A DNA stretch of 64,000 nucleotides from Kitasatospora sp. SUK 42 (lineage in GTDB: Bacteria; Actinomycetota; Actinomycetes; Streptomycetales; Streptomycetaceae). The notes beneath the pieces were generated by a model that saw nothing but the letters and a program-made list of their open reading frames with translations, had not been told where the DNA came from and made no database searches. A program made the position numbers and the translations under genes. The stretch spans positions 483,127 through 547,126 of the forward strand of contig NZ_LFMD02000007.1 of the NCBI RefSeq assembly GCF_015776785.2, in the 5' to 3' direction. Numbering within the stretch: the stretch's first letter is position 1; each line of letters opens with the position of its first letter. Positions 1-64,000 of this stretch are shown here, in pieces.

Positions 1-344
1 GCGTGATCATCAGCGTCGCGCTGGCCTCGGGCCTGACCGTGCTCAACTTCGCCAGCGGCGCCAAGGGCGCGTTCGAGATCCTGGTCCTGGTCACCACCTT
101 CACCGCCACCGTCCCCTACCTGCTCTCGACCGCCGCCCAGCTGTACTGGCTGGTCCGCGGCGCCACCGAGAAGGTCAACGGCACCCACCTGGTGCGGGAC
201 GCGGTGCTCGGCCTCGGCGCCTTCGCCTTCTCCCTGTGGCTCCTGGCCGGCGCCGGCTACGCCGCCGTCTACCAGGGCGTCCTCTTCCTCTTCGCCGGCA
301 TCCTGGTCTACGTCTGGATGGCCGGGCGCCGCCGCGCCGGCTGA
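1..344 (+). CDS. APC-family amino acid permease, C-terminal fragment
   Basis: The reading frame is open from the first base and ends at a TGA, so this is the 3' end of a gene starting upstream. About 113 visible residues contain roughly four hydrophobic segments separated by short polar turns and finish in a basic GRRRAG tail, as in the last helices of basic amino acid/polyamine antiporters of the APC superfamily (ArcD-like). The family would place it in the cytoplasmic membrane as an exchanger or proton symporter. Substrate cannot be told from this fragment. A strong hairpin follows the stop. Confidence 0.6.
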   Translation, partial: VIISVALASGLTVLNFASGAKGAFEILVLVTTFTATVPYLLSTAAQLYWLVRGATEKVNGTHLVRDAVLGLGAFAFSLWLLAGAGYAAVYQGVLFLFAGILVYVWMAGRRRAG

Positions 345-376
345 CCCCCGGCGGTCCGCCGCCCGCGAAGCGCACA

Positions 377-416
377 CCCGTGGCGGGTGCCGGAATCGTC
401 CGGCACCCGCCACGGG
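377..416. terminator. Bidirectional terminator hairpin
   Basis: A perfect 18-bp stem (377-394 with 399-416) closes an ATCG loop. It lies between the stop codons of two convergent genes, so it can end transcription from both sides. Confidence 0.85.
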
Positions 417-432
417 CGCGTTCGGAGGCCGC

Positions 433-1302
433 TCAGCTTGCCTGGTCGGACGGGAAGGCCACGGGGTACGGCTCGGCGAAGTCGGCCGAGCGGGAGACCT
501 CGCGCCACCTGGTGTCCTCCTCCAGGAGCCGCCGGTCCATGGCGATGGAACTCTCCGCCGCGTTGACCCCGAGCGGCAGGTGGTCCGGGATGTCGCGCCG
601 CTTGGCCACCCGTACGAGGATCCCGGCGGCGCGGACCGGATCGCCCGCGGCGCCGGCGTCGCCCTGCCGCAGCCGCTTGTTGAGGGCGCCTACCGTCTCG
701 GCGTAGGCCGCCGGGATGTCGTGGACGACCATCGAGGAGCCGGCCCAGTCGGTGCGGAAGCCGCTGGGCTCGACGACCAGCACCTTCACCCCGAACGGCG
801 CCGTCTCGACGCGCAGCACCCGGCTGAACCCGTCGATGGCGAACTTGGCCGCCTGGTAGGAGGCGATCCCCGGGGAGCCGCCGACCCTTCCGCCCACCGA
901 GGAGAACTGCATGACCAGCCCGCCCCGCTGCTCGCGCAACAGCGGCAGCGCGGCCTTGGTGACGTTGTACACGCCCCAGAAGTTGGTCTCGAACTGCGCG
1001 CGGAAGTCGGCGTCCTCGGTGGTCTCGATCGGCGACACGTTGGCGTAGCCGGCGTTGTTCACCAGCACGTCGATCCGCCCGAAGTGCGCGTGAGCCTCGG
1101 CGACGGCCGCGCGTGCGGCTTCCGGGTCGGTGACGTCCAGCGCGATCGGGCGAATCCGGTCGCCGAACTCCTCGGCGAGGTCGGCCAGCTGCTCCGGGCG
1201 GCGGGCGGTCGCGGCCACCCGGTCGCCGGCTTCGAGTGCCGCCCGCACGAGGGTTCGCCCGAAGCCCCGCGAGCTGCCGGTGATGAACCAGGTCTGTTCC
1301 AT
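433..1302 (-). CDS. SDR-family oxidoreductase
   Basis: Classical short-chain dehydrogenase/reductase of 289 residues with the N-terminal nucleotide-binding motif TGSSRGFG, the NNAG motif and the catalytic SYQAAKF (Tyr-x3-Lys). It should be a soluble NAD(P)H-dependent oxidoreductase; the substrate is unknown. The ATG at 1302 is chosen because GGAG lies 6 nt before it; an in-frame ATG at 1326 would add eight residues (a near repeat, MEQNTEQG) but has no ribosome site. It is divergent from a TetR regulator across a short region with two dyads, so it is probably that repressor's target. Confidence 0.85.
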   Translation of the reverse strand: MEQTWFITGSSRGFGRTLVRAALEAGDRVAATARRPEQLADLAEEFGDRIRPIALDVTDPEAARAAVAEAHAHFGRIDVLVNNAGYANVSPIETTEDADFRAQFETNFWGVYNVTKAALPLLREQRGGLVMQFSSVGGRVGGSPGIASYQAAKFAIDGFSRVLRVETAPFGVKVLVVEPSGFRTDWAGSSMVVHDIPAAYAETVGALNKRLRQGDAGAAGDPVRAAGILVRVAKRRDIPDHLPLGVNAAESSIAMDRRLLEEDTRWREVSRSADFAEPYPVAFPSDQAS

Positions 1303-1344
1303 GCCCTGCTCCGTGTTCTGTTCCATGCCGTTAGTAAAACACCG

Positions 1345-1383
1345 TTGCGCTATTAGTGCAACGCCGTTGCGCTAATAAGGCAA
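1345..1383. promoter_or_regulatory. Two tandem operator-like dyads between SDR and tetR genes
   Basis: Two related 17-bp imperfect palindromes, 1345-1361 and 1367-1383, both begin TTGCGCTA and end in GCAA; outer arms extend to CCGTTGC...GCAACGG in the second. Their centres are 22 bp apart, two helical turns, so two repressor dimers would sit on the same DNA face. The position between divergent genes fits autoregulation by the adjacent TetR protein (inference). Confidence 0.65.
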
Positions 1384-1406
1384 CGGCGTCGCCTTACCAT
1401 GGGCAC

Positions 1407-2075
1407 GTGGATGAAGCATCGGAGTTCCAGCGCGCACGTTCGCCCGAGGCCAAGCGGCGACGCGAGGCCTCGATCCTGGAGGCCGCCCGGTCGCTCGGCG
1501 GGGAGCGCGGCATCAGGGACATCACCCTCACGGACATCGCCACCGCGGTCGGGATGCACAAGTCGGCGCTGCTGCGGTACTTCGAGACGCGCGAGGAGAT
1601 CTTCCTGCGGCTGACCGCGGAGGGCTGGCAGGAGTGGTCGGACGCGCTGTCCGCACGGCTGCGGGAGAACGCCGAACCGGGCCCGGCGTCCGTCGCCCGG
1701 GCGTTCGCCGCCACGCTCGCGGCCCGCGGGCTGTTCTGCGATCTGCTCGCGCACGCGCCGCTCAACCTTGAGCGAAACGTTTCACTCACCGCGGTGCGCG
1801 ACTTCAAGCTCGCCACCCTCGCCGCCCGCGGGCCGATCACCGCGGCCGTCCGCGAACAGCTGCCCGCGCTCGACGACCAGGACGTCACCGACCTGGTCGC
1901 CACCGCCGTCTCACTCGCCGGGGCACTGTGGCAGATCGCCAACCCGGGCACGGAGGTCGCCGCCCTCTACCGCAGCGACCCGCGGCTCGCCCACGCCGTC
2001 ATCGAGGTCGAGCCCCGCCTCGCCCGCGTCCTCACCGCGACGATCACCGGACTGGCCGCGGCGCCACCCGCCTGA
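1407..2075 (+). CDS. TetR/AcrR-family transcriptional regulator
   Basis: A 222-residue regulator with a TetR helix-turn-helix at about residues 25-60 (core TDIATAVGMHKSALLRYF) and a variable ligand-binding C-terminal half. The GTG at 1407 is preferred; an open frame extends to 1356 but that start would lie inside the operator dyads. Repression of itself and of the divergent SDR gene is inferred from the two dyads in the shared promoter region. Ligand unknown. Confidence 0.85.
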   Translation: MDEASEFQRARSPEAKRRREASILEAARSLGGERGIRDITLTDIATAVGMHKSALLRYFETREEIFLRLTAEGWQEWSDALSARLRENAEPGPASVARAFAATLAARGLFCDLLAHAPLNLERNVSLTAVRDFKLATLAARGPITAAVREQLPALDDQDVTDLVATAVSLAGALWQIANPGTEVAALYRSDPRLAHAVIEVEPRLARVLTATITGLAAAPPA

Positions 2076-2182
2076 CCGGCCTCGCCGCGAGCACTCGGAT
2101 GGATCATCTGACGTGCCGGGCAAGGGATTTGACCGTACGGTGCGATGCCAGGGGGTTACCTGAGCGAGAGGTGTCTACTGGC

Positions 2183-2371
2183 ATGGCCGGGAAGTTCGAG
2201 CTGTACAAGGACGAGAGCGGGATGCACCGGTTCCGGCTCAAGGCGAGCAACGGGGCGATCGTGGTGACCGGCGACCCGCACGAGAGCAAGGACGACTGCC
2301 TGAAGAGCATCGAGTCGATCCGCAAGCTCGCGCCGTACGCGGAACTCAAGGAAGCCGCCGGGTCGGCCTGA
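2183..2371 (+). CDS. DUF1508/YegP-family small protein
   Basis: A 62-residue protein with one YegP-type repeat: FELYKDESGMHRFRLKASNG followed by a Lys/Glu-rich helix (SKDDCLKSIESIRKLAP). Family members such as E. coli YegP have two tandem copies; this one has a single copy. The molecular function of the family is not established. A GAGAGG sequence lies about 11 nt before the ATG and a perfect terminator follows the stop, so it is probably monocistronic. Confidence 0.85.
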   Translation: MAGKFELYKDESGMHRFRLKASNGAIVVTGDPHESKDDCLKSIESIRKLAPYAELKEAAGSA

Positions 2372-2378
2372 TACGGCC

Positions 2379-2414
2379 GGGGCCCGTCCGGCGGAACCCT
2401 GCCGGACGGGCCCC
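2379..2414 (+). terminator. Rho-independent-type hairpin after DUF1508 gene
   Basis: A perfect 14-bp GC-rich stem (2379-2392 with 2401-2414) has an 8-nt loop and starts 8 nt after the stop. No U tract follows, as is common in streptomycetes. Confidence 0.85.
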
Positions 2415-2426
2415 ACTACGGAACGC

Positions 2427-2456
2427 GCGGGTCGGCGGTGCAAATCGCCGACCCGC
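2427..2456 (+). other. Second hairpin upstream of glycosyltransferase operon
   Basis: An 11-bp perfect stem (2427-2437 with 2446-2456) and 8-nt AT-rich loop sit 62 nt before the first glycosyltransferase gene. It may be a second terminator or a leader structure; the sequence alone does not decide. Confidence 0.45.
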
Positions 2457-2517
2457 GTTCGCCTGCACGACAGATCCCTTTGGCCGGAAGCACGCCGGGC
2501 GCGGAGACAACACTGGC

Positions 2518-3738
2518 ATGCGCGTCGCCATCGTCACCGAATCCTTCCCCCCCGAGGTCAACGGAGTCGCCCACAGCGTGCTGCGGACGGCCGAGCACCT
2601 GGCCCGCCGGGGCCACCAGCCCCTCGTCGTCACCCCCGCACCCGCACGCGGCGCCCAGTGCCCGCCGGAGACCTTCGGCGGCGCCGACGGGGTGGAGATC
2701 CCCGTGGTGCGGATCCCCTCGATGCCACTGCCCGGGTACCCCCAGGTGCGGATCGCCCTGCCGAGCCGGCAGCTGGCGGCCGCGATCGCCGGGCACCGGC
2801 CGGACCTCGTGCACCTGGCCAGCCCGTTCGTGCTCGGCGCGCGCGGGATGCAGGTCGCGGCGCGGCTCGGGGTGCCCGCCGTGGCCGTCTACCAGACCGA
2901 CCTGGCCGGGTACGCGCACGCCTACCGGGCCGGGCGGGGGCTCGGGGAGGCCGCGGCCTGGCGGCGGATCCGGGCCGTGCACCGGGCGGCCGCCCGGACG
3001 CTGGCGCCGTCCACCCCGGCCGCGCAGGACCTCACCGCGCACGGGGTGCCCCGGGTGCAGCTGTGGCCGCGCGGGGTGGACTCGGTGCGCTTCCACCCCC
3101 GGCACCGCGACGAGGCGCTGCACCGGGCGCTCGCCCCGGGCGGCGAGGTGCTGGTCGGGTACGTCGGGCGGCTGGCGCCGGAGAAGCGGGTGGACCTGCT
3201 CGCGGCGGCCTCCGCCCTGCCCGGGGTACGGGTCGTGGTGGTCGGGGACGGGCCCTCGGCGCCCGGACTCAAGGCCGCCATGCCCGGCGCGGTGTTCCTG
3301 GGACGGCGCACCGGCGAGGAGCTGGCGCGATGTTTCGCGACCCTGGACGTCTTCGTGCACACCGGCCCGCTGGAGACCTTCTGCCAGACCATCCAGGAGG
3401 CGATGGCCAGCGGCGTGCCGGTGATCGGCCCCGCGGCCGGCGGCCCGCTCGACCTGGTCGCCCACCACCGCACCGGACTGCTGGTGCCGCCGAGGGACGC
3501 GGCCGCCGTCGCCCGGGCGGTGGCCGAGCTGGCCGCCGATCCGGCGCGGCGCGCCGCGTACGGGCAGGCCGGGCGGGCCGAGGTGACCGCCCGCACCTGG
3601 GAGGCGGTCGGCGACCTGCTGCTACGGCACTACGCCGAGGTGCTGGCCGAACACCGGGGGCTGCCGCTGCCGCCCGCTCCCCCGACGGCGGCCGCCCCGG
3701 CGCTGCCGCCCGCCCTGCCGGAGGAGCTGCCTGCATGA
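2518..3738 (+). CDS. GT-B glycosyltransferase, MgtA/PimB-like
   Basis: 406 residues of glycosyltransferase family 4 type. The N-terminus (VAIVTESFPPEVNGVAHSV) is characteristic of GDP-mannose-dependent alpha-mannosyltransferases such as mycobacterial MgtA. The nucleotide-sugar half has PEKRVDLL and the E-x7-E region around ETFCQTIQEAMASGVPVIG. The likely role is transfer of mannose to a lipid or glycan at the inner membrane face; donor and acceptor are inferred from family resemblance. The C-terminus ends in a Pro/Ala-rich tail. The stop overlaps the next start (ATGA), so the two transferases are translationally coupled, and an SGNH hydrolase follows. Confidence 0.8.
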   Translation: MRVAIVTESFPPEVNGVAHSVLRTAEHLARRGHQPLVVTPAPARGAQCPPETFGGADGVEIPVVRIPSMPLPGYPQVRIALPSRQLAAAIAGHRPDLVHLASPFVLGARGMQVAARLGVPAVAVYQTDLAGYAHAYRAGRGLGEAAAWRRIRAVHRAAARTLAPSTPAAQDLTAHGVPRVQLWPRGVDSVRFHPRHRDEALHRALAPGGEVLVGYVGRLAPEKRVDLLAAASALPGVRVVVVGDGPSAPGLKAAMPGAVFLGRRTGEELARCFATLDVFVHTGPLETFCQTIQEAMASGVPVIGPAAGGPLDLVAHHRTGLLVPPRDAAAVARAVAELAADPARRAAYGQAGRAEVTARTWEAVGDLLLRHYAEVLAEHRGLPLPPAPPTAAAPALPPALPEELPA

Positions 3739-4916
3739 CCGCCCCCCTGACCATCGTGCGGCTCGCCAACTTCGTCACCCCGGTCTCCGGCGGGCTGCGC
3801 ACCGCGCTGCGCCACCTCGGCGCCGGGTACCGGGCCGCCGGGCACCGGCCGGTGCTGATCGTGCCCGGCGAGCGCCGCGCCGAGGAGGAGACCGAGCAGG
3901 GCCTGGTGGTCACCCTGCCCGGCCCGGTGCTGCCCGCCAGCGGCGGCTACCGGCTGCTCGCCGACCGGCGGGCGGTGGCCGCCGAACTGACCCGGCTCGG
4001 CCCCGACCGGCTGGAGGTCTCCGACCGGACGACCCTGCGCTGGACCGGCACCTGGGCCCGGCGGCACGGCGTCCGCTCGGTGATGGTCTCGCACGAGAGC
4101 GCCACCGGGCTGCTGCGCACCTGGGGCCTGCCCGGTCCGCTCGCCGCCGCGGCCGCCGACCGGCTCAACGCCGCCACCGCCCGCGCCTACGACTCGGTGC
4201 TCTGCACCACCGACTGGGCGGCGGCGGAGTTCCGCCGGATCGGCGTGCCCAACCTGGTCCGGGCCCCGCTCGGGGTGGACCTGGCGGCGATGCGACCGCT
4301 GCCACCGGCCCGGCGGGCGGCGGAGCGGGCCCGGTACGCGACCCCTGAGCAGGTGCTGCTGGTGCTCTGCTCCCGGCTCTCGGCGGAGAAGCGGCCCGAG
4401 CGGGCGGTCGAGGCGCTGGCCCGGCTGCGGGCGCGCGGGCTGCCCGCCGTCCTCGTGGTGGCCGGGACGGGACCGCTGCGGGAGCGGCTGGCGGCCCGGG
4501 CCGCACGGCTGCGCCTGCCGGTGCGCCTCCTCGGGCACCTCGACGGGCGCGAGGCCGTCGCCCGGCTGCTGGGCTGCGCGGACGTGGTGCTGGCGCCCGG
4601 GCCGGTGGAGACCTTCGGGCTGGCCGCGCTGGAGGCGCTGGCCTGCGGCACGCCGGTCGCGGTCAGCCGCTCCTCCGCGCTGCCCGCGCTGATCGGGTCC
4701 GCCGGGGTGGCGGCCGCCGACAGTGGGCCCGGATTCGCTGCGGCCGTACGGGAGTTGCTGGCGAGGCCGGAGGAGGTGCGGCGCTCGACCGCCCGGGCGC
4801 AGGCCGAGCGGTACGGCTGGCCGGCGGCGGTGGCGGCCTTCCTGGCGGCCCATGGAGCGGGGAACTTCGAGGCGGTGGACGGGGGTTGGGATGAGCCTGC
4901 TGGACGTCGGGCCTGA
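3735..4916 (+). CDS. GT-B glycosyltransferase, second of pair
   Basis: 393 residues starting at the ATG inside the previous stop. The GT-B arrangement is clear: N-terminal acceptor domain with GGLRTALRHLG, then a donor domain with SAEKRPERAVEALARLRARG and the ETFGLAALEALACGTPVAV motif containing the E-x7-E pair. It is homologous to but clearly diverged from its partner. The pair probably adds successive sugars to one acceptor. The 3' end overlaps the following hydrolase gene by 26 nt, completing a tight three-gene operon. Confidence 0.8.
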   Translation: MTAPLTIVRLANFVTPVSGGLRTALRHLGAGYRAAGHRPVLIVPGERRAEEETEQGLVVTLPGPVLPASGGYRLLADRRAVAAELTRLGPDRLEVSDRTTLRWTGTWARRHGVRSVMVSHESATGLLRTWGLPGPLAAAAADRLNAATARAYDSVLCTTDWAAAEFRRIGVPNLVRAPLGVDLAAMRPLPPARRAAERARYATPEQVLLVLCSRLSAEKRPERAVEALARLRARGLPAVLVVAGTGPLRERLAARAARLRLPVRLLGHLDGREAVARLLGCADVVLAPGPVETFGLAALEALACGTPVAVSRSSALPALIGSAGVAAADSGPGFAAAVRELLARPEEVRRSTARAQAERYGWPAAVAAFLAAHGAGNFEAVDGGWDEPAGRRA

Positions 4917-5775
4917 CCGGTCGGCGGAGGAGCGCCCGGCGGCGGGCGAGTTGCTGCGGTTCGTCGCACTCGGCGACTCGCTGACGGAAGGAATCGGGGA
5001 CCAGGTCGGCGAGGGCTGGCGCGGCTGGGCCGCCGTCCTGGCACACTCACTGGCACCCGGGGGCCGGGAGGTCGAGTTCACCAACCTGGCCTACAGCGGA
5101 GCACTGACCACGGAACTGACGACACGTCAACTGCCGCGCGCGCTGGCCAGGAGGCCGCAGCTGGCGGCGGTGGTGGTCGGCGGCAACGACACCCTGCGGG
5201 CGGGTTTCGACATCCGGCGCACCACCCTGGAGCTGGACGCCACCCTGGGCGAACTCTCCGGCCACGGCGCGACCCTGCTGACCGCCTGCCTGCCCGACCC
5301 CGGTTCGCTGCTCCGGCTCCCGGCGCCACTCGGCCGCCCGCTGGCCCGGCGGATGCGGGCGGTCAACACCGTGGTGCACGCACTCACCGCGCGCCACCGG
5401 GCGGTGCACCTGCACATCGCCGAGCTGCCCTGGTACGAGGAGCGCCGGCTGCTCAGCGTCGACCGCCTCCACCCCAGCGCCGAGGGGCACCACCTGATCG
5501 CCCGCCGCTTCCACGGCCTGCTCGCCGACGCCGGCCACCCGCTCGGCCCGCCGCCCGCCGCCACCGCCGCCGAGCCGCCGCCGGGCCTGGCCGCCGACCT
5601 GTGGTGGATGGCCACCCAGGGCACCCGCTGGGTGGCCGCCCGCAGCACCGACCTGCTGCCGGGCCTGCTCGCCCTGGCGGCGGCGGAGGGCTACGCCCGC
5701 CTGCGCGGGGCGAGCGGCCGCTACGACGAGCAGATGGCCCGGGCGGCGGCGCGGGCGCTGGCGGAGCTGGGCTGA
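4891..5775 (+). CDS. SGNH/GDSL-family hydrolase
   Basis: 294 residues. Block I GDSLTEG carries the nucleophile Ser, block III appears as GGND, and DRLHPSAEGH supplies the catalytic Asp and His. No signal peptide is visible, so it is probably cytoplasmic, which fits deacylation or trimming of an intermediate made by the two co-transcribed glycosyltransferases. The C-terminal 90 residues beyond the catalytic His are Ala-rich and partly helical. The ATG at 4891 is the only good start and overlaps the upstream gene. Confidence 0.85.
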   Translation: MSLLDVGPDRSAEERPAAGELLRFVALGDSLTEGIGDQVGEGWRGWAAVLAHSLAPGGREVEFTNLAYSGALTTELTTRQLPRALARRPQLAAVVVGGNDTLRAGFDIRRTTLELDATLGELSGHGATLLTACLPDPGSLLRLPAPLGRPLARRMRAVNTVVHALTARHRAVHLHIAELPWYEERRLLSVDRLHPSAEGHHLIARRFHGLLADAGHPLGPPPAATAAEPPPGLAADLWWMATQGTRWVAARSTDLLPGLLALAAAEGYARLRGASGRYDEQMARAAARALAELG

Positions 5776-5873
5776 CCCGCCTTCAAACTCCCGTCTGCGG
5801 GGCGACGCCGGGGCCCGCCTCCGGGTCCGTGTCACCCGTGAACGGCGGTCGATGCGGGGGCCGGACGGGAACC

Positions 5874-7067
5874 ATGGAGGTGGCCGGGGGTGTCGTCCCC
5901 GGGTGGAGAGCCGTGGAGGGAGCTGGGGTGGAGGCGTCGGATACGGACGGGCGGGGGATTCTGGCAGCGGCCGGGGTGCTGTTCCCGGACAGGCAGGGGC
6001 GGGTGCTGGTGGTGCGGCTGCCGTACGACCGCAAGCACCCGGTGGCGGTGCCGGGCGGCGGATGGGAGCCCACGGACCACTCGCCGCGGGCGACGGCCGT
6101 ACGGGAGATCGCCGAGGAGCTGGGGTTCACGCCCCGGTTGGGGCCGCTGGCCTGCGTGGACTGGGCGCTCGGCCCGAGCCGTCCGCCGATCGTGGCGTAC
6201 CTGTACTGGGGCGAGCCGCTGACGGCGGAGCAGGCGGCGGCGATCCGGCCGGACACGGCGGAGGTCGGCGGCTGGGTGTGGCTGACGGTGGAGCAGGCGG
6301 CGCACGCGCTGCCGCCCCGGCTGTCACGGCGGGTGACGGCCTGTCTGCGGGCGCCGCGTACGGCCGGGCCGCTGGAACTGGAGGACAGCCGGCCCGTCGG
6401 GCACACGCTGCTGGAGCTGCCCGCCCACGGGCCGGTGCCGGAGTACACCGGGCTGGCCGACGCGCCCGGGCTGGGGGCGGCGGCGCCCGGTCCGGCGGCG
6501 CCGGAGCCGCCGATGGACCGGGACACCTACTACGCCAGCCGGCCGCGGATCCGGGCGAAGGCCCGGGCACTGTTCACCGACGGTGACGGCCGGGTGCTGC
6601 TGGTGCGGCTCCGGCCGTGGGACGGGCCGCGCGGGCGGGTGCCCTACTGGACGCTGCCCGGCGGCGGGGTCGAGGCGGACCGGGAGGGGCCCCGGGCTGC
6701 GGCACGGCGGGAGATCCACGAGGAGCTGGGCTGGCGGGTCGAGCCCGGACGGCTGCTGGCGCTGGACTGGCAGCCGGGAACGGCGGCCGACCCGGGGGCC
6801 GACCCGGCGACCGGCCGGGACACCGCCGTCCTGGTGTACGTGTTCGACGGCGGGACGGTGACGGAGGAACTGCTCGGCTCGATCGAGCTTCCGGAGCAGG
6901 AACTGGTGGACTGGCGGCTCTGCGACCCGGACGAGGCGCGGGCGCTGCTGTCCGAACCGTCCTGGGCCCGTACGGCCGCCGCGCTGGCCGCCCGGGCGCG
7001 GCCCGGCGGACCGGTCGAGCTGGTGCGCGGGCAGGTGGTCACCGGACAGGAGCCGCCACCCGGGTGA
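5874..7067 (+). CDS. Tandem Nudix hydrolase
   Basis: 397 residues with two Nudix domains. Domain 1 (about 25-180) has a box ending REIAEELGF in which the first conserved Glu is replaced by His; the metal-binding REUxEE core is intact. Domain 2 (about 220-385) has a canonical box, from GGGVEADREG to REIHEELGW. Nudix enzymes hydrolyse nucleoside diphosphates linked to another moiety; the substrate cannot be predicted. An alternative GTG start at 5928 would remove 18 residues. The next gene begins 10 nt after the stop. Confidence 0.8.
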   Translation: MEVAGGVVPGWRAVEGAGVEASDTDGRGILAAAGVLFPDRQGRVLVVRLPYDRKHPVAVPGGGWEPTDHSPRATAVREIAEELGFTPRLGPLACVDWALGPSRPPIVAYLYWGEPLTAEQAAAIRPDTAEVGGWVWLTVEQAAHALPPRLSRRVTACLRAPRTAGPLELEDSRPVGHTLLELPAHGPVPEYTGLADAPGLGAAAPGPAAPEPPMDRDTYYASRPRIRAKARALFTDGDGRVLLVRLRPWDGPRGRVPYWTLPGGGVEADREGPRAAARREIHEELGWRVEPGRLLALDWQPGTAADPGADPATGRDTAVLVYVFDGGTVTEELLGSIELPEQELVDWRLCDPDEARALLSEPSWARTAAALAARARPGGPVELVRGQVVTGQEPPPG

Positions 7068-7077
7068 CACTGGGGGC

Positions 7078-7479
7078 ATGCGGAACACGATCGCGGAAGC
7101 GCTGGCCGGTCACCGGGTGGAGTCGGTCAGCGGCGGAGGCCGGCTCGACCTGCGGCTCGACGGGTCGGTGACGGTACGGGTGGCCCACGACTTCCGCTTC
7201 GCGGCGCCGTCCTTCGCCGCGCCGACCGGGGTCGAGCACTTCTTCCCGGCGCTGACCTTCCGGCCGAGCCCGGGCCTGCTGGGGCTGGTCGGCCGGACCG
7301 TCGACAGTGCCCGGATCACCCCGGCCGGCGGCCTGGAGCTGGGCTTCGGCGAGGGCGGGGCGCTGTCCGTGCCGCCGCACGCGCTGCTCGCGCCGTGGAG
7401 CGTGCTGACCGCCGAGGGCGCGCTGTGCGCCGGACTGCCGGGCGGCGAGGTCCGGTGGACGGAGCCCGACGGGGGCTGA
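7078..7479 (+). CDS. Small conserved protein, possibly DUF6188-like
   Basis: 133 residues, mostly beta-strand-like with alternating hydrophobic residues and no transmembrane segment. The N-terminal pattern L-x-G-x2-V followed by a strand resembles DUF6188-type proteins, but this is a weak recognition. It begins 10 nt after the Nudix gene and is probably co-transcribed. Function unknown. Confidence 0.55.
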   Translation: MRNTIAEALAGHRVESVSGGGRLDLRLDGSVTVRVAHDFRFAAPSFAAPTGVEHFFPALTFRPSPGLLGLVGRTVDSARITPAGGLELGFGEGGALSVPPHALLAPWSVLTAEGALCAGLPGGEVRWTEPDGG

Positions 7480-7492
7480 GCCGGTGGCACGC

Positions 7493-7552
7493 GCCGGCGG
7501 GAGCCCGGCGGGGCCGGCGGGAGCCCGGCGGGGCCGGCGGGAGCCCGGCGGG
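7493..7552. repeat. Three perfect 20-nt tandem repeats
   Basis: The 20-nt unit GCCGGCGGGAGCCCGGCGGG occurs three times without change between convergent genes. Each unit can fold on itself, so it may serve as a terminator region, but it is first of all a young tandem duplication. Confidence 0.9.
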
Positions 7553-7593
7553 GCCTGGGCCGCCGCCGGGGCCTCGTCCGGCCGCTCTGCGGG

Positions 7594-7968
7594 TCAGACC
7601 TCCAGGTCCGCCTCGATCCTGGTGAGCTGGTGGCGGGCCATCGCCAGGTTGGCGCGGGCCTTGTCCAGCGCCAGGTAGAGGAAGAGGCCCTTGCCGGTGC
7701 GGCCGGTGAGCGGGCGGATCAGGTGGTACTGGCTGGTCAGGGTGATCAGGATGTCCTCGATGCCGTCCTGCAGGCCGAGCATGTCCATGGTGCGCATCTT
7801 GGCCCGGACCACGTCGGTGTTCCCGGCCGCGGCCACGTTGAGGTCCAGGCCGCCGGGGCCGTCGAGGGTGGCGAGCGCCATGCCGCTGTTGTAGTCCACG
7901 AGGGCCGCGCCGATGGCGCCCTCGATGCTGGTCATGGCCTGCTTGAGCGCGCCGGCTGCGTCGGTCAT
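7594..7968 (-). CDS. Roadblock/LC7-domain protein C
   Basis: 124 residues covering one Roadblock/LC7 fold: an N-terminal helix (ALKQAMTSIEGAIGAALVDY), the GMALATLD strand turn, a central segment with TDVVRAKM, the strand DILITLTSQYHLIRPL and a C-terminal helix. The same layout, including the xYHLIR strand, occurs in Roadblock A of this operon. Such proteins usually bind Ras-like GTPases of MglA or CvnD type or form scaffolds. The ATG at 7968 has GGGAG 9 nt upstream; an in-frame TTG at 7977 is less likely. Confidence 0.8.
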   Translation of the reverse strand: MTDAAGALKQAMTSIEGAIGAALVDYNSGMALATLDGPGGLDLNVAAAGNTDVVRAKMRTMDMLGLQDGIEDILITLTSQYHLIRPLTGRTGKGLFLYLALDKARANLAMARHQLTRIEADLEV

Positions 7969-8037
7969 GGTAGTCAACTCCCGGTGATCGATGTCTTGTT
8001 GATGGGGTGTGGCGGTGGGTTCGGGTGGTGGTCGGGG

Positions 8038-8481
8038 TCAGCCCGCGTCCAGCGACTCCTTGGGCGCCAGGGCGCCGCTCAGCAGCGCGGCGATGCGCTG
8101 GGCGCAGCGGCGGGCCTCCAGGTGGAGCCGGCCGACGTTGACGTCCGGGTGCGCCAGCAGGGTCAGCACACAGCTGCCGCCGGCGGCGTACGTGGCGACG
8201 TAGCCGTGCTCTCCGCGCACCAGCGACTCCCGGAACTCGCCCTGGCCGGTGGTGTCGGCGAGCCGCTGGGCCAGCGACAGCGAGGCCGCCGTCATCGCGG
8301 CCAGGCCTGAGGGTTCGGTGCCGTGGGTGTCGTGCGCGATCAACAGGCCGTCCACGCTGGCCACCAGGCCGCCCGCGAGGTGCGGGACGCGGCGCTTGAC
8401 GGCGCGGAGTTCGGCGAGCAGCTCGGTCTCCAAGGCGATCAGTTGTCTCCTTCCGACACGCTGCTTGAGCGCCCGCCTCAT
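8038..8481 (-). CDS. Roadblock/LC7-domain protein B
   Basis: Up to 147 residues of the CvnB-like Roadblock type: VPHLAGGLVASVDGLLIAHD, then SGLAAMTAASLSLAQRLADT and the closing strand CVLTLLAHPDVNVGRLHLEA. The start is uncertain. The ATG at 8481 has no ribosome site, whereas AAGGAG at 8452-8447 lies 4 nt before an in-frame CTG (8442) and 13 nt before a TTG (8433); initiation there would give about 134 or 131 residues. It lies 34 nt downstream of the DUF4388-like gene. Confidence 0.8.
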   Translation of the reverse strand: MRRALKQRVGRRQLIALETELLAELRAVKRRVPHLAGGLVASVDGLLIAHDTHGTEPSGLAAMTAASLSLAQRLADTTGQGEFRESLVRGEHGYVATYAAGGSCVLTLLAHPDVNVGRLHLEARRCAQRIAALLSGALAPKESLDAG

Positions 8482-8515
8482 GGCCGGTACGGCGGGGTCG
8501 CGGGCGGAGAGTTGC

Positions 8516-9589
8516 TCAAAGTCGGGCCTCCAGTAGGTCTCGGACCCGGGTCAGCAGCGCGATGTCCGGGTCGGGGACGGCCGGCGGGTGGGCCGCGGCC
8601 GGGGTGGGCGGTCGGTCGGAGCGCGTGGGGGCGGGGGGACGGGCCGGGGCTCCCGTCGGGTCGGTTGCCGGGGCGCCGCGGAGGGTGGCACCGGGGATCC
8701 TGCGGTGCAGGCCTCCGGGCCGTCCTTTCGCTCCTCCGGCTCCCGGCGGCCGCGGGGGGACTTCGGCTGCCCCGGCGGGGACTTGAGGCGCCCGGGCGGG
8801 AGCTTGAGGCGCCTGCGCGGGGGTCTGGGCCGCCTGGCCGGGCGCGGGTGCGGCGTGGTGCGGGGCGTCGAGCAGTCCGGCGGCGGCCAGGCGGCGGACG
8901 TCCGCCGTCACGCCGAAGCCGGAGCGGCCAAGCAGCCGGGCCAGGTCCGCCGGGGTTCTTCGACCGTCGGCGTGGTCGAGCAGTTCGCACCGGCGGCGGC
9001 CGGGCGGGCGGTGCGAGGGGCGCCGATGGTGCTCGACCGGGCGGACGGGCGCCGTGTCGAGCTGTGGCCAGGGCCAGATCCGGTCGAGGAGCCGGCGTCG
9101 GCGCTCGGCCTCGCGGTGCAGTCGCGCCGGGTCGACCGCGGCCACCGCTCCGAGCCAGTGCCGGGCGTCGGGTTCGAAGCGCCAGGTGCCGCCGGCCCGG
9201 TCGGCGAGGACGAAGTAGGCGGCGTCGAACAGCGTTCCCAGGTGGCCGAGTTCGAGTTCGCCACGGGTGAGCAGGCGGCGGTCGACCAGTTCCGCGCCGA
9301 CCCGCCCGTGCGGGCCGTGGAGACGGAGGAGCTCGAACCAGTCTCCGGGGGTGGTCCGGCCGCAGCCGGTGAGCAGGTCGGCCAGGCCGGGGGCGCGCGG
9401 GGACTCGGCGGCGGTCACCAGGCCGTCGACCAGGTACAGGCTGCCGAGCGGGCCGTGCAGGGCTCCGGTGGCGCGGCGGTCGGAGAGCAGGGCGACGGCC
9501 TCGGCCGGGGTCCGGGGCACGACGGGGTCGGGCCGGCCGACCGGCTCGGCCGGTGTGGACGTCGCCGTTGGTTCGGCGGTCGCGCTCAC
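8516..9589 (-). CDS. DUF4388-like protein with winged-helix-like and Pro/Ala-rich regions
   Basis: 357 residues. Residues about 25-135 (AVALLSDRRATGALHG, GSLYLVDGLV, GELVDRRLLTRGELELGHLG type elements) resemble the DUF4388/PATAN-type module of gliding and polarity systems. A middle part (GRRTPADLARLLGRSGFGV and VRRLAAAGLL) looks like a winged helix. Residues about 250-335 are a Pro/Ala/Gln-rich linker. The GTG start overlaps the stop of Roadblock A as GTGA, and two further Roadblock genes follow. Probably an adaptor in a polarity or signalling complex (inference). Confidence 0.6.
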   Translation of the reverse strand: MSATAEPTATSTPAEPVGRPDPVVPRTPAEAVALLSDRRATGALHGPLGSLYLVDGLVTAAESPRAPGLADLLTGCGRTTPGDWFELLRLHGPHGRVGAELVDRRLLTRGELELGHLGTLFDAAYFVLADRAGGTWRFEPDARHWLGAVAAVDPARLHREAERRRRLLDRIWPWPQLDTAPVRPVEHHRRPSHRPPGRRRCELLDHADGRRTPADLARLLGRSGFGVTADVRRLAAAGLLDAPHHAAPAPGQAAQTPAQAPQAPARAPQVPAGAAEVPPRPPGAGGAKGRPGGLHRRIPGATLRGAPATDPTGAPARPPAPTRSDRPPTPAAAHPPAVPDPDIALLTRVRDLLEARL

Positions 9590-9969
9590 CCCAGCACCAG
9601 TTCCTCGGCGAGCGCCTGGAGGCGGAAGCGGGCGGCGGCGAGGTTGCCGGCTTCGCGGTCCAGCCAGAGGTGCAGGACGAGTCGGCTGTCGAAGACGGTG
9701 TCGATGAAGCGGATCAGGTGGTAGCTGCGGCCGGCGGTGACGATGATGTCCTCCAACGGGGAGCTCCGGTCCTCCGCCGCGGTGAAGGTCTGGCTCTCAA
9801 CTGCCGCTCGTACCAGGTCGGTTGCCTCGGCGGCGGAGGCCTCGTGGTCACCGGTCGGGCTCTCGCCGAGGCTGCCGAGGGCGAGTCCGCTGCTCCAGTC
9901 GACCAGGCTCGCGGCGCGCGCCCCGGCAATCGCCATCGCCCCGGAGAGGCATTCGTCGATACCCGGCAC
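9586..9969 (-). CDS. Roadblock/LC7-domain protein A
   Basis: 127 residues from a GTG at 9969 that has AAGGAG 5 nt upstream; the open frame reaches 10050 but without another ribosome site. The fold matches Roadblock C: GIDECLSGAMAIAGARAASL, GLALGSLGE, ATDLVRAA, DIIVTAGRSYHLIRFID and a C-terminal helix. It is the first gene of a four-gene minus-strand operon. No GTPase gene is near, unlike the conservons where a Roadblock protein accompanies a kinase, DUF742 and a GTPase. Confidence 0.8.
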   Translation of the reverse strand: MPGIDECLSGAMAIAGARAASLVDWSSGLALGSLGESPTGDHEASAAEATDLVRAAVESQTFTAAEDRSSPLEDIIVTAGRSYHLIRFIDTVFDSRLVLHLWLDREAGNLAAARFRLQALAEELVLG

Positions 9970-10289
9970 ACCGGCTCCTTCGCGGGGTCTGGGCGGCCGG
10001 GCGCAGCACGGCTCCGGCCGGGTCGCCACCAGCAGTGGCAGGTTCGACACGGAAGGCTACTGGCGGATCTCATGCGACGAACATTCCAATGGCATATTCA
10101 CACCAGTAACGGCCAGTTCTGGCCAAGATGTGACGATGCGTCAGTCCTGCCCGACAGGCAAACCCGCTGGCCGGTCGGCCGTCACGGACGGCCGCCCACC
10201 GGCCACCTGGCACGGGACCTTGGCCGGTATCCGGCCACGGTGGCGAGTTTCGAGCCCGAAAGTGCGATAAGAGGCCGAGCCTGGAAGGC

Positions 10290-10349
10290 GCATGACGACG
10301 TGCATGACGACGTGCATGACGACCTGCATGACGAAGTGCACGACGAAGC
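10290..10349. repeat. Five 12-nt direct repeats
   Basis: Five head-to-tail units related to GCATGACGACGT occupy 10290-10349; the first two are identical and the later ones drift. They lie in a gene-free stretch, 21 nt beyond the terminator of the first structured RNA gene. No coding function is evident. Confidence 0.85.
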
Positions 10350-10370
10350 GCGAGGCGAAGTGCGTACGAC

Positions 10371-10527
10371 GAAGGGGCCCGTTCCGCTGGACGGAACGAG
10401 CCCCTTCGGGTGGAGCGCCAGGCCCGGATCGCACGGACTCTTCCTACTGAAAGTAGGACGTGCTCTGGTAGCACCGCTGACGCCTGCTCGGGAGATTTCG
10501 TTTTCCGAAGATCACTTCCTCCCGACG
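10371..10527 (-). ncRNA. Structured RNA element, copy 1
   Basis: A minus-strand transcription unit of about 157 nt. A -10 box TACTGT lies at 10539-10534. The RNA has a variable 5' hairpin (CGGGAG/CTCCCG), a 77-nt core at 10486-10410, and a 16-bp terminator stem (10407-10392 with 10386-10371). The core folds into GUGCU/AGCAC, then UCCUA-CUUUCAG-UAGGA, then GUCCG-UGCGAUC-CGGGC. It differs from the other two copies at two bases only, and these form one compensating pair. A G.U pair in the terminator becomes a mismatch on the other strand, which fixes the orientation. I do not recognise the family; copies 2 and 3 are near 41.3 kb. Confidence 0.75.
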
Positions 10528-10648
10528 AGAAGAACAGTAGCAGGTCATCACGCCTGGTCAGAAATCGAAAACAATCGAACGGGACCGGGCGGGAGTCACC
10601 GGGGCCGGGCGAGGGCCGGGCGAGGAGCGAGCGCGGGGCAGCCCGGCC

Positions 10649-11263
10649 TCATGACCGGTCCAGCAGCGCTCCGTAACCGGCGATCAGGGCGGCGAGGCCG
10701 AGGTCGAAGGCCTGGTCGGCACGTTCGCGACCGGCGGGCACGGCGTCCAGGGCCCCGGCCAGCCGCGGGGTGGCCGCACGGTCGACGGCGTCGACCATGA
10801 CGTCCGGCGCGACCAGGTCCAGGGCCGAGCCGAGGATGAAGCTCTCCAACGCCGTGATCACGCCCATCACGTCACCGGCGGCGAAGCCGGCGTCCTCCAG
10901 GGTGGCGACGGCCCGTTCGTACAGCTCGTGCATGAACGATTCGGCGAGCGGGGCGGTGGCGAGCAGCCGGACGATGCCGGGGTGCCCGGCGAAGGCGTCC
11001 CGGTAGGCGTGCGCCCAGGTGCGCAGCGCGGCGTCCCAGGACTGGTCCCACATCGACTGCTCGCCGATCGTGCGCACCAGTTCGGCGCGCATCAGGGCGA
11101 CGATCTCGGCCCGGCCGGCCACGTGGTGGTAGAGCGCGGACGGGCTGACCTTGAGGGCGCCGGCCAGGGCGGGGATGGTGAGGTCGCCCGCCTCGTCGAC
11201 CAGCCGCAGCGCGGTGTCCACGATGCGCTGCCGGTCCAGCAGGGGTGTTCGCGGCCTGGCCAT
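10649..11263 (-). CDS. TetR-family regulator with TetR_C_1-like domain
   Basis: 204 residues. The helix-turn-helix is at about 25-60 (PALAGALKVSPSALYHHVAG) and the C-terminal half has the long helices of the TetR_C_1 group. It is divergent from an amidohydrolase-permease pair, and two good dyads lie in the 209-nt space between them. The probable role is ligand-released repression of that pair and of itself. Confidence 0.85.
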   Translation of the reverse strand: MARPRTPLLDRQRIVDTALRLVDEAGDLTIPALAGALKVSPSALYHHVAGRAEIVALMRAELVRTIGEQSMWDQSWDAALRTWAHAYRDAFAGHPGIVRLLATAPLAESFMHELYERAVATLEDAGFAAGDVMGVITALESFILGSALDLVAPDVMVDAVDRAATPRLAGALDAVPAGRERADQAFDLGLAALIAGYGALLDRS

Positions 11264-11341
11264 GCCCGTCCCTCGTTCTCGTGTTCACCATGGGGGCGGG
11301 GGACGGCGGCCCCCAAGTTCAAGATCATCGTTATCCAAGCG

Positions 11342-11362
11342 TTATTGAATGGCTTTCAATAA
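11342..11362. promoter_or_regulatory. Operator-like dyad 1
   Basis: Perfect 8-bp arms TTATTGAA and TTCAATAA are separated by 5 nt, in the only AT-rich stretch of the region between tetR and the amidohydrolase gene. Confidence 0.65.
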
Positions 11363-11397
11363 AACTCTTCCGCACCCGCCGGTGCCGCGCCTACGGT

Positions 11398-11416
11398 AAC
11401 CGAAACCCATTCGGTT
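11398..11416. promoter_or_regulatory. Operator-like dyad 2
   Basis: Perfect 7-bp arms AACCGAA and TTCGGTT are separated by 5 nt. It directly follows a possible -10 hexamer TACGGT (11392-11397), so a bound protein would block the amidohydrolase promoter. Its sequence differs from dyad 1, so two different proteins may act here. Confidence 0.6.
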
Positions 11417-11472
11417 TAGGCGGGCCCCGGCAACCCGGCCCGCCCTGCCCCGGAGAGGACGCACACCCCCGT

Positions 11473-13140
11473 ATGCGTGCCGACACGATCTTCACCGGAG
11501 GCCGGATCCACACCGGAGACCCCGCCCTCCCCCGCACCCACGCGCTCGCCGTCACCGCCGGACGGATCACCGCCCTCGGCGACGCCGCGCTCGCCCTGCG
11601 CGACGAGCACACCGAGACCGTCGACCTGGACGGCGGCGCCCTGCTGCCCTCCTTCGGCGACGGCCACATCCACCCCCTGCTCGGCGGCCTCGGCCTGCGC
11701 GGAGTGCCGGTGCGCGACTGCACCAGCCTGGAGGAGGTCGTGGCCGCCGTCCGCGACTGGGCGCAGCGCCACCCCGAGGCGGAGTGGATCACCGGCGACG
11801 CGGTCAACCCCTGGCTGGCCGAAGGCGGGCTGTTCGACGCCCGGCTGCTGGACGCCGCGGTGCCCGACCGGCCGGTGCTGCTGCGCACCATGGACCACCA
11901 CACCGGCTGGGCCAACAGCGAGGCGCTGCGCCGGGCCGGCTACGGGCCCGACACGCCCGAGCCCGTGGGCGGCGAGATCGTCCGCCGCCCGGACGGCAGC
12001 CCGCTCGGCACGCTGCGCGAGTTCGGCGCGCTCAACCCCGTGCTCGCACTCGTCCCGGTGCCCCCGCCGGCCGAGCAGGTCGCCGCGCTGCGCGAGACCA
12101 CGGAGACCCTCGCCGCCGCCGGGATCACCTGGGTGCAGGACGCCTGGGTCGAACCCGCGCAGGTCGACACCTGGATCGCGGCGGTGGCCGAGGAGGAGCT
12201 GCCGGTGCGGGCCGGGCTCGCCCTGCTGCTCGAACCGGACGGCTGGCGCGAGCGGCTCCCCCGTCTGGCCGCCGACCGGGACCGGGTCGAGGCCGCCGGG
12301 CGCGGCCGGCTCACCGCCCGGGCGGTCAAGTTCTTCGCCGACGGTGTGATCGAGTCCGGCACGGCCGCGCTGCTGAAGCCGTACAGCGACTGCCCGCACT
12401 CGCACGGCGTCGCCAACTGGACCGCCGCCGAGCTGGCCGACGCCGTCACCGCCGTGGACGCGCTCGGCTTCCAGCCGCACATCCACGCCATCGGCGACCA
12501 CGGCGTGCGGATCGCGCTGGACGCCGTCGAGGCCGCCGCGCGCCGCAACGGACACCGCGCCCGCCGACCGGTGATCGCCCACGTCCAGCTGGTGCACCCG
12601 GACGACCTCGCGCGCTTCGCCGAGCTCGGGGTGATCGCCAACTTCGAGCCGCTGTGGGCCCAGATCGACCCGCTGATGACCGAGCTCACCCTGCCCAGGA
12701 TCGGCCCCGAGCGCGGCGCCCGGCAGTACCAGATCGCCGCCCTGCTGCGCGGCGGTGCCCGGATCTCCTTCGGCAGCGACTGGCCGGTCACCCGGTACGA
12801 ACCGCTCGCCGGACTGGCCACCGCCGTCACCCGGCAGACCCCGGACGGCCTGCCGGAGGGCGGCTGGCTGCCGGAGGAGCGGATCGGACTCACCGAGGCG
12901 CTGGCCGCCTACTCGGCGGGCGTGGCGCACCAGGCCTTCGAGGAGGCCGAGTGGGGTGTGCTGCGGCCGGGCCTGCGGGCCGACCTGGTCCACCTGGCGA
13001 CCGACCCGTACGCCGTACCGGCCGCCGAGCTCGCCTCGGTCGAGGTGGCCGGCACCTGGCTCGGCGGGCGGCGCACCCACGGCGCCGGCTCCGTGGCCGG
13101 CGGCTCCGCGCGCGGCGGAGCGCAGGCCCGAACGCGCTGA
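11473..13140 (+). CDS. YtcJ-like metal-dependent amidohydrolase
   Basis: 555 residues of the amidohydrolase 3 (YtcJ-like) group. The HxH metal motif (DGHIHP, His65 and His67), later histidines in QPHIHAIGDHG and VIAHVQLVHP, and the GSDWPV aspartate motif are all present, so the enzyme should be active. No signal peptide. The family hydrolyses amides, carbamates or formylated amines. It precedes an APC permease, suggesting import and cytosolic hydrolysis of an amide-type compound. A paralogue of similar size lies at 32205-33821 in the aromatic cluster. Confidence 0.8.
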   Translation: MRADTIFTGGRIHTGDPALPRTHALAVTAGRITALGDAALALRDEHTETVDLDGGALLPSFGDGHIHPLLGGLGLRGVPVRDCTSLEEVVAAVRDWAQRHPEAEWITGDAVNPWLAEGGLFDARLLDAAVPDRPVLLRTMDHHTGWANSEALRRAGYGPDTPEPVGGEIVRRPDGSPLGTLREFGALNPVLALVPVPPPAEQVAALRETTETLAAAGITWVQDAWVEPAQVDTWIAAVAEEELPVRAGLALLLEPDGWRERLPRLAADRDRVEAAGRGRLTARAVKFFADGVIESGTAALLKPYSDCPHSHGVANWTAAELADAVTAVDALGFQPHIHAIGDHGVRIALDAVEAAARRNGHRARRPVIAHVQLVHPDDLARFAELGVIANFEPLWAQIDPLMTELTLPRIGPERGARQYQIAALLRGGARISFGSDWPVTRYEPLAGLATAVTRQTPDGLPEGGWLPEERIGLTEALAAYSAGVAHQAFEEAEWGVLRPGLRADLVHLATDPYAVPAAELASVEVAGTWLGGRRTHGAGSVAGGSARGGAQARTR

Positions 13141-13167
13141 GGCACCCCCCTCACCGGTGCCCCCCTT

Positions 13168-13234
13168 CACCGGTACTCCGGCCACACCGGTACTCCGGCC
13201 ACACCGGTACTCCGGCCTCACCGGTGCTCCGGCC
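13168..13234. repeat. 17-nt tandem repeats
   Basis: About four head-to-tail copies of a 17-nt unit (CACCGGTACTCCGGCCA) lie between the amidohydrolase and permease genes; each contains the palindrome ACCGGT. The first two are identical and the last two differ slightly. Confidence 0.85.
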
Positions 13235-13371
13235 CGGCCGTTCCCCACGGCGGCCGTGCCTCGTTCCCCTTGACGGCCGCCCCGGCCGTTTCCGTTCCCT
13301 CCGACGGCGGCCGACGCGTGATCGCCCTCGGCCGTCCTACCCTCGTTCGTACGACCCCAGGAGAGCCCCCC

Positions 13372-14859
13372 ATGACCCTGCCCTCCGACACCGTCCCCGT
13401 CACCTCCGTCCCTCCCCCCGACACCGCCCGAGCCGACGGGCTGGAACGCGGTGTGCTCGGCACCGGCGACATCGTCTTCTTCGTCGTGGCCGCCGCCGCG
13501 CCGCTGACCGTGATGGCCGGCGTGGCGCCCTTCGCCATCTCCTTCGGCGGCATCGGCACACCGGTCGCCTACCTGGCCACCGGCGTCGTGCTGGCGCTGT
13601 TCGCGGTCGGGTTCACCGCCATGACCACGCACATCCGCAACGCCGGGGCCTTCTACGCCTACGTCACCCGGGGGCTCGGACGGGCCGCCGGGCTGGGCGC
13701 GGCGCTGCTCGCGGTGCTCTCGTACAACGCCATCCAGATCGGCATGTTCGGCGCCTTCGGGTTCTTCGCCCACACCACGGCCGCCGACCTGCTCGGGCTG
13801 GACCTGCCCTGGCCGGTCTGGGCGCTGTTCGGGGTGGCGGTGGTCTGGTTCCTCGGCTACCGCTCGATAAACCTCGGCGCCCGGGTGCTCGGGGCGCTGC
13901 TGATCGCCGAGACCGGGATCCTGCTGGTGCTCGCGGTGGCGGTGCTGGTCAAGGGCGGGGCGCACGGGCTCAGCCTGTCCTCGTTCGCGCCGCACAACGT
14001 GTTCTCCGGAGGCATGGGCGGGGTGCTCGGGCTCTCCTTCGCCGCCTTCATCGGCTTCGAGGCCACCGCGATCTACCGTGAGGAGGCCCGCCGGCCGCAC
14101 CGGACCGTGCCGCGTGCCACCTACGCCGCGATCGCCTTCCTCGGTCTCTTCTACACCTTCATCACCTGGATGATCGTGCAGGCCTTCGGCGACTCGGGCG
14201 CCGTGGAGGCCGCCACGGCCGACCCGGCCGGGATGTTCTTCACCGCGATGACCGACTACGTCGGCGGCTGGGCCACCGACGTCCAGCGGGTGCTGATCGT
14301 CACCAGCCTGCTCGCCGCGCTGCTCGCCTTCCACAACACCATCACCCGGTACGGGTACGCGCTCGCGACCGAGCAGGCGGCCCCGGCCGCGCTCGGCCGG
14401 ATCCACCCGCGCCACGGCTCGCCGTGGATCGGCGGCATCGCGCAGTCGGCGCTGGCGGCGGTGGCCGTCGTGGTGGCGGCGCTGATCGGGGCCGACCCGT
14501 ACAACCAGTTCTTCCTCTGGGTGAACTCCCCCGGGGTGGTCGGCATCCTGGTGCTCCAGGCGCTGGCCGGGCTCGCCGTGTTCGCCTTCTTCCGCCGCAA
14601 CCCGGCGGCGGCCCGGGCCTCCGGACGCTTCCGTACGGTCGTCGCGCCGCTCGCCGCCACCGCGCTGCTGTGCGGGGCGACGGCCCTGGTGGTGTGGCGG
14701 CTCGACCTGTTCACCAACGCCGGGCCGGAGGTCAACTGGCCGCTGGTCGCGATCGTGCCGGTGGTGTTCCTGACGGGCGTCGGGATCGCACTGCGGCTGC
14801 GGGCGCGACGGCCGGAGGTGTACGCGCGGCTGGGAACCTCCGAGGTGGACGCGGGCTGA
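13372..14859 (+). CDS. APC-family amino acid permease
   Basis: 495 residues with about twelve membrane helices and the APC signature near the start (GDIVFFVVAAAAPLTVMAG). The region GFEATAIYREEARRPHRTVP is the well-conserved loop after helix 6. AGGAGA 7 nt before the ATG supports this start. The gene lies 231 nt after the amidohydrolase gene on the same strand, so the two probably serve one substrate, an amino acid derivative or amine. Confidence 0.85.
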   Translation: MTLPSDTVPVTSVPPPDTARADGLERGVLGTGDIVFFVVAAAAPLTVMAGVAPFAISFGGIGTPVAYLATGVVLALFAVGFTAMTTHIRNAGAFYAYVTRGLGRAAGLGAALLAVLSYNAIQIGMFGAFGFFAHTTAADLLGLDLPWPVWALFGVAVVWFLGYRSINLGARVLGALLIAETGILLVLAVAVLVKGGAHGLSLSSFAPHNVFSGGMGGVLGLSFAAFIGFEATAIYREEARRPHRTVPRATYAAIAFLGLFYTFITWMIVQAFGDSGAVEAATADPAGMFFTAMTDYVGGWATDVQRVLIVTSLLAALLAFHNTITRYGYALATEQAAPAALGRIHPRHGSPWIGGIAQSALAAVAVVVAALIGADPYNQFFLWVNSPGVVGILVLQALAGLAVFAFFRRNPAAARASGRFRTVVAPLAATALLCGATALVVWRLDLFTNAGPEVNWPLVAIVPVVFLTGVGIALRLRARRPEVYARLGTSEVDAG

Positions 14860-14892
14860 ACCGCGCCCGAGGGGTGGTCCGCCGGACAGACC

Positions 14893-15960
14893 CTAGGGCT
14901 TCGCGGACCCGGCGAAGGTCCGCACGCCCGCTCCCTGGCCTCGCGGCTGGCCGACCGCCTCGGCGAGCAGCCGGTAGGAGTCGAACAGCGCGGTGCGGTC
15001 GTAGGTGCTGGTCGCGACCAGGAACTCGTCCGCGCCGGTGCGCGTCACCAGGGCGGCCAGCTCGGCGGCGGCCTGTTCCGGGGTGCCGGCGATGTGGCCC
15101 TTGAGCGACTGCTCGAACGCCGCCCGCTCACGGGCGCTCATCGTCCGGGCCAGGATCTCGGGGGCCGGGGCCAGTGGCGGGAACTCCCCGTGGGTGCGGG
15201 AGTACGCGCCGGCCCAGGCCTCCGGAACGAGCAGCTCGCGCGCCCGCTCCTCGGTCTCGGCCACCGCGACCGTGCCGGAGACCACCACGTACGGCTCGGC
15301 GGCCTGCCCGGAGGGGCGGAAGCGGCTGCGGTAGCGGTCGATCGCGGCGAGCATCCGGTCCTCCCCCCGCGCGGCGGCGATCACCAGCGGCAGCCCGGCG
15401 TCGGCGGCCAGGTCGGCGCCCGTGCCGGTGGCCAGGACGAAGGCCGGGACGTGCAGGCCCTCGGCCGGGCGGGCGTGCACACCGCGGTGTGCCTGCTGCG
15501 AGCCGTCGAAGTACCCGAGCAGCTCGGCCAGCTGGGCGCCGAAGTCCTCCGCAGCGTCCTTCTCCCGCCCGAGCGCCCGCCGGACGCCGTCGGTGAAGCC
15601 CACCGAGCGGCCGAGCCCCATGTCGATCCGGCCGGGGAACAGCGATGCCAGCACGCCGAACTGCTCGGCGACCACCATGGGTTGGTGGTTGGGCAGCATC
15701 ACCCCGCCGGTGCCGACCCGGATCCGGGTGGTGGCCGACGCCACCGCCGCGGCGAGCACCGTCGGCGCCGAGCCGGCCACCCCGGGCACCCCGTGGTGCT
15801 CGGAGACCCAGAACCGGTGGTAGCCGAGCCGCTCGGCCTCCCGGGCGAAGGCCACCGTGTCCCGCAGTGCCTGCGCCGGCTGCTCGCCCCGCCTGGTGCG
15901 GGAGCGGTCGAGGACGGAGAGCCTGGTCGCGGGCGTAGCACTGGTCACGTCGCTGGACAA
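14893..15960 (-). CDS. LLM-class flavin-dependent oxidoreductase
   Basis: 355 residues of the luciferase-like monooxygenase superfamily, MsnO8-type group: LSVLDRSRTRRGE at the N-terminus, FWVSEHHGVPGVAG, TTRIRVGTGGVMLPNHQPM and FPGRIDMGLGRS. It should bind reduced FMN or F420; which one is unclear. A TTG start at 15960 has GGGAGG close upstream; a GTG at 15948 is the alternative. It is convergent with the permease gene. Confidence 0.8.
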   Translation of the reverse strand: MSSDVTSATPATRLSVLDRSRTRRGEQPAQALRDTVAFAREAERLGYHRFWVSEHHGVPGVAGSAPTVLAAAVASATTRIRVGTGGVMLPNHQPMVVAEQFGVLASLFPGRIDMGLGRSVGFTDGVRRALGREKDAAEDFGAQLAELLGYFDGSQQAHRGVHARPAEGLHVPAFVLATGTGADLAADAGLPLVIAAARGEDRMLAAIDRYRSRFRPSGQAAEPYVVVSGTVAVAETEERARELLVPEAWAGAYSRTHGEFPPLAPAPEILARTMSARERAAFEQSLKGHIAGTPEQAAAELAALVTRTGADEFLVATSTYDRTALFDSYRLLAEAVGQPRGQGAGVRTFAGSAKP

Positions 15961-16029
15961 CGCCCTCCCGCCGGGCGGGCATTCCCCGGGGCCCGGGCCC
16001 CGGCGCGCGGGGCCGCGCCCTCCCTCGGC

Positions 16030-16635
16030 TCAGGAGCCCGCCCCGGGTATTCGGCCCGGTCGCCCGCCCTCGGCCTTGCGGCGGCCCCAGGGCTTGTAGA
16101 CGGACAGGACGACGTTGAAGAGGTAGAGCGACAGCGCGACCGCCGGGACGATCACCGTGTTGTACCGGACGAATCCGAGGTCCGACGCCGGGATCGGGCC
16201 GGTCGGATGCGCGTCCGCCACCCGCACCGCGTCGTGCAGCCGGGCGGTGAGGGCGAAGACCGAGGCCGTCATCGCCCCGAGGGTCAGCCAGAACTTGGTG
16301 CTCACCCAGTAGTACCGGAACAGCCCCCAGGACGTGCCGAGCCCCAGTGCCACCCCGCTCAGGAGGCTGAGCAGGCTCAACGGCACGACCAGCGTGTCAC
16401 CGAGCATGCCCATCGCCCGGTAGGCGGTTCTGAGCCGGTCGGCGTCGTCGGTGGTCAACGCCGTCACCGCCAGGGTGAGCAGGCAGAGCATCAGCGCCAG
16501 CCAGCTCACCGAGACGACGACGTGCAGGACGACCAGGCGCTTGCGCGCTCCCGGCGACAGGCGGTGGTCGGCGGACCGCCGCCCGGCGCCGGGGGCCGGC
16601 GCGGGCCGGGCGGCGGCTCCGGTGGACGAGCGCAC
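16030..16635 (-). CDS. DUF2269-like integral membrane protein
   Basis: 201 residues from a GTG at 16635 that has a perfect AAGGAGG 5 nt upstream. After a Pro/Ala-rich cytosolic N-terminus come four hydrophobic helices, with SGVALGLGTSWGLFRYYWVS between helices 2 and 3, a pattern seen in DUF2269-type proteins. The C-terminus is basic. Function unknown. Confidence 0.65.
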   Translation of the reverse strand: MRSSTGAAARPAPAPGAGRRSADHRLSPGARKRLVVLHVVVSVSWLALMLCLLTLAVTALTTDDADRLRTAYRAMGMLGDTLVVPLSLLSLLSGVALGLGTSWGLFRYYWVSTKFWLTLGAMTASVFALTARLHDAVRVADAHPTGPIPASDLGFVRYNTVIVPAVALSLYLFNVVLSVYKPWGRRKAEGGRPGRIPGAGS

Positions 16636-16803
16636 GGGTACCTCCTTCGAGTCAGGGCCACGAGGACGCGACCAGACTCTCCCCACCGCCCGTCATCGGA
16701 CATCTGACGACGGAAGTAACCTCGCCTACTCCCGCGCGAGTACGTGCCCACCCCTCACCGTGGGTGCCGAACTCCCCCGGGAGTACCGACGCCTCCTCGC
16801 CAC

Positions 16804-17970
16804 TCAGCCCGTCACCGCGAAGCCCTGCGCCGCGCCCAGCCGCTGCAGCGAGTCCTGGCCGGGGATCCCGTCCGCCGCCGATCCGGAGTATCCGCACCGC
16901 CGCTGCCAGCCCGCGTACGCCGCGACCGTGAGGCTGCCGAAGGAGCCGTCCACCCACCGCTGTTCGAGCAGCCCCTCGTCCGCCAGCGCCTGCTCGACGA
17001 TCGCCACCTCCGCCCCGTAGGTCAGGTGCCCCTGCTCGGCCGGCGGGTCGCTGTGCGCCGCCGCGACCACGTGGGCGAGCGAGACGGTGCGCGGCCCGGG
17101 CAGGTAGCCGAGCAGCCGCCGCAGCGAGGTCTCGCCCGGAACGCCGTCCGCCGCCGGTCCGGAGTAGCCCAGACTCCGCTGGTAGTCCGCGTAGTTCTCG
17201 GTGTCCGCGTCCGTCCAGTCCGGCCCGGGCCCGGAGTTGTAGTGGGCGCCGAAACCGCGCGCGACCAGCCCCCGCCCGACCGTGGTCACCTGGTAGCCGT
17301 GGGCGCCGTAGCCGTAGGCCAGGCCGTTGACGGTGACCTCGTACCGGGCCGGGCCGGCGCTCGGCGGCGGGGAGCCCGAGCCGCCCGTGAAGACGGGCCA
17401 GGAGCCGGGGTCGGTGTGGTCGTTGTAGGGCACGTGGGCGTGCGCGTACCAGCCGCCCTGGGTCTCCCACACCTGCTCGTCGCGGTGGGAGGAGAAGTCG
17501 GTCGGCAGGCCCATCGGCCACGCGTCGGGCACGCCCCAGGAGGAGATCCAGGCGTGGATCCGGTCCCAGCCGGCGCACGGGGTGTCGACGAGCCTGGGGT
17601 AGACCGCGCCCCCGTAGCGGCAGTACGGGAAGAACACCGCCTCGATCTGGATCACCACCCGCCCGGCCCGGTTGGTGCGGGTCGGGCTCTGGGCCGGGCT
17701 GAGCAGGCTCTTCGAACGGGAGTCGGCGGGGAACAGCTGGGCCATCCGGCCGATGAACGGGTCCCAGATCAGGTGCGGGGCGTCACCGGCCCCGCTGCCG
17801 GTGAAGTACGACACCAGGTCCTCGTAAGGCTCCCAGTCCAACGGCGCGGCCGCGGTCGCGTTGCGGTCCCAGGTGATGTGGGCGATGGCCTTCGGCGGGT
17901 ACTGCTGGTCGGTCGACGCGTGATCGCCGAGGTCGTGCACCTCGGCACCGGGCAGCCACAGCTCGGGCAT
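16804..17970 (-). CDS. Endolysin-like amidase with two peptidoglycan-binding repeats
   Basis: 388 residues without a signal peptide. The N-terminal domain looks like an amidase_2/PGRP zinc amidase: IAHITWD supplies His31 and HAHVPYNDHTDPGSW (177-191) the other zinc ligands and the catalytic DPG region. Two binding modules follow, around YQRSLGYSGPAADGVPG (about 263-279) and WQRRCGYSGSAADGIPG (about 355-371). This is the plan of phage endolysins, yet no holin, portal or integrase gene is nearby. It may be a domesticated lysin or a non-classically exported hydrolase. Confidence 0.65.
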   Translation of the reverse strand: MPELWLPGAEVHDLGDHASTDQQYPPKAIAHITWDRNATAAAPLDWEPYEDLVSYFTGSGAGDAPHLIWDPFIGRMAQLFPADSRSKSLLSPAQSPTRTNRAGRVVIQIEAVFFPYCRYGGAVYPRLVDTPCAGWDRIHAWISSWGVPDAWPMGLPTDFSSHRDEQVWETQGGWYAHAHVPYNDHTDPGSWPVFTGGSGSPPPSAGPARYEVTVNGLAYGYGAHGYQVTTVGRGLVARGFGAHYNSGPGPDWTDADTENYADYQRSLGYSGPAADGVPGETSLRRLLGYLPGPRTVSLAHVVAAAHSDPPAEQGHLTYGAEVAIVEQALADEGLLEQRWVDGSFGSLTVAAYAGWQRRCGYSGSAADGIPGQDSLQRLGAAQGFAVTG

Positions 17971-18286
17971 GCTGGCTCCTCCGAACGGCGTATGGACGTC
18001 CGAACGACGTACGAGGACGTCATTGCCGGTATCGGCAGGTTCACCCCTCGGATTAACCCCAATGGCCCAATGCGCGGCGTTGAACCTCCCAGGCCCGCAC
18101 GGCCGTTCGGATCAACGATGGGAATTCGTCCTCGCGTACGGACCGGGGGCCGCGCCGCGTGCCGCCGGACCCGCGCCCAGCCCTGCCCGGAAAGGGGTCC
18201 GGGGGAAGCCCGGGAGGCCCTCGAAGCCGCCGGGCGGGGGCGTATTCCACCCCGCCACAGCCACCCTGTCAATCGTTGACTTCGGA

Positions 18287-18302
18287 AATGGTCTAGTCCA
18301 CC
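18287..18302 (+). promoter_or_regulatory. DasR-responsive (dre-like) element
   Basis: AATGGTCTAGTCCACC matches the streptomycete dre consensus A(G/C)TGGTCTAGACCA(G/C)T at most positions, with an intact TGGTCTAG core. It follows a -35-like TTGACT (18276-18281) and lies 72 nt before the ATG of the next gene, so DasR bound here would sit in the promoter. The rest of the 403-nt region 17971-18373 shows GC-rich spacer only. Confidence 0.6.
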
Positions 18303-18373
18303 GTAGTGCGCCTCGGCGCCCTCATCTCGCCGCCGCCACAAGGTTTCTGACGATCCGACGGAGAACCACCGCC

Positions 18374-19696
18374 ATGCAAAGAGTCTGCCTCGCCCTGCCC
18401 ACCATGCGGCCCTGTCCCGAGACCATCGCGGACCTCGCCGAGGAGGCGGCGTACGCCGTCGCGACCTTCGGGGCCGAGGTGCACCTCCTCATCCTCGACA
18501 CCACCGACGGCGACGCGTTCGCGCGGAACGCGGGCGCCGTGGCCGCACTGGCCCCCACCCCCGGCGTGGTCGTCCACCACCTCGGCGAGGCGCGGCAGCG
18601 GGAGTTCCTGCGCCGGGCGGTCGAGCGCTCCGGCGCCGCCGACCCCGAACTGCTGCTCGACCTGATGCTCCCGCGGGCCGTCGCGTACGGTTCCTGCGTC
18701 AACCGGCTCTTCCTGGGCGCGGCCGCCCTGGGCTGCACCTCGACGCACCTGCGCAACGACGACGCCGACTTCCAGGTCCTCGACGGCCAGAAGGTCTTCC
18801 CGATCCACCACGAGCTGCTCTCGATCGGTCGGCCGGCCGGCGAGGCGGCGGCCGGCGTGTCCCGCTCCGAGCTCGACCCGGCCGACGCGGACAAGCCGGT
18901 GATGCTGGTCTGCGGCTCCTTCATGGGCGAACTCAACGTGGACATCGGCGAGATCCACGAGCTGGACCCGGCCGTCTACCGCGACGTGGTGCGCCTGTGG
19001 ACCCCGCCGGTGTGGTCGGAGGAGGAGAGGGACGCGATGGTGGACGTCTCCTTCAAGGGCACCGACTCCGAGCCGTTCAGCGCCGACGAGTCCGTCCTCG
19101 GCGTGCCCGACATCTGGGACGTCAACATGTGCAACATCGCCCTGGACCACCGGGGCTACGAGGTGCTGCCGCTGCTGCCCTCGATCGAGACCATCGGCTG
19201 CGACTACGCCCTCCTGCACTCCCTGGTCCACGCCCGGATGCCGGGCGTCGTCCACAACCGCCACATCGTCAACTACTACACACCCGAGCGCCGCACCGGC
19301 GCCGGCTTCATCTCCTACCAGATGCGGTTCGTCAAGTTCCTGCTCTCGATGCTGTACCTGTACCCGGTCTACGGCGGGATGATCGATCTCGGCCGCGGGA
19401 TGCTGGACGAGCGGCACGGGCTGAGGATCGAACCGATCCTCGACCTGGTGCGGGGCAGCGTCGACTGGGACCGGGCCGGGAACGAGCACTGCCTGGACGT
19501 CCTGGACCGCTCCTACCGCAAGCTGGGCGGCAAGTACGCCGAGCTCGCGGACGCGGTGGCCGGGAAGCGGCAGCAGCTCCTGGACGAGGCGCAGGAGGAC
19601 GCCGAGCGCTGGGCGGTGCTCATCGAGGCCTGGGCGCCGATGGTGGCCGCCGCCCGCGCGGAGGGGCTCGGCGCCGCGGAGGTGCCGGCCGGGTGA
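18374..19696 (+). CDS. Glycosyltransferase-like protein, DUF6271-like
   Basis: 440 residues. The N-terminus has alternating strands and helices and an aspartate-rich THLRNDDADFQ motif, as in GT-A-fold glycosyltransferases, where such a motif binds metal and nucleotide sugar. I recall similar proteins as DUF6271; no reaction is known to me. A central part has an IHHELLSIGR stretch and the C-terminus is helical. The start is the ATG at 18374, 72 nt after the dre-like site. The stop overlaps the GTG of a GNAT gene, so the products probably act together. Confidence 0.55.
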   Translation: MQRVCLALPTMRPCPETIADLAEEAAYAVATFGAEVHLLILDTTDGDAFARNAGAVAALAPTPGVVVHHLGEARQREFLRRAVERSGAADPELLLDLMLPRAVAYGSCVNRLFLGAAALGCTSTHLRNDDADFQVLDGQKVFPIHHELLSIGRPAGEAAAGVSRSELDPADADKPVMLVCGSFMGELNVDIGEIHELDPAVYRDVVRLWTPPVWSEEERDAMVDVSFKGTDSEPFSADESVLGVPDIWDVNMCNIALDHRGYEVLPLLPSIETIGCDYALLHSLVHARMPGVVHNRHIVNYYTPERRTGAGFISYQMRFVKFLLSMLYLYPVYGGMIDLGRGMLDERHGLRIEPILDLVRGSVDWDRAGNEHCLDVLDRSYRKLGGKYAELADAVAGKRQQLLDEAQEDAERWAVLIEAWAPMVAAARAEGLGAAEVPAG

Positions 19697-20190
19697 GCGA
19701 GGACCTCCGGATCCGGCGACTGGCCGACGGCGACTGGGACGCCGTGGTCGCGCTGGAGCACGACGCCTACGCTGCCGACGGCCTGTCGGAGGGCCGGGAG
19801 GCGCTGGAGTCCCGCGCCCTCGGCTCGCCGGAGACCTGCTTCGTGCTGGAGCAGCGCGGCACCGTCCGCGGCTACCTGCTGAGCCTGCCGTACCCTCCGC
19901 TGCGCTGCCCGGACCTCGCCCGGCCGGAGGAGGGGGCGTACGAGTCGGGCAACCTGCACGTGCACGACCTGGTGATCGCCGAGGACCTGCGCGGCCGGGA
20001 CGTCGCGCTGGGGTTCATGCGGCACTTCCGGGAGCGGGCGGAGGAGCTGGGCTTCGAGCGGATCTCGATGGTCGCGGTGCGCGGGGCGGACATCCTGCTG
20101 CGGCTGCTCGGCTACCGCGCGCACCGCGAGGTCGAGGTCCCCGCGTCCTACGGGCGGCGCGCGGTCTACATGTCGATGTCGATCCGCTGA
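19693..20190 (+). CDS. GNAT-family N-acetyltransferase
   Basis: 165 residues with the GNAT fold. The acetyl-CoA binding strand and loop read VHDLVIAEDLRGRDVALGFM, a slightly relaxed form of the Q/RxxGxG/A motif, and the closing strands are RISMVAVRG and GRRAVYMSMSI. It is translationally coupled (GTGA) to the upstream glycosyltransferase-like gene, so acetylation of an amino sugar or amine made in the same pathway is a reasonable guess. Confidence 0.75.
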   Translation: MSEDLRIRRLADGDWDAVVALEHDAYAADGLSEGREALESRALGSPETCFVLEQRGTVRGYLLSLPYPPLRCPDLARPEEGAYESGNLHVHDLVIAEDLRGRDVALGFMRHFRERAEELGFERISMVAVRGADILLRLLGYRAHREVEVPASYGRRAVYMSMSIR

Positions 20191-20271
20191 CCTGCGGGAA
20201 CGCGTCGGACGAAGGCGCACTCTTTCGGCCTAGTTCGGACGGCGAAGATCACCCCATCGGGTGAAGCTGGT

Positions 20272-20298
20272 GGCGGCTGCGCCCCGCGCGCAGCCGCC
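20272..20298 (+). other. Leader hairpin before alcohol dehydrogenase gene
   Basis: A perfect 10-bp stem, 20272-20281 with 20289-20298, and 7-nt loop end 31 nt before the ATG of the dehydrogenase gene. It could terminate the upstream operon or affect the leader. Confidence 0.45.
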
Positions 20299-20329
20299 GG
20301 CAGCACCCGCCCGCCCGAGGGAGAAGCGC

Positions 20330-21343
20330 ATGAAGGCCGCCGTCGTCCACGACTTCACCGCACCGCTGGTCATCGAGGACCGCCCGGTACCGGAGCCGGC
20401 CGCGCATCAGGTACGGGTCAGGATCGAGGCCTCCGGCCTCTGCCACACCGACATCCACGCCGCCCGCGGCGACTGGCCGGTCAAGCCGAGCCCGCCCTTC
20501 GTCCCCGGCCACGAGGGCGTGGGCATCGTGGAGGCGGTCGGCGGGCAGGTCCGGCACGTCCGGGCGGGCGAGCGGGTCGCCATCCCGTGGCTGGCCGACG
20601 CGTGCGGGCGCTGCGACCACTGCGTCTCCGGCTGGGAGACGCTCTGCCTCCAGCAGCACAACAGCGGCTACTCGGTGGACGGTGCCTACGCCGAGTACGC
20701 GCTCGCGCACGGCGACTACGTCGTCCCCGTGCCGGACGGCCTCGATCCGATGGACGCCGCGCCGCTGTCCTGTGCGGGCGTCACCACGTACAAGGCGCTC
20801 AAGGTCTCGGGCGCCCGCCCGGGCACCCGGGTGCTGGTCTCCGGCATCGGCGGGCTCGGTCACCTCGCGCTGCAGTACGCCCGGGTCTTCGGTGCCGAGA
20901 CCATCGCCGTCGACGTCACCGACGACAAGCTCGCCCTCGCCCGCCAGCTCGGCGCCGACCACGTGCTGGACGCCCGCACCCAGGACGTCGCCGCCGAGGT
21001 GCAGGCGCTCGGCGGCGCCCACGCGGCCATCGCGCTCGCCGTCAGCAACGCCTCCTTCCAGGCCGCGTACGGCGCGCTGCGGCGCGGCGGCACCCTGGTG
21101 CTGGTCGCGCTCCCGGCCGGCGGAAAGCTCGAACTCCCGGTCTTCGAGACCGTGTTGAACGGCACCAGGGTGATCGGCTCGATCGTCGGCACCCGGGAGG
21201 ACCTGGCCGAGGTCTTCCGGCTGCACACCCTCGGCCGCACCCGCGTCATCCGCGAGACCCGGCGGCTGGACGAGGTGAACGCCTGCTTCGACGAGGTGCT
21301 GGGCGGCGAGATCTCGGCCCGGCTGGTCTTCGACCTGCGCTGA
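20330..21343 (+). CDS. adhP: Zinc-dependent alcohol dehydrogenase, AdhP-like
   Basis: 337 residues, usual for AdhP. Catalytic zinc ligands are in SGLCHTDIH and the GHEGVG motif; four structural-zinc cysteines lie in the segment DACGRCDHC...ETLC. The Rossmann motif GIGGLGHLALQYA binds NAD. It interconverts primary alcohols and aldehydes in the cytosol. GAGGGAGAAGCGC before the ATG supplies the ribosome site. It appears monocistronic. Confidence 0.85.
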   Translation: MKAAVVHDFTAPLVIEDRPVPEPAAHQVRVRIEASGLCHTDIHAARGDWPVKPSPPFVPGHEGVGIVEAVGGQVRHVRAGERVAIPWLADACGRCDHCVSGWETLCLQQHNSGYSVDGAYAEYALAHGDYVVPVPDGLDPMDAAPLSCAGVTTYKALKVSGARPGTRVLVSGIGGLGHLALQYARVFGAETIAVDVTDDKLALARQLGADHVLDARTQDVAAEVQALGGAHAAIALAVSNASFQAAYGALRRGGTLVLVALPAGGKLELPVFETVLNGTRVIGSIVGTREDLAEVFRLHTLGRTRVIRETRRLDEVNACFDEVLGGEISARLVFDLR

Positions 21344-21543
21344 GCCCCGCCGCCCGCCCGCCCTGGTCGGACAACGGCTGCCGCCCCGTGACGGACGGCA
21401 CCCGTGCGGCTGCCGGTGATGCCGGTCCGCCGCGACGTCCGGAGGCTGTTGCGGTTGCGTCTCCGTTCCGTCCGGCGGGTGTGCGAAGCGGCCGACGGTC
21501 CGGGACCCTGGGGGCAACGACTCGTGCGGTGGGGGGAGTTGTC

Positions 21544-22632
21544 ATGGGGGACGGCAGAGAGTTGACACCCGCCGTGGTGGCGGCACTGGTGCGGCTGGCC
21601 CGGGGCGCGGCCGACGGTCCGGAGCAGGCGGTGGCCGAGGTGGTGCGGGCGCGGCTGCGGGCGACACCGGAGGGCGCCCGGGTCGTGGCCTCGGTCGAGG
21701 CGAGCCCGGGCGATCCGCGCGGCCGGGAGATCCTCACCGTCGCCGTCGGCCAACTGCTGGACTCCGACCGGGCGTTCGCGCACTACCTGGCCACCACCCA
21801 GCTCGGGCGGCCCGCCGATCCGCCGACCGTCCACCTGCGGACGGACGTCGAGCCGAGCATCCTGCACCTGCGGGTCGACCCGAGGAGCACCGACCCGGGC
21901 AGCGAACCGGCCACCGGCCCGAGCACCGTCCAGCTCCGCCTGGACCCGCAGGCCGCCGGGGCCCAGGCGGTGGCCACCCGGCGCGGCAACAGCGGCATCG
22001 TCCTCGCACTGGCCCTGCTCCTGGTCGCCGTACTGGTCGCCGTCGGGGTCCGCCTGGGCTCACGCCCGCTGCTCCACCCCATAGGCCCCGAACTGGCGCA
22101 CTCCGCCCGGACCCTGCGCGACCCCGCCCAGGTGCAGGCCGTACTGCCCGACGTACGGGCGATGCCCGGCGGCTGGCAGGTGGAGAGCGGGCCGGTCTCC
22201 GGCACCGGCGCGGGGGACGACGTGCCGTGCCTGCTCCCGGGCGCCTGCGATCAGCAACTCGCCTACGCCACCGTGGCGTTCCGTGCCGCCCAGGTGCACA
22301 GCGTGCAGTTCACCGTGGTCTCGTTCATCTCGGCCGACGCGGCCGGACGGGCCTTCGGCACGATGCTCGACCACGTCGGCGGCGAGGACTCCGCGGCCGC
22401 CGCGACCATCCCGCCGATCGGCGACCAGAGCGCCGCCCGTACGCACGGCGCGGCGGGGGCGGAGGCGCTGGTCCGGGTCGGTTCCACACTGCTGTACGTG
22501 CGCGACTCCGGGCCGGGCGCCCCCGCGACGACGCCCGTGCTGACCCTGTTCGCCCGGCTGCTCGCCGCGCGCGCCCAGCAGGCCCAGGACGGCCGCACGC
22601 CGGACGCCGACGCCCCCGCCGACCCTGCCTGA
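21544..22632 (+). CDS. Single-pass membrane protein with extracytoplasmic sensor-like domain
   Basis: 362 residues. Residues 1-150 are cytoplasmic, beginning with a helical part and containing two similar segments (TVHLRTDVEPS and ILHLRVDPRS, with a third, TVQLRLDPQA). One membrane helix spans about 151-171. The outside domain of about 190 residues has two Cys (CLLPGAC) and resembles PknH-type or lipoprotein sensor domains of actinobacteria. GGGGGAG lies 5 nt before the ATG. No partner gene is obvious and the function is unknown. Confidence 0.65.
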   Translation: MGDGRELTPAVVAALVRLARGAADGPEQAVAEVVRARLRATPEGARVVASVEASPGDPRGREILTVAVGQLLDSDRAFAHYLATTQLGRPADPPTVHLRTDVEPSILHLRVDPRSTDPGSEPATGPSTVQLRLDPQAAGAQAVATRRGNSGIVLALALLLVAVLVAVGVRLGSRPLLHPIGPELAHSARTLRDPAQVQAVLPDVRAMPGGWQVESGPVSGTGAGDDVPCLLPGACDQQLAYATVAFRAAQVHSVQFTVVSFISADAAGRAFGTMLDHVGGEDSAAAATIPPIGDQSAARTHGAAGAEALVRVGSTLLYVRDSGPGAPATTPVLTLFARLLAARAQQAQDGRTPDADAPADPA

Positions 22633-22879
22633 GCACTCCCACACCGCCCCGACCCGAGCGCTCCCCCGCCGACCCGACCCGAGCGCTCCCACACCGCCCC
22701 AGTCCGAGCCCCCGCGCGGAACACCGCCCCTCCCTCGCCCCGCAGGCCCCACCGGCCCGCGGGGCGTTCTTCCTGCCCGCATGCCCCCCGTCGCCCGAAT
22801 GCATGTATCGCTCTCTTGACTGGCGTCACGAGCACGCCATACTGGCTTCACTCCCGCTCGCACGATGAGGTGCCCGCCC

Positions 22880-24913
22880 ATGGAGCTCTCCCCCTCAGCG
22901 CACGTGGACACGTTCTGTCGCGACCATCTCCCACCCTTCGACCAGTGGCCCGAACTCCTCTTCGATCTCCCGGAGTTGAAGTATCCGGACCGGCTGAACT
23001 GCGCCTCCGCCCTGCTCGACGACACCATCACCCGGTTCGGCCCTGACCGCCGCTGCCTGCTCACCCCCACCGAACGGTGGTCCTACGGCGAACTCCGCGA
23101 CCACGCCGACCGGATCGCCCGCCTGCTGACCGAGGAGCTGGGCCTGACCACCGGCAACCGGGTCCTGCTGCGCGGCCCCAACACGCCCTGGATGGCGGCC
23201 TGTTGGCTCGGCGTCCTGAAGGCCGGCCTGGTCGTGGTCACCACCGTGCCACTGCTGCGCGCGGCCGAGCTGACCGAGATCGTCCGGATCGCCCGGCCCG
23301 CCCTCGCCCTGTGCGACCACCGCTTCCTCGCCGAGCTCGACCGGGCGGCCGCCGACGCCCCCGACCTGCGCGTCCTCCCCTTCGGCGGCACCGCCCCCGA
23401 GGACCTGACCGCCCGCTGCGCCAGCCGGCGCGCCGACTTCACCGCCGTCCCGACCGCCGCCGACGACGTCGCACTGATCGCCTTCACCTCCGGGACCACC
23501 GGCCACCCGAAGGCCACCCTGCACTTCCACCGCGACGTGCTCGCCAACGCCGACACCTTCTCCCGCCACCTGCTGCGCCCCACCCCCGACGACCTCTTCG
23601 CCGGCACCCCGCCACTCGGCTTCACCTTCGGCCTCGGCGGCCTGCTGGTCTTCCCGCTGCGGGCCGGCGCCGCCAGCCTGCTGCTGGAGCAGGCCACCCC
23701 CGAACAGCTGGCCGAACAGGTCGGCCGGCACGGCGTGAGCGTGCTGTTCACCGCCCCGACCGCCTACCGGGCGATCCTGGCCTCCGGTCTCGCCGACCGG
23801 CTGGCCGGCGTACGGCGCTGCGTCTCGGCGGGTGAACCGCTGCCCGCCGCCGTCTGGGAGTCCTTCCACGCGGCCACCGGGCAGCGGCTGATCGACGGCC
23901 TCGGTGCCACCGAGCTGCTGCACGTGTTCATCTCCGCCGCCGACCAGGACATCCGCCCCGGCTCCACCGGCCGGACCGTCCCCGGCTACCGGGCCGCGAT
24001 CCTGGACGAGCACGGCGCCCCCGTGCCGGACGGCGAGCCCGGACTGCTCGCGGTCAAGGGCCCGACCGGCTGCCGCTACCTGGACGACGCCCGTCAGCGC
24101 GACTACGTCCACGACGGCTGGAACCTCACCGGCGACACCTACGTCCGCGACCGGGACGGCTACTTCTGGTACCAGGCGCGCAACGACGACATGATCGTCT
24201 CGGCCGGCTACAACATCGCCGGACCCGAGGTCGAGCAGGCACTCGCCGCCCACCCTGCCGTGGCCGACTGCGCCGTGGTCGGTGCGCCGGACGCCCGGCG
24301 CGGCACGGTGGTCAAGGCGTACGTGGTGCTGCGCCCGGGCACCCCGGCCGGACCGGAGACGGTCCAGGCGCTCCAGGAGCACGTCAAACGCACCATCGCG
24401 CCGTACAAGTACCCGCGCGCCGTCGAGTTCGTGCCCGTGCTGCCGCGCACCGCGACCGGCAAGCTGCTGCGCGCCGAACTCCGCAGGAGGTCCGCCCTGA
24501 CCCCCGCCAGCGTGGCCATAGAGCGCCGGGTCGAGTGGTCCGACACCGACGCGGCCGGGCACTACCACTTCTCCGCCGTGCAGCGCTGGGCCGAGGCGGC
24601 CGAGGCGACGCTGCTGCGCCGGCTCGGGCTGGCCGACCTGTTCGGGCGGATCCCCCGGGTGCACTTCGAGGCCGACTACCGGGAGCGGCTCTGGTTCGGG
24701 GACGTCGTCCGCACCGAGCTGCGGGTGGTCCGGGTCGGCGGTTCCTCGCTGCACTACGCCTTCGAGGTGCACGGCCCGCAGGGCCTGGCCGCCAGCGGCC
24801 GGATGTCGGTGGTGCACGCCGCGCCGCGCGCCGGGGGCGCCGAGCCCTGGCCCACGCCGGTGCGCCAGGCGCTGACGGAGGCCGGACCGCAGCCGCCGGA
24901 GGTGCTCGCATGA
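22880..24913 (+). CDS. Aroyl-CoA (salicylyl-CoA) ligase fused to hotdog thioesterase
   Basis: 677 residues. Residues 1-540 are an ANL ligase close to 2-aminobenzoate/benzoate-CoA ligases: the AMP motif TSGTTGHPKA (203-212), later GWNLTGDTY, and the catalytic Lys in RTATGKLLR. Residues about 544-677 form a YbgC/4-hydroxybenzoyl-CoA thioesterase domain with the signature VEWSDTDAAGHYH. The ligase should activate salicylate; the thioesterase could release gentisate from gentisyl-CoA after hydroxylation. The ATG at 22880 has GAGGTG 8 nt upstream; an ATG at 22865 is in frame. The stop overlaps the next start. Confidence 0.8.
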   Translation: MELSPSAHVDTFCRDHLPPFDQWPELLFDLPELKYPDRLNCASALLDDTITRFGPDRRCLLTPTERWSYGELRDHADRIARLLTEELGLTTGNRVLLRGPNTPWMAACWLGVLKAGLVVVTTVPLLRAAELTEIVRIARPALALCDHRFLAELDRAAADAPDLRVLPFGGTAPEDLTARCASRRADFTAVPTAADDVALIAFTSGTTGHPKATLHFHRDVLANADTFSRHLLRPTPDDLFAGTPPLGFTFGLGGLLVFPLRAGAASLLLEQATPEQLAEQVGRHGVSVLFTAPTAYRAILASGLADRLAGVRRCVSAGEPLPAAVWESFHAATGQRLIDGLGATELLHVFISAADQDIRPGSTGRTVPGYRAAILDEHGAPVPDGEPGLLAVKGPTGCRYLDDARQRDYVHDGWNLTGDTYVRDRDGYFWYQARNDDMIVSAGYNIAGPEVEQALAAHPAVADCAVVGAPDARRGTVVKAYVVLRPGTPAGPETVQALQEHVKRTIAPYKYPRAVEFVPVLPRTATGKLLRAELRRRSALTPASVAIERRVEWSDTDAAGHYHFSAVQRWAEAAEATLLRRLGLADLFGRIPRVHFEADYRERLWFGDVVRTELRVVRVGGSSLHYAFEVHGPQGLAASGRMSVVHAAPRAGGAEPWPTPVRQALTEAGPQPPEVLA

Positions 24914-27339
24914 CCCCGCAACCACGAGGAACGCAAGGAACACGAGGAACGCGAGGAACACCGGGGACGCCAGGAACTCCGGGAGCCCCGGGACCGCAGC
25001 GGATCGCCGTGATCGGCGCAGGCCCGGGCGGCCTCTACTTCGCCGCCCTGGCCAAGCAGCTGGCGCCGCAACGCGAGATCACCGTCTTCGAACGCGACGG
25101 CCGGGAGGACGAGTTCGGCTTCGGCGTGGTCTTCTCCGACGAGACGCTGGACGGCATCGCCCAGGCCGACCCCGAGGTCTTCGCCGCGATCAGTGCCGAG
25201 TTCGCCCGCTGGAGCGACATCGACATCCGCTACGCCGGCCAGGTCCGCACCAGCGGTGGCCACGGCTTCGCCGCCCTCGACCGCAACCGGCTGCGCGCCA
25301 TCCTGCAACGGCGCTGCGCCGAGCTGGCCGTGGACGTCCGCTACCGCACGCCCGCCCCGCCCGTCGAGCGGCTCACCGCCGAGTACGACCTGGTGGTGGC
25401 CGCCGACGGCATCCACTCCGCCACCCGGGCGACGTACCCGGAGGCCTTCCGCACCGAGCTGGACGTGCGGCACTGCCGCTACATCTGGCTCGCCACCGAC
25501 CGCGTCTTCGAGGCCTTCACCTTCATCGTCGAGGAGTTCGACTTCGGCGTCCTGCAGGTGCACGCCTACCCGTACAGCGCCACCCGCTCGACCTTCATCG
25601 TCGAGATCGCCGAGGACGCCTGGCACCGCTCCGGCTTCGAGGCCCGCGCGGGACACGAGTTGGCGCGCGGCGAGAGCGACACGGAGAGCGTTCGGCGCTG
25701 CGAGGAGCTGCTCGCCGGGCACCTGGGCGGCCACCGGCTGATCCCCAACGCCTCCCGCTGGATCCGCTTCACCACGGTGCGGAACGCGAGTTGGCGCCAC
25801 CGCAACCTCGTGCTGCTCGGCGACGCCGCGCACTCCGCGCACTTCTCGATCGGCTCGGGCACCAAGCTGGCCCTGGAGGACGCGCTGGCGCTGGCCGCCG
25901 CCCTGAGTGAACAGCCCACCCTGGACGCGGCGTTGACCGCCTACGAGACCGAAAGGCGGCCCGTCGTGGAGTCCGCCCAGCGGGCCGCGCAGGCCAGCCT
26001 GGAGTGGTTCGAGACGATCGGTCGCCGCACCGGGCAGGGTGTCGACCGGTTCGCGTTCAACCTGCTCACCCGCAGTCGCCGGGTCACCTACGGCAACCTG
26101 CGCGCCCGCGACGCCGCCTTCGTGGACGCGGTGGACACCGCCGTCGGCGGCTCCCCCGGGGTGCCGCCGATGTTCCGGCCGCTGAAGCTGGGCGCGCTGG
26201 AGCTGCGCAACCGCGTGGTGGTGCCCCCGCTAGCCACCTTCACCTCCCCCGACGCGCTGCCAAGCGCCTTCGACCGGGCCCAGCTGACCGGCCACGCGCT
26301 CGGCGGCCCCGGCCTGGTGATCGCCGGGATGACGGCCGTCAGCCCCGAGGGCCGGGCCACCGACCGCTGCCCCGGTCTGTGGAGCGACCACCAGGAGGCC
26401 GCCTGGTCCGAACTCCTGGACTCCATCCGGGCGGTGAGCGACACCCCGGTGGGCATCCAGCTGACCCACGCCGGACGCCGGGCCGCGACCACCGCCCCCG
26501 GGCCGGACGGCATCGGCCGCCCGCTCGCCGGGGGCTGGCCGCTGCTCGCCCCCTCGCCGCTCCCCTGGGACGCCGACAGCCCGACCCCGCACGAGGCCAA
26601 CGAGGTCCAACTGGAGGCCGTCACCGCCGATTTCGCCGCCTCGGCGGAACGTGCCGCCCGGGCCGGCTTCGACGCCCTGGAGCTCCAGTTCGGCCACGGA
26701 CACCTGGTCTCCTCCTTCCTCTCCCCGCTCACCAACCACCGCACCGACCACTACGGCGGCCCGCTCTCCCACCGGCTGCTGTTCCCGCTGGAGGTGCTGG
26801 CCGCCGTGCGTGCCGTCTGGCCGGCCGGGCGGCCGCTGCTGGTCCGGATCTCGGCCGCCGACTGGGCGCCCGGCGGCACCACCGAGACCGCGGCGGTGGC
26901 GATCTGCCAAGCCCTCGCCGAAGCCGGGGCCGACGCGGTGGACGTCTCCACCGGCGAGGTGGTCGCGCACCAGCGGCCTCCGTACGGGCGCGGCTACCAG
27001 ACGCCCTTCGCCGAACTGGTCCGCGCCGCCACCGGCCTGCCGACCATCGCGGTCGGCGCGATCTCCGGCCACGACGACGCCAACTCCGTGCTGCTGGCCG
27101 GCCGGGCCGATCTGGTCGCGATCGGCCGGGCCCAGCTGTACGACCCGCTCTGGACCCTGCACGCCGCCGCCGAGCAGGACTACACCGGCCCGGGCGCCCG
27201 CTGGCCCGAACCGTGGCGCGCGGGCAGCCGCCGGCCGCCGGGCCCGGGCGCCGACCGGGTCGCCCCGCGCCTGCACCTGCTGCGCGAACCCGCCCCGCCC
27301 GTCCACCGCCGCTGGCGACCGGCCCCCGTCGAGGAGTGA
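24910..27339 (+). CDS. Salicylyl-CoA 5-hydroxylase / OYE-family oxidoreductase fusion
   Basis: 809 residues. An FAD monooxygenase domain (about 30-410) has GAGPGG at 36-41 and GDAAHSAHFSIGSGTKLALE; an Old Yellow Enzyme domain (about 418-780) starts MFRPLKLGALELRNRVVVPP and has QLTHAGRRA and ALELQFGHGHLVSSFLSP. The same architecture occurs in salicylyl-CoA 5-hydroxylase (SdgC) and 2-aminobenzoyl-CoA monooxygenase/reductase. Since gentisate dioxygenase lies downstream, salicylyl-CoA is the likelier substrate. Oddly, residues 7-29 are a collagen-like run of G-x-x triplets (GTQ, GTR, GTP types) not part of the family. Confidence 0.8.
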   Translation: MTPQPRGTQGTRGTRGTPGTPGTPGAPGPQRIAVIGAGPGGLYFAALAKQLAPQREITVFERDGREDEFGFGVVFSDETLDGIAQADPEVFAAISAEFARWSDIDIRYAGQVRTSGGHGFAALDRNRLRAILQRRCAELAVDVRYRTPAPPVERLTAEYDLVVAADGIHSATRATYPEAFRTELDVRHCRYIWLATDRVFEAFTFIVEEFDFGVLQVHAYPYSATRSTFIVEIAEDAWHRSGFEARAGHELARGESDTESVRRCEELLAGHLGGHRLIPNASRWIRFTTVRNASWRHRNLVLLGDAAHSAHFSIGSGTKLALEDALALAAALSEQPTLDAALTAYETERRPVVESAQRAAQASLEWFETIGRRTGQGVDRFAFNLLTRSRRVTYGNLRARDAAFVDAVDTAVGGSPGVPPMFRPLKLGALELRNRVVVPPLATFTSPDALPSAFDRAQLTGHALGGPGLVIAGMTAVSPEGRATDRCPGLWSDHQEAAWSELLDSIRAVSDTPVGIQLTHAGRRAATTAPGPDGIGRPLAGGWPLLAPSPLPWDADSPTPHEANEVQLEAVTADFAASAERAARAGFDALELQFGHGHLVSSFLSPLTNHRTDHYGGPLSHRLLFPLEVLAAVRAVWPAGRPLLVRISAADWAPGGTTETAAVAICQALAEAGADAVDVSTGEVVAHQRPPYGRGYQTPFAELVRAATGLPTIAVGAISGHDDANSVLLAGRADLVAIGRAQLYDPLWTLHAAAEQDYTGPGARWPEPWRAGSRRPPGPGADRVAPRLHLLREPAPPVHRRWRPAPVEE

Positions 27340-27348
27340 GGAGCCCCC

Positions 27349-28362
27349 GTGGACCAGCCCCGCGTGAACCAGGCCCCCGTGGACCAGCCCCGCATGAACC
27401 TGCCCCGCTTCACCGCCGCCGCCGTCCAGGCCGCACCCGTCTACCTGGACCCGGCCGCCACCGTGGACAAGGCCGTCGCGCTCATCCACGAGGCCGCCGC
27501 CCACGGCGCCGGACTGGTGGTCTTCCCCGAGGTCTTCGTGCCCGGCTACCCGTACTGGAACTGGACGATGACCCCGGTGCAGGGCTCGCCCTGGTACGAG
27601 CGGCTGTACCGCGCCTCCGTGGACGTCCCCGGGCCGTACGTGGACACCCTGCGCGCCGCCGCCCGGCAGGCCGGGGTGGTGCTGGTGATCGGCGTCAACG
27701 AGCGCGGCCGGCACAGCCTCGGGGTGCTGTACAACACGCTGCTGATCATCGGATCGGACGGCGAACTGCTCGGCGTGCACCGCAAGCTGGTTCCGACCTG
27801 GGCCGAGAAGCTGACCTGGACCCAGGGCGACGGCAGCTCGCTGAAGGTCCACCGGACGGCCGTCGGCCCGCTCGGCGCGCTCGCCTGCGGCGAGAACACC
27901 AACACCCTGGCCCGCTTCGCCCTGCTGGCCCAGGGCGAACTCGTCCACGCCGCGAGCTACATCGCGCTTCCGGTGGCCCCCGAGGACTACGACATGGCGG
28001 AGGCGATCGCGCTGCGCGCCGCCGCGCACTGCTTCGAGGGCAAGCTGTTCACCGTGGTCTCCTGCTCCACCATCTCGCCCGAGATGGTGGAGCTGATCGC
28101 GGGCGAGGACCAGCAGGTCCGCAAGCTGCTCGCCCGCCCCCGCAACGCGCTCTCCGGCGTCTTCGGCCCGGACGGCCGGGCGGTCACCGAACCGCTGGTG
28201 GACGAGGAGGGCATCGTCTACGCCGAGATCGACCTCGGCCGCTGCATCCAGCCCAAGCAGATGCACGACATCATCGGCCACTACAACCGCTTCGACGTGT
28301 TCCGACTGCACGTGGACGACCGCCCGCTGCGGCCCCTGGAGTTCCCCGAGGAGCAGGCATGA
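27349..28362 (+). CDS. Nitrilase (carbon-nitrogen hydrolase)
   Basis: 337 residues with the full catalytic set: Glu61 in FPEVFVPGYP, Lys147 in HRKLVPTWAEK and Cys180 in ACGENTNTLARF. This motif set belongs to true nitrilases (nitrile to acid and ammonia) rather than amidases. It sits between hydroxylase and dioxygenase genes, suggesting a cyano-aromatic as one entry substrate (inference). GAGGAG lies 5 nt before the GTG; an ATG at 27394 is an alternative. The first 20 residues are a tandem 10-residue duplication (VDQPRVNQAP, VDQPRMNLPR), so the N-terminus may be dispensable. Confidence 0.8.
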   Translation: MDQPRVNQAPVDQPRMNLPRFTAAAVQAAPVYLDPAATVDKAVALIHEAAAHGAGLVVFPEVFVPGYPYWNWTMTPVQGSPWYERLYRASVDVPGPYVDTLRAAARQAGVVLVIGVNERGRHSLGVLYNTLLIIGSDGELLGVHRKLVPTWAEKLTWTQGDGSSLKVHRTAVGPLGALACGENTNTLARFALLAQGELVHAASYIALPVAPEDYDMAEAIALRAAAHCFEGKLFTVVSCSTISPEMVELIAGEDQQVRKLLARPRNALSGVFGPDGRAVTEPLVDEEGIVYAEIDLGRCIQPKQMHDIIGHYNRFDVFRLHVDDRPLRPLEFPEEQA

Positions 28363-29477
28363 CCAACAACAACGACGACGACCGCATCGGCCGCGCGAGG
28401 GTCACCGACAGCCCCGAACTGCTCGCCTACTACAAGGAGTTGGCCGAGCACGAGGCCGGTGCACTGTGGACGGTGGCGAACGAGATCGAGCCCTGGTTCC
28501 CGCAGCCGAAGTCCGTCCCGGTGCTCTGGCGCTACGCCGACCTGCGCCCGCTGGTCCGCAAGGCGCTCCCCCTGGTGAAGGCCGACGACGCGGGCCGCCG
28601 CGTGGTGATGCTGGTCAACCCCGGCCGCCGCGAACTCAGCGCCGCCGTCGGCCTGTTGTACACCGGCCTCCAGATCATGGGCCCGGGCGAGGCGATGACC
28701 GCGCACCGCCACCAGGCCGCCGCGCTGCGCTTCGTCCACGAGGGCACCGGCGCCTGGACCATCGTCGACGGGCAGAAGCTCAAGGTCGGCCCGCGCGACT
28801 TCGCGATCACCCCCAACAACACCTGGCACGAGCACGGCAACGAGGCCGACGACAACCCCGTCATCTGGCAGGACGGCCTGGACATCCCGCTGGTCAACAC
28901 CCTCGACGCCAACTTCTACGAGGTCCACCCGGAGCTGTACCAGCGACCCGGCCCGGTGGTGAACCCCTCGCTGCTCAGCTACGGCGGCAACCTGCTCCCG
29001 TACGGCGTCGAGAAGTGGACCCGGCCGTACTCGCCGCTGCTCGGCTGGCCCTGGGAGCCCAGCTACCAGGCGCTGTGCTCACTCGCCCGGGCGAGTGAGG
29101 GGTCGCCCTACGACGGCGTGATCATGGAGTACACCAACCCGGTCACCGGCGGCCCGGTCATGCCCACCATGGGCGCCCACCTGCAACTGCTGCGCCCGGG
29201 CCAGGCCACCCGCGCCCACCGGCACACCGGCTCGGTCGTCTACACGGCCGCCAAGGGGCACGGGGTCTCGGTGATCGCCGGGCAGCGCTTCGAGTGGCGG
29301 CAGGGCGACATCTTCGTCGTGCCGTCCTGGGCCTGGCACGAGCACGCGAACCTCGACCAGGGTGAGGACGCCTGCCTGTTCTCCTTCAACGACTTCCCGG
29401 TGATGCACTCGCTCGGCCTCTACCGCGAGGAGGCCCACCCGGACCACGACGGGCACCAGCCCACCACCGCCTCGTAG
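28359..29477 (+). CDS. Gentisate 1,2-dioxygenase
   Basis: 372 residues, typical length, with two cupin domains. The first has the iron motif MTAHRHQAAALRFVHEG with WHEHGNE later; the second has TRAHRHTGSVVY and WHEHANL. It opens gentisate to maleylpyruvate using Fe(II) and oxygen. The ATG overlaps the nitrilase stop (ATGA), so it belongs to the same operon as the ligase and hydroxylase. Confidence 0.88.
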   Translation: MTNNNDDDRIGRARVTDSPELLAYYKELAEHEAGALWTVANEIEPWFPQPKSVPVLWRYADLRPLVRKALPLVKADDAGRRVVMLVNPGRRELSAAVGLLYTGLQIMGPGEAMTAHRHQAAALRFVHEGTGAWTIVDGQKLKVGPRDFAITPNNTWHEHGNEADDNPVIWQDGLDIPLVNTLDANFYEVHPELYQRPGPVVNPSLLSYGGNLLPYGVEKWTRPYSPLLGWPWEPSYQALCSLARASEGSPYDGVIMEYTNPVTGGPVMPTMGAHLQLLRPGQATRAHRHTGSVVYTAAKGHGVSVIAGQRFEWRQGDIFVVPSWAWHEHANLDQGEDACLFSFNDFPVMHSLGLYREEAHPDHDGHQPTTAS

Positions 29478-29520
29478 CACTCCCACCGCCCACGACACCC
29501 GCCACCAGGAGACCGGACCC

Positions 29521-30414
29521 ATGCGCCTGCTGACCTACCGCACCGACGGCGACGACACCCCTCGCCTCGGCGCCCTGCTCGACGGAGACCGGGTCGCCGA
29601 CCTCACCGCACTCGCCACCGCCGCCGGGGCCCGACTGCCCACCGGCCTCCTGGAGTTGATCCGCGCCGGGGAGCCGGCCCTGGCCACCGCCCGCGACCTG
29701 CTCGCCGGGGCACGAGACACCAGGCCCCTCGGCGAGGTCACGCTGTGCGCCCCGCTGCGCCCCGGCAAGATCGTCGGCGTCGGCCTCAACTACGTGGAGC
29801 ACGTGGCCGAATCGCACCGCAGCCTCGACACCGAGCGCGAACTCCCCGACCGACCGGTCCTGTTCAGCAAACCGTCCACCGCCGTCACCGGCCCCGGCCA
29901 GCCGATCCTGCACAACGCGGACCTCACCAAACAGCTCGACTGGGAGTGCGAACTCGCGGTGGTGATCGGCGAGCCCGCCTCCCGGGTGGCCGAGGCGGAC
30001 GCCTGGCGGCACGTGTTCGGCTACAGCATCGTCAACGACGTCAGCGCCCGCGACCAGCGCCGCTCCGGGCAGTGGTTCTTCTCCAAGGGCCAGGACAGCT
30101 TCGCCCCCTTCGGCCCGGTCGTGGTGACCGCCGACGAGATCCCCGACCCGCAGCGGCTCGACCTCTCGCTGCGCGTCAACGGCGAGCTGCGGCAGGACTC
30201 CAACACCCGGCACATGCTGTTCGGCATCGCCCGGCTGATCGCCGACATCTCCTCCGGGGTCACCCTGGAACCCGGGGACGTGATCGCCACCGGCTCCCCC
30301 TCGGGGGTGGGCGCCGGGATGGTCCCGCCGCAGTTCCTGCAGCCCGGAGACCTGGTCGAGGCCACCATCGAACGGATCGGCACGCTCGCCAACCCCGTGA
30401 TCGACGCCCGCTGA
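29521..30414 (+). CDS. FAH-family hydrolase (maleyl- or fumarylpyruvate hydrolase)
   Basis: 297 residues of the fumarylacetoacetate hydrolase family: GKIVGVGLNYVEHVAES, then LDWECELAVVIG with metal-binding Glu residues and the lid segment SARDQRRSGQWFFSKGQDS. It follows gentisate dioxygenase by 43 nt. No maleylpyruvate isomerase is encoded in the cluster and a maleate-isomerase-like gene follows, so direct hydrolysis of maleylpyruvate to maleate and pyruvate is favoured over fumarylpyruvate hydrolysis. Confidence 0.8.
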   Translation: MRLLTYRTDGDDTPRLGALLDGDRVADLTALATAAGARLPTGLLELIRAGEPALATARDLLAGARDTRPLGEVTLCAPLRPGKIVGVGLNYVEHVAESHRSLDTERELPDRPVLFSKPSTAVTGPGQPILHNADLTKQLDWECELAVVIGEPASRVAEADAWRHVFGYSIVNDVSARDQRRSGQWFFSKGQDSFAPFGPVVVTADEIPDPQRLDLSLRVNGELRQDSNTRHMLFGIARLIADISSGVTLEPGDVIATGSPSGVGAGMVPPQFLQPGDLVEATIERIGTLANPVIDAR

Positions 30415-30515
30415 ACTCCACCCGGGACGTGCCCGCTGAGCGGCCCCTGGGAAACGTCCCGGAGACGTCCGCCGAACGGCCCCCGGGAAGCGCCCGCCGA
30501 GAGGAGCCCGTACCG

Positions 30516-31274
30516 ATGACCACGTACCGGATCGGCCAGATCGTCCCGAGCTCCAACGTCACCATGGAGACCGAGGTCCCCGCCCTGCTGCGGGCCCGCG
30601 AGGCGGTCGCCCCCGAACGGTTCACCTTCCACTCCAGCCGGATGCGGATGACCAGGGTCACCCCCGAGCAACTGCGCGCCATGGACGCCGAGTCGGACCG
30701 CTGCGCCGCCGAGCTCTCGGACGCCCGGGTCGACGTGATCGGCTACGCCTGCCTGGTCGCCGTGATGGCCACCGGCCCCGGCTACCACCGCGAGGCCGAG
30801 CAGCGACTGCACCGCCGGACGGTGGAGAACGGCGCCCCGGCCCCGGTGGTGACCAGTGCCGGAGCCCTGGTCGCCGGCCTGCGCACACTCGGCGCCAGGA
30901 AGGTCGCGATGGTCACCCCGTACCTGCGGCCGCTGGCCCGGACGGTGGTCGACTACCTCGGCCACGAGGGCATCGAGGTGCTCGACCACGCGGCCCTGGA
31001 GATCGCCGACAACCTCGACGTGGCCGCCCACGACCCGGCCGCGCTGCCCGCGATCGCCCGCGGCCTCGCGTACGCCGAGGCGGACGCCGTGGTGCTCTCG
31101 GCCTGCGTGCAGCTGCCCTCGCTGTCCGCCGTCGAGGAGGCCGAGCAGCAGCTCGGCAAGCCGGTGGTCTCGGCCGCCGTCTGCACCGCCCATCAACTGC
31201 TGCGGGCGCTCGGCCTGCCCGCCTTCGCCCCCGGCGCCGGGCACCTGCTCTCCGGTGCCTTCGCGGAGGCCTGA
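30516..31274 (+). CDS. Maleate cis-trans isomerase-like protein (Asp/Glu racemase superfamily)
   Basis: 252 residues. It opens with GQIVPSSNVTMETEVPALL, including the conserved Asn, and has the two catalytic cysteines of the maleate isomerase/arylmalonate decarboxylase group, Cys79 (GYACLVAVMA) and Cys197 (LSACVQLPS). Having both Cys favours isomerase over decarboxylase. In this cluster it would convert maleate from direct maleylpyruvate hydrolysis to fumarate. GAGGAG lies 9 nt before the ATG. Confidence 0.75.
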   Translation: MTTYRIGQIVPSSNVTMETEVPALLRAREAVAPERFTFHSSRMRMTRVTPEQLRAMDAESDRCAAELSDARVDVIGYACLVAVMATGPGYHREAEQRLHRRTVENGAPAPVVTSAGALVAGLRTLGARKVAMVTPYLRPLARTVVDYLGHEGIEVLDHAALEIADNLDVAAHDPAALPAIARGLAYAEADAVVLSACVQLPSLSAVEEAEQQLGKPVVSAAVCTAHQLLRALGLPAFAPGAGHLLSGAFAEA

Positions 31275-31332
31275 CGGCATCCCGTTCCGTCGCTATGATC
31301 ACCACCAGCCGTCGGGGGAGGAGGGCCCGCGC

Positions 31333-32208
31333 ATGTCCCCACGCATGTCCTCACACGTGGCACGCGTGCCGGAGAGCACGCCCCGGCCCAGCTCCCTCAT
31401 CCACACCGTCTACGGCGAGTTCGTCCGCCGCCTCGGCGGCTGGATATCGATAGCCGACCTGATAGCGCTGATGGCCGAGCTGGACGTCGACGGCCCGGCC
31501 GTCCGCTCGGCGACCTCCCGGCTGAAGAAGGCCGGCACGCTGCTCCAGGAGCGCCGTACGGGCACCGGCTACCGGCTGGCCCCGGCGATGAAGCCGGTGT
31601 TCGAGGAGGGCGACCGCCGGATCTTCCACAGCCTGGAGCCCGCCGAACTCGCCGACGGCTGGGTGATCGCGGTCTTCTCGGTGCCCGAGTCCGAACGCGC
31701 CCACCGCCACCAGCTGCGCTCCCGGCTCAGCTGGCTCGGCTTCGGCAACGCCGCCCCCGGCGTCTGGCTGGCCCCCGCCCGGCTGCTGCCGGACGCCCGG
31801 CGCCTGCTGGAGCGCCTCGGGCTGAGCGCCTACGTGCACCTCTTCCTCTCCGCCGAGTACGTCGGCTTCGCCGAACTCCGTACGGCGGTGGCCGACTGGT
31901 GGGACCTCCCGGCGATCGAGGCCCAGTACGCGGCCTTCGCCGACACCTGGCGCCCGGTCGCCGAGGAGCTGCGCGGGCAGGACCGGATCGACCCGGTCGA
32001 GGCCTTCCGCGACTACGTGCCGATGCTCACCGGATGGCGCCGGCTGCCGTACCTCGACCCCGGGCTGCCCGAGCCGCTGCTGCCCGCCGACTGGAACGCC
32101 GTTCCGGCCCGCGCGGTCTTCACCGAGTTGCACGGGCTGCTCGCCGAGCCCAGCCTGCGGTATGTCGAGAAGGTCACCGGACTGTCCCACCACCAGGAGC
32201 TCCCATGA
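31333..32208 (+). CDS. PaaX-family transcriptional regulator
   Basis: 291 residues of the PaaX type: N-terminal winged helix (TVYGEFVRRLGGWISIADLI, then VRSATSRLKKAGTL), a central cas2-like part (WVIAVFSVPESERAHRHQLR) and a C-terminal helical domain. PaaX proteins repress aromatic degradation genes and respond to aryl-CoA thioesters, which fits the CoA-dependent pathway here. GGAGGAGGG lies 7 nt before the ATG; a second ATG at 31345 is possible. The stop overlaps the next start. Confidence 0.85.
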   Translation: MSPRMSSHVARVPESTPRPSSLIHTVYGEFVRRLGGWISIADLIALMAELDVDGPAVRSATSRLKKAGTLLQERRTGTGYRLAPAMKPVFEEGDRRIFHSLEPAELADGWVIAVFSVPESERAHRHQLRSRLSWLGFGNAAPGVWLAPARLLPDARRLLERLGLSAYVHLFLSAEYVGFAELRTAVADWWDLPAIEAQYAAFADTWRPVAEELRGQDRIDPVEAFRDYVPMLTGWRRLPYLDPGLPEPLLPADWNAVPARAVFTELHGLLAEPSLRYVEKVTGLSHHQELP

Positions 32209-33821
32209 CCGACGAACCGGCCGACCTGCTGATCCGCGCCGCCGCCGTGCACACCCTGGTCGACGGCGAGCCGCCGCAGCGGGCGGTCGCCGTCACCGGC
32301 GGCCGGATCACCGCGCTCTCCCCCGAGCCCGACGGTCTGGACACCCTAGTCGGACCGGGCACCGAGGTGGTGGACGCCCCGTCCGCGACCGTGCTGCCCG
32401 CCTTCGACGACACCCACACCCATCTGGTCCTGGCCGGGCACAGCGTCCACGGCGTCCCGGTCCACCGGGCCCGCGACCTCGCCGGGTTCCTCGACCTGAT
32501 CCGCGAGCGCGCCGCCCGCACCCCCGCCGGGCAGTGGATCCTCACCACGGTCAACTGGCAGGAGGTCCTGCTGGCCGAGCAGCGGATGCCCACCACCGAG
32601 GAGCTGGACGGCGCGACCGCCGACCACCCGGTGCTGGTGCGCCGCGGCGCGTACAACCTGGTGCTCAACTCGGCCGCGCTGCGGCTGGCCGGGATCACCG
32701 GGGCCACCGAGGCCCCGCCCGGCGGGGTGATCGAGCGCGACGCGCAGGGGCGGCTGACCGGCCGGCTGATCAACCGGGCGACCGAGCTGGTCGAACGGGT
32801 GCTGCCGCGTCCGAGCCTCGCCGAGCGGATCGAGGGCCTGCGGGCCGCCTCCGCCGACTACGCCGCCACCGGGATCGGCACCGTCCGCGACTGCCTCGTC
32901 CCGGTCGAGGACCTCGACGTGCTCGACGCGGCCCGGGCCCAGGGCGCGCTCGCCGTACGGGTCCGGGCGCTGGTCTCCGGCTTCGCGGCCCGCACGGCCG
33001 AGCAGGTGGACGCGCTGCTGGACCGGATGGACGACTGGCGCGCGAGCGGCCGGGACGACGACCGACTGCGGCTGTGGGGCGTCAAGTTCGGCATCGACGG
33101 CGGCTTCGAGGCGGGCGCGCTGGAGGAGCCGTACCAGGGGCAGCCCTGCTACCACGGACGACTGCTCTGGGAGCCGACAGAGCTGCTCGCCGCGGTGGAC
33201 CGGGTGGTCCAACGCGGTTGGCGGGTCGGTGTGCACGCCTGGGGCGACCGCGGCCTGCGGGTGCTGCTGGACGTCTTCGAGCAGGTGCTGAAGCACCGCC
33301 CCGGCCTGCCCTCCGGCACGCTGGTGGTCGAGCACGGCGGGCTGGCCCGGGCCGAGCAGCGGGCCCGGGCGGTCGCGCTCGGCATCCCGGTGACGGTGCA
33401 GCACCCGCTGCTGCACGACGGCGCGCTCACCCAGCAGCGGGCCTGGGGCGAGGAGCGCACGGCCGCGCTGTTCCCGCTCCGCGAGTGGCTGGACGAGGGC
33501 GCGCAGCTCAGCGCGGGATCGGACTTCCCGGTCGGCCCGTACGGTGCGATGGTCTCGGTGTGGGGCATGACCACCCGCGGCACCACCGCCGGGGTGGTCG
33601 GCCCGGAGCACGCGATCGAGCGGGCCGAGGCCGTCGCCCTGCACACCGTGAACGCCGCCCGGCTGACCGCCGAGGGCGCCGAGCGCGGCAGTCTGCGCCC
33701 CGGTTACCTGGCCGACCTCACGCTGTGGCCGGTGGACCCGCTGAGCTGCCCGGTGGACGCGCTGCGCGAGCTGCGGCCGCTGCGCACCGTGGTCGGCGGC
33801 CTTACCGTGCACCGGAGTTGA
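32205..33821 (+). CDS. YtcJ-like amidohydrolase in aromatic cluster
   Basis: 538 residues with His71 and His73 in FDDTHTHLV, VHAWGDRG, VEHGGLA and the GSDFPVGP aspartate motif. It is paralogous to the protein at 11473-13140. It is translationally coupled to paaX (ATGA) and so probably belongs to the aromatic regulon, perhaps hydrolysing an amide- or N-acyl-linked precursor. The substrate is not evident. Confidence 0.75.
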   Translation: MTDEPADLLIRAAAVHTLVDGEPPQRAVAVTGGRITALSPEPDGLDTLVGPGTEVVDAPSATVLPAFDDTHTHLVLAGHSVHGVPVHRARDLAGFLDLIRERAARTPAGQWILTTVNWQEVLLAEQRMPTTEELDGATADHPVLVRRGAYNLVLNSAALRLAGITGATEAPPGGVIERDAQGRLTGRLINRATELVERVLPRPSLAERIEGLRAASADYAATGIGTVRDCLVPVEDLDVLDAARAQGALAVRVRALVSGFAARTAEQVDALLDRMDDWRASGRDDDRLRLWGVKFGIDGGFEAGALEEPYQGQPCYHGRLLWEPTELLAAVDRVVQRGWRVGVHAWGDRGLRVLLDVFEQVLKHRPGLPSGTLVVEHGGLARAEQRARAVALGIPVTVQHPLLHDGALTQQRAWGEERTAALFPLREWLDEGAQLSAGSDFPVGPYGAMVSVWGMTTRGTTAGVVGPEHAIERAEAVALHTVNAARLTAEGAERGSLRPGYLADLTLWPVDPLSCPVDALRELRPLRTVVGGLTVHRS

Positions 33822-33846
33822 CAGACGATCAGGCCGGTCAGGCGCG

Positions 33847-34365
33847 TCAGGCCGCGATGAGCTCCCGCAGGTCGATGCCGCGGTGCAGCGCGCGCAGGTC
33901 CTCCTGCAGGGTGGACGGCGGGACGGCGAGCACGCCGCAGACCGCGCGGTCCAGGCAGTAGCGGCTGACCGAGCCGCGCAGCAGTCGGCGCAGCCGGCCG
34001 CGCACACCGCCGTACCGCCCGGTGCTGATCACCAGCAGGTCGCCCGGCCGGTCGGCCAGTTCGGTCAGCACCCGCCCCGGCTCGCCGCGCATCACCAGCG
34101 GCTGCACCGGCACGCCGATCGGCAGGCCGCCGAAGGCCTGCTCCAGCGCGCTCTCCAGTCGGCCCTCGGCGGCGTCCTGCCAGGCTCGCAGCAGCGGCGG
34201 GCAGGGCCGGGCGCGGTAGTTGCGCTCGCCGCCGACCGGGGTCCAGGTGAGCACCGGGACCAGGACGGCCTGCCGGGTCCGGGCCTCCTCCGCCGCCCGA
34301 TGCAGGGCGGTCAGGCTGTGCAGTGAACCGCTCACTCCGACGATGACGCGCGCGACGTCCGACAT
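33847..34365 (-). CDS. Universal stress protein (UspA family)
   Basis: 172 residues with a single Usp domain: VIVGVSGSLHSLTALHRAAEEA at the N-terminus and an imperfect ATP-loop region (GDLLVISTGRYGGVRGRLRRLLRGSVSRYC). The G-x2-G-x9-G-S pattern of ATP binders is partly retained. A paralogue at 42420-42950 shares the order and even the RNYRARPCPP/LGYRRTPCPP segment. The ATG at 34365 is chosen; a GTG at 34392 is possible. Confidence 0.8.
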   Translation of the reverse strand: MSDVARVIVGVSGSLHSLTALHRAAEEARTRQAVLVPVLTWTPVGGERNYRARPCPPLLRAWQDAAEGRLESALEQAFGGLPIGVPVQPLVMRGEPGRVLTELADRPGDLLVISTGRYGGVRGRLRRLLRGSVSRYCLDRAVCGVLAVPPSTLQEDLRALHRGIDLRELIAA

Positions 34366-34485
34366 GATCCTTCGCTTTCCGATGCCAAGCACTTCCAGTG
34401 TCTGTGATTATGCTGCCACCATCTCGCCACAGCCTGCAAATCGAAGGCATTCACTGAATATCGCCTTGCATCAATCAACGATGGA

Positions 34486-35079
34486 TCAGCCTCCGCCTTC
34501 CACCGTCCGGACCTCCTGGAGCAACCCCCAGGTGAAGTCGGCCTCGCAGGAGCACATCCGCCCGTCCGCGTCCGGCGCCCGGAAGTCCAGCCGGAACCGG
34601 GTCGGCGCACTCCCCTCGCGCGGCACGGCCCCCGGGAAGGCGGCACCCACCTCGCCCACCACACAGCTCCACGGCGCCAGATCGGCCAGGGTGCGCAGCT
34701 CGGGCGCCGGAGCGCCGGGCGCCCGGACCAGCCACTCGTTCAGCAGCGGGGCGCCGATCTCCGCCGGGCCGAGCAGGATCTCGAACCGCAGCTCGGGCCA
34801 GAGCGGCAGCGCCCACTGCCGCACGGTGCACGCGAGGTCCCCGATCCGCCGCGCCGCGCCCGTGTCCGCCGGGCCGAGCACGGCGGTGTAGCGGGCGGCG
34901 CCGCGCGGGAACCGGGGCGCCCGGACCATCGCCTGCCAGCGCTTGTTCGCCTCCCGCATCGAGGCACGGGTGGCACCGAGCCGCCGCACCGCGTCCTCGA
35001 CCAGGTCGGGGTGGTAGTCGGCCATCCGGCGCAGCAGTACGAGCTGGAACTCGGCGGCCCCGAAGCCATTGATCGCCAT
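34486..35079 (-). CDS. Conserved hypothetical protein
   Basis: 197 residues, not recognised. It begins with a helical region (EFQLVLLRRMADYHPDLVEDAVRRLG), followed by mixed strands with conserved-looking WALPLWPELRFEILLGPAE and RMCSCEADFTWGLLQEV. No signal peptide or membrane helix. It is divergent from alkB with 68 nt between the starts, so the SOS-type dyad there could affect both. Confidence 0.6.
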   Translation of the reverse strand: MAINGFGAAEFQLVLLRRMADYHPDLVEDAVRRLGATRASMREANKRWQAMVRAPRFPRGAARYTAVLGPADTGAARRIGDLACTVRQWALPLWPELRFEILLGPAEIGAPLLNEWLVRAPGAPAPELRTLADLAPWSCVVGEVGAAFPGAVPREGSAPTRFRLDFRAPDADGRMCSCEADFTWGLLQEVRTVEGGG

Positions 35080-35109
35080 GCCCGCAGGCTAGCGCGCCCG
35101 GCTTCCGGA

Positions 35110-35127
35110 TTCGAGCAGGTGTTCGAA
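35110..35127. promoter_or_regulatory. SOS box (LexA site) upstream of alkB
   Basis: TTCGAGC-AGGT-GTTCGAA fits the actinobacterial LexA consensus TCGAAC-N4-GTTCGA with one mismatch. It ends 20 nt before the alkB ATG, so LexA would occlude the promoter. The divergent hypothetical gene starts 31 nt away on the other side. Confidence 0.75.
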
Positions 35128-35147
35128 CAAAGGCGTACGCTGAACCC

Positions 35148-35789
35148 ATGCACGGCACCGTCCACCTCCAGCCCTCGCTGTTCGACGACGCCGACACCGC
35201 GGACATCCGCCTCGGCCCGCTCGACGGCCTGCGGCGGCTGGTGCTCGGCGACGGCGCCTGGCTGGACCTGCTGCCCGCCTGGCTGCACGGGGCGGACCGA
35301 CTGTTCGAACAGTTGGCCGCGACCGTGCCCTGGCGGGCCGAACGACGCGAGATGTACGAACGGATGGTCGACGTACCGCGCCTGCTCGCCTCGTACCCGG
35401 CGGACGCCGACCCGCCGCACCCGGTCCTCGGCGAGGCCCGCACGGCACTGAGCCGGCACTACGCACACGAGCTGGGCGAGCCGTTCCGCACCCTCGGCCT
35501 CTGCTACTACCGGGACGGCCGGGACAGCGTGGCCTGGCACGGCGACCGGATCGGCCGCGGCGCCCGCGAGGACACCATGGTGGCGATCCTGTCCGTCGGC
35601 GAGCCGCGCACCCTGGCACTGCGGCCGCGGTTCGGCGGCGGCACGGTCGTCCGCAGGCCGCTCGGCCACGGGGACCTGGTGGTGATGGGCGGCTCCTGCC
35701 AGCGCACCTGGGAACACGCGATCCCGAAGACGGCCCGTCCGGTGGGCCCGCGGATCAGCATCCAGTTCCGCCCGCGCGGGGTCGCCTGA
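35148..35789 (+). CDS. alkB: AlkB-type DNA/RNA dealkylating dioxygenase
   Basis: 213 residues of the 2-oxoglutarate/Fe(II)-dependent AlkB family: HGD (His131, Asp133) and His190 in TWEHAI bind iron, and RISIQFRPR carries the 2-oxoglutarate-binding arginines. It removes methyl groups from N1-methyladenine and N3-methylcytosine by oxidation. An SOS box just upstream suggests LexA control instead of the Ada control known in E. coli. Confidence 0.88.
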   Translation: MHGTVHLQPSLFDDADTADIRLGPLDGLRRLVLGDGAWLDLLPAWLHGADRLFEQLAATVPWRAERREMYERMVDVPRLLASYPADADPPHPVLGEARTALSRHYAHELGEPFRTLGLCYYRDGRDSVAWHGDRIGRGAREDTMVAILSVGEPRTLALRPRFGGGTVVRRPLGHGDLVVMGGSCQRTWEHAIPKTARPVGPRISIQFRPRGVA

Positions 35790-35861
35790 GCTCACCTCTT
35801 GCCCCGCACCGGCCGGGCGCGGAGGCTGACGAGTGGGACCGCCGAACACCAGGAGGGCGGC

Positions 35862-36674
35862 ATGCCGAAGGCCGGCAGGTACCGCGAGGGCGTCCCGTGC
35901 TGGGTCGTCCTGACGACCCCGGACGCCCCGCGGGCGCGGCGCTTCTACGGCGAACTGTTCGGGTGGGGGTTCGTCCCGACCGGGCCGGGCGAGGCGGTCG
36001 CCACCCGGTTCGGCGCCCAGGTCGCGGCGATCACCGTCGAGCCGGCCACCCCGTCAGCGGTCTGGACCGTCCACTTCGCCTGCGCCGACCTGCGCCGCAC
36101 CGCCGCACTCGTCCGGGCCAGCGGCGGCCGGATCGCCCGCGAGCCGTACGAGCTGCCCGACCAGGGCCGCGCCGCGCTCGCCGTCGACCCGCTCGGCGCG
36201 GTCTTCGGCCTCTGGCGGGGCGGCACGATCGACGGCGCCGGGCTGGTCAACGAGCCGGGCGCCCTCACGTGGAACGAGCACGTCTCCCCCGACCCGGACG
36301 CCGCCCGCGCCTTCTACCGCCGCGTCTTCGGCTACACCTACGACCGGCCGCGCGCGGGGCACACCCTCGCGCGGGTCGCGGGCCTGCCCGCCTGCGGCAT
36401 CGGTCCGGCCGGCGCACCCGGTGCGAGCGGCCGCGGCGACGCGGCCGGCCCCGGCGGTACGGGCGGCCCCGGCTGTGCGGGCGCGAGCTGGCGCACCCAC
36501 TTCGCGACCGCCGACACCGACCGCGCCGCCGCCCGGCTGCCCGCCCTCGGCGGCGCCGTCCTCGCCGGCCCCGAGCCGACGTCCTTCGGCCGCTCGGCCC
36601 TGGTCCGGGACGACGCCGGCGCGGAGTTCGTGCTGGTCGCCGTCCCGCCCACCGTGTCCGTCCAAGCGGCCTGA
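35862..36674 (+). CDS. VOC-family protein with two glyoxalase-like modules
   Basis: 270 residues. Two vicinal-oxygen-chelate modules begin at about 12 (PCWVVLTTPDAPRARRFYGELFGW) and about 140 (LTWNEHVSPDPDAARAFYRRVFGY). Each carries the strand pattern of the fold; metal ligands are not obvious. Related streptomycete proteins are often hydroxylase- or glyoxalase-like. A Gly/Pro/Ala-rich insertion (about 182-205) interrupts module 2. AGGAGG lies 7 nt before the ATG. Confidence 0.75.
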   Translation: MPKAGRYREGVPCWVVLTTPDAPRARRFYGELFGWGFVPTGPGEAVATRFGAQVAAITVEPATPSAVWTVHFACADLRRTAALVRASGGRIAREPYELPDQGRAALAVDPLGAVFGLWRGGTIDGAGLVNEPGALTWNEHVSPDPDAARAFYRRVFGYTYDRPRAGHTLARVAGLPACGIGPAGAPGASGRGDAAGPGGTGGPGCAGASWRTHFATADTDRAAARLPALGGAVLAGPEPTSFGRSALVRDDAGAEFVLVAVPPTVSVQAA

Positions 36675-36711
36675 GCGGAGCGGGTCCACTCCGTCGGCGG
36701 GCGGGCGCGGG

Positions 36712-37596
36712 TCAGTCCTTCACCGCACCGGCCAGCCCGGACACCAGCTTGCGCTGCACCGCGATGAAGAAGATCAGCACCGGCACGGTCATCAGGGTGG
36801 AGGCCGCCGTGATCCCGCCCCAGTCGTTCTCGTCCGGCTTGAAGAACACCAGCAGGGCGGAGGGCAGCGTCTGGTTCTCGGTGGCGCTGATGATGAAGGT
36901 CTTGGCGAAGACGAAGTCGTTCCACGCCGCGATGAAGGAGAACACGCTGGTCGCGGCCAGGCCCGGGGCCACCAGCGGCAGCAGGATCCGCCACAGGATG
37001 CGGGTCCGGCTGGCGCCGTCGATCTGCGCGGCCTCCTCGATCGAGACCGGCACGGCGGCGACGAAGCCCCGCATCATCCAGATCCCGAACGGCAGCGAGA
37101 ACGCCAGCTGCACCAGGACCAGCGAGGCCAGCGTGTTCAGCCCGATGCCGGGGAAGGCCTGCCCCGCGTCGCGGAACATGAAGAACAGCGGGATGGTCAG
37201 CGCCTCGACCGGGATCATCTGGGCGATCAGGAACATCACCATGATCGTGGTGCGGAACCGGAACCTGAACCGGGTCACGGCCACCGCCGCCAGGAACACC
37301 ACGATCGCCGAGAGCGCCACCACCGACAGCGCGATCACCAGGCTGTTCACGAAGTACCGGCCGAAGCCGTCCACGCTGAGCACCTGACGAAAGCTCTCCA
37401 GCGTGGGGTGGGCCGTCCACGGCTTCGGGTCCAGCGACTGCACCTCACCCTTGGGCTTGAAGGCCGAGAGCACCATCCAGAAGATCGGGAAGGCGGTGGC
37501 CACGGCCACCACGATCGCGCCGGTGTTGGCGGCCAGGCGCCACCGGCCGCGGGTGTTCCGGGCCGGCTTGGCGGCAACGGGGTTCGCGGTGCTCAC
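36712..37596 (-). CDS. Carbohydrate ABC transporter permease (MalG type)
   Basis: 294 residues with six predicted helices and the EAA loop EEAAQIDGASRTRILWRILLPLV, which docks the ATPase. It forms the membrane channel with the partner permease. The GTG at 37596 overlaps that gene's stop (GTGA). Confidence 0.88.
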   Translation of the reverse strand: MSTANPVAAKPARNTRGRWRLAANTGAIVVAVATAFPIFWMVLSAFKPKGEVQSLDPKPWTAHPTLESFRQVLSVDGFGRYFVNSLVIALSVVALSAIVVFLAAVAVTRFRFRFRTTIMVMFLIAQMIPVEALTIPLFFMFRDAGQAFPGIGLNTLASLVLVQLAFSLPFGIWMMRGFVAAVPVSIEEAAQIDGASRTRILWRILLPLVAPGLAATSVFSFIAAWNDFVFAKTFIISATENQTLPSALLVFFKPDENDWGGITAASTLMTVPVLIFFIAVQRKLVSGLAGAVKD

Positions 37597-38573
37597 AGTT
37601 CGTTCCCCGTCCGTCGCAGGGTGCGGATGTACAGGACCGTCGGGATCACCAGGATCAGCAGCATGATCACGCCGATCGCCGCGCCCAGCCCGTACTGCGA
37701 GGAGGCGAACGCCTTCTGGTACGCGTACACGTTGAGCACGAGGTTCTGGCCGGCGATGCCGCCGCCCGAGGTCATCACGTAGATCTGGGTGAAGACCTTG
37801 AAGTCCCAGATCACCGACTGGATCACCACGATGGTCAGGATCGGCCGCAGCATCGGCGCGGTGATCCGGCGGAAGGTGGTCCAGGTGTTGGCACCGTCCA
37901 GCGCGGCGGCCTCCAGGATCTCCTCCGGGATGGCGCGGATGCCCGCGTAGAGGGTGACCATCACGAACGGGAAGGAGTGCCACACCACCACGGCGCCGAC
38001 GATCAGGAAGGCCGTCCACTTGTCGTAGAACCAGTTGAACTCGTGGAAGCCGCTGAGGCCGATCTTCTCCAGGGTGTGGTTGACCAGGCCGAGGTTGGTG
38101 TCGAACAGGAAGCTCCACACCGTCGACCCGGTCATCGCGGGCGCCGCCCAGGCGGCCATCGCCGCCGTGGTCAGCAGCAGCCGGGGCCAGCGGCCGACCT
38201 TGGTCAGCAGCACCGCGAGGGTCGCGCCGACGGCCAGGGTGGCGACCACGCAGAACGCGGCGAAGCCGACGGTCTGCAGCAGCACCGTCCAGAACTGGCC
38301 GTCCTCCAGGATCTTCGAGTAGTTGCCGAAGCCGACGAAGGAGGTCGGGGCGCCGCCGGAGGCCTGGGCCTGGCCGAAGTCCAGCACGGACAGCAGCCCG
38401 AGCTGGTAGATCGGATAGGCGACGAGCGGGATCAGGATGACCGCGGCCGGCAGGAGCAGCAGCACCGGAGGCCGGCGGCGCCGGCCGCCCGGGGGTGCGG
38501 CCGGCGCCCTGCCCCCGCGGCGCCGCTTCGGGGAAGGTGGCGCCGCCGGGGCGGTCGTGGTGGATACGGACAC
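37593..38573 (-). CDS. Carbohydrate ABC transporter permease (MalF type)
   Basis: 326 residues with an Arg/Pro-rich cytosolic N-terminus, six helices and the EAA motif EEILEAAALDGANTWTTFRRITAP. It is typical of CUT1 sugar importers. No ATPase gene is encoded in the operon; in streptomycetes such importers share the general ATPase MsiK. Confidence 0.88.
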   Translation of the reverse strand: MSVSTTTAPAAPPSPKRRRGGRAPAAPPGGRRRRPPVLLLLPAAVILIPLVAYPIYQLGLLSVLDFGQAQASGGAPTSFVGFGNYSKILEDGQFWTVLLQTVGFAAFCVVATLAVGATLAVLLTKVGRWPRLLLTTAAMAAWAAPAMTGSTVWSFLFDTNLGLVNHTLEKIGLSGFHEFNWFYDKWTAFLIVGAVVVWHSFPFVMVTLYAGIRAIPEEILEAAALDGANTWTTFRRITAPMLRPILTIVVIQSVIWDFKVFTQIYVMTSGGGIAGQNLVLNVYAYQKAFASSQYGLGAAIGVIMLLILVIPTVLYIRTLRRTGNEL

Positions 38574-38701
38574 GTGCGGGACCTGCTCTCTGTGACGAAC
38601 CGGTGGTGGGAGCGTCAGCGGGGGGACAACACCGCGCAGTCGTCGGTGCGCTGCCGTGGGTGCGCGGCTGGGGGTGCTCAGCCGTCGGTGCGCGACCGGC
38701 G

Positions 38702-38768
38702 GTGCGCGGCCATTAGTACGCGGCCGTCAGTACGCGGCCGTCAGTACGCGGCCATCAGTGCGCGGCGA
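38702..38768. repeat. 14-nt tandem repeats across the end of the binding-protein gene
   Basis: Nearly five head-to-tail units of 14 nt (GTACGCGGCCGTCA type) run from the intergenic space across the stop codon of the solute-binding-protein gene at 38755-38757. In the read direction each unit contains TGA. Expansion or contraction would change the 3' untranslated part between binding protein and permease genes. Confidence 0.85.
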
Positions 38769-40068
38769 AGGCCGAGTTGATCTGCGCGGCGGCGTCGGCC
38801 GAGGCCTTGGCCACGTCCGCCTTGCCGGTGACGACCTGCTGGAGCATGGTCGGGATCACCGACTGGGCGTCGATCTGCGCCCACGCCTGGTCCAGCGGCA
38901 CGAACTTGGTGCCCGCCGCGATGGTGTCTGTGAACGGCTTCAGGAAGGCGTCCTTGGCCGCGACCTGACCGCTCACCGACTTCAGCGTCGGCAGGTTGCC
39001 CATCGCGTCGTACATCTTCTCCTGGTACGCCGGGCTCGCCAGCAGCTCGGCGAACTCGACCGCGAGCGTGCGGTGCTTGGCCGCCTTCATCACGCCCAGG
39101 TTGTTGCCGCCGGCGAAGGCGGGGGCGATCGAGCCAGCCTTCTCCCCCGGCAGCGGCACCACGCCGTACTTGCCCTTGACCGCGCCCGCGTCCACCTTGC
39201 TGCGGCTGGAGTTGGGCAGGAGCGCCATCGCCGACTTGCCCGCCGCGAACAGGTCGACGGTCTTGCCGCCGGTCAGGTCCGCGCACTGCTGGGCGGGGCA
39301 GCCGTCCGGGCCGAACAGGTCGGTGTAGCGCTTGATCCCGGCCTGCGAGGCGGGCGAGTCGATGGCCGCCTTGAACTTGGCGCCGTCCTTGGTGGCGATG
39401 TCACCGCCCGCGTCCCAGACGAAGGGCAGCGCGCCGAAGGTGTACTTGCCGCCGACCGCGATGCCGAAGGTGTCCGGGTTCGCGGCGTGGAGCTTCTGGG
39501 TGGCGGCGACCAGTTCGTCGTACGAGGTCGGCGGGTTGAGCCCGGCCGCGGTGAACAGGTCGGTGCGGTAGTACAGCGCGCGCACCGCGACCCACCAGGG
39601 CAGGCCGTACGTCTTGCCGTCCACCATGGTGGTCTGGGCGATCACCGGGTCGAGGTCGCCCTTGTCCTTCCACTTCTCCAGGTCGGGGCCGATCTCGGCG
39701 AGACCGCCGGCCGCGACGTAGCCGGGAAGGTCGGTGTTGCCGAACTCGACCAGGTCGGGAGCGCTGTTGGGATCGTTGAAGGCGCCCTTCATCTTGGCGG
39801 CGCGGGCCGAGGCGTCGGTGTCGATGTAGCTGACCTTGACGGTGACGCCCTGGTGGGAGGCCTGGAACTCGTCGACGGCCTTGGTGACCACGGCCTCCTT
39901 GGCCGCGTTGCCCGCCTCGTTGTACAGCCACACCTGCAAGGTGCCGGTCCGGTCGTCGGAGGCCTTGTCGGCCGCCGGCGCGGCGGTGCCCGGGGCGCAG
40001 GCGGTGGCGGCGGTGAGGCAGCCGGCGGCGAGCACGGCGGCCGCGGCGGTCCGTCTGATGAGTCGCAT
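38755..40068 (-). CDS. ABC transporter sugar-binding lipoprotein
   Basis: 437 residues. A signal sequence with a lipobox-like end (LTAATAC, Cys24) indicates a membrane-anchored lipoprotein. The mature part is family 1 solute-binding: TLQVWLYNEAG, SAPDLVEFGNTD, and GLPWWVAVRALYYRTDLF. It delivers sugar or oligosaccharide to the two downstream permeases. It is divergent from an IclR regulator. The sugar cannot be deduced. Confidence 0.88.
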   Translation of the reverse strand: MRLIRRTAAAAVLAAGCLTAATACAPGTAAPAADKASDDRTGTLQVWLYNEAGNAAKEAVVTKAVDEFQASHQGVTVKVSYIDTDASARAAKMKGAFNDPNSAPDLVEFGNTDLPGYVAAGGLAEIGPDLEKWKDKGDLDPVIAQTTMVDGKTYGLPWWVAVRALYYRTDLFTAAGLNPPTSYDELVAATQKLHAANPDTFGIAVGGKYTFGALPFVWDAGGDIATKDGAKFKAAIDSPASQAGIKRYTDLFGPDGCPAQQCADLTGGKTVDLFAAGKSAMALLPNSSRSKVDAGAVKGKYGVVPLPGEKAGSIAPAFAGGNNLGVMKAAKHRTLAVEFAELLASPAYQEKMYDAMGNLPTLKSVSGQVAAKDAFLKPFTDTIAAGTKFVPLDQAWAQIDAQSVIPTMLQQVVTGKADVAKASADAAAQINSAFAAH

Positions 40069-40275
40069 GGGTGGAAACCTCCCCTCCCGACAGCTGCCGC
40101 CGAGACGCGCGCCGCTGGGGACGGGCGCGTCGAAGCAGGCCCTGACCGGGGCCGATGGTGAGTGAGTGGTGGGGGTACGGCAGAGCGCGGCTCTTCGGGT
40201 GGCGACGCCGCCTGCTCGTTGGCAGGGACGTTAGGCGTGGGCGATCGGCCCCAACAAGAGGCGGTTCACGAAGTT

Positions 40276-40292
40276 TTGCACTGCACAACGTT
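40276..40292. promoter_or_regulatory. Operator-like dyads between IclR and ABC genes
   Basis: Within the 324-nt divergent region, an AT-richer stretch has TTGCACTGCACAA (imperfect dyad) followed immediately by the perfect palindrome ACAACGTTGT. IclR proteins often bind such adjacent dyads, so this is the best candidate for the regulator's site. Confidence 0.5.
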
Positions 40293-40392
40293 GTATCGAA
40301 GATGCGGCGATCCGGGCTCGAACGGGTACGTTCTGACAACCGCCGCCGTCGCGCGGGGGAACATCGGCAGAACAACCCCAGGGAACGGACCC

Positions 40393-41199
40393 ATGACGGA
40401 GACGTCGCCCAAGAAGCCCGCGACCGAACGCAACCAGTCCTCCTCGCTGCGCCGCGCACTCGCCGTCCTCGGCTACGTCCGCGACCACAGCGACCGCCGT
40501 GGCGTCCCGCTCGCCCAACTCGCCGAAGGGCTCGGGCTCAACAAGAGCACCGTGCTGCGGCTGGCCGGCCCGCTCCTCGACGAGCACCTGCTCGACAGGG
40601 ACCGCGAGACCGGCTGGTTCCGGCTCGGCCACGGCTCGCTCCGCCTGGGCCAGGCCTACCTCACCACCCTCGACCTCCGCAGCGTCGCCGCCGAACACCT
40701 GCGCCGGCTCCAGCGCGAGGCCGGCGAGACCGTGCACCTGACCGTCTGGCAGGCGCCCGGGATCGTCTACCTGGACAAGGTCGAGGACGAGACCAACGTC
40801 CGGATGGCCTCCCGGGTCGGCAGCCGGGCACCCGCCTACTGCACCGCCACCGGAAAGGCGATCCTCGCCTGGCTGCCCGAGGAGGCCGTCACCGAGGTGG
40901 TCGCGGCCGGCCTGCGCCCGGTCACCACCTGGACCATCTCCGACGAGCCCCGGCTGCGCGCCGACCTCGCCCGGATCCGCGCCCGCGGCTACTCGATCGA
41001 CGACCGGGAGAACGAACCCGAGGTCCGCTGCGTGGCCGCGCCGATCTTCGACCACACCGGCGAGGTGACGGCCGCCCTGTCCGTCTCCGGCCTCACCTCC
41101 CGGATGACCGCCGCCCGGGTCCGCGCCCTCGGCCCGGTGGTCGCCCAGGTCGGCCTGCGGATCTCCCGCGAACTGGGCTCCGACCGGCAGCCGTCCTGA
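40393..41199 (+). CDS. IclR-family transcriptional regulator
   Basis: 268 residues. Winged helix at about 15-75 (VPLAQLAEGLGLNKSTVLRL) and an IclR effector domain with LDKVEDETNVRMASRVGSRAPAY...TGKAILA and GYSIDDRENEPEVRCVAAPI. It is divergent from the sugar ABC operon, which it probably regulates. Copy 2 of the structured RNA, on the opposite strand, terminates 5 nt after the stop. Confidence 0.85.
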   Translation: MTETSPKKPATERNQSSSLRRALAVLGYVRDHSDRRGVPLAQLAEGLGLNKSTVLRLAGPLLDEHLLDRDRETGWFRLGHGSLRLGQAYLTTLDLRSVAAEHLRRLQREAGETVHLTVWQAPGIVYLDKVEDETNVRMASRVGSRAPAYCTATGKAILAWLPEEAVTEVVAAGLRPVTTWTISDEPRLRADLARIRARGYSIDDRENEPEVRCVAAPIFDHTGEVTAALSVSGLTSRMTAARVRALGPVVAQVGLRISRELGSDRQPS

Positions 41200-41203
41200 A
41201 ACG

Positions 41204-41350
41204 CGGACGGGGCCCGGCACCTGTGAAGGCACCGGACCCCGTCCGACGGTGGAGCGCCAGGCCCGGATCGCACGGACTCTCCCTACTGAAAGTAGGGCGT
41301 GCTCTGGTAGCACCGCTGACGCCTGACGAGGAATCATCTCCCTCGCGACA
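41204..41350 (-). ncRNA. Structured RNA element, copy 2
   Basis: A minus-strand unit of about 147 nt. The -10 box TAATAT is at 41362-41357. A 5' hairpin CGAGG/CCTCG (41345-41327) precedes the 77-nt core (41325-41249), which is identical to copy 3. The terminator stem of 19 bp (41245-41204) with TCAC loop contains three G.U pairs that would be A.C mismatches on the plus strand, fixing the orientation. A short CGTTTC follows. Closing pairs CGUCAGGC with GCCUGGCG can form with one G.U pair. Confidence 0.78.
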
Positions 41351-41420
41351 AGAAGAATATTACCAGCTCAACGCCTATGCGCCGAACCACGAACAACCCC
41401 TGCGCCCGCCCCCGGAAACG

Positions 41421-41567
41421 CGGACGGGGCCCGGCACCCGTGAAGGCACCGGACCCCGTCCGACGGTGGAGCGCCAGGCCCGGATCGCACGGACTCTCCC
41501 TACTGAAAGTAGGGCGTGCTCTGGTAGCACCGCTGACGCCTGGCGAGAGATCATCTCCCTCGCAACA
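41421..41567 (-). ncRNA. Structured RNA element, copy 3
   Basis: A minus-strand unit of about 147 nt, 217 nt from copy 2 as a tandem duplication. The -10 box TACCGT is at 41579-41574, the 5' hairpin is GCGAG/CTCGC, the core at 41542-41466 is identical to copy 2, and the terminator stem is at 41462-41421. Here the closing stem CGCCAGGC/GCCTGGCG is fully Watson-Crick, where copy 2 has a G.U pair, so the changes preserve pairing. The promoter region lies close to the start of the divergent hydrolase gene. Confidence 0.78.
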
Positions 41568-41620
41568 AGAAGTACGGTACCAGTTCCGTGATCAGACACC
41601 GAATCGGAGGCGAACCCCGC

Positions 41621-42343
41621 ATGACCGGCGCTCAACCCGAGGTCGTCCAGTACGCGGACGGCCGACTGATGGACGTCCACCGCCCGACCGGCGGCGCCGC
41701 CGGTCCCGCCCCCGTCGTCCTGCTCTGGCACGGCCGGGGCGGCGACGAGCGGGACGTCCTGCGAACCCTGGCCCAGGAGGCCGCCGGGCTCGGCCTGCTG
41801 GTCCTCGTCCCGGACTGGCGCTCCGACCGGCCCGACGGCGGCCGCGCCGAACTGCTCGCCTCGCTCGCCTTCGCCCACCGCAACGCCCCCGGGTACGGCG
41901 GGGATCCGGAACGCTTCGTGCTGGCCGGCTGGTCGCTCGGCGGCCGGGAGGCGATCGCCGTGGCCACCCACCCCGACACCCCCGCCGAGTCGCGCCCGAC
42001 CGCCGCCGTGGGCATCGCCTCGGCCTACGCCCGCCCGGCCGCCACCACCGGCGACAGCCCGCTCGACCACCTCGCCACGGACCCCTCCCCCGTCCCCGTC
42101 CTCCTGGTGTGCGGCACGAAGGACGAGGTGGTGGAGCCCGAGCACACCCTGCAGTTGAGCGCTGCTCTCACAAAGCAGATGTCGGCGGTCGAACTGCTCG
42201 AACTCCCCACCGACCACGCCGGCGTGGTGATGACCACCTACGACCCCGAGGCCGCCCGCTGCCTCCCGGCCACCGACCCCGACACCCTGCGCGCGGGCCG
42301 CCGGACCGCCGCTGTCCTCGCCCGCGCGGCCGGGCTGCCGTAA
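41621..42343 (+). CDS. Small alpha/beta hydrolase (dienelactone hydrolase-like)
   Basis: 240 residues: VVLLWHGRGGDERD (oxyanion region), nucleophile elbow GWSLGG, acid Asp in CGTKDEVVEP and catalytic His in LPTDHAGVV. A cytosolic serine esterase or acyl hydrolase of unknown substrate. The ATG at 41621 has GGAGG about 10 nt upstream; a GTG at 41588 is in frame. Confidence 0.75.
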   Translation: MTGAQPEVVQYADGRLMDVHRPTGGAAGPAPVVLLWHGRGGDERDVLRTLAQEAAGLGLLVLVPDWRSDRPDGGRAELLASLAFAHRNAPGYGGDPERFVLAGWSLGGREAIAVATHPDTPAESRPTAAVGIASAYARPAATTGDSPLDHLATDPSPVPVLLVCGTKDEVVEPEHTLQLSAALTKQMSAVELLELPTDHAGVVMTTYDPEAARCLPATDPDTLRAGRRTAAVLARAAGLP

Positions 42344-42349
42344 CGGGCT

Positions 42350-42419
42350 CGGGGCTCAAGGAGCATGGGGATCACGGGACTTGAGGCTCACGGGGCTTGG
42401 GGCTCACGGGGCTTGGGGA
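42350..42419. repeat. Imperfect 16-nt repeats between hydrolase and usp genes
   Basis: Variants of GGCTCACGGGGCTTGG recur about four times, including two adjacent near-perfect copies, between the convergent hydrolase and universal stress protein genes. Confidence 0.65.
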
Positions 42420-42950
42420 TCAGAGCCCCGCGGCGAGCGTGTGCAGACCGTGTCCGCGCTCCAGCGCCTCCAGGTCCCGCTGCAAGGGCGGTCGCGGCAC
42501 GGTGAGCACCGGGCAGGTCGCGTGCCGTACGCAGTAGGCGGTCACCGAGGGCCGGATCAGCCGGGAGAGCCGGCCGCGCTCGCGACCGGCGCCGAGCACC
42601 AGCAGGTCCCCGGGCCGGTCGGCGCAGCGCACCAGGGTGTGCCCGGTCTCGCCGCGTACGGCCTGGCAGCGCAGCCGGACTCCGGCGTAGCGCCCGGCGA
42701 AGGCCTCGTCCAGCGCCTGCCGCAGCCGCGCGACGGCGGCGTCCCGACCGGCGGTGAGCGCCGGCGGGCAGGGGGTTCGGCGGTAGCCGAGATCCTCGCC
42801 CGGAGGGGTCCAGCACAGCACTGCGAGCACCTCGGCGTCCGTGCACCTGGCCTCGGCCACCGCGTGGTGCAGGGCGGCGAGGCTGCCGAGCGAACCGCTG
42901 ACGCCGACCACGATCCGGCCCTCGTCCGCGCCCGTACCCGTCTCCGCCAT
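42420..42950 (-). CDS. Universal stress protein, paralogue 2
   Basis: 176 residues, single Usp domain: RIVVGVSGSLGSLAALHHAVAEA, LRCQAVRGETGHTLVRCADR, GDLLVLGAGRERGRLSRLIRPSVTAYC. It is paralogous to the protein at 33847-34365, including CPVLTVP near the end. The G-x2-G-x9-G-S ATP motif is degenerate in both. It may bind other proteins or DNA-damage signals; not determinable. Confidence 0.8.
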   Translation of the reverse strand: MAETGTGADEGRIVVGVSGSLGSLAALHHAVAEARCTDAEVLAVLCWTPPGEDLGYRRTPCPPALTAGRDAAVARLRQALDEAFAGRYAGVRLRCQAVRGETGHTLVRCADRPGDLLVLGAGRERGRLSRLIRPSVTAYCVRHATCPVLTVPRPPLQRDLEALERGHGLHTLAAGL

Positions 42951-43119
42951 GGCCCGTCCCGCCTCTCCGTCCCGACCGCGACCGCCCGACTCCGGCCGTC
43001 TGGCCGACCGTCAGCGTCACCCCAGCAAAGCGGCCCGCGCCCGTCAGGCCCCGACTTCTTGACGCGGCTCTGACGCGGCGCCCCGCGTTCCGTACGCATC
43101 CCTGATGCGCCCGGACGAC

Positions 43120-43791
43120 TCAGACCCCGGGCTGCTCCGCCGTCCACAGCTCGGCGAACATCCGGTCCAGGTGCTCCTCACCGATGGGCGGGACCGGCAG
43201 CGGGTGGGTGGCCTGGGTGCGGAGGCCGTCCAGCAGCAGGGCGAGGTAGCGGCGCCAGAGGTCGGGGCGCAGCTCGGCGGCGGCGGGCAGGGCGCGGCAG
43301 AACGGGCCGAGCAGGAAGAGCAGGTCCATGGCGACCACGTCGCGCCGCATGGTGCCCTGCTCCTGGGCGCGGGCGATGAGCGCGCCGACGGTGGCGGCGT
43401 GGCCGCGGCCGATCTCGGCCATGCCGGGGACGCCGGGGACGGCCCGGGTCACCAGGTCGTTGATGCCCCGGTCGGCGGAGACGAGTTCGAAGATCCGCCC
43501 GAAGTACCGCTCCAGGCCGGTCCAGGCGTCCTCGGCGGCGAGCGCCTCCTCCCCCGCGCCGACCAGGCCCGCCCCGGCGTCCGCGAAGACCTCGGCGATC
43601 AGGGCCTCACGGGTCGGGAAGTGCCGGTAGAGGGTTGCGTTGCCGACCCCGGCCTCCTTGGCGATCTGGTCCAGCGGGACGTCGAGGCCGTGCCGGGAGA
43701 ACATGTCGCGGGCGGCGGCGAGCAGCAGGTCGCGGTTGCGCTGCGCGTCGCGCCGGAGCCGTCCCGGGGTGTGCAGGCTGCTCGGTGCCAT
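43120..43791 (-). CDS. TetR-family transcriptional regulator
   Basis: 223 residues with a TetR helix-turn-helix at about 30-62 (LDQIAKEAGVGNATLYRHF) and a C-terminal domain with GINDLVTRAVPG. No neighbouring target gene is evident: it is flanked by genes on the same strand that look unrelated. The start is the ATG at 43791. Confidence 0.85.
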   Translation of the reverse strand: MAPSSLHTPGRLRRDAQRNRDLLLAAARDMFSRHGLDVPLDQIAKEAGVGNATLYRHFPTREALIAEVFADAGAGLVGAGEEALAAEDAWTGLERYFGRIFELVSADRGINDLVTRAVPGVPGMAEIGRGHAATVGALIARAQEQGTMRRDVVAMDLLFLLGPFCRALPAAAELRPDLWRRYLALLLDGLRTQATHPLPVPPIGEEHLDRMFAELWTAEQPGV

Positions 43792-43952
43792 GCCCCGACC
43801 TTAAGGCCTGCCCGGCCCCGCCGGGCGCGCGGCCGGCCGGAGTTCGACGGCTCAGCGGCCGGACCGACAACTACCGTACGGAGCAGTCGAGTCCGGGCGC
43901 GGGTGGCCCCGGCGAGGAGGTTCGCCGGGGCCTCAGTCCTGCTGGGAGGGGG

Positions 43953-44345
43953 TCAGCAGGTCTGGTCGATCAGGTAGAACGTGGCGTAGTGGTCGCCGGT
44001 GTAGTAGTCCTCCTGGTACGCCTGGCCGGTGATGATCCGGCGGGTGCCGCGAGTCGGGGCGCCCGGGGTGATGACGGTGTACTCGTGGTAGTAGCCGTAG
44101 GACTCGCTGGGCAGGACGCCCTCCCGGTTCTGGAACACCACGCCGTCCTGGGAGTACGGGAACGGCCCACCGGTGGCGATCAGGTTGAGGGTGTCGGTGG
44201 CCTGCGACGGGAGGCTGGACAGACACACGGTGCCGCTCACGTCGGCGTGCGCGTCGGTGGCGACGGCGACGGGAGCGAGGGTCAGCACGGCAACAGCGGC
44301 GACGGCGGCAGCGCGGGACTTCCACGCGCGTAGAGTGCGAGTCAT
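43953..44345 (-). CDS. rnaSA: Guanyl-specific ribonuclease Sa, secreted
   Basis: 130 residues: a 34-residue signal peptide ending DAHA and a mature 96-residue enzyme beginning DVSGTVCLSSLP. It is nearly the same as RNase Sa of Streptomyces (Kitasatospora) aureofaciens. Mature Glu54 and His85 are the catalytic base and acid, Arg65 and Arg69 bind phosphate, Glu41 recognises guanine, and Cys7-Cys96 form the disulfide. It cleaves RNA after G outside the cell. The ATG at 44345 gives a normal signal sequence. No barstar-type inhibitor gene is visible in the window. Confidence 0.95.
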   Translation of the reverse strand: MTRTLRAWKSRAAAVAAVAVLTLAPVAVATDAHADVSGTVCLSSLPSQATDTLNLIATGGPFPYSQDGVVFQNREGVLPSESYGYYHEYTVITPGAPTRGTRRIITGQAYQEDYYTGDHYATFYLIDQTC

Positions 44346-44651
44346 GTCCACCAGTGTGGCGAGCCACCGACAACTCCGGAAGCCCTCCGACAACTGTTAA
44401 TCGGCGAGTAACTCCCTTGCCCCACCAGCGACTTGACCCGTACGACGGTCTTCACAGACCCCCTCCCGGCGCCGCCCACGAACCGCCCGCACCACCCAAG
44501 GGTCGACCGCCGTCGAACAACCACAGGCGCCGATGTCGGCCTCCTCACACCTTCACAGCACTCCCACAACACCGCGCCGAGGCCGCCTAGAGTGCACGCC
44601 GCATAGAGTTGCGGATCATGTCGGGCCGGAACGATCTCTGACGGGGTGGGC

Positions 44652-46244
44652 ATGGGTACGGGCATTGGCACGGGCGCGGGCGCGGGTACGTACGCGGGCG
44701 CGGGTACGGGTACGGGCACGTCGCCGACGGCGCACCAGCTGATCGGACTGCTGGTCGACCCGGGGAGTTTCCGGAGCTGGGACGAACCGCCGGCCGGACC
44801 GCCCGCCGACCCCGGCTACCGCGCCTCGCTCGACCGGGCCCGTGAGCGAACCGGCCTGGACGAGGCCGTCCTCACCGGTCTCGGCCTGATCGGCGGCCGC
44901 CCGGTCGCCCTGGTCGCCTCCGAGTTCGGCTTCCTCGGCGGCTCGATCGGCGTCGCGACCGCCGAGCGGATCACCCGCGCCGTCGAGCGGGCCACCGCCG
45001 AACGGCTGCCGCTGCTCGCCCTGCCGGTCTCCGGCGGGACCAGGATGCAGGAGGGCTCGGCGGCCTTCCTCTGCATGCTGCGCATCACCTCCGCCGTCGA
45101 GGCGCACCGCGCGGCCGGCCTCCCCTACCTCACCTATCTGCGCAACCCGACCATGGGCGGGGTCTTCGCCTCCTGGGGCACGCTCGGCCACCTGGTCTTC
45201 GCCGAGCCCGGCGCCCGGCTCGGCTTCCTCGGGCCGCGCGTGTACGAGGAGCTGCGCGGCGTCGAGCTGCCGCCGGACGTCCAGCGGGCGGAGACGCTGG
45301 CCGGGCGGGGCCTGGTGGACGCCGTGGTTCCGCCGCAGGAGCTGCGCGAGCTGGTCCGCCGGACGCTCGGCGTCCTCGCGACGGCCCCCGCCCCGGACGG
45401 CGCCCCCACCGGAACGCCCACGGCCGGTCCGCGCGGCGACCGGCCCGCCGACCAGCCGACCGACCGCTCGGCCGACCAGCCCGACGCCTGGGACGCCGTC
45501 CGCCGCACCCGCCGCCCCGACCGCCCCGGCACCCGCGAGCTGCTGCGCCGCACCGCCGAGGAGCTGGTGCTGCTGGACGCTCCCGGCGGCCGCGACGGCG
45601 CGCTGGTCCGCGCCCTCGCCGTGCTCGGCGGCCGACCCGTCCTGGTCGTCGGCCAGCAGCGACAGGGCCCGGAGCACGAGCGCCCCTTCACCACCGCCGA
45701 CCTGAGGGCGGTGCGGCGCACCGCGCGCCTGGCCGAGCAGCTGGGGCTGCCGCTGGTCACCGTGGTGGACACGGCCGGGGCCGAGCTGTCCGTGCAGGCC
45801 GAGCTGGACGGCATCGCGATCGAGATCGCGCACTGCCTGACCGCCCTGCTCGCGCTGCGCACGCCCGTCCTCGCCGTCCTGCTCGGCCAGGGTTCCGGCG
45901 GTGGCGCCCTCGCGCTGCTCCCGGCCGACCGGGTGCTCGCCGCCGGGAACGCCTGGCTGGCACCGCTGCCACCCGAGGGCGCCTCGGCGATCGTGCACCG
46001 GGACGGCGCGCACGCCGCCGAGCTGGCCCGGTCCCAGGGCATCGGGGCGTACCACCTGGCGGAGGTCGGGCTGGTCGACGAGGTGGTCCCCGAGCTGCCG
46101 GACGCCGCCGAGGAGCCGGAGGCCTTCTGCGCACGGCTGGGAGCGGCGGTCGGGACGGCGCTCGGCGCCCTGGCGGCGGCCGACGAGGCGGACCGGCTCG
46201 CGGCCCGCGCCGTCCGCCATCGTCGGCTGGGCGACCTGCGCTGA
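44652..46244 (+). CDS. Fused carboxyltransferase (AccD-AccA type)
   Basis: 530 residues. The beta-type half (about 60-230) has SEFGFLGGSIGVATAERITRA and the acyl-CoA/oxyanion segment PVSGGTRMQEG; the alpha-type half (about 300-500) has PLVTVVDTAGAELS and the segment LLGQGSGGGALALLPADRVLA. Such fusions are carboxyltransferase subunits of biotin-dependent acyl-CoA carboxylases. The zinc ribbon of AccD is missing. Residues 1-24 are a Gly/Thr/Ala repeat encoded by ggcacg-type units. A GTG at 44646 is also possible. No biotin carboxylase gene is adjacent. Confidence 0.8.
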   Translation: MGTGIGTGAGAGTYAGAGTGTGTSPTAHQLIGLLVDPGSFRSWDEPPAGPPADPGYRASLDRARERTGLDEAVLTGLGLIGGRPVALVASEFGFLGGSIGVATAERITRAVERATAERLPLLALPVSGGTRMQEGSAAFLCMLRITSAVEAHRAAGLPYLTYLRNPTMGGVFASWGTLGHLVFAEPGARLGFLGPRVYEELRGVELPPDVQRAETLAGRGLVDAVVPPQELRELVRRTLGVLATAPAPDGAPTGTPTAGPRGDRPADQPTDRSADQPDAWDAVRRTRRPDRPGTRELLRRTAEELVLLDAPGGRDGALVRALAVLGGRPVLVVGQQRQGPEHERPFTTADLRAVRRTARLAEQLGLPLVTVVDTAGAELSVQAELDGIAIEIAHCLTALLALRTPVLAVLLGQGSGGGALALLPADRVLAAGNAWLAPLPPEGASAIVHRDGAHAAELARSQGIGAYHLAEVGLVDEVVPELPDAAEEPEAFCARLGAAVGTALGALAAADEADRLAARAVRHRRLGDLR

Positions 46245-46280
46245 CTCAGGGCCTCCGGGCCCGGATCGCGGATGTGGTGC

Positions 46281-46315
46281 CGGGCACAGATCGTTTGTAC
46301 TCAAAGTGGTGCCCG
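46281..46315. other. Hairpin after the carboxyltransferase gene
   Basis: A 7-bp stem CGGGCAC/GTGCCCG encloses an inner TTTG/CAAA stem. It begins 37 nt after the stop and is probably a terminator. In the remaining gene-free stretch to 46722 I see no gene, tRNA or riboswitch. Confidence 0.5.
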
Positions 46316-46722
46316 CGGGCCTGCGGGTGACGGCCCTCGGGGCCCAAACGGTGAGTGCGCTCACACACGATCGGCAGCCACGACGGGCGGTAGTAGGACG
46401 GTGGTGGAGGTCGACCCTCCGCCCCGTCCGGTCCGCGCCAGGGGGCGTTTGCCCAGCTCAGCGCAGACGGGGCGCGCTCCGCACGAGTGGCCCTTCGAAT
46501 CCACGGCGGCGCTGCCCGTACGACTGGGCATCGTAAGGTGACGGCCTTGGCGACGGACGATCCCGTCTGCCAACAATGGCTCTCGTCGTCAGCCACACCG
46601 ATTCTGTCCCACGGTGAACGGCTTGCCGCCGGAAGTCATTCCCCTCGACCGCAACGGCCCTGTCCTGCCGTGGTCCTGAACGGGGTGTGACCCGGCCCAA
46701 CCCAATTGAGGTCCTGTTCTAC

Positions 46723-47112
46723 ATGCCCGCTTTCAAGCTCCGTATGCGCACTTCCTCTGCGATCCTCGCCGGTGCCGCCGGTCTGACCGCCCTGGGTGCC
46801 GGTGTGCTGCCCGCCACCGCGAACGCCGCGACCCCGCAGTCCATCGCCGCGAAGATCGTCCCGGCGAACCAGCTGGCCTCGTTCAACCAGATCATCTCCC
46901 ACGAGTCCGGCTGGAACGTGACCGCGACCAACCCGAGCTCGGGCGCGTACGGCCTGGCGCAGGCGCTGCCGGGTTCCAAGATGGCCTCGCACGGCTCCGA
47001 CTGGAAGACCAACCCCACCACCCAGATCAAGTGGGCGCTGGACTACATGAACTCCCGCTACGGCAGCCCGAACGCCGCCTGGACGTTCTGGCAGAACCAC
47101 CACTGGTACTAA
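46723..47112 (+). CDS. Secreted lytic transglycosylase-like protein
   Basis: 129 residues. A signal peptide of about 42 residues ends ATANAA, followed by a compact lysozyme-like domain: IISHESGWNVTATNPSSGAYG contains the catalytic Glu, and then GLAQALPGSKMASHGSDW and YGSPNAAWTFWQNHHWY. Actinobacteria have many such small peptidoglycan hydrolases, active in the cell wall during growth or spore germination. The ATG at 46723 is chosen; a GTG at 46687 and an ATG at 46744 are alternatives. Confidence 0.85.
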   Translation: MPAFKLRMRTSSAILAGAAGLTALGAGVLPATANAATPQSIAAKIVPANQLASFNQIISHESGWNVTATNPSSGAYGLAQALPGSKMASHGSDWKTNPTTQIKWALDYMNSRYGSPNAAWTFWQNHHWY

Positions 47113-47205
47113 GCCGACCAACCGTCGGCACACCAGGCTTGCACCCGCACCCTGACCACTCCTCCCTCACCCCGGGGGCCGGACAGGGACCACCGGGGTG
47201 ACCCG

Positions 47206-47248
47206 AGAGGGCCCGGGCCGCGCGATCCGCGTGGCTCGGGCCCTCTCC
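47206..47248 (+). terminator. Terminator hairpin after transglycosylase-like gene
   Basis: A 15-bp stem (47206-47220 with 47234-47248) has one G.U pair on the plus strand and a 13-nt loop. It lies between convergent genes, 94 nt after the stop. Confidence 0.8.
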
Positions 47249-47284
47249 TGGTTCTCCCGACCAGGGGTGGGTTCGGCCCGGGCC

Positions 47285-47743
47285 TCACAGCTCCCCGGTG
47301 AGCCCCAGCAGCTCGCGCATCCGCGCGTACTTGGCGGCCAGCCGCTCGGCGGTCGCCGGATCCAGCGAAGCCAGCCGGGCCGGGTCCGAGTTGTGCGCCA
47401 GATCGGCGCGCTTGACCAGCAGCGCGCCGGGCGTGGCCAGGATGCGCGCGGTGTACTCCTCGACCGGTTCGTCCGGGCGCCGGGTGAGCGCGTCCACGAT
47501 CGCCTTGGTCTCCTCCGGCAGCGCGGCCCGGGCCAGCCAGTCCCGGCTCAGGCGGTCGTCCTCGACGGTGTCGTGGAGCCAGCCCGCCGCGATCTGCGCC
47601 TCGCTGCCGCCGCGCGCCGCCGTCCCGCCCGCGACGGCCGCGATGTGCTCGCCGTACGGGTGCCCGTTCTTGTCCACCTGCCCCCGGTGGGCGCGGCGCG
47701 CGATGGCCTCCACCTCGGTCAGGCTCAGGTAGTGCTCCTCCAT
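47285..47743 (-). CDS. HD-domain phosphohydrolase, small alarmone hydrolase-like
   Basis: 152 residues covering only an HD domain: ARRAHRGQVDKNGHPYGEH at the N-terminus and the HD motif in AGWLHDTVEDD, then a late Asp in KRADLAHNSDP. The order matches RelA/SpoT-type hydrolase domains and MESH1-like small hydrolases. It may remove pyrophosphate from (p)ppGpp, but related HD enzymes act on other nucleotides. Confidence 0.75.
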   Translation of the reverse strand: MEEHYLSLTEVEAIARRAHRGQVDKNGHPYGEHIAAVAGGTAARGGSEAQIAAGWLHDTVEDDRLSRDWLARAALPEETKAIVDALTRRPDEPVEEYTARILATPGALLVKRADLAHNSDPARLASLDPATAERLAAKYARMRELLGLTGEL

Positions 47744-47851
47744 CGGCTCATCGTAGGCCCATGATCGGCACGCCGCCGGCGCCTGCTTTACTGCCCCGGG
47801 CGGGCGACCCCCGCCGCACCCGGCAGAACCGTCCGAGCGACCCGAGGAACC

Positions 47852-48778
47852 ATGCCCGCCTTACATCCGCTGCTGTCCGGCTTCGCCCCGATCTGGGCGC
47901 TCACCGGGATCGGCTACCTGGTCGGCCGGACCAGGCTGCTCGGGCCGCAGGCGGAGACGGTGCTGAACCGCTTCGTCTTCCACGTCGCGATGCCGGCCGC
48001 GCTCTTCCTGCTGATCTCCCGCACCCCGCTGCAACGGTTCGCCAACCCCTCCATGCTCGCCTTCATGGCCGGCACCGCCGTCGCGACCGGACTCGGACTG
48101 CTCGCCGGGCACCTGCTCTTCCGCCGCGAGTCCGGCGAACTGGCCATCGGCGCCATGGCCTCCGGGTACGTCAACTCCGCCAACCTCGGCATCCCCGTGA
48201 CCATGCAGGTCCTCGGCGATGCCTCGTTCGTCGGCCCGGTGATGCTGTTCCAGATCCTGCTGGTCACCCCCGCCGTGCTGGCCGTCCTGGACGGCGGCGC
48301 GGCCGGCCGCCGGGCACTGCTCACCCTGCCGCTGCGCAACCCGATCCTGCTGGCCACCGCGCTGGGCGCCGTCGTCTCCGCGACCGGGCTGCACCTGCCC
48401 GCCGAGCTGACCCGCTCCGGCGAACTGCTCGGCGGCGCCGGGGTGCCGACCGCCCTGATCGCCCTCGGCATGTCCCTGCACAACCGGCCGTCCGCCGAAG
48501 GGCGTTCACGCCGCGCCGAGGTCGGGCTGACCGTCGCGGTCAAGACCCTGGTCCAGCCGCTGGCCGCCCTCGCCGTGGCCGGCCCGCTGCTCCACCTGCC
48601 GCCGCACCAGCTGCTCACCGTGGTGCTCTTCTCCGCCCTGCCGACGGCGCAGAACGTCTACACCTACGCGCGCGAGTACGGGCAGGGCGCCGTGCTCGCC
48701 CGGGACACGGTGCTCTGGTCGACGCTGGTGTCGATGGCGACGCTGTCCGTGATCAGCTGGGCCCTCGGGCCCGCGTAG
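47852..48778 (+). CDS. AEC-family transporter
   Basis: 308 residues, about ten hydrophobic helices in two halves, with PIWALTGIGYLVGRTRLLG at the start and the central segment SGYVNSANLGIPVTMQVLGD carrying the conserved Asn-x-Gly break. Members export auxin in plants and organic acids such as malate in bacteria. GAGGAACC lies before the ATG. Substrate unknown. Confidence 0.82.
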   Translation: MPALHPLLSGFAPIWALTGIGYLVGRTRLLGPQAETVLNRFVFHVAMPAALFLLISRTPLQRFANPSMLAFMAGTAVATGLGLLAGHLLFRRESGELAIGAMASGYVNSANLGIPVTMQVLGDASFVGPVMLFQILLVTPAVLAVLDGGAAGRRALLTLPLRNPILLATALGAVVSATGLHLPAELTRSGELLGGAGVPTALIALGMSLHNRPSAEGRSRRAEVGLTVAVKTLVQPLAALAVAGPLLHLPPHQLLTVVLFSALPTAQNVYTYAREYGQGAVLARDTVLWSTLVSMATLSVISWALGPA

Positions 48779-48915
48779 CGCCTCCGGCCACCGCGCTGCG
48801 CGGGCGGGGCCCGGCTCCGACGGGTCGCTCCGCTCAGCGCTGCCTCGCGGTCGGCCCCTGGCGTTCAGTCCTGCCTGGCGCTCGGTCCCCCCTGGCGCTC
48901 AGTCCTGCCTTGCTC

Positions 48916-49371
48916 TCAGTCCTGCCGTGCGGAGGTCACCACCGCGGTCACGGCCTCCAGGAAGCGCCGGGCCGTCGCCAGCTCCGCGGGGTCGAACCGG
49001 CCCATCTCCGCGACCAGGTCCCCGATCAGCCCGCCAAAGAAGCCCTGCCCCAGCTCCATCGCCCGTTCCTGCACCACCAGTCGAACCTTTCGCCGGTCCT
49101 GCTGATCGCGCTCGCGGCGGAGCAGCCCGAGCCGCTCCAGCCGGTCCACCAGGCCGGTGGTGCCCGCGGAGTTCAGCCGCAGCGCCTCCCCGAGCCGGCC
49201 CGGGGTGACCACCTGCCCGGCCCGGGCGGCGTCCAGCAGGTGGATCAGCGCCCGCAGATCGGTCGGATGCAGCCCGTTCCGGGCCGCGAACTCCGCCCCG
49301 AACAGGTCGAGTTCGACCGTCAGACCGCGCAGCAGGTGAACCAGCCGCATCGGCTCCTCAACCTCAGCCAC
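48916..49371 (-). CDS. MarR-family transcriptional regulator
   Basis: 151 residues from a GTG at 49371 that has AGGAAGG 8 nt upstream. The winged helix is in GLHPTDLRALIHLLDAARAG...GRLGEALRLNSAGTTGLVDRLERLGLL with the wing RERDQQDRRKVRL. An ATG at 49419 would add 16 residues but lies within an operator-like dyad. It is divergent from an alpha/beta hydrolase gene, the likely target. Confidence 0.8.
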   Translation of the reverse strand: MAEVEEPMRLVHLLRGLTVELDLFGAEFAARNGLHPTDLRALIHLLDAARAGQVVTPGRLGEALRLNSAGTTGLVDRLERLGLLRRERDQQDRRKVRLVVQERAMELGQGFFGGLIGDLVAEMGRFDPAELATARRFLEAVTAVVTSARQD

Positions 49372-49409
49372 CCTCTCGTCCTTCCTCGGGCCTTCATGTG
49401 CCACTATTC

Positions 49410-49424
49410 TCTCGCTCATCGAGA
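49410..49424. promoter_or_regulatory. MarR operator-like dyad
   Basis: Perfect arms TCTCG and CGAGA around CTCAT, followed 6 nt later by a second small dyad GCTC-AAC-GAGC (49430-49440). They lie between divergent marR and hydrolase genes. Confidence 0.55.
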
Positions 49425-49516
49425 TACTTGCTCAACGAGCTGTTCGTCGGGCAATTCGTCGCGTGACGCGGCGGGTGATCCCGCGCGCGATCACACCACA
49501 CCCGCGGAGGCCCATC

Positions 49517-50383
49517 ATGTCCGCCCGCACCGCCCCCTTCCTCACCGCCTACGACGCGCTGCTCGCCCGCTGGCCCGTCCCGGTCGAACCGCTCACCGTC
49601 CGCACCGCCCACGGCACCACCCGGATCAACGCCTGCGGCCCCGCCGACGGCCGTCCCCTCGTCCTGCTCCACGGCGGCGGCGCCACCTCCACCATGTGGT
49701 TCGCCAACGTCGGCGCCTGGGCCGGAGCCGGCCGCCGCGTCCTCGCCGTCGACCTCATCGGCGACCCGGGCCGCAGCGTCCACGACGGCACCCCGCCCGG
49801 CGGCGTCCCCGGCCTGCTCGGCTGGCTGGACGCCGTCCTCGACCGCCTCGACCTCCCCGAGGCCGACCTCTGCGGCCACTCCTACGGCGCCTGGATCGCC
49901 CTGGAGTACGCGCTGCACGCCCCCACCCGGATCGGCCGGCTCGCCCTGCTCGACCCCACCCAGTGCTTCACCGGCTTCCGCCCCGGCTACCTCCTGCGCG
50001 TCCTACCGCTCTTCCTCCCCCGCCGCACCCCGGACCGCGCCCGCTCCTACCTCGACTGGGAAACCGGCGGCGGCCCCCGTCTCGACCCCGACTGGCGCGA
50101 GCTCTACGCCCTCGGCTACGCCGGCTTCCCCGCCTCCTCCCCCGTCACCGGCCCCCGCCCCACCCCCGCCCGACTCCACGACCTCACCACCCCGCTCCTC
50201 ACCCTCTACGCCGCCGACTCCCGCGCCCACGATCCCCACCGCACCGCCGAAGCCACCCGCCGCGCCCTCCCCCAGGCCACCGTCCTCACCGTCCCGGGCG
50301 CCTCCCACCACAACCTCCCCATGGCCGCCGCCCCCACCGTCAACCGGCACGTACTCGACTTCCTCACCCCCACCCACCCCTGA
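49517..50383 (+). CDS. Alpha/beta hydrolase
   Basis: 288 residues: VLLHGGGATSTMWFANVG, nucleophile elbow CGHSYGA, an acidic residue in LYAADSRAHDP and the catalytic His in VPGASHHNLPM. Cytosolic. GGAGG 7 nt before the ATG supports the start at 49517 against an upstream ATG at 49463. Probably repressed by the divergent MarR protein. Codon use is unusually biased to C in the second half. Confidence 0.8.
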   Translation: MSARTAPFLTAYDALLARWPVPVEPLTVRTAHGTTRINACGPADGRPLVLLHGGGATSTMWFANVGAWAGAGRRVLAVDLIGDPGRSVHDGTPPGGVPGLLGWLDAVLDRLDLPEADLCGHSYGAWIALEYALHAPTRIGRLALLDPTQCFTGFRPGYLLRVLPLFLPRRTPDRARSYLDWETGGGPRLDPDWRELYALGYAGFPASSPVTGPRPTPARLHDLTTPLLTLYAADSRAHDPHRTAEATRRALPQATVLTVPGASHHNLPMAAAPTVNRHVLDFLTPTHP

Positions 50384-50421
50384 CCGCCCTCCACACCCCG
50401 CGCCCGACACGCCCGCCCTCC

Positions 50422-50448
50422 CGAGAAGTCGGCCCCGCCGACTTCTCG
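50422..50448. terminator. Terminator hairpin
   Basis: A perfect 11-bp stem CGAGAAGTCGG/CCGACTTCTCG with a 5-nt loop, 38 nt after the hydrolase stop and between convergent genes. Confidence 0.85.
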
Positions 50449-50582
50449 TGCGACGCCACGACCCGCCGAGCCGCAAGCCCCCAAGCACCGAGCCCGGCCA
50501 GGACCCACGCGGGCGCAGCACTCGTCGCGCACCCGCCGAAGACAGTCGCGCCACTCCCGGCCCAGGGGGTGACAATCCATCC

Positions 50583-51827
50583 CTACGGTTGACCGGGCTC
50601 GCGCGGAACGCGCCGCGCCCTCGCGGGTTCTGGCCGCCGGGCGCCGGCGGCGAGCTCGCTGAGGCGCTCGCCGATCACGGAAACGCCCGGACGCGGCTCC
50701 TGCTCGTAGTACCGGGGCTTGCGCCGGCGCAGCAGTTCCTCACCGTGCTCGCCCCAAGTGAATCCAGGCTTCCGCAGCAGCTTTCGAAAGACCGTGTCGG
50801 CCGTCTCCGGGTGGGCGGCGACCAGCCGGCGGAGCGGCAGCGGCGTGATCGAATCCTCTCGCAGGTACACGCGCAGCAGATCCTGCTGCTGTTTGCGGCC
50901 TGCGGGGGCCGGGTTCGCGAAGAGGTCCCGCAGCATCCCGTAGTCCGGGTAGAAGTTGAGCCCGTCGACCTCGTCGTAGATGACGCCGACCGTCTCCGAG
51001 TCCGCGAGTTCTCGGGGTAGTTCGAAGGCCGGAAGATCGGGACCCGGGATCCGCCCGCCCCGGGCCCGGTCGGGATGCCCGGTGGCGGCGGCCTCCTGCC
51101 GGTGCCGGTAGTAGGCGTTGAGCCGGTCCTCGACCTCGGCAGGCGGAAGGACCAGTTCGTCGCTGCCGCAGAACTCGATGAACGCGGCCCGGTCCTCCCG
51201 CATCGCGCGCCATCCCTGCTCGATCTTCGCGGGGTTGCGGAAGACCAGTTCGGGTCGGCCGGCGGCGAAGTGGAGTGCGGTCCGGGCGATCTCGGCGGCG
51301 CTGGACCTCGGGTAGTACGACATCGCACCCGAGACCAGCCACACCCCGTCGACCGAGTGGACGGGCACGAGGCAGGTGAGGAGGAATCCTCCCCTGGACA
51401 CTCCGCGGAAGGCCGCCCGCCCGACGTTCGAGTACGTGCGGTATTCGAGGTCGTCGACCAGATTCAGCAGGACGACGGCGTCCCCGTCCCTGCGCTGGAT
51501 CTCGAAGACGCCCTCCACCGGGTCACGCCAGCCGAGCAGCATCGCCCGATCGGCTTCGGTCAAGTCCCGTCGTCCCGCGACGAATCGGTCCACCACGGTC
51601 GAACCGCCCGGCAGGCGGTACCGGAGGATGAAGTCGTCGATGATCCGGATCGCCTCGCCCTCGTCCAGTCGCCTCTCCGGGCCCGCCGCCTCCAGCAGGA
51701 GCGGGGTCAACCACCGGTCGAAGCGCGCGCCCTGGGCGAAGGCGACGAGCTCGCCCTTCAGTTCGGAACTTCGTTCGATCAGGACTCGCAGCGGCGTCTC
51801 GTTTCCGCTCCGTCCAACGACAGCCAT
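50583..51827 (-). CDS. Conserved hypothetical protein
   Basis: About 414 residues from the ATG at 51827; an in-frame ATG at 51860 would add 11. Not recognised. It is soluble, with Arg- and Glu-rich helices and a few strands (DGDAVVLLNLVDDLEYRTYS, GGFLLTCLVPVHSVDGVWLV). The C-terminal half has WGEHGEELLRRRKPRYYEQE. Base composition is slightly less GC-extreme than neighbours, which may indicate transfer. No adjacent partner. Confidence 0.6.
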   Translation of the reverse strand: MAVVGRSGNETPLRVLIERSSELKGELVAFAQGARFDRWLTPLLLEAAGPERRLDEGEAIRIIDDFILRYRLPGGSTVVDRFVAGRRDLTEADRAMLLGWRDPVEGVFEIQRRDGDAVVLLNLVDDLEYRTYSNVGRAAFRGVSRGGFLLTCLVPVHSVDGVWLVSGAMSYYPRSSAAEIARTALHFAAGRPELVFRNPAKIEQGWRAMREDRAAFIEFCGSDELVLPPAEVEDRLNAYYRHRQEAAATGHPDRARGGRIPGPDLPAFELPRELADSETVGVIYDEVDGLNFYPDYGMLRDLFANPAPAGRKQQQDLLRVYLREDSITPLPLRRLVAAHPETADTVFRKLLRKPGFTWGEHGEELLRRRKPRYYEQEPRPGVSVIGERLSELAAGARRPEPARARRVPREPGQP

Positions 51828-51860
51828 GCGAGCCCTCTCGATCGTGAAGGTTTCCGACAC

Positions 51861-52227
51861 TCACCGCGCCCTGGAGGAGCGATACGCCTCGACCCGCTCC
51901 GCTCCGCCCGGAGCCCGCCCCGCCATTGGACGGCCAGCGCCACGCTAGCGCGGTTCGGATCGCCCCCGGCACCGCCGACCGCCGATACCTGAGGCTCCTG
52001 CTACCGGGTGGCACCGAGGCCCCTCGGTTCGCTCGGCTGTGGAGCGGATTGGCAACGGAGCGGCTCAGCCGTGACCGGGCACCGGTCCGGTAGCGCGCGA
52101 ACCGTGGACGCGGGCGGCGGCCGGAAACCGACGTAGCCATCAAGTCTCTTTGCCCACACGGAACTTGGCCCTGGCAGACTACCGCCCCGCAACCGCCCCA
52201 CTCGCACCTCACTTCCCTGGAGCAGTC
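51861..52227. other. Gene-free stretch
   Basis: 367 nt between the divergent hypothetical and secreted-protein genes. I see no ORF with a ribosome site, no RNA gene and no strong hairpin. Both promoters must lie here. Confidence 0.4.
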
Positions 52228-52755
52228 ATGTCCGTGTTCGTCAGACGCCTCGTGCCCGCAGCAGTGCTCGCGCTCGCCGCCCTGGCCGTCACTCCCGGCG
52301 GCGCGTCCGCCGCCAACGGGGCGGCCCCGGCCGTCGCCACCTCGCCGGGCGAGCACCTGGGGCTCACCTGGACGGTCCTGGAGCAGCGCGACGGCTCGGT
52401 GCACGTCGGGACCGACACCCTCAGCAACCCGTACCTCGGCGACACCGACCCCGGGACCGAACTGCCGGTGCTCTGCATCCGGGTGGACGGTCGGCCGGCC
52501 CCGGCCGGGATCCCCACCACCGGCTTCCACAGCTGGGCGGGCGGCGAGGTGGCGGCGACCGCGCCGACGGCGGGCTCCGAGCTGACCAGCCGGGACGAGG
52601 CCGACGGGCTGTGCGCGGACACCTTCGGCAGCGACTGGCGGATGGCCGAGTTCCACGACGGCGAGGGCTGGTCGTTCTGGGCCACCGGCACCCTCCCGTC
52701 CGACACCCGGTTCTGGACGGCCATCAACGACCAGCCGGCCAACCCCTGGAGCTGA
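52228..52755 (+). CDS. Secreted protein of unknown function
   Basis: 175 residues. A classical signal peptide (VRRLVPAAVLALAALAV) ends near GGASA-ANG at about residue 28. The mature part is Trp- and acidic-rich, with TGFHSWAGGEVAATAPTAG and a C-terminal FGSDWRMAEFHDGEGWSFWA. One Cys pair (LCIRV, LCADTF) may form a disulfide. Similar streptomycete proteins are sometimes called flagellar hook-length proteins, which is surely wrong. GGAG lies 6 nt before the ATG. Confidence 0.7.
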   Translation: MSVFVRRLVPAAVLALAALAVTPGGASAANGAAPAVATSPGEHLGLTWTVLEQRDGSVHVGTDTLSNPYLGDTDPGTELPVLCIRVDGRPAPAGIPTTGFHSWAGGEVAATAPTAGSELTSRDEADGLCADTFGSDWRMAEFHDGEGWSFWATGTLPSDTRFWTAINDQPANPWS

Positions 52756-52879
52756 GCAGCGCGGTACTCGGGCCGGGGTCGGCCGCGCAGGAGCGGTCGC
52801 CCCGGGCCGGGGCCCCGGGGCCGTCGGGGTGCCAGGACACCGAGGTCCGCGGGTTCACGAGGTCCGCGGGTTCGCGGGT

Positions 52880-53143
52880 TCAGTAGATCAGGTAGCCCGG
52901 CCGGTGCCCCTCGTCCTCGATCTCCCCGGTGGCCTGGGCCCGCAGCTTGCGGGACAGCTCCTCCAGGGCCCGGGAGGCCGCGACCTCCTCACCGATCCTG
53001 GCGAGCGGACGGTCCTCCGCGCTCTTCTCCGACTCGCCGTGCGCGCTCAGGCCCGGTGCCCTGGCGCCCGTCAGCCTGGCGTCGCACGCCGTGTGCACGC
53101 CGTCCTCCTCGAAGCTCAGCTCCACGTCCCACTGGTTGTGCAT
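52880..53143 (-). CDS. DUF1876 (dsRBD-fold) protein
   Basis: 87 residues: MHNQWDVELSFEEDGVHTAC, a short variable part, then a helix with AASRALEELSRKLRAQA. It matches the DUF1876 family of actinobacteria, whose fold is dsRBD-like and function unknown. AGGAGG lies 7 nt before the ATG at 53143. Confidence 0.8.
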   Translation of the reverse strand: MHNQWDVELSFEEDGVHTACDARLTGARAPGLSAHGESEKSAEDRPLARIGEEVAASRALEELSRKLRAQATGEIEDEGHRPGYLIY

Positions 53144-53324
53144 GGCACACCTCCTGGCCCCGACCCCCGTCGTGCCGGTCCGGGCCGGCACGGACGGTGG
53201 ACCCGTGGCGGCCACTCACACCAGCGTGCGCCTGCCCCACCCGCCGCGGCAAGCTCGGCCGTTGCCGCGGACGACCGTGGGACGCCCGGCCCGGATCGGG
53301 CACGCCCCGTCCCACCGATCAGCC

Positions 53325-53336
53325 GATCAACTGATC
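53325..53336. promoter_or_regulatory. Small dyad upstream of DMT transporter gene
   Basis: GATCA-AC-TGATC lies in a GATC-rich stretch with a further GATCAG upstream. It is the only notable feature in the 344-nt space 53144-53487 between divergent genes. Confidence 0.35.
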
Positions 53337-53487
53337 GACCGGCCGACAGCCGATCCACCGTGTCCTCGCGTCCGACCGGCTCCGGCCGCCGCCTCGGCAG
53401 TACGCTGACGGCAGCGCGCCGCGACCGCTGACCCCACCCCGGACCCGCCGACGCGGCGCGGGGCAGCGACAACCTGGTGGTCCCTCC

Positions 53488-54477
53488 GTGGCGGTCTTCC
53501 TCCTCGCCCTCGGTGCGGCCTGCTGTCTGGGACTCGGCTTCGTCCTCCAGCAGCACGCGGCGCAGCGGGCTCCTCGTGCCGACCTGTTGCGCTGGCGGCT
53601 GCTGCTGGACCTGATCCGGATGCCCCAGTGGCTGCTCGGCACCGCCTTCATGGTCAGCGGACTGATCCTCTCGGCGCTCGCTCTGCACCAGGGTGAGGTG
53701 TCCCTGGTGGAACCGCTGCTGGCGACCAATCTGATCTTCGCCATGACGCTCGCCCGGGTGCTGACCCGTCAGACCCTGGGCCGCTCCGGCTGGGCCGGGG
53801 TGCTGCTGCTGGCCCTCGGGGTGACGGCGTTCATCGTGGCCGGTCGGCCCACCGGCGGCGGACCGCCCGCCGGTGAGCTGCGGCACTGGCTGGTGGTCGG
53901 CACCGTGGTCGGGCTGACCGTGCTGCTGGTCTCGCTCGCCCGGCGGCTGCCGCTGTTCGAGGAGGCCACGCTGCTGGCGCTCGCCGCCGGACTGCTCTAC
54001 GGCCTACAGGACGCGCTCACCCGCACCACCACCCAGCGCCTCGACCACGACGGGCTGGCCGCGGTGCTGCGCAGCTGGCAGCCGTACGCGGTGGTGGTGG
54101 CGGGCGTGGTCGGACTGCTGCTGGTGCAGAGCGCCTTCGAGGCCGCACCGCTGCGGATGTCCCTGCCCGCGCTGACCGCCGCCCAGCCGCTGTCCGGGAT
54201 CGCCTGCGCGGTCGGCTTCCTCGGCGACCGGCTGCGGGTGACCCCGGGCGCCCTGGCCTGGCAGGCGGTCGGCCTGCTGGCCATCGTGGTCGGGGTGATC
54301 GTGATCGGACGGCACCCCGCGATGCCCGGCACCACCGCCCGCGACACCCTGGAGAGCATCGGGGCACCACCGGAGAACGGACCCGACGTCGACAACGGCG
54401 TCGGCGACGGCAACGACATCGACGACGCCGTCGATGACAGCCACGACGGCGGCGACATGAGCGGGAAGGGCGAGTAG
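53488..54477 (+). CDS. DMT-superfamily (EamA-like) membrane protein
   Basis: 329 residues with about nine hydrophobic helices, starting VFLLALGAACCLGLGFVLQQ, which is typical of NIPA/EamA-like DMT proteins. The last 45 residues form an acidic Asp/Gly/Asn-rich cytosolic tail (DVDNGVGDGNDIDDAVDDS), which could bind divalent cations. GTG start at 53488. Mg transport is a guess from the NIPA similarity and the tail. Confidence 0.7.
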   Translation: MAVFLLALGAACCLGLGFVLQQHAAQRAPRADLLRWRLLLDLIRMPQWLLGTAFMVSGLILSALALHQGEVSLVEPLLATNLIFAMTLARVLTRQTLGRSGWAGVLLLALGVTAFIVAGRPTGGGPPAGELRHWLVVGTVVGLTVLLVSLARRLPLFEEATLLALAAGLLYGLQDALTRTTTQRLDHDGLAAVLRSWQPYAVVVAGVVGLLLVQSAFEAAPLRMSLPALTAAQPLSGIACAVGFLGDRLRVTPGALAWQAVGLLAIVVGVIVIGRHPAMPGTTARDTLESIGAPPENGPDVDNGVGDGNDIDDAVDDSHDGGDMSGKGE

Positions 54478-54512
54478 GCGGCCCGGCGTGCCAGAACGCC
54501 CAGGCGGACACC

Positions 54513-55190
54513 GTGGCCGGCGGGGTGGTCGCGACCGTGGGCGCGGCGTGCCTGGTCCGCGCCCGGCGGTCCGGCCGGCCGCAGCGGCTGCCGCTCGCCG
54601 CGCTCCCGCTGGTGCTGGGCGTGCACCAGCTGATCGAGGCGCTGGTCCGGCTCGGTGCGGACGACGGCCTGCCGCTCTCCCTCGCCGGGACCGGAGCTCC
54701 AGGATCGCCCGGGCGGTTATCGCCCTGCCGCTGCCGCCCGTCCTGGTCCCCGCCGGAGTGCGGTGCGCGGCCACCGAACCCGGCCGCTCCACCGGCCCGG
54801 CCCGCCGACGGGCGCTCACCGCGCTCACCTGCTGGGCGCAGCGGTCGCGGTTCCGCTCGCGGCGGCCGTCGCCACCCGTCCGGCGACGGCCACCGTGCAC
54901 GGGCACACCCTCGGCTACGCCATCGGCGTCCCGCACCCGGCCGTCCTGCTCGCCGGCTATCTCCTCACCACGGTCGGCTCCCTCCACATCAGCGGCGACC
55001 GGCTGCTCCGCCGCCTCGGCCTGCTCGCCGGAGCGGGCGCCGCGCTCTGCGCCCTGCTCTGGCACCTCGCTTTCATCTCCACCCTGGTGCGCCCTCGCGG
55101 CCCTGGTCAGCCTCCTGCTCCTCCCCTGGTCCGTACGCCTGCCCGCGCCCGGTCCGGCGATCGGTGTCGACGCCGACACCGAGGGCCTAG
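54513..55190 (+). pseudogene. DUF6629-like membrane protein, frameshifted remnant
   Basis: Recognisable protein sequence moves between three frames: VATVGAACLVRARR...LVLGVHQLIEALVRLGAD in frame 1, then IARAVIALPLPPVLVPAGV from about 54700 in another frame, then HLLGAAVAVPLAAA...HTLGYAIGVPHPAVLLAGYL from about 54830 in the third, and CALAALVSLLLLPWS from about 55085 back in the second. Together they make a full-length DUF6629-type multi-pass protein. The usual MCWSA start is also gone (CQNAQADTVAGG instead). At least three indels make sequencing error unlikely. Confidence 0.75.
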
Positions 55191-56518
55191 GAGCGGGTCG
55201 CGGCCACCACCTCATCCGATCCCTGCTCGACGGCCTCGGTGCCCCCGTGGCCCCGGAGGCGGTCCATCTCCCGCCACTCCGGCCGCAGGCCGGTGAGTGT
55301 CGTGGTGGCGAAGTACAGGACCCCGGCCGTGAGCAGGCTGGGTATCAGGCCGACGAGGGCGACGGCCCCGCCGGCCAGGAGACCGCCGAGCGGGATTCCT
55401 GCCCAGGCCAGGGAGTCCCCGAGGGCGTGCACCCGGCCGAGGAGGTGGCGGGGCACCCGTTCGAAGAGGACCGCGCCGAGGATCGGGTTGAGGAAGCCGG
55501 AGCCGAAGCCGCCGACCGCGAAGACCGTGATCACCACCCACATCGGCGCGTCGAGCGCGAGCACCAGGTAGCGCGGCGCTCCGGCGAGCAGGAAGCCGAC
55601 GAAGAAGACCGTACGGCGGGGCAGCCGGTGGGCGAGCGCCGCCGCGATCAGGCTGCCGACCACCGCCGTGACGCCCATGGCGCTGCCGATCAGGCCGATG
55701 GCGGCCGGGCCGTTGCCGGACTCCCGGGCCCAGACCGGGACGAGCACCGTCACGAACCCGGCGTCGAGCAGGTTGGTGATGCCGACCATCACGGTCACGG
55801 TGAGCAGCAGCGGCTCGGTCCGCAGGAAGCCGAAGCCCTCCCGGAACATCCGCCAGTAGCCGCCGCTGCCGTCGCCGGCCTCCGCCGTTCCGGTCGCGTC
55901 CGCGGCCGCCGGGCGCCCCATGCCCTTCGGCAGCGCCACGGCGATGATCAGCGACCCGAGCGCGAAGGTGCCCGCGTTGACCGCCAGCCCGGCCAGCGGC
56001 CCGATCACGGCGACCAGCCCACCGCCGGCCGCCGGGCCGATCGTGGAGGCGAGCCGCTCGGTGACGCCCGCGAGCCCGGTGGCGCGCTCCATCGGCACCC
56101 GGGCGTGGTCGGCCGCCTCCGGCACCATGACCGACTTGGCCAAGTCCCCCGGGCCGCGCATCGCGCCGATCACCGCGACCATCACCAGCAGCAGCCAGAA
56201 CGGCAGCAGCCCGCGCGCGTGCAGCAGCGGGACCAGCCCGGCCGCGACGGCGCTCACCGCGTCCGTCGTCCAGGACACCACGCGTGGCCCGAGCCGGTCG
56301 ACCAGCGGCCCGGTTAAGGCCTTGACCAGCACGTACGGCGCCATCTCGGCGAAGGCGACCAGGCCGGTCATGGTGGCGCTGCCGGTGGTGGCCAGGACGA
56401 ACCAGGGCAGGGCGATGGCCGAGATCCGTGTCCCGGTCAGGGACACGGCCATGGCGGCCAGCACCCCGACCAGCGGTCGGAGGCTGCGCGCGGGCGGGTC
56501 CGTCACGACGGTGCTCAT
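55187..56518 (-). CDS. MFS transporter
   Basis: 443 residues with about twelve helices and the MFS loop after helix 2 (ALTGPLVDRLGPRVV). It resembles drug/macrolide exporters of the MefA/EntS type. The ATG at 56518 overlaps the stop of the ArsR-type regulator gene, forming a regulator-exporter operon. The stop codon overlaps the end of the DUF6629 remnant. Confidence 0.85.
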   Translation of the reverse strand: MSTVVTDPPARSLRPLVGVLAAMAVSLTGTRISAIALPWFVLATTGSATMTGLVAFAEMAPYVLVKALTGPLVDRLGPRVVSWTTDAVSAVAAGLVPLLHARGLLPFWLLLVMVAVIGAMRGPGDLAKSVMVPEAADHARVPMERATGLAGVTERLASTIGPAAGGGLVAVIGPLAGLAVNAGTFALGSLIIAVALPKGMGRPAAADATGTAEAGDGSGGYWRMFREGFGFLRTEPLLLTVTVMVGITNLLDAGFVTVLVPVWARESGNGPAAIGLIGSAMGVTAVVGSLIAAALAHRLPRRTVFFVGFLLAGAPRYLVLALDAPMWVVITVFAVGGFGSGFLNPILGAVLFERVPRHLLGRVHALGDSLAWAGIPLGGLLAGGAVALVGLIPSLLTAGVLYFATTTLTGLRPEWREMDRLRGHGGTEAVEQGSDEVVAATRS

Positions 56519-57120
56519 TCCGTCTCCCCCTCCTTCGGGTCGGGCAGCACGTGGACCACCACGGAGACCGGCTCGGAGCCCTCCGGCACCGGCCCCTCGG
56601 CGCCGACCCGGCGGTAGCGGCGGATCACCTCGGACAGCTCGCCGGACAGCCGCTCGGCCTCCTCCGGTGTGAGCTGCAGCAGCATGTCGCTGAGCTGCAC
56701 CTCCTTGCGCCACTCCCGCGGCATCGTCTCGAAGGCGTCGAGCGCGCGCTGGGCGACCAGGGTGTGGGCGGCCAGGACGGAACGCAGGAAACCGCCGACC
56801 GTCTCGGGCTCCTCGTCCGCCATGTCGTCCCCCGTCCAGACCGTCAGCCGGTGCGGCGAACGCCACCACCGCTCCCGGCCGGTGCCGCGCTCCGCGTCCT
56901 CCTCGACGAAGCCCGCGGCCGCGAGCTGGCGCAGGTGGTAGCTGGTGGCTCCGGAGTTGAGCCCCAACTGCTCGGCCAGCCTCGTCGCGGTGGACGGGCC
57001 GTGCTTGCGCAGCAACCCCACCAACTGCATGCGCACGGGGTGGGCCATCGCCCGCATGCCCTTGGCAGTGAGGACGATGTGCGGATCGTCGCTGTGTTTC
57101 CAGCCGCTCTCTTCGGTCAT
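56515..57120 (-). CDS. ArsR-type winged-helix regulator
   Basis: 201 residues. Winged helix at about 22-80: GMRAMAHPVRMQLVGLLRKH, RLAEQLGLNSGATSYHLRQL and a wing GRERWWRSPH. A C-terminal helical extension of 110 residues follows, as in streptomycete ArsR/HTH_20 regulators of exporters. No metal-binding Cys is visible. The operon includes the MFS gene. Confidence 0.82.
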   Translation of the reverse strand: MTEESGWKHSDDPHIVLTAKGMRAMAHPVRMQLVGLLRKHGPSTATRLAEQLGLNSGATSYHLRQLAAAGFVEEDAERGTGRERWWRSPHRLTVWTGDDMADEEPETVGGFLRSVLAAHTLVAQRALDAFETMPREWRKEVQLSDMLLQLTPEEAERLSGELSEVIRRYRRVGAEGPVPEGSEPVSVVVHVLPDPKEGETE

Positions 57121-57140
57121 GGCTCAGGAGCCTAGAACCG

Positions 57141-57154
57141 CAAAGGACTCTTTG
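57141..57154. promoter_or_regulatory. Operator-like dyad upstream of arsR-type gene
   Basis: CAAAG-GACT-CTTTG is a perfect dyad, followed by a third CAAAG, 21 nt before the regulator start. The AT-rich stretch to about 57200 then has repeated CGCGGTTC units. No gene is visible in 57121-57463. Confidence 0.55.
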
Positions 57155-57463
57155 CAAAGGGTTTTTTGCACGGACTTCTTCGCGGTTCTTTTCGCCGCGA
57201 TTTCGCGGTTCGTCGCGGCGCGACCCCGAGGTTCGGCACGGGTACGACGTCGCAGGTCACCGCGGTGCGGCAGCGGCAGCCCCGCCGGTCGGAGGGTGGG
57301 CCGGTCCGCCGCTCGACGGGGCCCGACGCCCGGTTCGCGACCGGGCGCCGGATTGTCACCCGGACGGCTGAGGCGCAGGCTGGCACTAGGGCCCGGGAGA
57401 CGGCCCACCCCGGTGGGCCGCAGAACCGGTGACGGCTGCCGGAGGGGCATGAGGGGCAGGACG

Positions 57464-58285
57464 ATGTCACGCGGGAAGCTCTGGGGCTACGTCGCTTCGA
57501 GGGCCCGGGTGCTCGGGGCGCTCGGGGCAGGAAGCGGCGTGGGCGGCACGGGCGGCGTCGAGGACAAGGGCGGGGCGCGCCGCCCGGGCAGCACCCCGGC
57601 CGGGCAGGAGGACCTCGACCCGTTCCGGCCGTTGGCGATGGCGGGGCCCCGGCCGCTCTCCCGGACCGAACTGGCCCAGCTGCGGTGGACCGGCCGGCAC
57701 GCCGGCTGCGATCCGCAGGCCCGGCACGTCCAGGTGGCCGAAGTGGTGCGCCGGGTGGTGCGGGGCGGCGGCCGGGCGACGGCCGTCACCGTCCGGATCG
57801 CACCCGGGCTGCCGGTGGTGGTCGCGGACGCCCGGCGGCTGGAGGCCGCGATAGCGGGCCTGGTCGACCACGCGATGCGACGCAACCCCCTCGGCGGCCG
57901 GGTACTGGTCCGGGCCGACGTCACGGATGCCGGGATCACCGATGCCGGGGCCACCAATGCCGGGATCACCGATGCCGGGGCCACCGATGTCGAGGTCGCC
58001 GATGCCGGGGTCACCGATACCGGCCCGGATCTGGGGTCGAACCGCGCGCCCGGCCGGGGCGGACCGGCGCCCGGACGGGCCCGGGTGGAGGTCCGGGTCT
58101 CCGACCGCGGCGCCCACGAGCCGCCCGGGGCCCGCGAGGCGCTGTCGGCCGACCCGCGGGCCGGCGGACCGGTCGGCCCGGCGCTGCACAACCTGGTGCT
58201 GGCGGCGGGCGGACGACTCGCCGTCGAACCCACCCCCGGCGGCGGCCTGACCGTGGTGCTGGTGCTGGGCGTCGCGTACGAGTAG
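57464..58285 (+). CDS. Degenerate histidine-kinase-like ATPase domain protein with pentapeptide repeats
   Basis: 273 residues. From about 85 the sequence follows a HATPase_c fold: VVADARRLEAAIAGLVDHAM replaces the N box (usual Asn changed), then strands VEVRVSDRG (G1-like DxG) and GPALHNLVLAAGGRLAVEPTPGGGLTVVL (G2-like). No phosphoacceptor domain. Six DAGxT-type pentapeptides (residues about 155-184) are inserted between strands. It probably no longer phosphorylates and may be an accessory protein. An ATG at 57449 is an alternative start. Confidence 0.6.
   Translation: MSRGKLWGYVASRARVLGALGAGSGVGGTGGVEDKGGARRPGSTPAGQEDLDPFRPLAMAGPRPLSRTELAQLRWTGRHAGCDPQARHVQVAEVVRRVVRGGGRATAVTVRIAPGLPVVVADARRLEAAIAGLVDHAMRRNPLGGRVLVRADVTDAGITDAGATNAGITDAGATDVEVADAGVTDTGPDLGSNRAPGRGGPAPGRARVEVRVSDRGAHEPPGAREALSADPRAGGPVGPALHNLVLAAGGRLAVEPTPGGGLTVVLVLGVAYE
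57926..58015 (+). repeat. Six in-frame 15-nt repeats in the HATPase-like gene
   Basis: Six head-to-tail copies of GATGCCGGGRTCACC variants encode Asp-Ala-Gly-Ile/Ala/Val-Thr; the fifth has drifted to DVEVA. Because the unit is a multiple of three, copy-number change keeps the frame. Confidence 0.9.
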
Positions 58286-58402
58286 TCGCACACCGGAGTC
58301 GCACACCGAACACGAGTGGTCGCACACCGGACCGACAACCGCACACGGCAGCCACACGGCAACCACACGGCGGCCGACGGCCGCCGAACCTAGACTTGCC
58401 CC

Positions 58403-60133
58403 ATGCCCCGGCTCAACGACCAGGTCAGGGAGTTGCTCCAGGAGTACGCCGACCTGATCAACATCACCGGAGGGGACGCCTTCCGGGCCCGCGCCTACGA
58501 GAAGGCCGCCCGGGCGGTCGGCGGCCACCCCGAGGACCTCGCAGGCCTGGACGTCAAGGGCCTTCAGCAGATCCCCGGTGTCGGCAAGTCCACCGCCGAG
58601 AAGGTCGCCGAGTACCTCTCCACCGGCCGGATCACCGCCCTGGAGACCCTCCGCGCCCGGATCCCGTCCGGCGTGCGGGAGATGATGGCCGTCCCCAGCG
58701 TCGGCCCGAAGCGCGCCCTCGCCCTCTACCGGGACCTCGGCATCGCCTCCGTCGACGAACTCGCCGAGGCCGTCCGCGCCGACCGGCTGTCCGGCGTGGC
58801 CGGGTTCGGCGAGCGCAGCGGCGAGAAGATCCTGCACGGCATCGAGCTGATGCGGCGGTCCGGCGGCCGCACCCTCCTCGACACCGCCACCGTGCTGGCC
58901 GACCAGCTGGTCGCCGCGCTCTCGGCCGTCCCCGGCTGCACCGGCTGCGCGTACGCCGGTTCGCTGCGCCGGATGCGCGAGACGGTGGGCGACATCGACG
59001 TGCTGGCGACCGCCGCCGACTCCGCCCCGCTGATGGCCGCGCTCACCGAACTCCCGTACGTGGCCGAGGTGATCGCGAGCGGCCCGACCAAGACCTCGGT
59101 CCGCACCAGCCAGGGCGTCCAGGTGGACCTGCGGGTCGTCCCGCAGGAGGACTGGGGCGCGGCGCTCGTCTACTTCACCGGATCGAAGGCGCACAACATC
59201 AGGCTGCGCACGATGGCCGTCCGGGCCGGGCTGAAGCTCTCGGAGTACGGGCTGTTCGAGGTCGACGGCGGCGCGAAGGTGGTGTCGGAGACCGAGGACG
59301 AGGTGTACGCGGCGCTCGGCCTGCCCTGGATCCCACCCCCGCTGCGCGAGGACCGGGGTGAGATCGAGGCCGCCCTGAACGGTGAACTCCCCGAGCTCGT
59401 CCGGGAGTCGGACCTGCGCGGCGACCTGCACACGCACACCGACCTCACCGACGGCCTGGCCACCCTGGAGGAGATGGTCGACACGGCCGCGGCGCGCGGC
59501 TACTCCTACTACGCCGTCACCGACCACGCGCCGGACCTGGTGATGCAGCGGATGACCGACGAGAAGATGCTCGCCCAGCGCGAGCAGCTGCGCCGACTGG
59601 CCGACCGCCACCGGAAGTTGCGGCTGCTGCACGGCACCGAGCTGAACATCGGCCCGGACGGCGACGTGGACTGGCCGCCCGAGTTCCTGGCCGGCTTCGA
59701 CGTCTGCGTGGCCTCGGTGCACTCGCACTTCGCCCTCGACCGCACCGCCCAGACCCGCCGCCTGATCCGCGCCTGCGAGAACCCGTACGTGCACGTCATC
59801 GGCCACCTCACCACCCGCCGGATCGGCCGGCGCGAACCGATCGACCTCGACCTGGACGCGGTGTTCGCCGCCGCCGCGCGCACCGGCACCGCGATCGAGA
59901 TCAACGGCTCGCCGCAGCGCCTGGACCTGCGCGACGAGGACGTCCTGCGGGCCAGGCGCCACGGCGTGCGCTTCGCGATCGACAGCGACGCACACTCCAC
60001 CGGCCAGCTCGCCAACCCGCGCTTCGGCGTGGGGACGGCGCAGCGCGGCTGGCTCACCGCCGAGGACGTGGTCAACACCTGGACGTGGCAGCGGTTGAAG
60101 CACTTCCTCCGCAAGGACGCACTGCGCCGGTAA
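58403..60133 (+). CDS. polX: DNA polymerase/3'-5' exonuclease PolX
   Basis: 576 residues, usual for bacterial PolX. N-terminal helix-hairpin-helix elements (LQQIPGVGKSTAEKVAEYL), a family X polymerase core with catalytic GDIDVL and a third Asp in VDLRVV, and a C-terminal PHP domain starting DLRGDLHTHTDLTDG with later histidines (HSHFALD, DSDAHSTG). It fills short gaps in base-excision repair and trims 3' ends through the PHP site. Confidence 0.92.
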   Translation: MPRLNDQVRELLQEYADLINITGGDAFRARAYEKAARAVGGHPEDLAGLDVKGLQQIPGVGKSTAEKVAEYLSTGRITALETLRARIPSGVREMMAVPSVGPKRALALYRDLGIASVDELAEAVRADRLSGVAGFGERSGEKILHGIELMRRSGGRTLLDTATVLADQLVAALSAVPGCTGCAYAGSLRRMRETVGDIDVLATAADSAPLMAALTELPYVAEVIASGPTKTSVRTSQGVQVDLRVVPQEDWGAALVYFTGSKAHNIRLRTMAVRAGLKLSEYGLFEVDGGAKVVSETEDEVYAALGLPWIPPPLREDRGEIEAALNGELPELVRESDLRGDLHTHTDLTDGLATLEEMVDTAAARGYSYYAVTDHAPDLVMQRMTDEKMLAQREQLRRLADRHRKLRLLHGTELNIGPDGDVDWPPEFLAGFDVCVASVHSHFALDRTAQTRRLIRACENPYVHVIGHLTTRRIGRREPIDLDLDAVFAAAARTGTAIEINGSPQRLDLRDEDVLRARRHGVRFAIDSDAHSTGQLANPRFGVGTAQRGWLTAEDVVNTWTWQRLKHFLRKDALRR

Positions 60134-60159
60134 CGCCCGGCGGGCGGCCCCGAGCGGCC

Positions 60160-60204
60160 GGAAACCGTCCGCAGGGAAACCGCCCACAAGGAAACCGCCC
60201 GCCG
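60160..60204. repeat. Three 15-nt tandem repeats after polX
   Basis: Three units of GGAAACCG plus a variable 7 nt occupy the space between convergent polX and psuK genes. Confidence 0.8.
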
Positions 60205-60236
60205 GCTCAACACCAGCCGGATCAACGCCAACCGGC

Positions 60237-61115
60237 TCAGCACCCGCCGACCGAGGCCCCCGGCGACGCCAGCACCCGGGCCGCGCACCGGTGCCCGAGC
60301 CCGGCCGCCAGGTGCAGGTCCCCGGCGTCCAGGAACCCGGCCAGGAAGCCCGCCGCGAACGCGTCCCCGGCCCCGGTGAGGTCGCGCACCTCGGCGACCG
60401 GCGGCACCGGCACCGTGAGCAGCGGCTCGCCGGGCACGTCGACGGTGGTCGCCTCGGCGCCCGACTTGGTGACCACCGTGGTCGCGGCCAACCGGGCCCG
60501 CTCCGGCCCCGGCAGGCCGTCCACCAGCAGCCCGAGGTAGCCGGACTCGGAGCGGTTGGCGAACACGAAGGTCGGCGCCAACTCGGCCAGCAGGGCGAGG
60601 AACCGCTCCCGTCCGAACTGCTCCAGCATGCCGGTCGAGGACGCGTCCACCGAGGTGGTGCCGCCCGCCTCCCGGACCCGGGCGAGCGCGTCCACCGCCG
60701 TCCGGCCGATCGGATCGCCGTCGAAGGAGTAGGCGGGCACGTGCAGGTGGGTCAGGCCGGCCAGCCACTCGTCCGGGACGCGTTCCAGCAGCTTGGCGGC
60801 GCCGCGGTCGGGCAGCATGGTCCGCTCGCCGTCCTGGTCGATGAGCACCACGATGCTGCCGGTCCGGCCGCGCCGCTGCACCCGTACGTCCACGCCGTGG
60901 CCGCCGAGTTCGGCGACGACCCCGTCCCCGACGGCGTCCTCGCCGACGCAGCCGAGGAAGCGGGCCGGGTGGTGCCCGGCGGCGAAGCAGGCGACGTTGG
61001 CCGCGCTGCCGCCGCGCCGCCGGAACACCCGGGCGTCGGAGTCGGTGCCGTGGCGCAGCGGGCCGCCGGCCCAGACCACGATGTCCTCGACGAGGTCGCC
61101 GAGCACCCCGAGCAC
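60237..61115 (-). CDS. psuK: PfkB-family kinase, pseudouridine kinase
   Basis: 292 residues of the ribokinase fold. It has GGSAANVACFAAG near the N-terminus and the PfkB signature 2 DLTGAGDAFAAGFLAGFL with catalytic Asp. It starts with GTG 3 nt after the psuG stop, so it is translationally coupled. In this context it phosphorylates pseudouridine to pseudouridine 5'-phosphate, the substrate of PsuG. Confidence 0.85.
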   Translation of the reverse strand: MLGVLGDLVEDIVVWAGGPLRHGTDSDARVFRRRGGSAANVACFAAGHHPARFLGCVGEDAVGDGVVAELGGHGVDVRVQRRGRTGSIVVLIDQDGERTMLPDRGAAKLLERVPDEWLAGLTHLHVPAYSFDGDPIGRTAVDALARVREAGGTTSVDASSTGMLEQFGRERFLALLAELAPTFVFANRSESGYLGLLVDGLPGPERARLAATTVVTKSGAEATTVDVPGEPLLTVPVPPVAEVRDLTGAGDAFAAGFLAGFLDAGDLHLAAGLGHRCAARVLASPGASVGGC

Positions 61116-61118
61116 GGG

Positions 61119-62060
61119 TCAGGCCCCGGTCGGGGCGGCTGCCAGCGCGGTGGCGATCTCGCCCCCGAGGCGGACGTTGCCCCGGTAGACCTCGACGTTG
61201 ACCTCCAGGCTGCGGCCGCCGGTGTCGCGCTGGATGTGGTCGAGCAGGAACGGCGTGGAGGCGTTGCCGGTGATGCCCTGGCGCTCGGCCTCGGCCCAGG
61301 CGCGGGCGAGGATGCCGTCCAGCTCCTCCGGCGGCAGTTGCTTGGCCGGGTCGACCGGGTTGGCGATCAGGACGGCCTGCGGCAGGCCGAGCCGGTCGCG
61401 GGCGTCGATGACCTCGGCGGCCTCCTCGGGCGACTGGACGCTGAAGTTGATCTCGTGGCCGGAGTCGGTGATGTAGAAGCCGGGGTACTTGCGGGTGCGG
61501 TAGCCGATGACCGGGATGTTGAGGGTCTCGAAGCGCTCCAGGGTGGCCCGGATGTCGAGGATGGACTTCACCCCGGCGCTGATCACGGTGACGGGGGTGG
61601 CGGCCAGGGTGGTCATGTCGGCGGACTCGTCGAAGCTCTCCGAGGCGCCGAAGTGGACGCCGCCGAGGCCGCCGGTGGAGAAGACCCGGACGCCCGCGCG
61701 GTGGGCGAGGAAGGCGGTGGCGGCGACGGTGGTGCCGCCGTGGCGGCCGAGCGCGGCGACCACGGGCAGGTCGCGCAGGCTGACCTTGTCCAGGCCGTCG
61801 GTCGCGGCCAGTTCGGTGATCTGTTCGGTGCTCAGTCCGACCGTGGGGACTCCCGCGTGCACACCGATGGTCGCCGGGACGACGCCGGCCTCCCGCAGTT
61901 GCTGCTCGGCCTCCAGCGCGACGGCCAGGTTGCGGGGCCGGGGCAGGCCGTGGGTGAAGATCGTCGACTCCAGGGCGACCACGGGACGGCCGTCGGCGAC
62001 GGCCTGCGCGACCTCCTCGGAAACCCGGATGGCGGGGGTTGTGCTGGGCAGTCCGGTCAT
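61119..62060 (-). CDS. psuG: Pseudouridine-5'-phosphate glycosidase
   Basis: 313 residues, normal length. Conserved regions include VALESTIFTHGLPRPRN, GVHAGVPTVGL and VSLRDLPVVAALGRHGGTTV with the catalytic Lys, and FSTGGLGGVHFGA. It cleaves pseudouridine phosphate to uracil and ribose 5-phosphate. The ATG at 62060 has AGGAAG 9 nt upstream. The operon psuG-psuK is divergent from a LysR gene. Confidence 0.92.
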   Translation of the reverse strand: MTGLPSTTPAIRVSEEVAQAVADGRPVVALESTIFTHGLPRPRNLAVALEAEQQLREAGVVPATIGVHAGVPTVGLSTEQITELAATDGLDKVSLRDLPVVAALGRHGGTTVAATAFLAHRAGVRVFSTGGLGGVHFGASESFDESADMTTLAATPVTVISAGVKSILDIRATLERFETLNIPVIGYRTRKYPGFYITDSGHEINFSVQSPEEAAEVIDARDRLGLPQAVLIANPVDPAKQLPPEELDGILARAWAEAERQGITGNASTPFLLDHIQRDTGGRSLEVNVEVYRGNVRLGGEIATALAAAPTGA

Positions 62061-62127
62061 GGTGGGAGCTTCCTGTGAGATGCCACTGCGGTGGGGCAAC
62101 GTGCTGGAAAGCGTATGAACGGCTCGC

Positions 62128-62161
62128 ATCGGAATCCAGAATGAGTACTGGGATTTCCGAT
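62128..62161. promoter_or_regulatory. Long imperfect inverted repeat upstream of psuG
   Basis: ATCGGAATCC and GGATTTCCGAT form a dyad with 13 nt between the arms and one unpaired base, between psuG and the LysR gene. It may be an activation site of the LysR protein. Confidence 0.45.
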
Positions 62162-62165
62162 AGCC

Positions 62166-62185
62166 ATACGACTATTAGTTCGTAT
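62166..62185. promoter_or_regulatory. LysR-type operator candidate
   Basis: ATACGA-N8-TCGTAT is a perfect dyad containing the T-N11-A pattern of LysR boxes, 44 nt before the lysR ATG. With the adjacent dyad at 62128-62161 it forms the usual recognition plus activation arrangement. Confidence 0.65.
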
Positions 62186-62228
62186 TGGCCCACCTTGCTT
62201 CGTCCCTGTACGCACTAGGCTGACCGCC

Positions 62229-63131
62229 ATGGGTTTCACCTTGCGTCAGCTGGAGGTCTTCCTGACCGTCGCCGAGACGCTGCACTTCGGCCGGGCCGCC
62301 GAGCGGCTGCACATCTCGCAGCCGACGGTCAGTCAGGAGGTCGCCCGGCTGGAGCGGACCGTCGGCGTCGAACTGTTCGACCGCAGCCGCCGCTCGGTGG
62401 CCCTGACCGAGGCGGGCGAGGTGATGGCCGCCGAGAGCGCCCGGCTGCTCGGCCAGGCCGAGGAGCTGCTGGCCAGGGTCCGGCTGCACGAGGAGTCCCG
62501 GCTGCGAACGGCTCGGATCGTCGCCTCGCCGAGCGTGGTGAACCGGCTGCTGCCGGCCGTGGTCAGCCGGGCCGAGCAGGAGCTGCCCGCGCTCAACACC
62601 GCCGAACTCGCCGTGGACACCGGGCAGGTCTCCACCACCCTGGCCGCCGAGCTCGCCGACATCGGCCTCGGCCGCTTCCTGGAGGAGGTGCCCGGCTACC
62701 GGCTGGAGCGCATCGCCGACGAGCCGGTGCGGGTGGCCCTCGGCCGGGACCACCCGCTGGCCGGACGGGCCGGCCTGGGCCTGGCCGAACTGCGCGACCT
62801 GCCACTGCTGCTGTGGCCGCGCGAGCAGCACCCGCGCTACTACGACCACGTGCTCGGCCTGTGCGCGGAGCACGGCGTCGACCCGCCGGTGCTGGTCAGC
62901 CCGCCGCGGATCGTCGGCTCCCGGCTCTACCTGCTCGCCCGCAACCGCGCCTTCTCCCTGGTGCCCGGCTCGATGACCGGTCACCTCACCGAGGACGTGG
63001 CCACCGTGCGACTGGACGGCCGGGCCACCCTGCCACTGGAGATGCAGTGGCGCACGGACGACCGGCGGCCCCCGCTGGCGACGCTGCGCGACCTGATCCG
63101 GCAGGAGGCGGCCGAGTTGGAGGAGGCCTGA
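62229..63131 (+). CDS. LysR-family transcriptional regulator
   Basis: 300 residues. The N-terminal winged helix is FTLRQLEVFLTVAETLHFGRA and ISQPTVSQEVARLERTVG; the rest is a periplasmic-binding-protein-like effector domain. It is divergent from psuG-psuK and probably controls these genes, responding to a metabolite of pseudouridine breakdown (inference). Confidence 0.85.
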   Translation: MGFTLRQLEVFLTVAETLHFGRAAERLHISQPTVSQEVARLERTVGVELFDRSRRSVALTEAGEVMAAESARLLGQAEELLARVRLHEESRLRTARIVASPSVVNRLLPAVVSRAEQELPALNTAELAVDTGQVSTTLAAELADIGLGRFLEEVPGYRLERIADEPVRVALGRDHPLAGRAGLGLAELRDLPLLLWPREQHPRYYDHVLGLCAEHGVDPPVLVSPPRIVGSRLYLLARNRAFSLVPGSMTGHLTEDVATVRLDGRATLPLEMQWRTDDRRPPLATLRDLIRQEAAELEEA

Positions 63132-63258
63132 CGGGCGGCGGCAGCGGACTGGACCTCGACAACCCTTGACGCTGGCATGCCACCGCCGGAAGGATGCCCG
63201 GATCACCCACCCGGCCCGTCGCAGCGCCGACCGGCCGGCCGACCCCCGGGGATCCGCC

Positions 63259-64000
63259 TTGGCCCTGCGCCCGCTGCTCCGCCGCGCCGCCGGATTGATC
63301 GGCGCCGCCACCCTCGCCCTCGCCGGCACCCTCACCGCCGCCGGCCCCGCCCACGCCGACTTCGGCACCGGCTACCACGACCCGGTCACCGCCACCCGCC
63401 CGCTCACCCGCCCCGACACCCGCTCCTGCACCGTCGAGGTGATGCACGAGTGGGAGTTCCGCGACGGCTACGGCAACCCGCCGGACACCCCGTACACCGC
63501 CACCCTCACCCCGCCCGCCGACTGCGCCGGGCCCTGGTCGGCCGTGGTGCTGGACCTCCACGGGCAGGTCGCCGGGCGGCAGTTCGACCGGATCTTCAGT
63601 GTCCGCGTCGGCGGGGTCCAGGTGCTGCTCTCCTCCACCCCGGAGCCCTCCAAGGACGGCATCCGGTGGAACGTCGAGCACGACGTCACCCGTTACGCCC
63701 CGCTGTTCACGGCCGGTCCGCAGCCGTTCTCCTTCGACCTCGCCAACGTCACCGACGCCACCTACACCGGCGTCTACCGGATATCGGCGAGCCTGACCTT
63801 CTACACCGCGAACGACCGCTGGCCCGCCGCCCGCGCCGCCGACCGGCTGCTCACCACCGGCCCCTTCTCGCTCACCCAGGCCGCCCCGGCCGCCGGGCGC
63901 GAACTCACCTTCCCGCGGAACCTCGAACGCCTCACCGCCGAGGTGTACGCCCGGGGCGGCGGCGCCTGCGAGGAGTTCGCGTACGCCTCCGCGCCGGACG
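63259..64000 (+). CDS. Secreted PNGase A-like protein, N-terminal part
   Basis: The frame opens at a TTG (63259) with a GGGGA 6 nt upstream and runs beyond the window, 247 codons visible. The signal peptide (LRPLLRRAAGLIGAATLALAG) ends PAHA-DFG at residue 33. The mature sequence has TCTVEVMHEWEFRDGYGN, WSAVVLDLHGQVAGRQFDRI, and EPSKDGIRWNVEHDVTRYAP, typical of peptide-N4-(N-acetyl-beta-glucosaminyl)asparagine amidase A-type proteins. It should release N-glycans from glycoproteins outside the cell. No ATG or GTG start fits the frame. Confidence 0.75.
   Translation, partial: MALRPLLRRAAGLIGAATLALAGTLTAAGPAHADFGTGYHDPVTATRPLTRPDTRSCTVEVMHEWEFRDGYGNPPDTPYTATLTPPADCAGPWSAVVLDLHGQVAGRQFDRIFSVRVGGVQVLLSSTPEPSKDGIRWNVEHDVTRYAPLFTAGPQPFSFDLANVTDATYTGVYRISASLTFYTANDRWPAARAADRLLTTGPFSLTQAAPAAGRELTFPRNLERLTAEVYARGGGACEEFAYASAPD

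What the first reader, a model, noticed from the sequence alone, without database searches (positions are those of the whole stretch)
10371..10527. Multicopy structured RNA with tRNA-like core and one compensatory base pair change
A 77-nt core (10410-10486, 41249-41325, 41466-41542, minus strand) occurs three times. Copies 2 and 3 are identical; copy 1 differs at only two positions, and these form one base pair of the middle hairpin (C-G in copies 2 and 3, U-A in copy 1). Read on the minus strand, each copy has a TAnnnT -10 box, a 5' hairpin whose sequence changes but whose pairing persists, and a strong terminator whose G.U pairs fix the strand. The middle hairpin has a 7-nt CUUUCAG loop and the next a UGCGAUC loop, like anticodon and T arms, but the D-arm-like hairpin has only a 5-nt loop and the acceptor region does not fit, so it is not a usual tRNA. 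I do not know this family; it may be a tRNA-like sRNA or a mobile RNA gene.
Basis: partly seen in the sequence, partly recalled or inferred. Interest (0 to 1): 0.88.

Follow-up and report, generated by a model that had tools for sequence, protein, structure and literature searches.

The report
Hidden tRNA with mixed glycine-glutamate identity
The three repeats are small tRNA genes that the tRNA finders used here miss: they carry the amino-acid end of a glycine tRNA but the codon-reading end of a glutamate tRNA, so they may insert the wrong amino acid on purpose or feed an amino acid into another pathway.

Summary
In detail: three minus-strand copies whose two core differences form one stem pair. 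Each core is a 73-nt cloverleaf with a 7-bp acceptor, encoded CCA and anticodon UUC. Rfam and ARAGORN miss the window copies, but ARAGORN calls diverged homologues tRNA-Glu(UUC).

These are the only copies in this Kitasatospora genome, which also has normal tRNA-Glu(UUC). In 102 copies (36 distinct cores) the anticodon loop never changes. In 18 cores all 21 stem pairs hold, five with two-sided changes. Elbow positions 18 and 55 switch together (86 copies A/G, 15 G/U, none mixed).

The acceptor end (G1-C72, C2-G71, G3-C70, U73) is glycine-type, and the weaker relatives outside the genus are accessory tRNA-Gly(UCC). So by sequence this is a dual-identity tRNA, "tRNA-GlyE", like tRNA-ProX. On the branch carrying the main type, GlyRS changed mostly in its putative acceptor-arm insert; this is one event and only suggestive.

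No single neighbour gene accompanies most copies. Best guess: charged with glycine and reading GAA (encoded Glu-to-Gly mistranslation); rivals are a non-ribosomal donor or a spare Glu tRNA. Expression, charging and function are untested.

The parts
10411..10483 (-). copy 1: tRNA cloverleaf (73 nt incl. U73 and CCA), anticodon UUC, elbow A18/G55
10488..10525 (-). copy 1: 5' leader hairpin (TCGGGAG...CTCCCGA)
   Evidence: read; hairpins in homologues
10534..10539 (-). copy 1: -10-like box TACTGT, conserved CTGnTAnnnT context in the copies
   Evidence: not passed by the strict sigma-70 scan
10371..10407 (-). copy 1: terminator-like 17-bp hairpin
   Evidence: not passed by the strict terminator scan
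41250..41322 (-). copy 2: tRNA cloverleaf
41326..41346 (-). copy 2: 5' leader hairpin (GCGAGGGA-GATGA-TTCCTCGT)
41357..41362 (-). copy 2: -10-like box TAATAT
41205..41244 (-). copy 2: terminator-like hairpin
   Evidence: read; inner part
41467..41539 (-). copy 3: tRNA cloverleaf, identical to copy 2
41543..41563 (-). copy 3: 5' leader hairpin
41574..41579 (-). copy 3: -10-like box TACCGT
41422..41461 (-). copy 3: terminator-like hairpin
   Evidence: read; inner part

Best explanation
The three copies are genes of an accessory, dual-identity tRNA, here called tRNA-GlyE. It most likely descends from accessory tRNA-Gly(UCC) genes of Streptomycetaceae; its anticodon is now UUC (Glu) while its acceptor end stays glycine-type. 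Each copy is transcribed alone from its own promoter, trimmed like a tRNA and keeps an L shape through a rewired elbow pair (A18-G55 for G18-U55, with G19-C56 kept). I think it is most likely charged with glycine by the cell's GlyRS, which was altered in its acceptor-arm insert on the same branch. It would then read GAA codons and place some glycine where glutamate is encoded, an analogue of tRNA-ProX. Shown: tRNA architecture, homology to tRNA-Gly/Glu genes, invariant UUC loop, glycine-type acceptor, 18/55 covariation, GlyRS changes. Inferred: promoter use, trimming, charging with glycine, decoding of GAA. My step confidences: real tRNA lineage 0.97; dual Gly/Glu identity by sequence 0.9; glycine rather than glutamate charging 0.55; use on the ribosome as a mistranslator 0.4.
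For: ARAGORN calls homologues tRNA-Glu(ttc) (8 of 12 loci; 8 more genes) and the relatives fetched from other genera tRNA-Gly(tcc) (14 of 14 genes, 56.1-67.7 bits with model R1). Loop CTTTCAG occurs in 36 of 36 distinct cores and U73 follows the acceptor in all, while the anticodon stem co-varies. U73 is found in 231,855 of 232,109 bacterial tRNA-Gly but only 46 of 84,287 tRNA-Glu (PMC6097841 Table 1, passage). Gly identity is G1-C72, C2-G71, U73, C35, C36; Glu identity is U34, U35, C36, A37, U11-A24, U13-G22:A46, no base 47, N73 not required (PMC9976931 passages): the RNA has the Gly acceptor elements and the Glu anticodon loop. Positions 18/55: 86 copies A/G, 15 G/U, 0 mixed; 19/56 is G/C in 35 of 35 cores. 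GlyRS, best-matching piece (profile positions 3-235): the 21 lowest intact scores of 80 genomes are 21 of the 25 tRNA-bearing genomes. With 15 carriers against 12 non-carriers, 8 of 8 near-fixed changes lie in residues 105-151. With 16 non-carriers it is 6 of 6, rate-weighted P 0.8-2e-4. This is the stretch between and just after the zinc knuckles; PMC12208437 says the insert between the knuckles likely sits at the tRNA acceptor arm (passage). GluRS changes are spread out (7, residues 52-336) and CysRS has 3. Normal tRNA-Gly(UCC) is unchanged in 14 of 15 of these carriers.
Against: C35, a main glycine determinant, is lost, and GluRS might charge the RNA instead (N73 is not required). The GlyRS change is one branch event in one clade (tree), in a stretch that is more variable anyway, and was noticed after the fact. 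Summed over all pieces the GlyRS scores overlap: for example non-carriers G033 487.7 and G055 488.5 against carriers 481-490. Three carriers (G024, G032, G025) keep the old residues at 105, 112, 113 and 115, while G024 and G032 share D151E and V188T. At the looser 70% threshold, 3 of 12 changes fall outside 105-151. Outside the Kitasatospora set, 18/55 do not follow the rule: 9 genes of genus g38 have GG in the D loop with G55, and the plasmid gene has A18/U55. GAA is not rare in the window genes (142 GAA, 777 GAG), so strong mistranslation by several gene copies should be costly. Five of 36 cores do not encode a full CCA. No transcript was seen.
Confidence: 0.42

Rival explanations
1. A non-ribosomal amino-acid donor: the tRNA is charged (Gly, or Glu) but kept off the ribosome by its altered elbow and T loop, and hands the amino acid to a transferase acting in trans, for instance FemX in cell-wall bridge synthesis, as is proposed for the non-proteinogenic tRNA-Gly of Staphylococcus.
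For: Positions 18 and 55 are altered, as GG at 18-19 is in three S. aureus tRNA-Gly (PMC4052509 passages). U73 protects non-proteinogenic Gly-tRNA from DTD (PMC6097841 passages). FemX is present in 30 of 30 genomes searched. A UGC T loop is also seen in accessory tRNA-Gly of genus g38.
Against: FemX and LanB C-terminal domains do not track the tRNA (30 of 30 and 28 of 30 genomes; one of the two lacking the latter is a carrier). No Fem- or LanB-type transferase is among the 60 neighbour proteins scanned with Pfam. A cell-wall glycine donor has no need of an invariant UUC loop and should keep C35 for GlyRS. G19-C56 is kept.
Confidence: 0.25
2. A spare glutamate tRNA: GluRS charges it by its anticodon loop and it simply adds GAA-decoding capacity, perhaps under special growth conditions.
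For: U34 U35 C36 A37, U11-A24 and a short variable loop are glutamate determinants, and N73 is not required. This would explain the invariant loop and the tolerance of several copies.
Against: Normal tRNA-Glu(UUC) and (CUC) are present. U73 with a Glu anticodon is nearly absent from bacteria. U13-G22 is C13-G22. It does not explain the rewired elbow, the kept glycine acceptor or the GlyRS change.
Confidence: 0.2
3. A decoy or regulator: an uncharged tRNA mimic that titrates a tRNA-Glu(UUC)-cleaving toxin, a modification enzyme or a synthetase.
For: Anticodon loop invariant, body altered, multicopy, own promoter-like and terminator-like elements.
Against: Acceptor stem and U73 are kept and 31 of 36 cores encode CCA; no toxin or partner gene stands beside most copies.
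Confidence: 0.08
4. Decaying tRNA pseudogenes spread by recombination.
For: Dispersed sites; window copies not recognised by ARAGORN or RF00005.
Against: All 21 stem pairs kept with two-sided changes in five, coordinated 18/55 switch, invariant loop.
Confidence: 0.04

Closest known systems
tRNA-ProX (tRNA-ProA/N/T) with ProRSx, Streptomyces and Kitasatospora (PMC11415595 section 17 read; PMC10365949 part 1 of 2 read; primary papers not held)
   Same: Extra tRNA in the same bacterial family whose body says one amino acid and whose anticodon says another; a synthetase variant is implicated.
   Different: Glycine-type acceptor with Glu anticodon UUC instead of proline body with Ala/Asn/Thr anticodons; U33 normal; several dispersed copies; no second synthetase found; altered elbow; mistranslation not tested.
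Non-proteinogenic tRNA-Gly of Staphylococcus aureus used by FemXAB (PMC4052509 and PMC6097841, passages)
   Same: Accessory glycine-type tRNA, U73, altered D loop at 18/19.
   Different: Those are glycine isoacceptors; here the anticodon is UUC. Here G19-C56 is kept and 18/55 co-vary; no link to FemX found.
Accessory tRNA-Gly(UCC) of genera g35 and g38 (g38 presumably Streptomyces) and of plasmid pSITFR-21c (found here)
   Same: Same acceptor end and U73, followed by stem-loops, dispersed, T loop with G55 in 10 of 14.
   Different: Anticodon UCC, 4-nt variable loop, different D arm.
Canonical Kitasatospora tRNA-Glu(UUC)
   Same: Anticodon UUC, U33, A37, U11-A24.
   Different: A73, 4-nt variable loop, normal D and T loops.
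tRNA-Other of Bacillus cereus (recalled only)
   Same: Recalled as a tRNA-like small RNA outside normal translation.
   Different: Not compared here.

Membership tests
tRNA (general) | Cloverleaf: 7-bp acceptor, D, anticodon (7-nt loop, U33) and T (7-nt loop) arms | tested here: met
   21 pairs, 377 of 377 cells paired in 18 cores
tRNA (general) | Recognised by tRNA finders | tested here: not met
   window copies: ARAGORN 0, Rfam 0, absent from the RF00005 list; but homologues in 8 of 12 loci are called tRNA-Glu
tRNA (general) | G18-U55 and G19-C56 elbow pairs | tested here: inconclusive
   19/56 kept in 35 of 35 cores; 18/55 is A/G in the window copies, switching together in the family
tRNA-Gly | G1-C72, C2-G71, U73 | tested here: met
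   36 of 36 distinct cores (determinants)
tRNA-Gly | C35 and C36 | tested here: not met
   U35 C36 in 36 of 36
tRNA-Glu | U34 U35 C36 A37, U11-A24 | tested here: met
   anticodon loop 36 of 36; U11-A24 18 of 18; determinants
tRNA-Glu | A73 or G73 as usual in bacteria; U13-G22 | tested here: not met
   U73; C13-G22 in 18 of 18; U73 in 46 of 84,287 tRNA-Glu
dual-identity mistranslating tRNA (tRNA-ProX kind) | Body and anticodon of different amino acids | tested here: met
dual-identity mistranslating tRNA (tRNA-ProX kind) | tRNA-Pro body and co-encoded ProRSx | tested here: not met
   Gly-type acceptor; no synthetase among the 60 neighbour proteins scanned; ProRS itself was not searched genome-wide
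dual-identity mistranslating tRNA (tRNA-ProX kind) | Charged with the body's amino acid and used by the ribosome | not testable with these tools
   needs biochemistry
non-proteinogenic tRNA-Gly (S. aureus kind) | GG 18-19 replaced, weakened T stem for EF-Tu | tested here: inconclusive
   G18 replaced by A, G19 kept; EF-Tu affinity not measured

The most novel reading that the evidence does not exclude
A second, independent natural system for encoded mistranslation: a multicopy tRNA with a glycine acceptor end and a glutamate anticodon, missed by ARAGORN and RF00005 because its elbow pair was swapped from G18-U55 to A18-G55, charged by a housekeeping GlyRS that was remodelled in its acceptor-arm insert, placing glycine at GAA codons in a clade of Kitasatospora.
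Probability: 0.3. Interest if true: 0.88.

Novelty: new variant of a known kind. Interest (0 to 1): 0.72.

Why it matters
Annotated tRNA sets define what a genome is thought to translate. Here a clade carries one to eight extra tRNA genes per genome (both types counted), some of them missed by ARAGORN, with two identities in one molecule. It gives a second test case, besides tRNA-ProX, of whether soil actinomycetes mistranslate on purpose. It also offers a natural covariation experiment on the tRNA elbow, and a GlyRS that may have adapted to a tRNA with the wrong anticodon.

Tried and rejected
Rejected: small peptide (the reading frame relative to the core differs between copies and the possible ATG is ACG in some). 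Riboswitch or cis-regulator (own terminator-like hairpin; copies in two conserved and many other sites with different neighbours). Phage tRNA (no phage match for the window core or L118). Partner gene next to the copies: neighbours are chromosomal genes at site A (a CvnABCD-like operon, name recalled; Roadblock domain) and site B (alpha/beta hydrolase, IclR), and mostly unrelated genes elsewhere; a few other sites (L091, L093, L142, L144) share some neighbours, not followed. LanB-type or extra FemX partner: no correlation. Extra GluRS: second copies in five genomes, not tracking the tRNA. Normal tRNA-Gly(UCC) changing with GlyRS: no (the other tRNA-Gly genes were not compared).

Limits: genus and genome names behind G handles are not given; g1 as Kitasatospora rests on identical stretches in named loci, g38 as Streptomyces is presumed. 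Relatedness is not corrected in the 18/55 table; reading species tree and sites I count at least two switches, or one plus recombination. The GlyRS region was noticed after the fact. The leader swaps were counted only in rows chosen for pairing, and one search's own search often picked other stems.

Rows dropped: one search set aside 2 short hits (L119, L120) and kept 184 hits, 106 distinct stretches, 104 after removal of contained ones; 2 truncated copies (L124, L048) were left out later, leaving 102. The 72-nt core of L118 was left out of the 18/55 table. Model R1 was built from 18 of 36 cores. G027 was left out of the GlyRS comparison (unreadable stretch), G007 and G046 from the GluRS comparison and the tree. 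95 copies in the 20-kb regions were sorted by site. Script 49 printed nothing and scripts used wrong frames; they were redone.

Full report
What is there. The window is part of a 6.57-Mb genome; its genus is taken as Kitasatospora because identical stretches from genomes of its genus occur in records so named. The 77-nt core occurs three times on the minus strand and was found nowhere else in the genome. Removing CAG before and C after gives a 73-nt cloverleaf: acceptor GCGUCAG/CUGGCGC, D arm with a 7-nt loop UACCAGA, anticodon arm with loop CUUUCAG (anticodon UUC), a 3-nt variable loop, T arm with loop UGCGAUC, then U73 and an encoded CCA. The minimum-energy folds show it with shifted stem edges; the isolated core is no more stable than shuffles, z -0.81 and -0.73. 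Rfam and ARAGORN find nothing at the copies at their thresholds, a lax Rfam search gave only chance-level matches, and the RF00005 list for the genome lacks all three.

Relatives. A similarity search found the core in 25 of 100 genomes, all in the window's genus (25 of the 61 genus genomes in that set), with 1-7 matches each. A covariance model found 92 of 297 family genomes: 30 in the genus, with 1-8 matches (both types below), and 62 in two other genera with weaker scores. From the fetched regions I have 102 full copies with 36 distinct cores. The anticodon loop is the same in all 36; 31 of 36 encode CCA. On 18 of them 377 of 377 counted stem cells pair, and five pairs show changes on both sides. 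ARAGORN calls tRNA-Glu(ttc) in 8 of the 12 loci given, calling the copies with G18/U55 and none with A18/G55 (states).

Origin. The relatives fetched from the other two genera are called tRNA-Gly(tcc): 14 of 14 genes in 13 loci, namely 9 genes in eight g38 loci and 5 genes in five g35 loci, one of them plasmid pSITFR-21c. They share acceptor GCG...CGC, U73 and CCA. Thus the Kitasatospora genes look like accessory tRNA-Gly in which UCC became UUC. A second Kitasatospora type (L118, L224-L231) has a normal elbow, UUC and a 4-bp anticodon stem. The window's genome has ordinary tRNA-Glu(UUC), tRNA-Glu(CUC) and tRNA-Gly genes as well.

Dual identity. Known glycine determinants are G1-C72, C2-G71, U73, C35, C36; glutamate determinants are U34, U35, C36, A37, U11-A24, U13-G22:A46 and absence of 47, with N73 not required (PMC9976931, passages). 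The RNA has the glycine acceptor determinants and the full glutamate anticodon loop, lacking C35 on one side and U13-G22 on the other. Among bacterial tRNAs U73 is mainly glycine's and cysteine's mark: 231,855 of 232,109 tRNA-Gly against 46 of 84,287 tRNA-Glu (PMC6097841, passages; Cys also has U73 there).

Elbow. Of 101 copies with a 73-nt core, 86 have A18/G55, 15 have G18/U55 and none is mixed; G19/C56 is invariant in the 35 distinct cores. Both states occur at the same syntenic sites in different genomes, so the switch happened at least twice or was moved by recombination (my reading). Against a strict rule, the nine g38 genes have GG in the D loop with G55, and the pSITFR-21c gene has A18 with U55.

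Surroundings. Of 95 copies sorted by neighbours within 900 bases, 16 lie at site A (beside the Roadblock-domain operon), 33 at site B (between the hydrolase and IclR genes) and 46 elsewhere (a short-range rule that may undercount A and B). Beyond the synteny of sites A and B no one gene family stands beside most copies, though a few other sites share neighbours. Pfam gives unrelated functions for the 60 proteins scanned, 30 from the window and 30 beside copies elsewhere. I infer that the RNA acts in trans.

GlyRS. By the best-matching piece (profile positions 3-235) the 21 lowest intact scores are 21 of the 25 carriers; of the other four, G027 is broken by an unreadable stretch and G024, G032 and G025 score normally. 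Summed over pieces the scores overlap with some non-carriers. Comparing 15 carriers with 12 non-carriers, all 8 changes near-fixed at 80% lie in residues 105-151; with 16 non-carriers 6 of 6, rate-weighted chance 0.8-2e-4; at 70%, 9 of 12. This stretch lies between and after the two CxxC knuckles. A paper on mycobacterial GlyRS says the helical insert between the knuckles likely sits at the tRNA acceptor arm (PMC12208437, passages). GluRS has 7 changes, spread out, and CysRS 3; both are less conserved proteins. Ordinary tRNA-Gly(UCC) is identical in 14 of the 15 carriers (G020 97%) and in two non-carriers, G003 and G053. But carriers of the main type form one clade in the GluRS+CysRS tree, so this is a single event. 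G024, G032 (sister) and G025 carry the tRNA with the old residues at 105, 112, 113 and 115; D151E and V188T are shared by G024 and G032.

Mechanism. I rank glycine charging with use at GAA codons first, by analogy with tRNA-ProX of the same bacteria (PMC11415595 section 17 read; PMC10365949 part 1 of 2 read) and because the acceptor is kept glycine-like while GlyRS changed where the acceptor may bind. A non-ribosomal donor is second (S. aureus precedent, PMC4052509 passages; FemX in 30 of 30 genomes). A spare glutamate tRNA is third. None of the charging or decoding steps was tested.

Novelty. The rows listed by my searches of the held library (some listings were capped) showed no report of this RNA or of a glycine-type tRNA with a glutamate anticodon. 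The two primary tRNA-ProX papers are not held, and PMC13092985 on 4-bp anticodon stems does not name Streptomyces or Kitasatospora in its main text. I file it as a new variant of a known kind, the dual-identity tRNA.

The count of g38 genes with G55 was corrected to nine, the copy-1 leader hairpin to 10488-10525, and the overlap of summed GlyRS scores, the core z-scores and the non-CCA cores were added.

Noticed in passing
L118, L224-L231: Second Kitasatospora tRNA-Glu(UUC)-like type with normal elbow but a 4-bp anticodon stem and a missing base; three of nine lack a full encoded CCA (L229, L230, L231).
   Followed up: partly
L236-L243: Accessory tRNA-Gly(UCC) in genus g38 (presumably Streptomyces) with T loop UGCAAGG, followed by stem-loops; g35 and g38 together gave matches in 62 genomes of the 297-genome family sample; no shared neighbours seen.
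   Followed up: partly
L105:976-7064; L137:11641-16541: In L105 two tandem pairs of the tRNA flank genes for a Pepco protein and a caspase/HD-CE protein (iHD-CE, wHTH-Hsp90-associated domains); a homologue of the latter lies beside a copy in L137.
   Followed up: no
L135:9775-10493: Four tandem tRNA copies at exact 211-nt spacing, suggesting recent tandem duplication.
   Followed up: no
L190 (G000:C22:41507-41579): ARAGORN reports a tRNA of undefined identity with a 4-base anticodon (ctga), i.e. an 8-nt anticodon loop, elsewhere in the window's genome.
   Followed up: no
G007, G046: These two genomes show only a divergent GltX; five others of the 30 searched carry second or third GltX copies.
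   Followed up: no
window 10541-10556: Just upstream of the -10-like box of copy 1, and of several homologues at site A, lies an inverted repeat (CAGG...CCTG), a possible operator.
   Followed up: no
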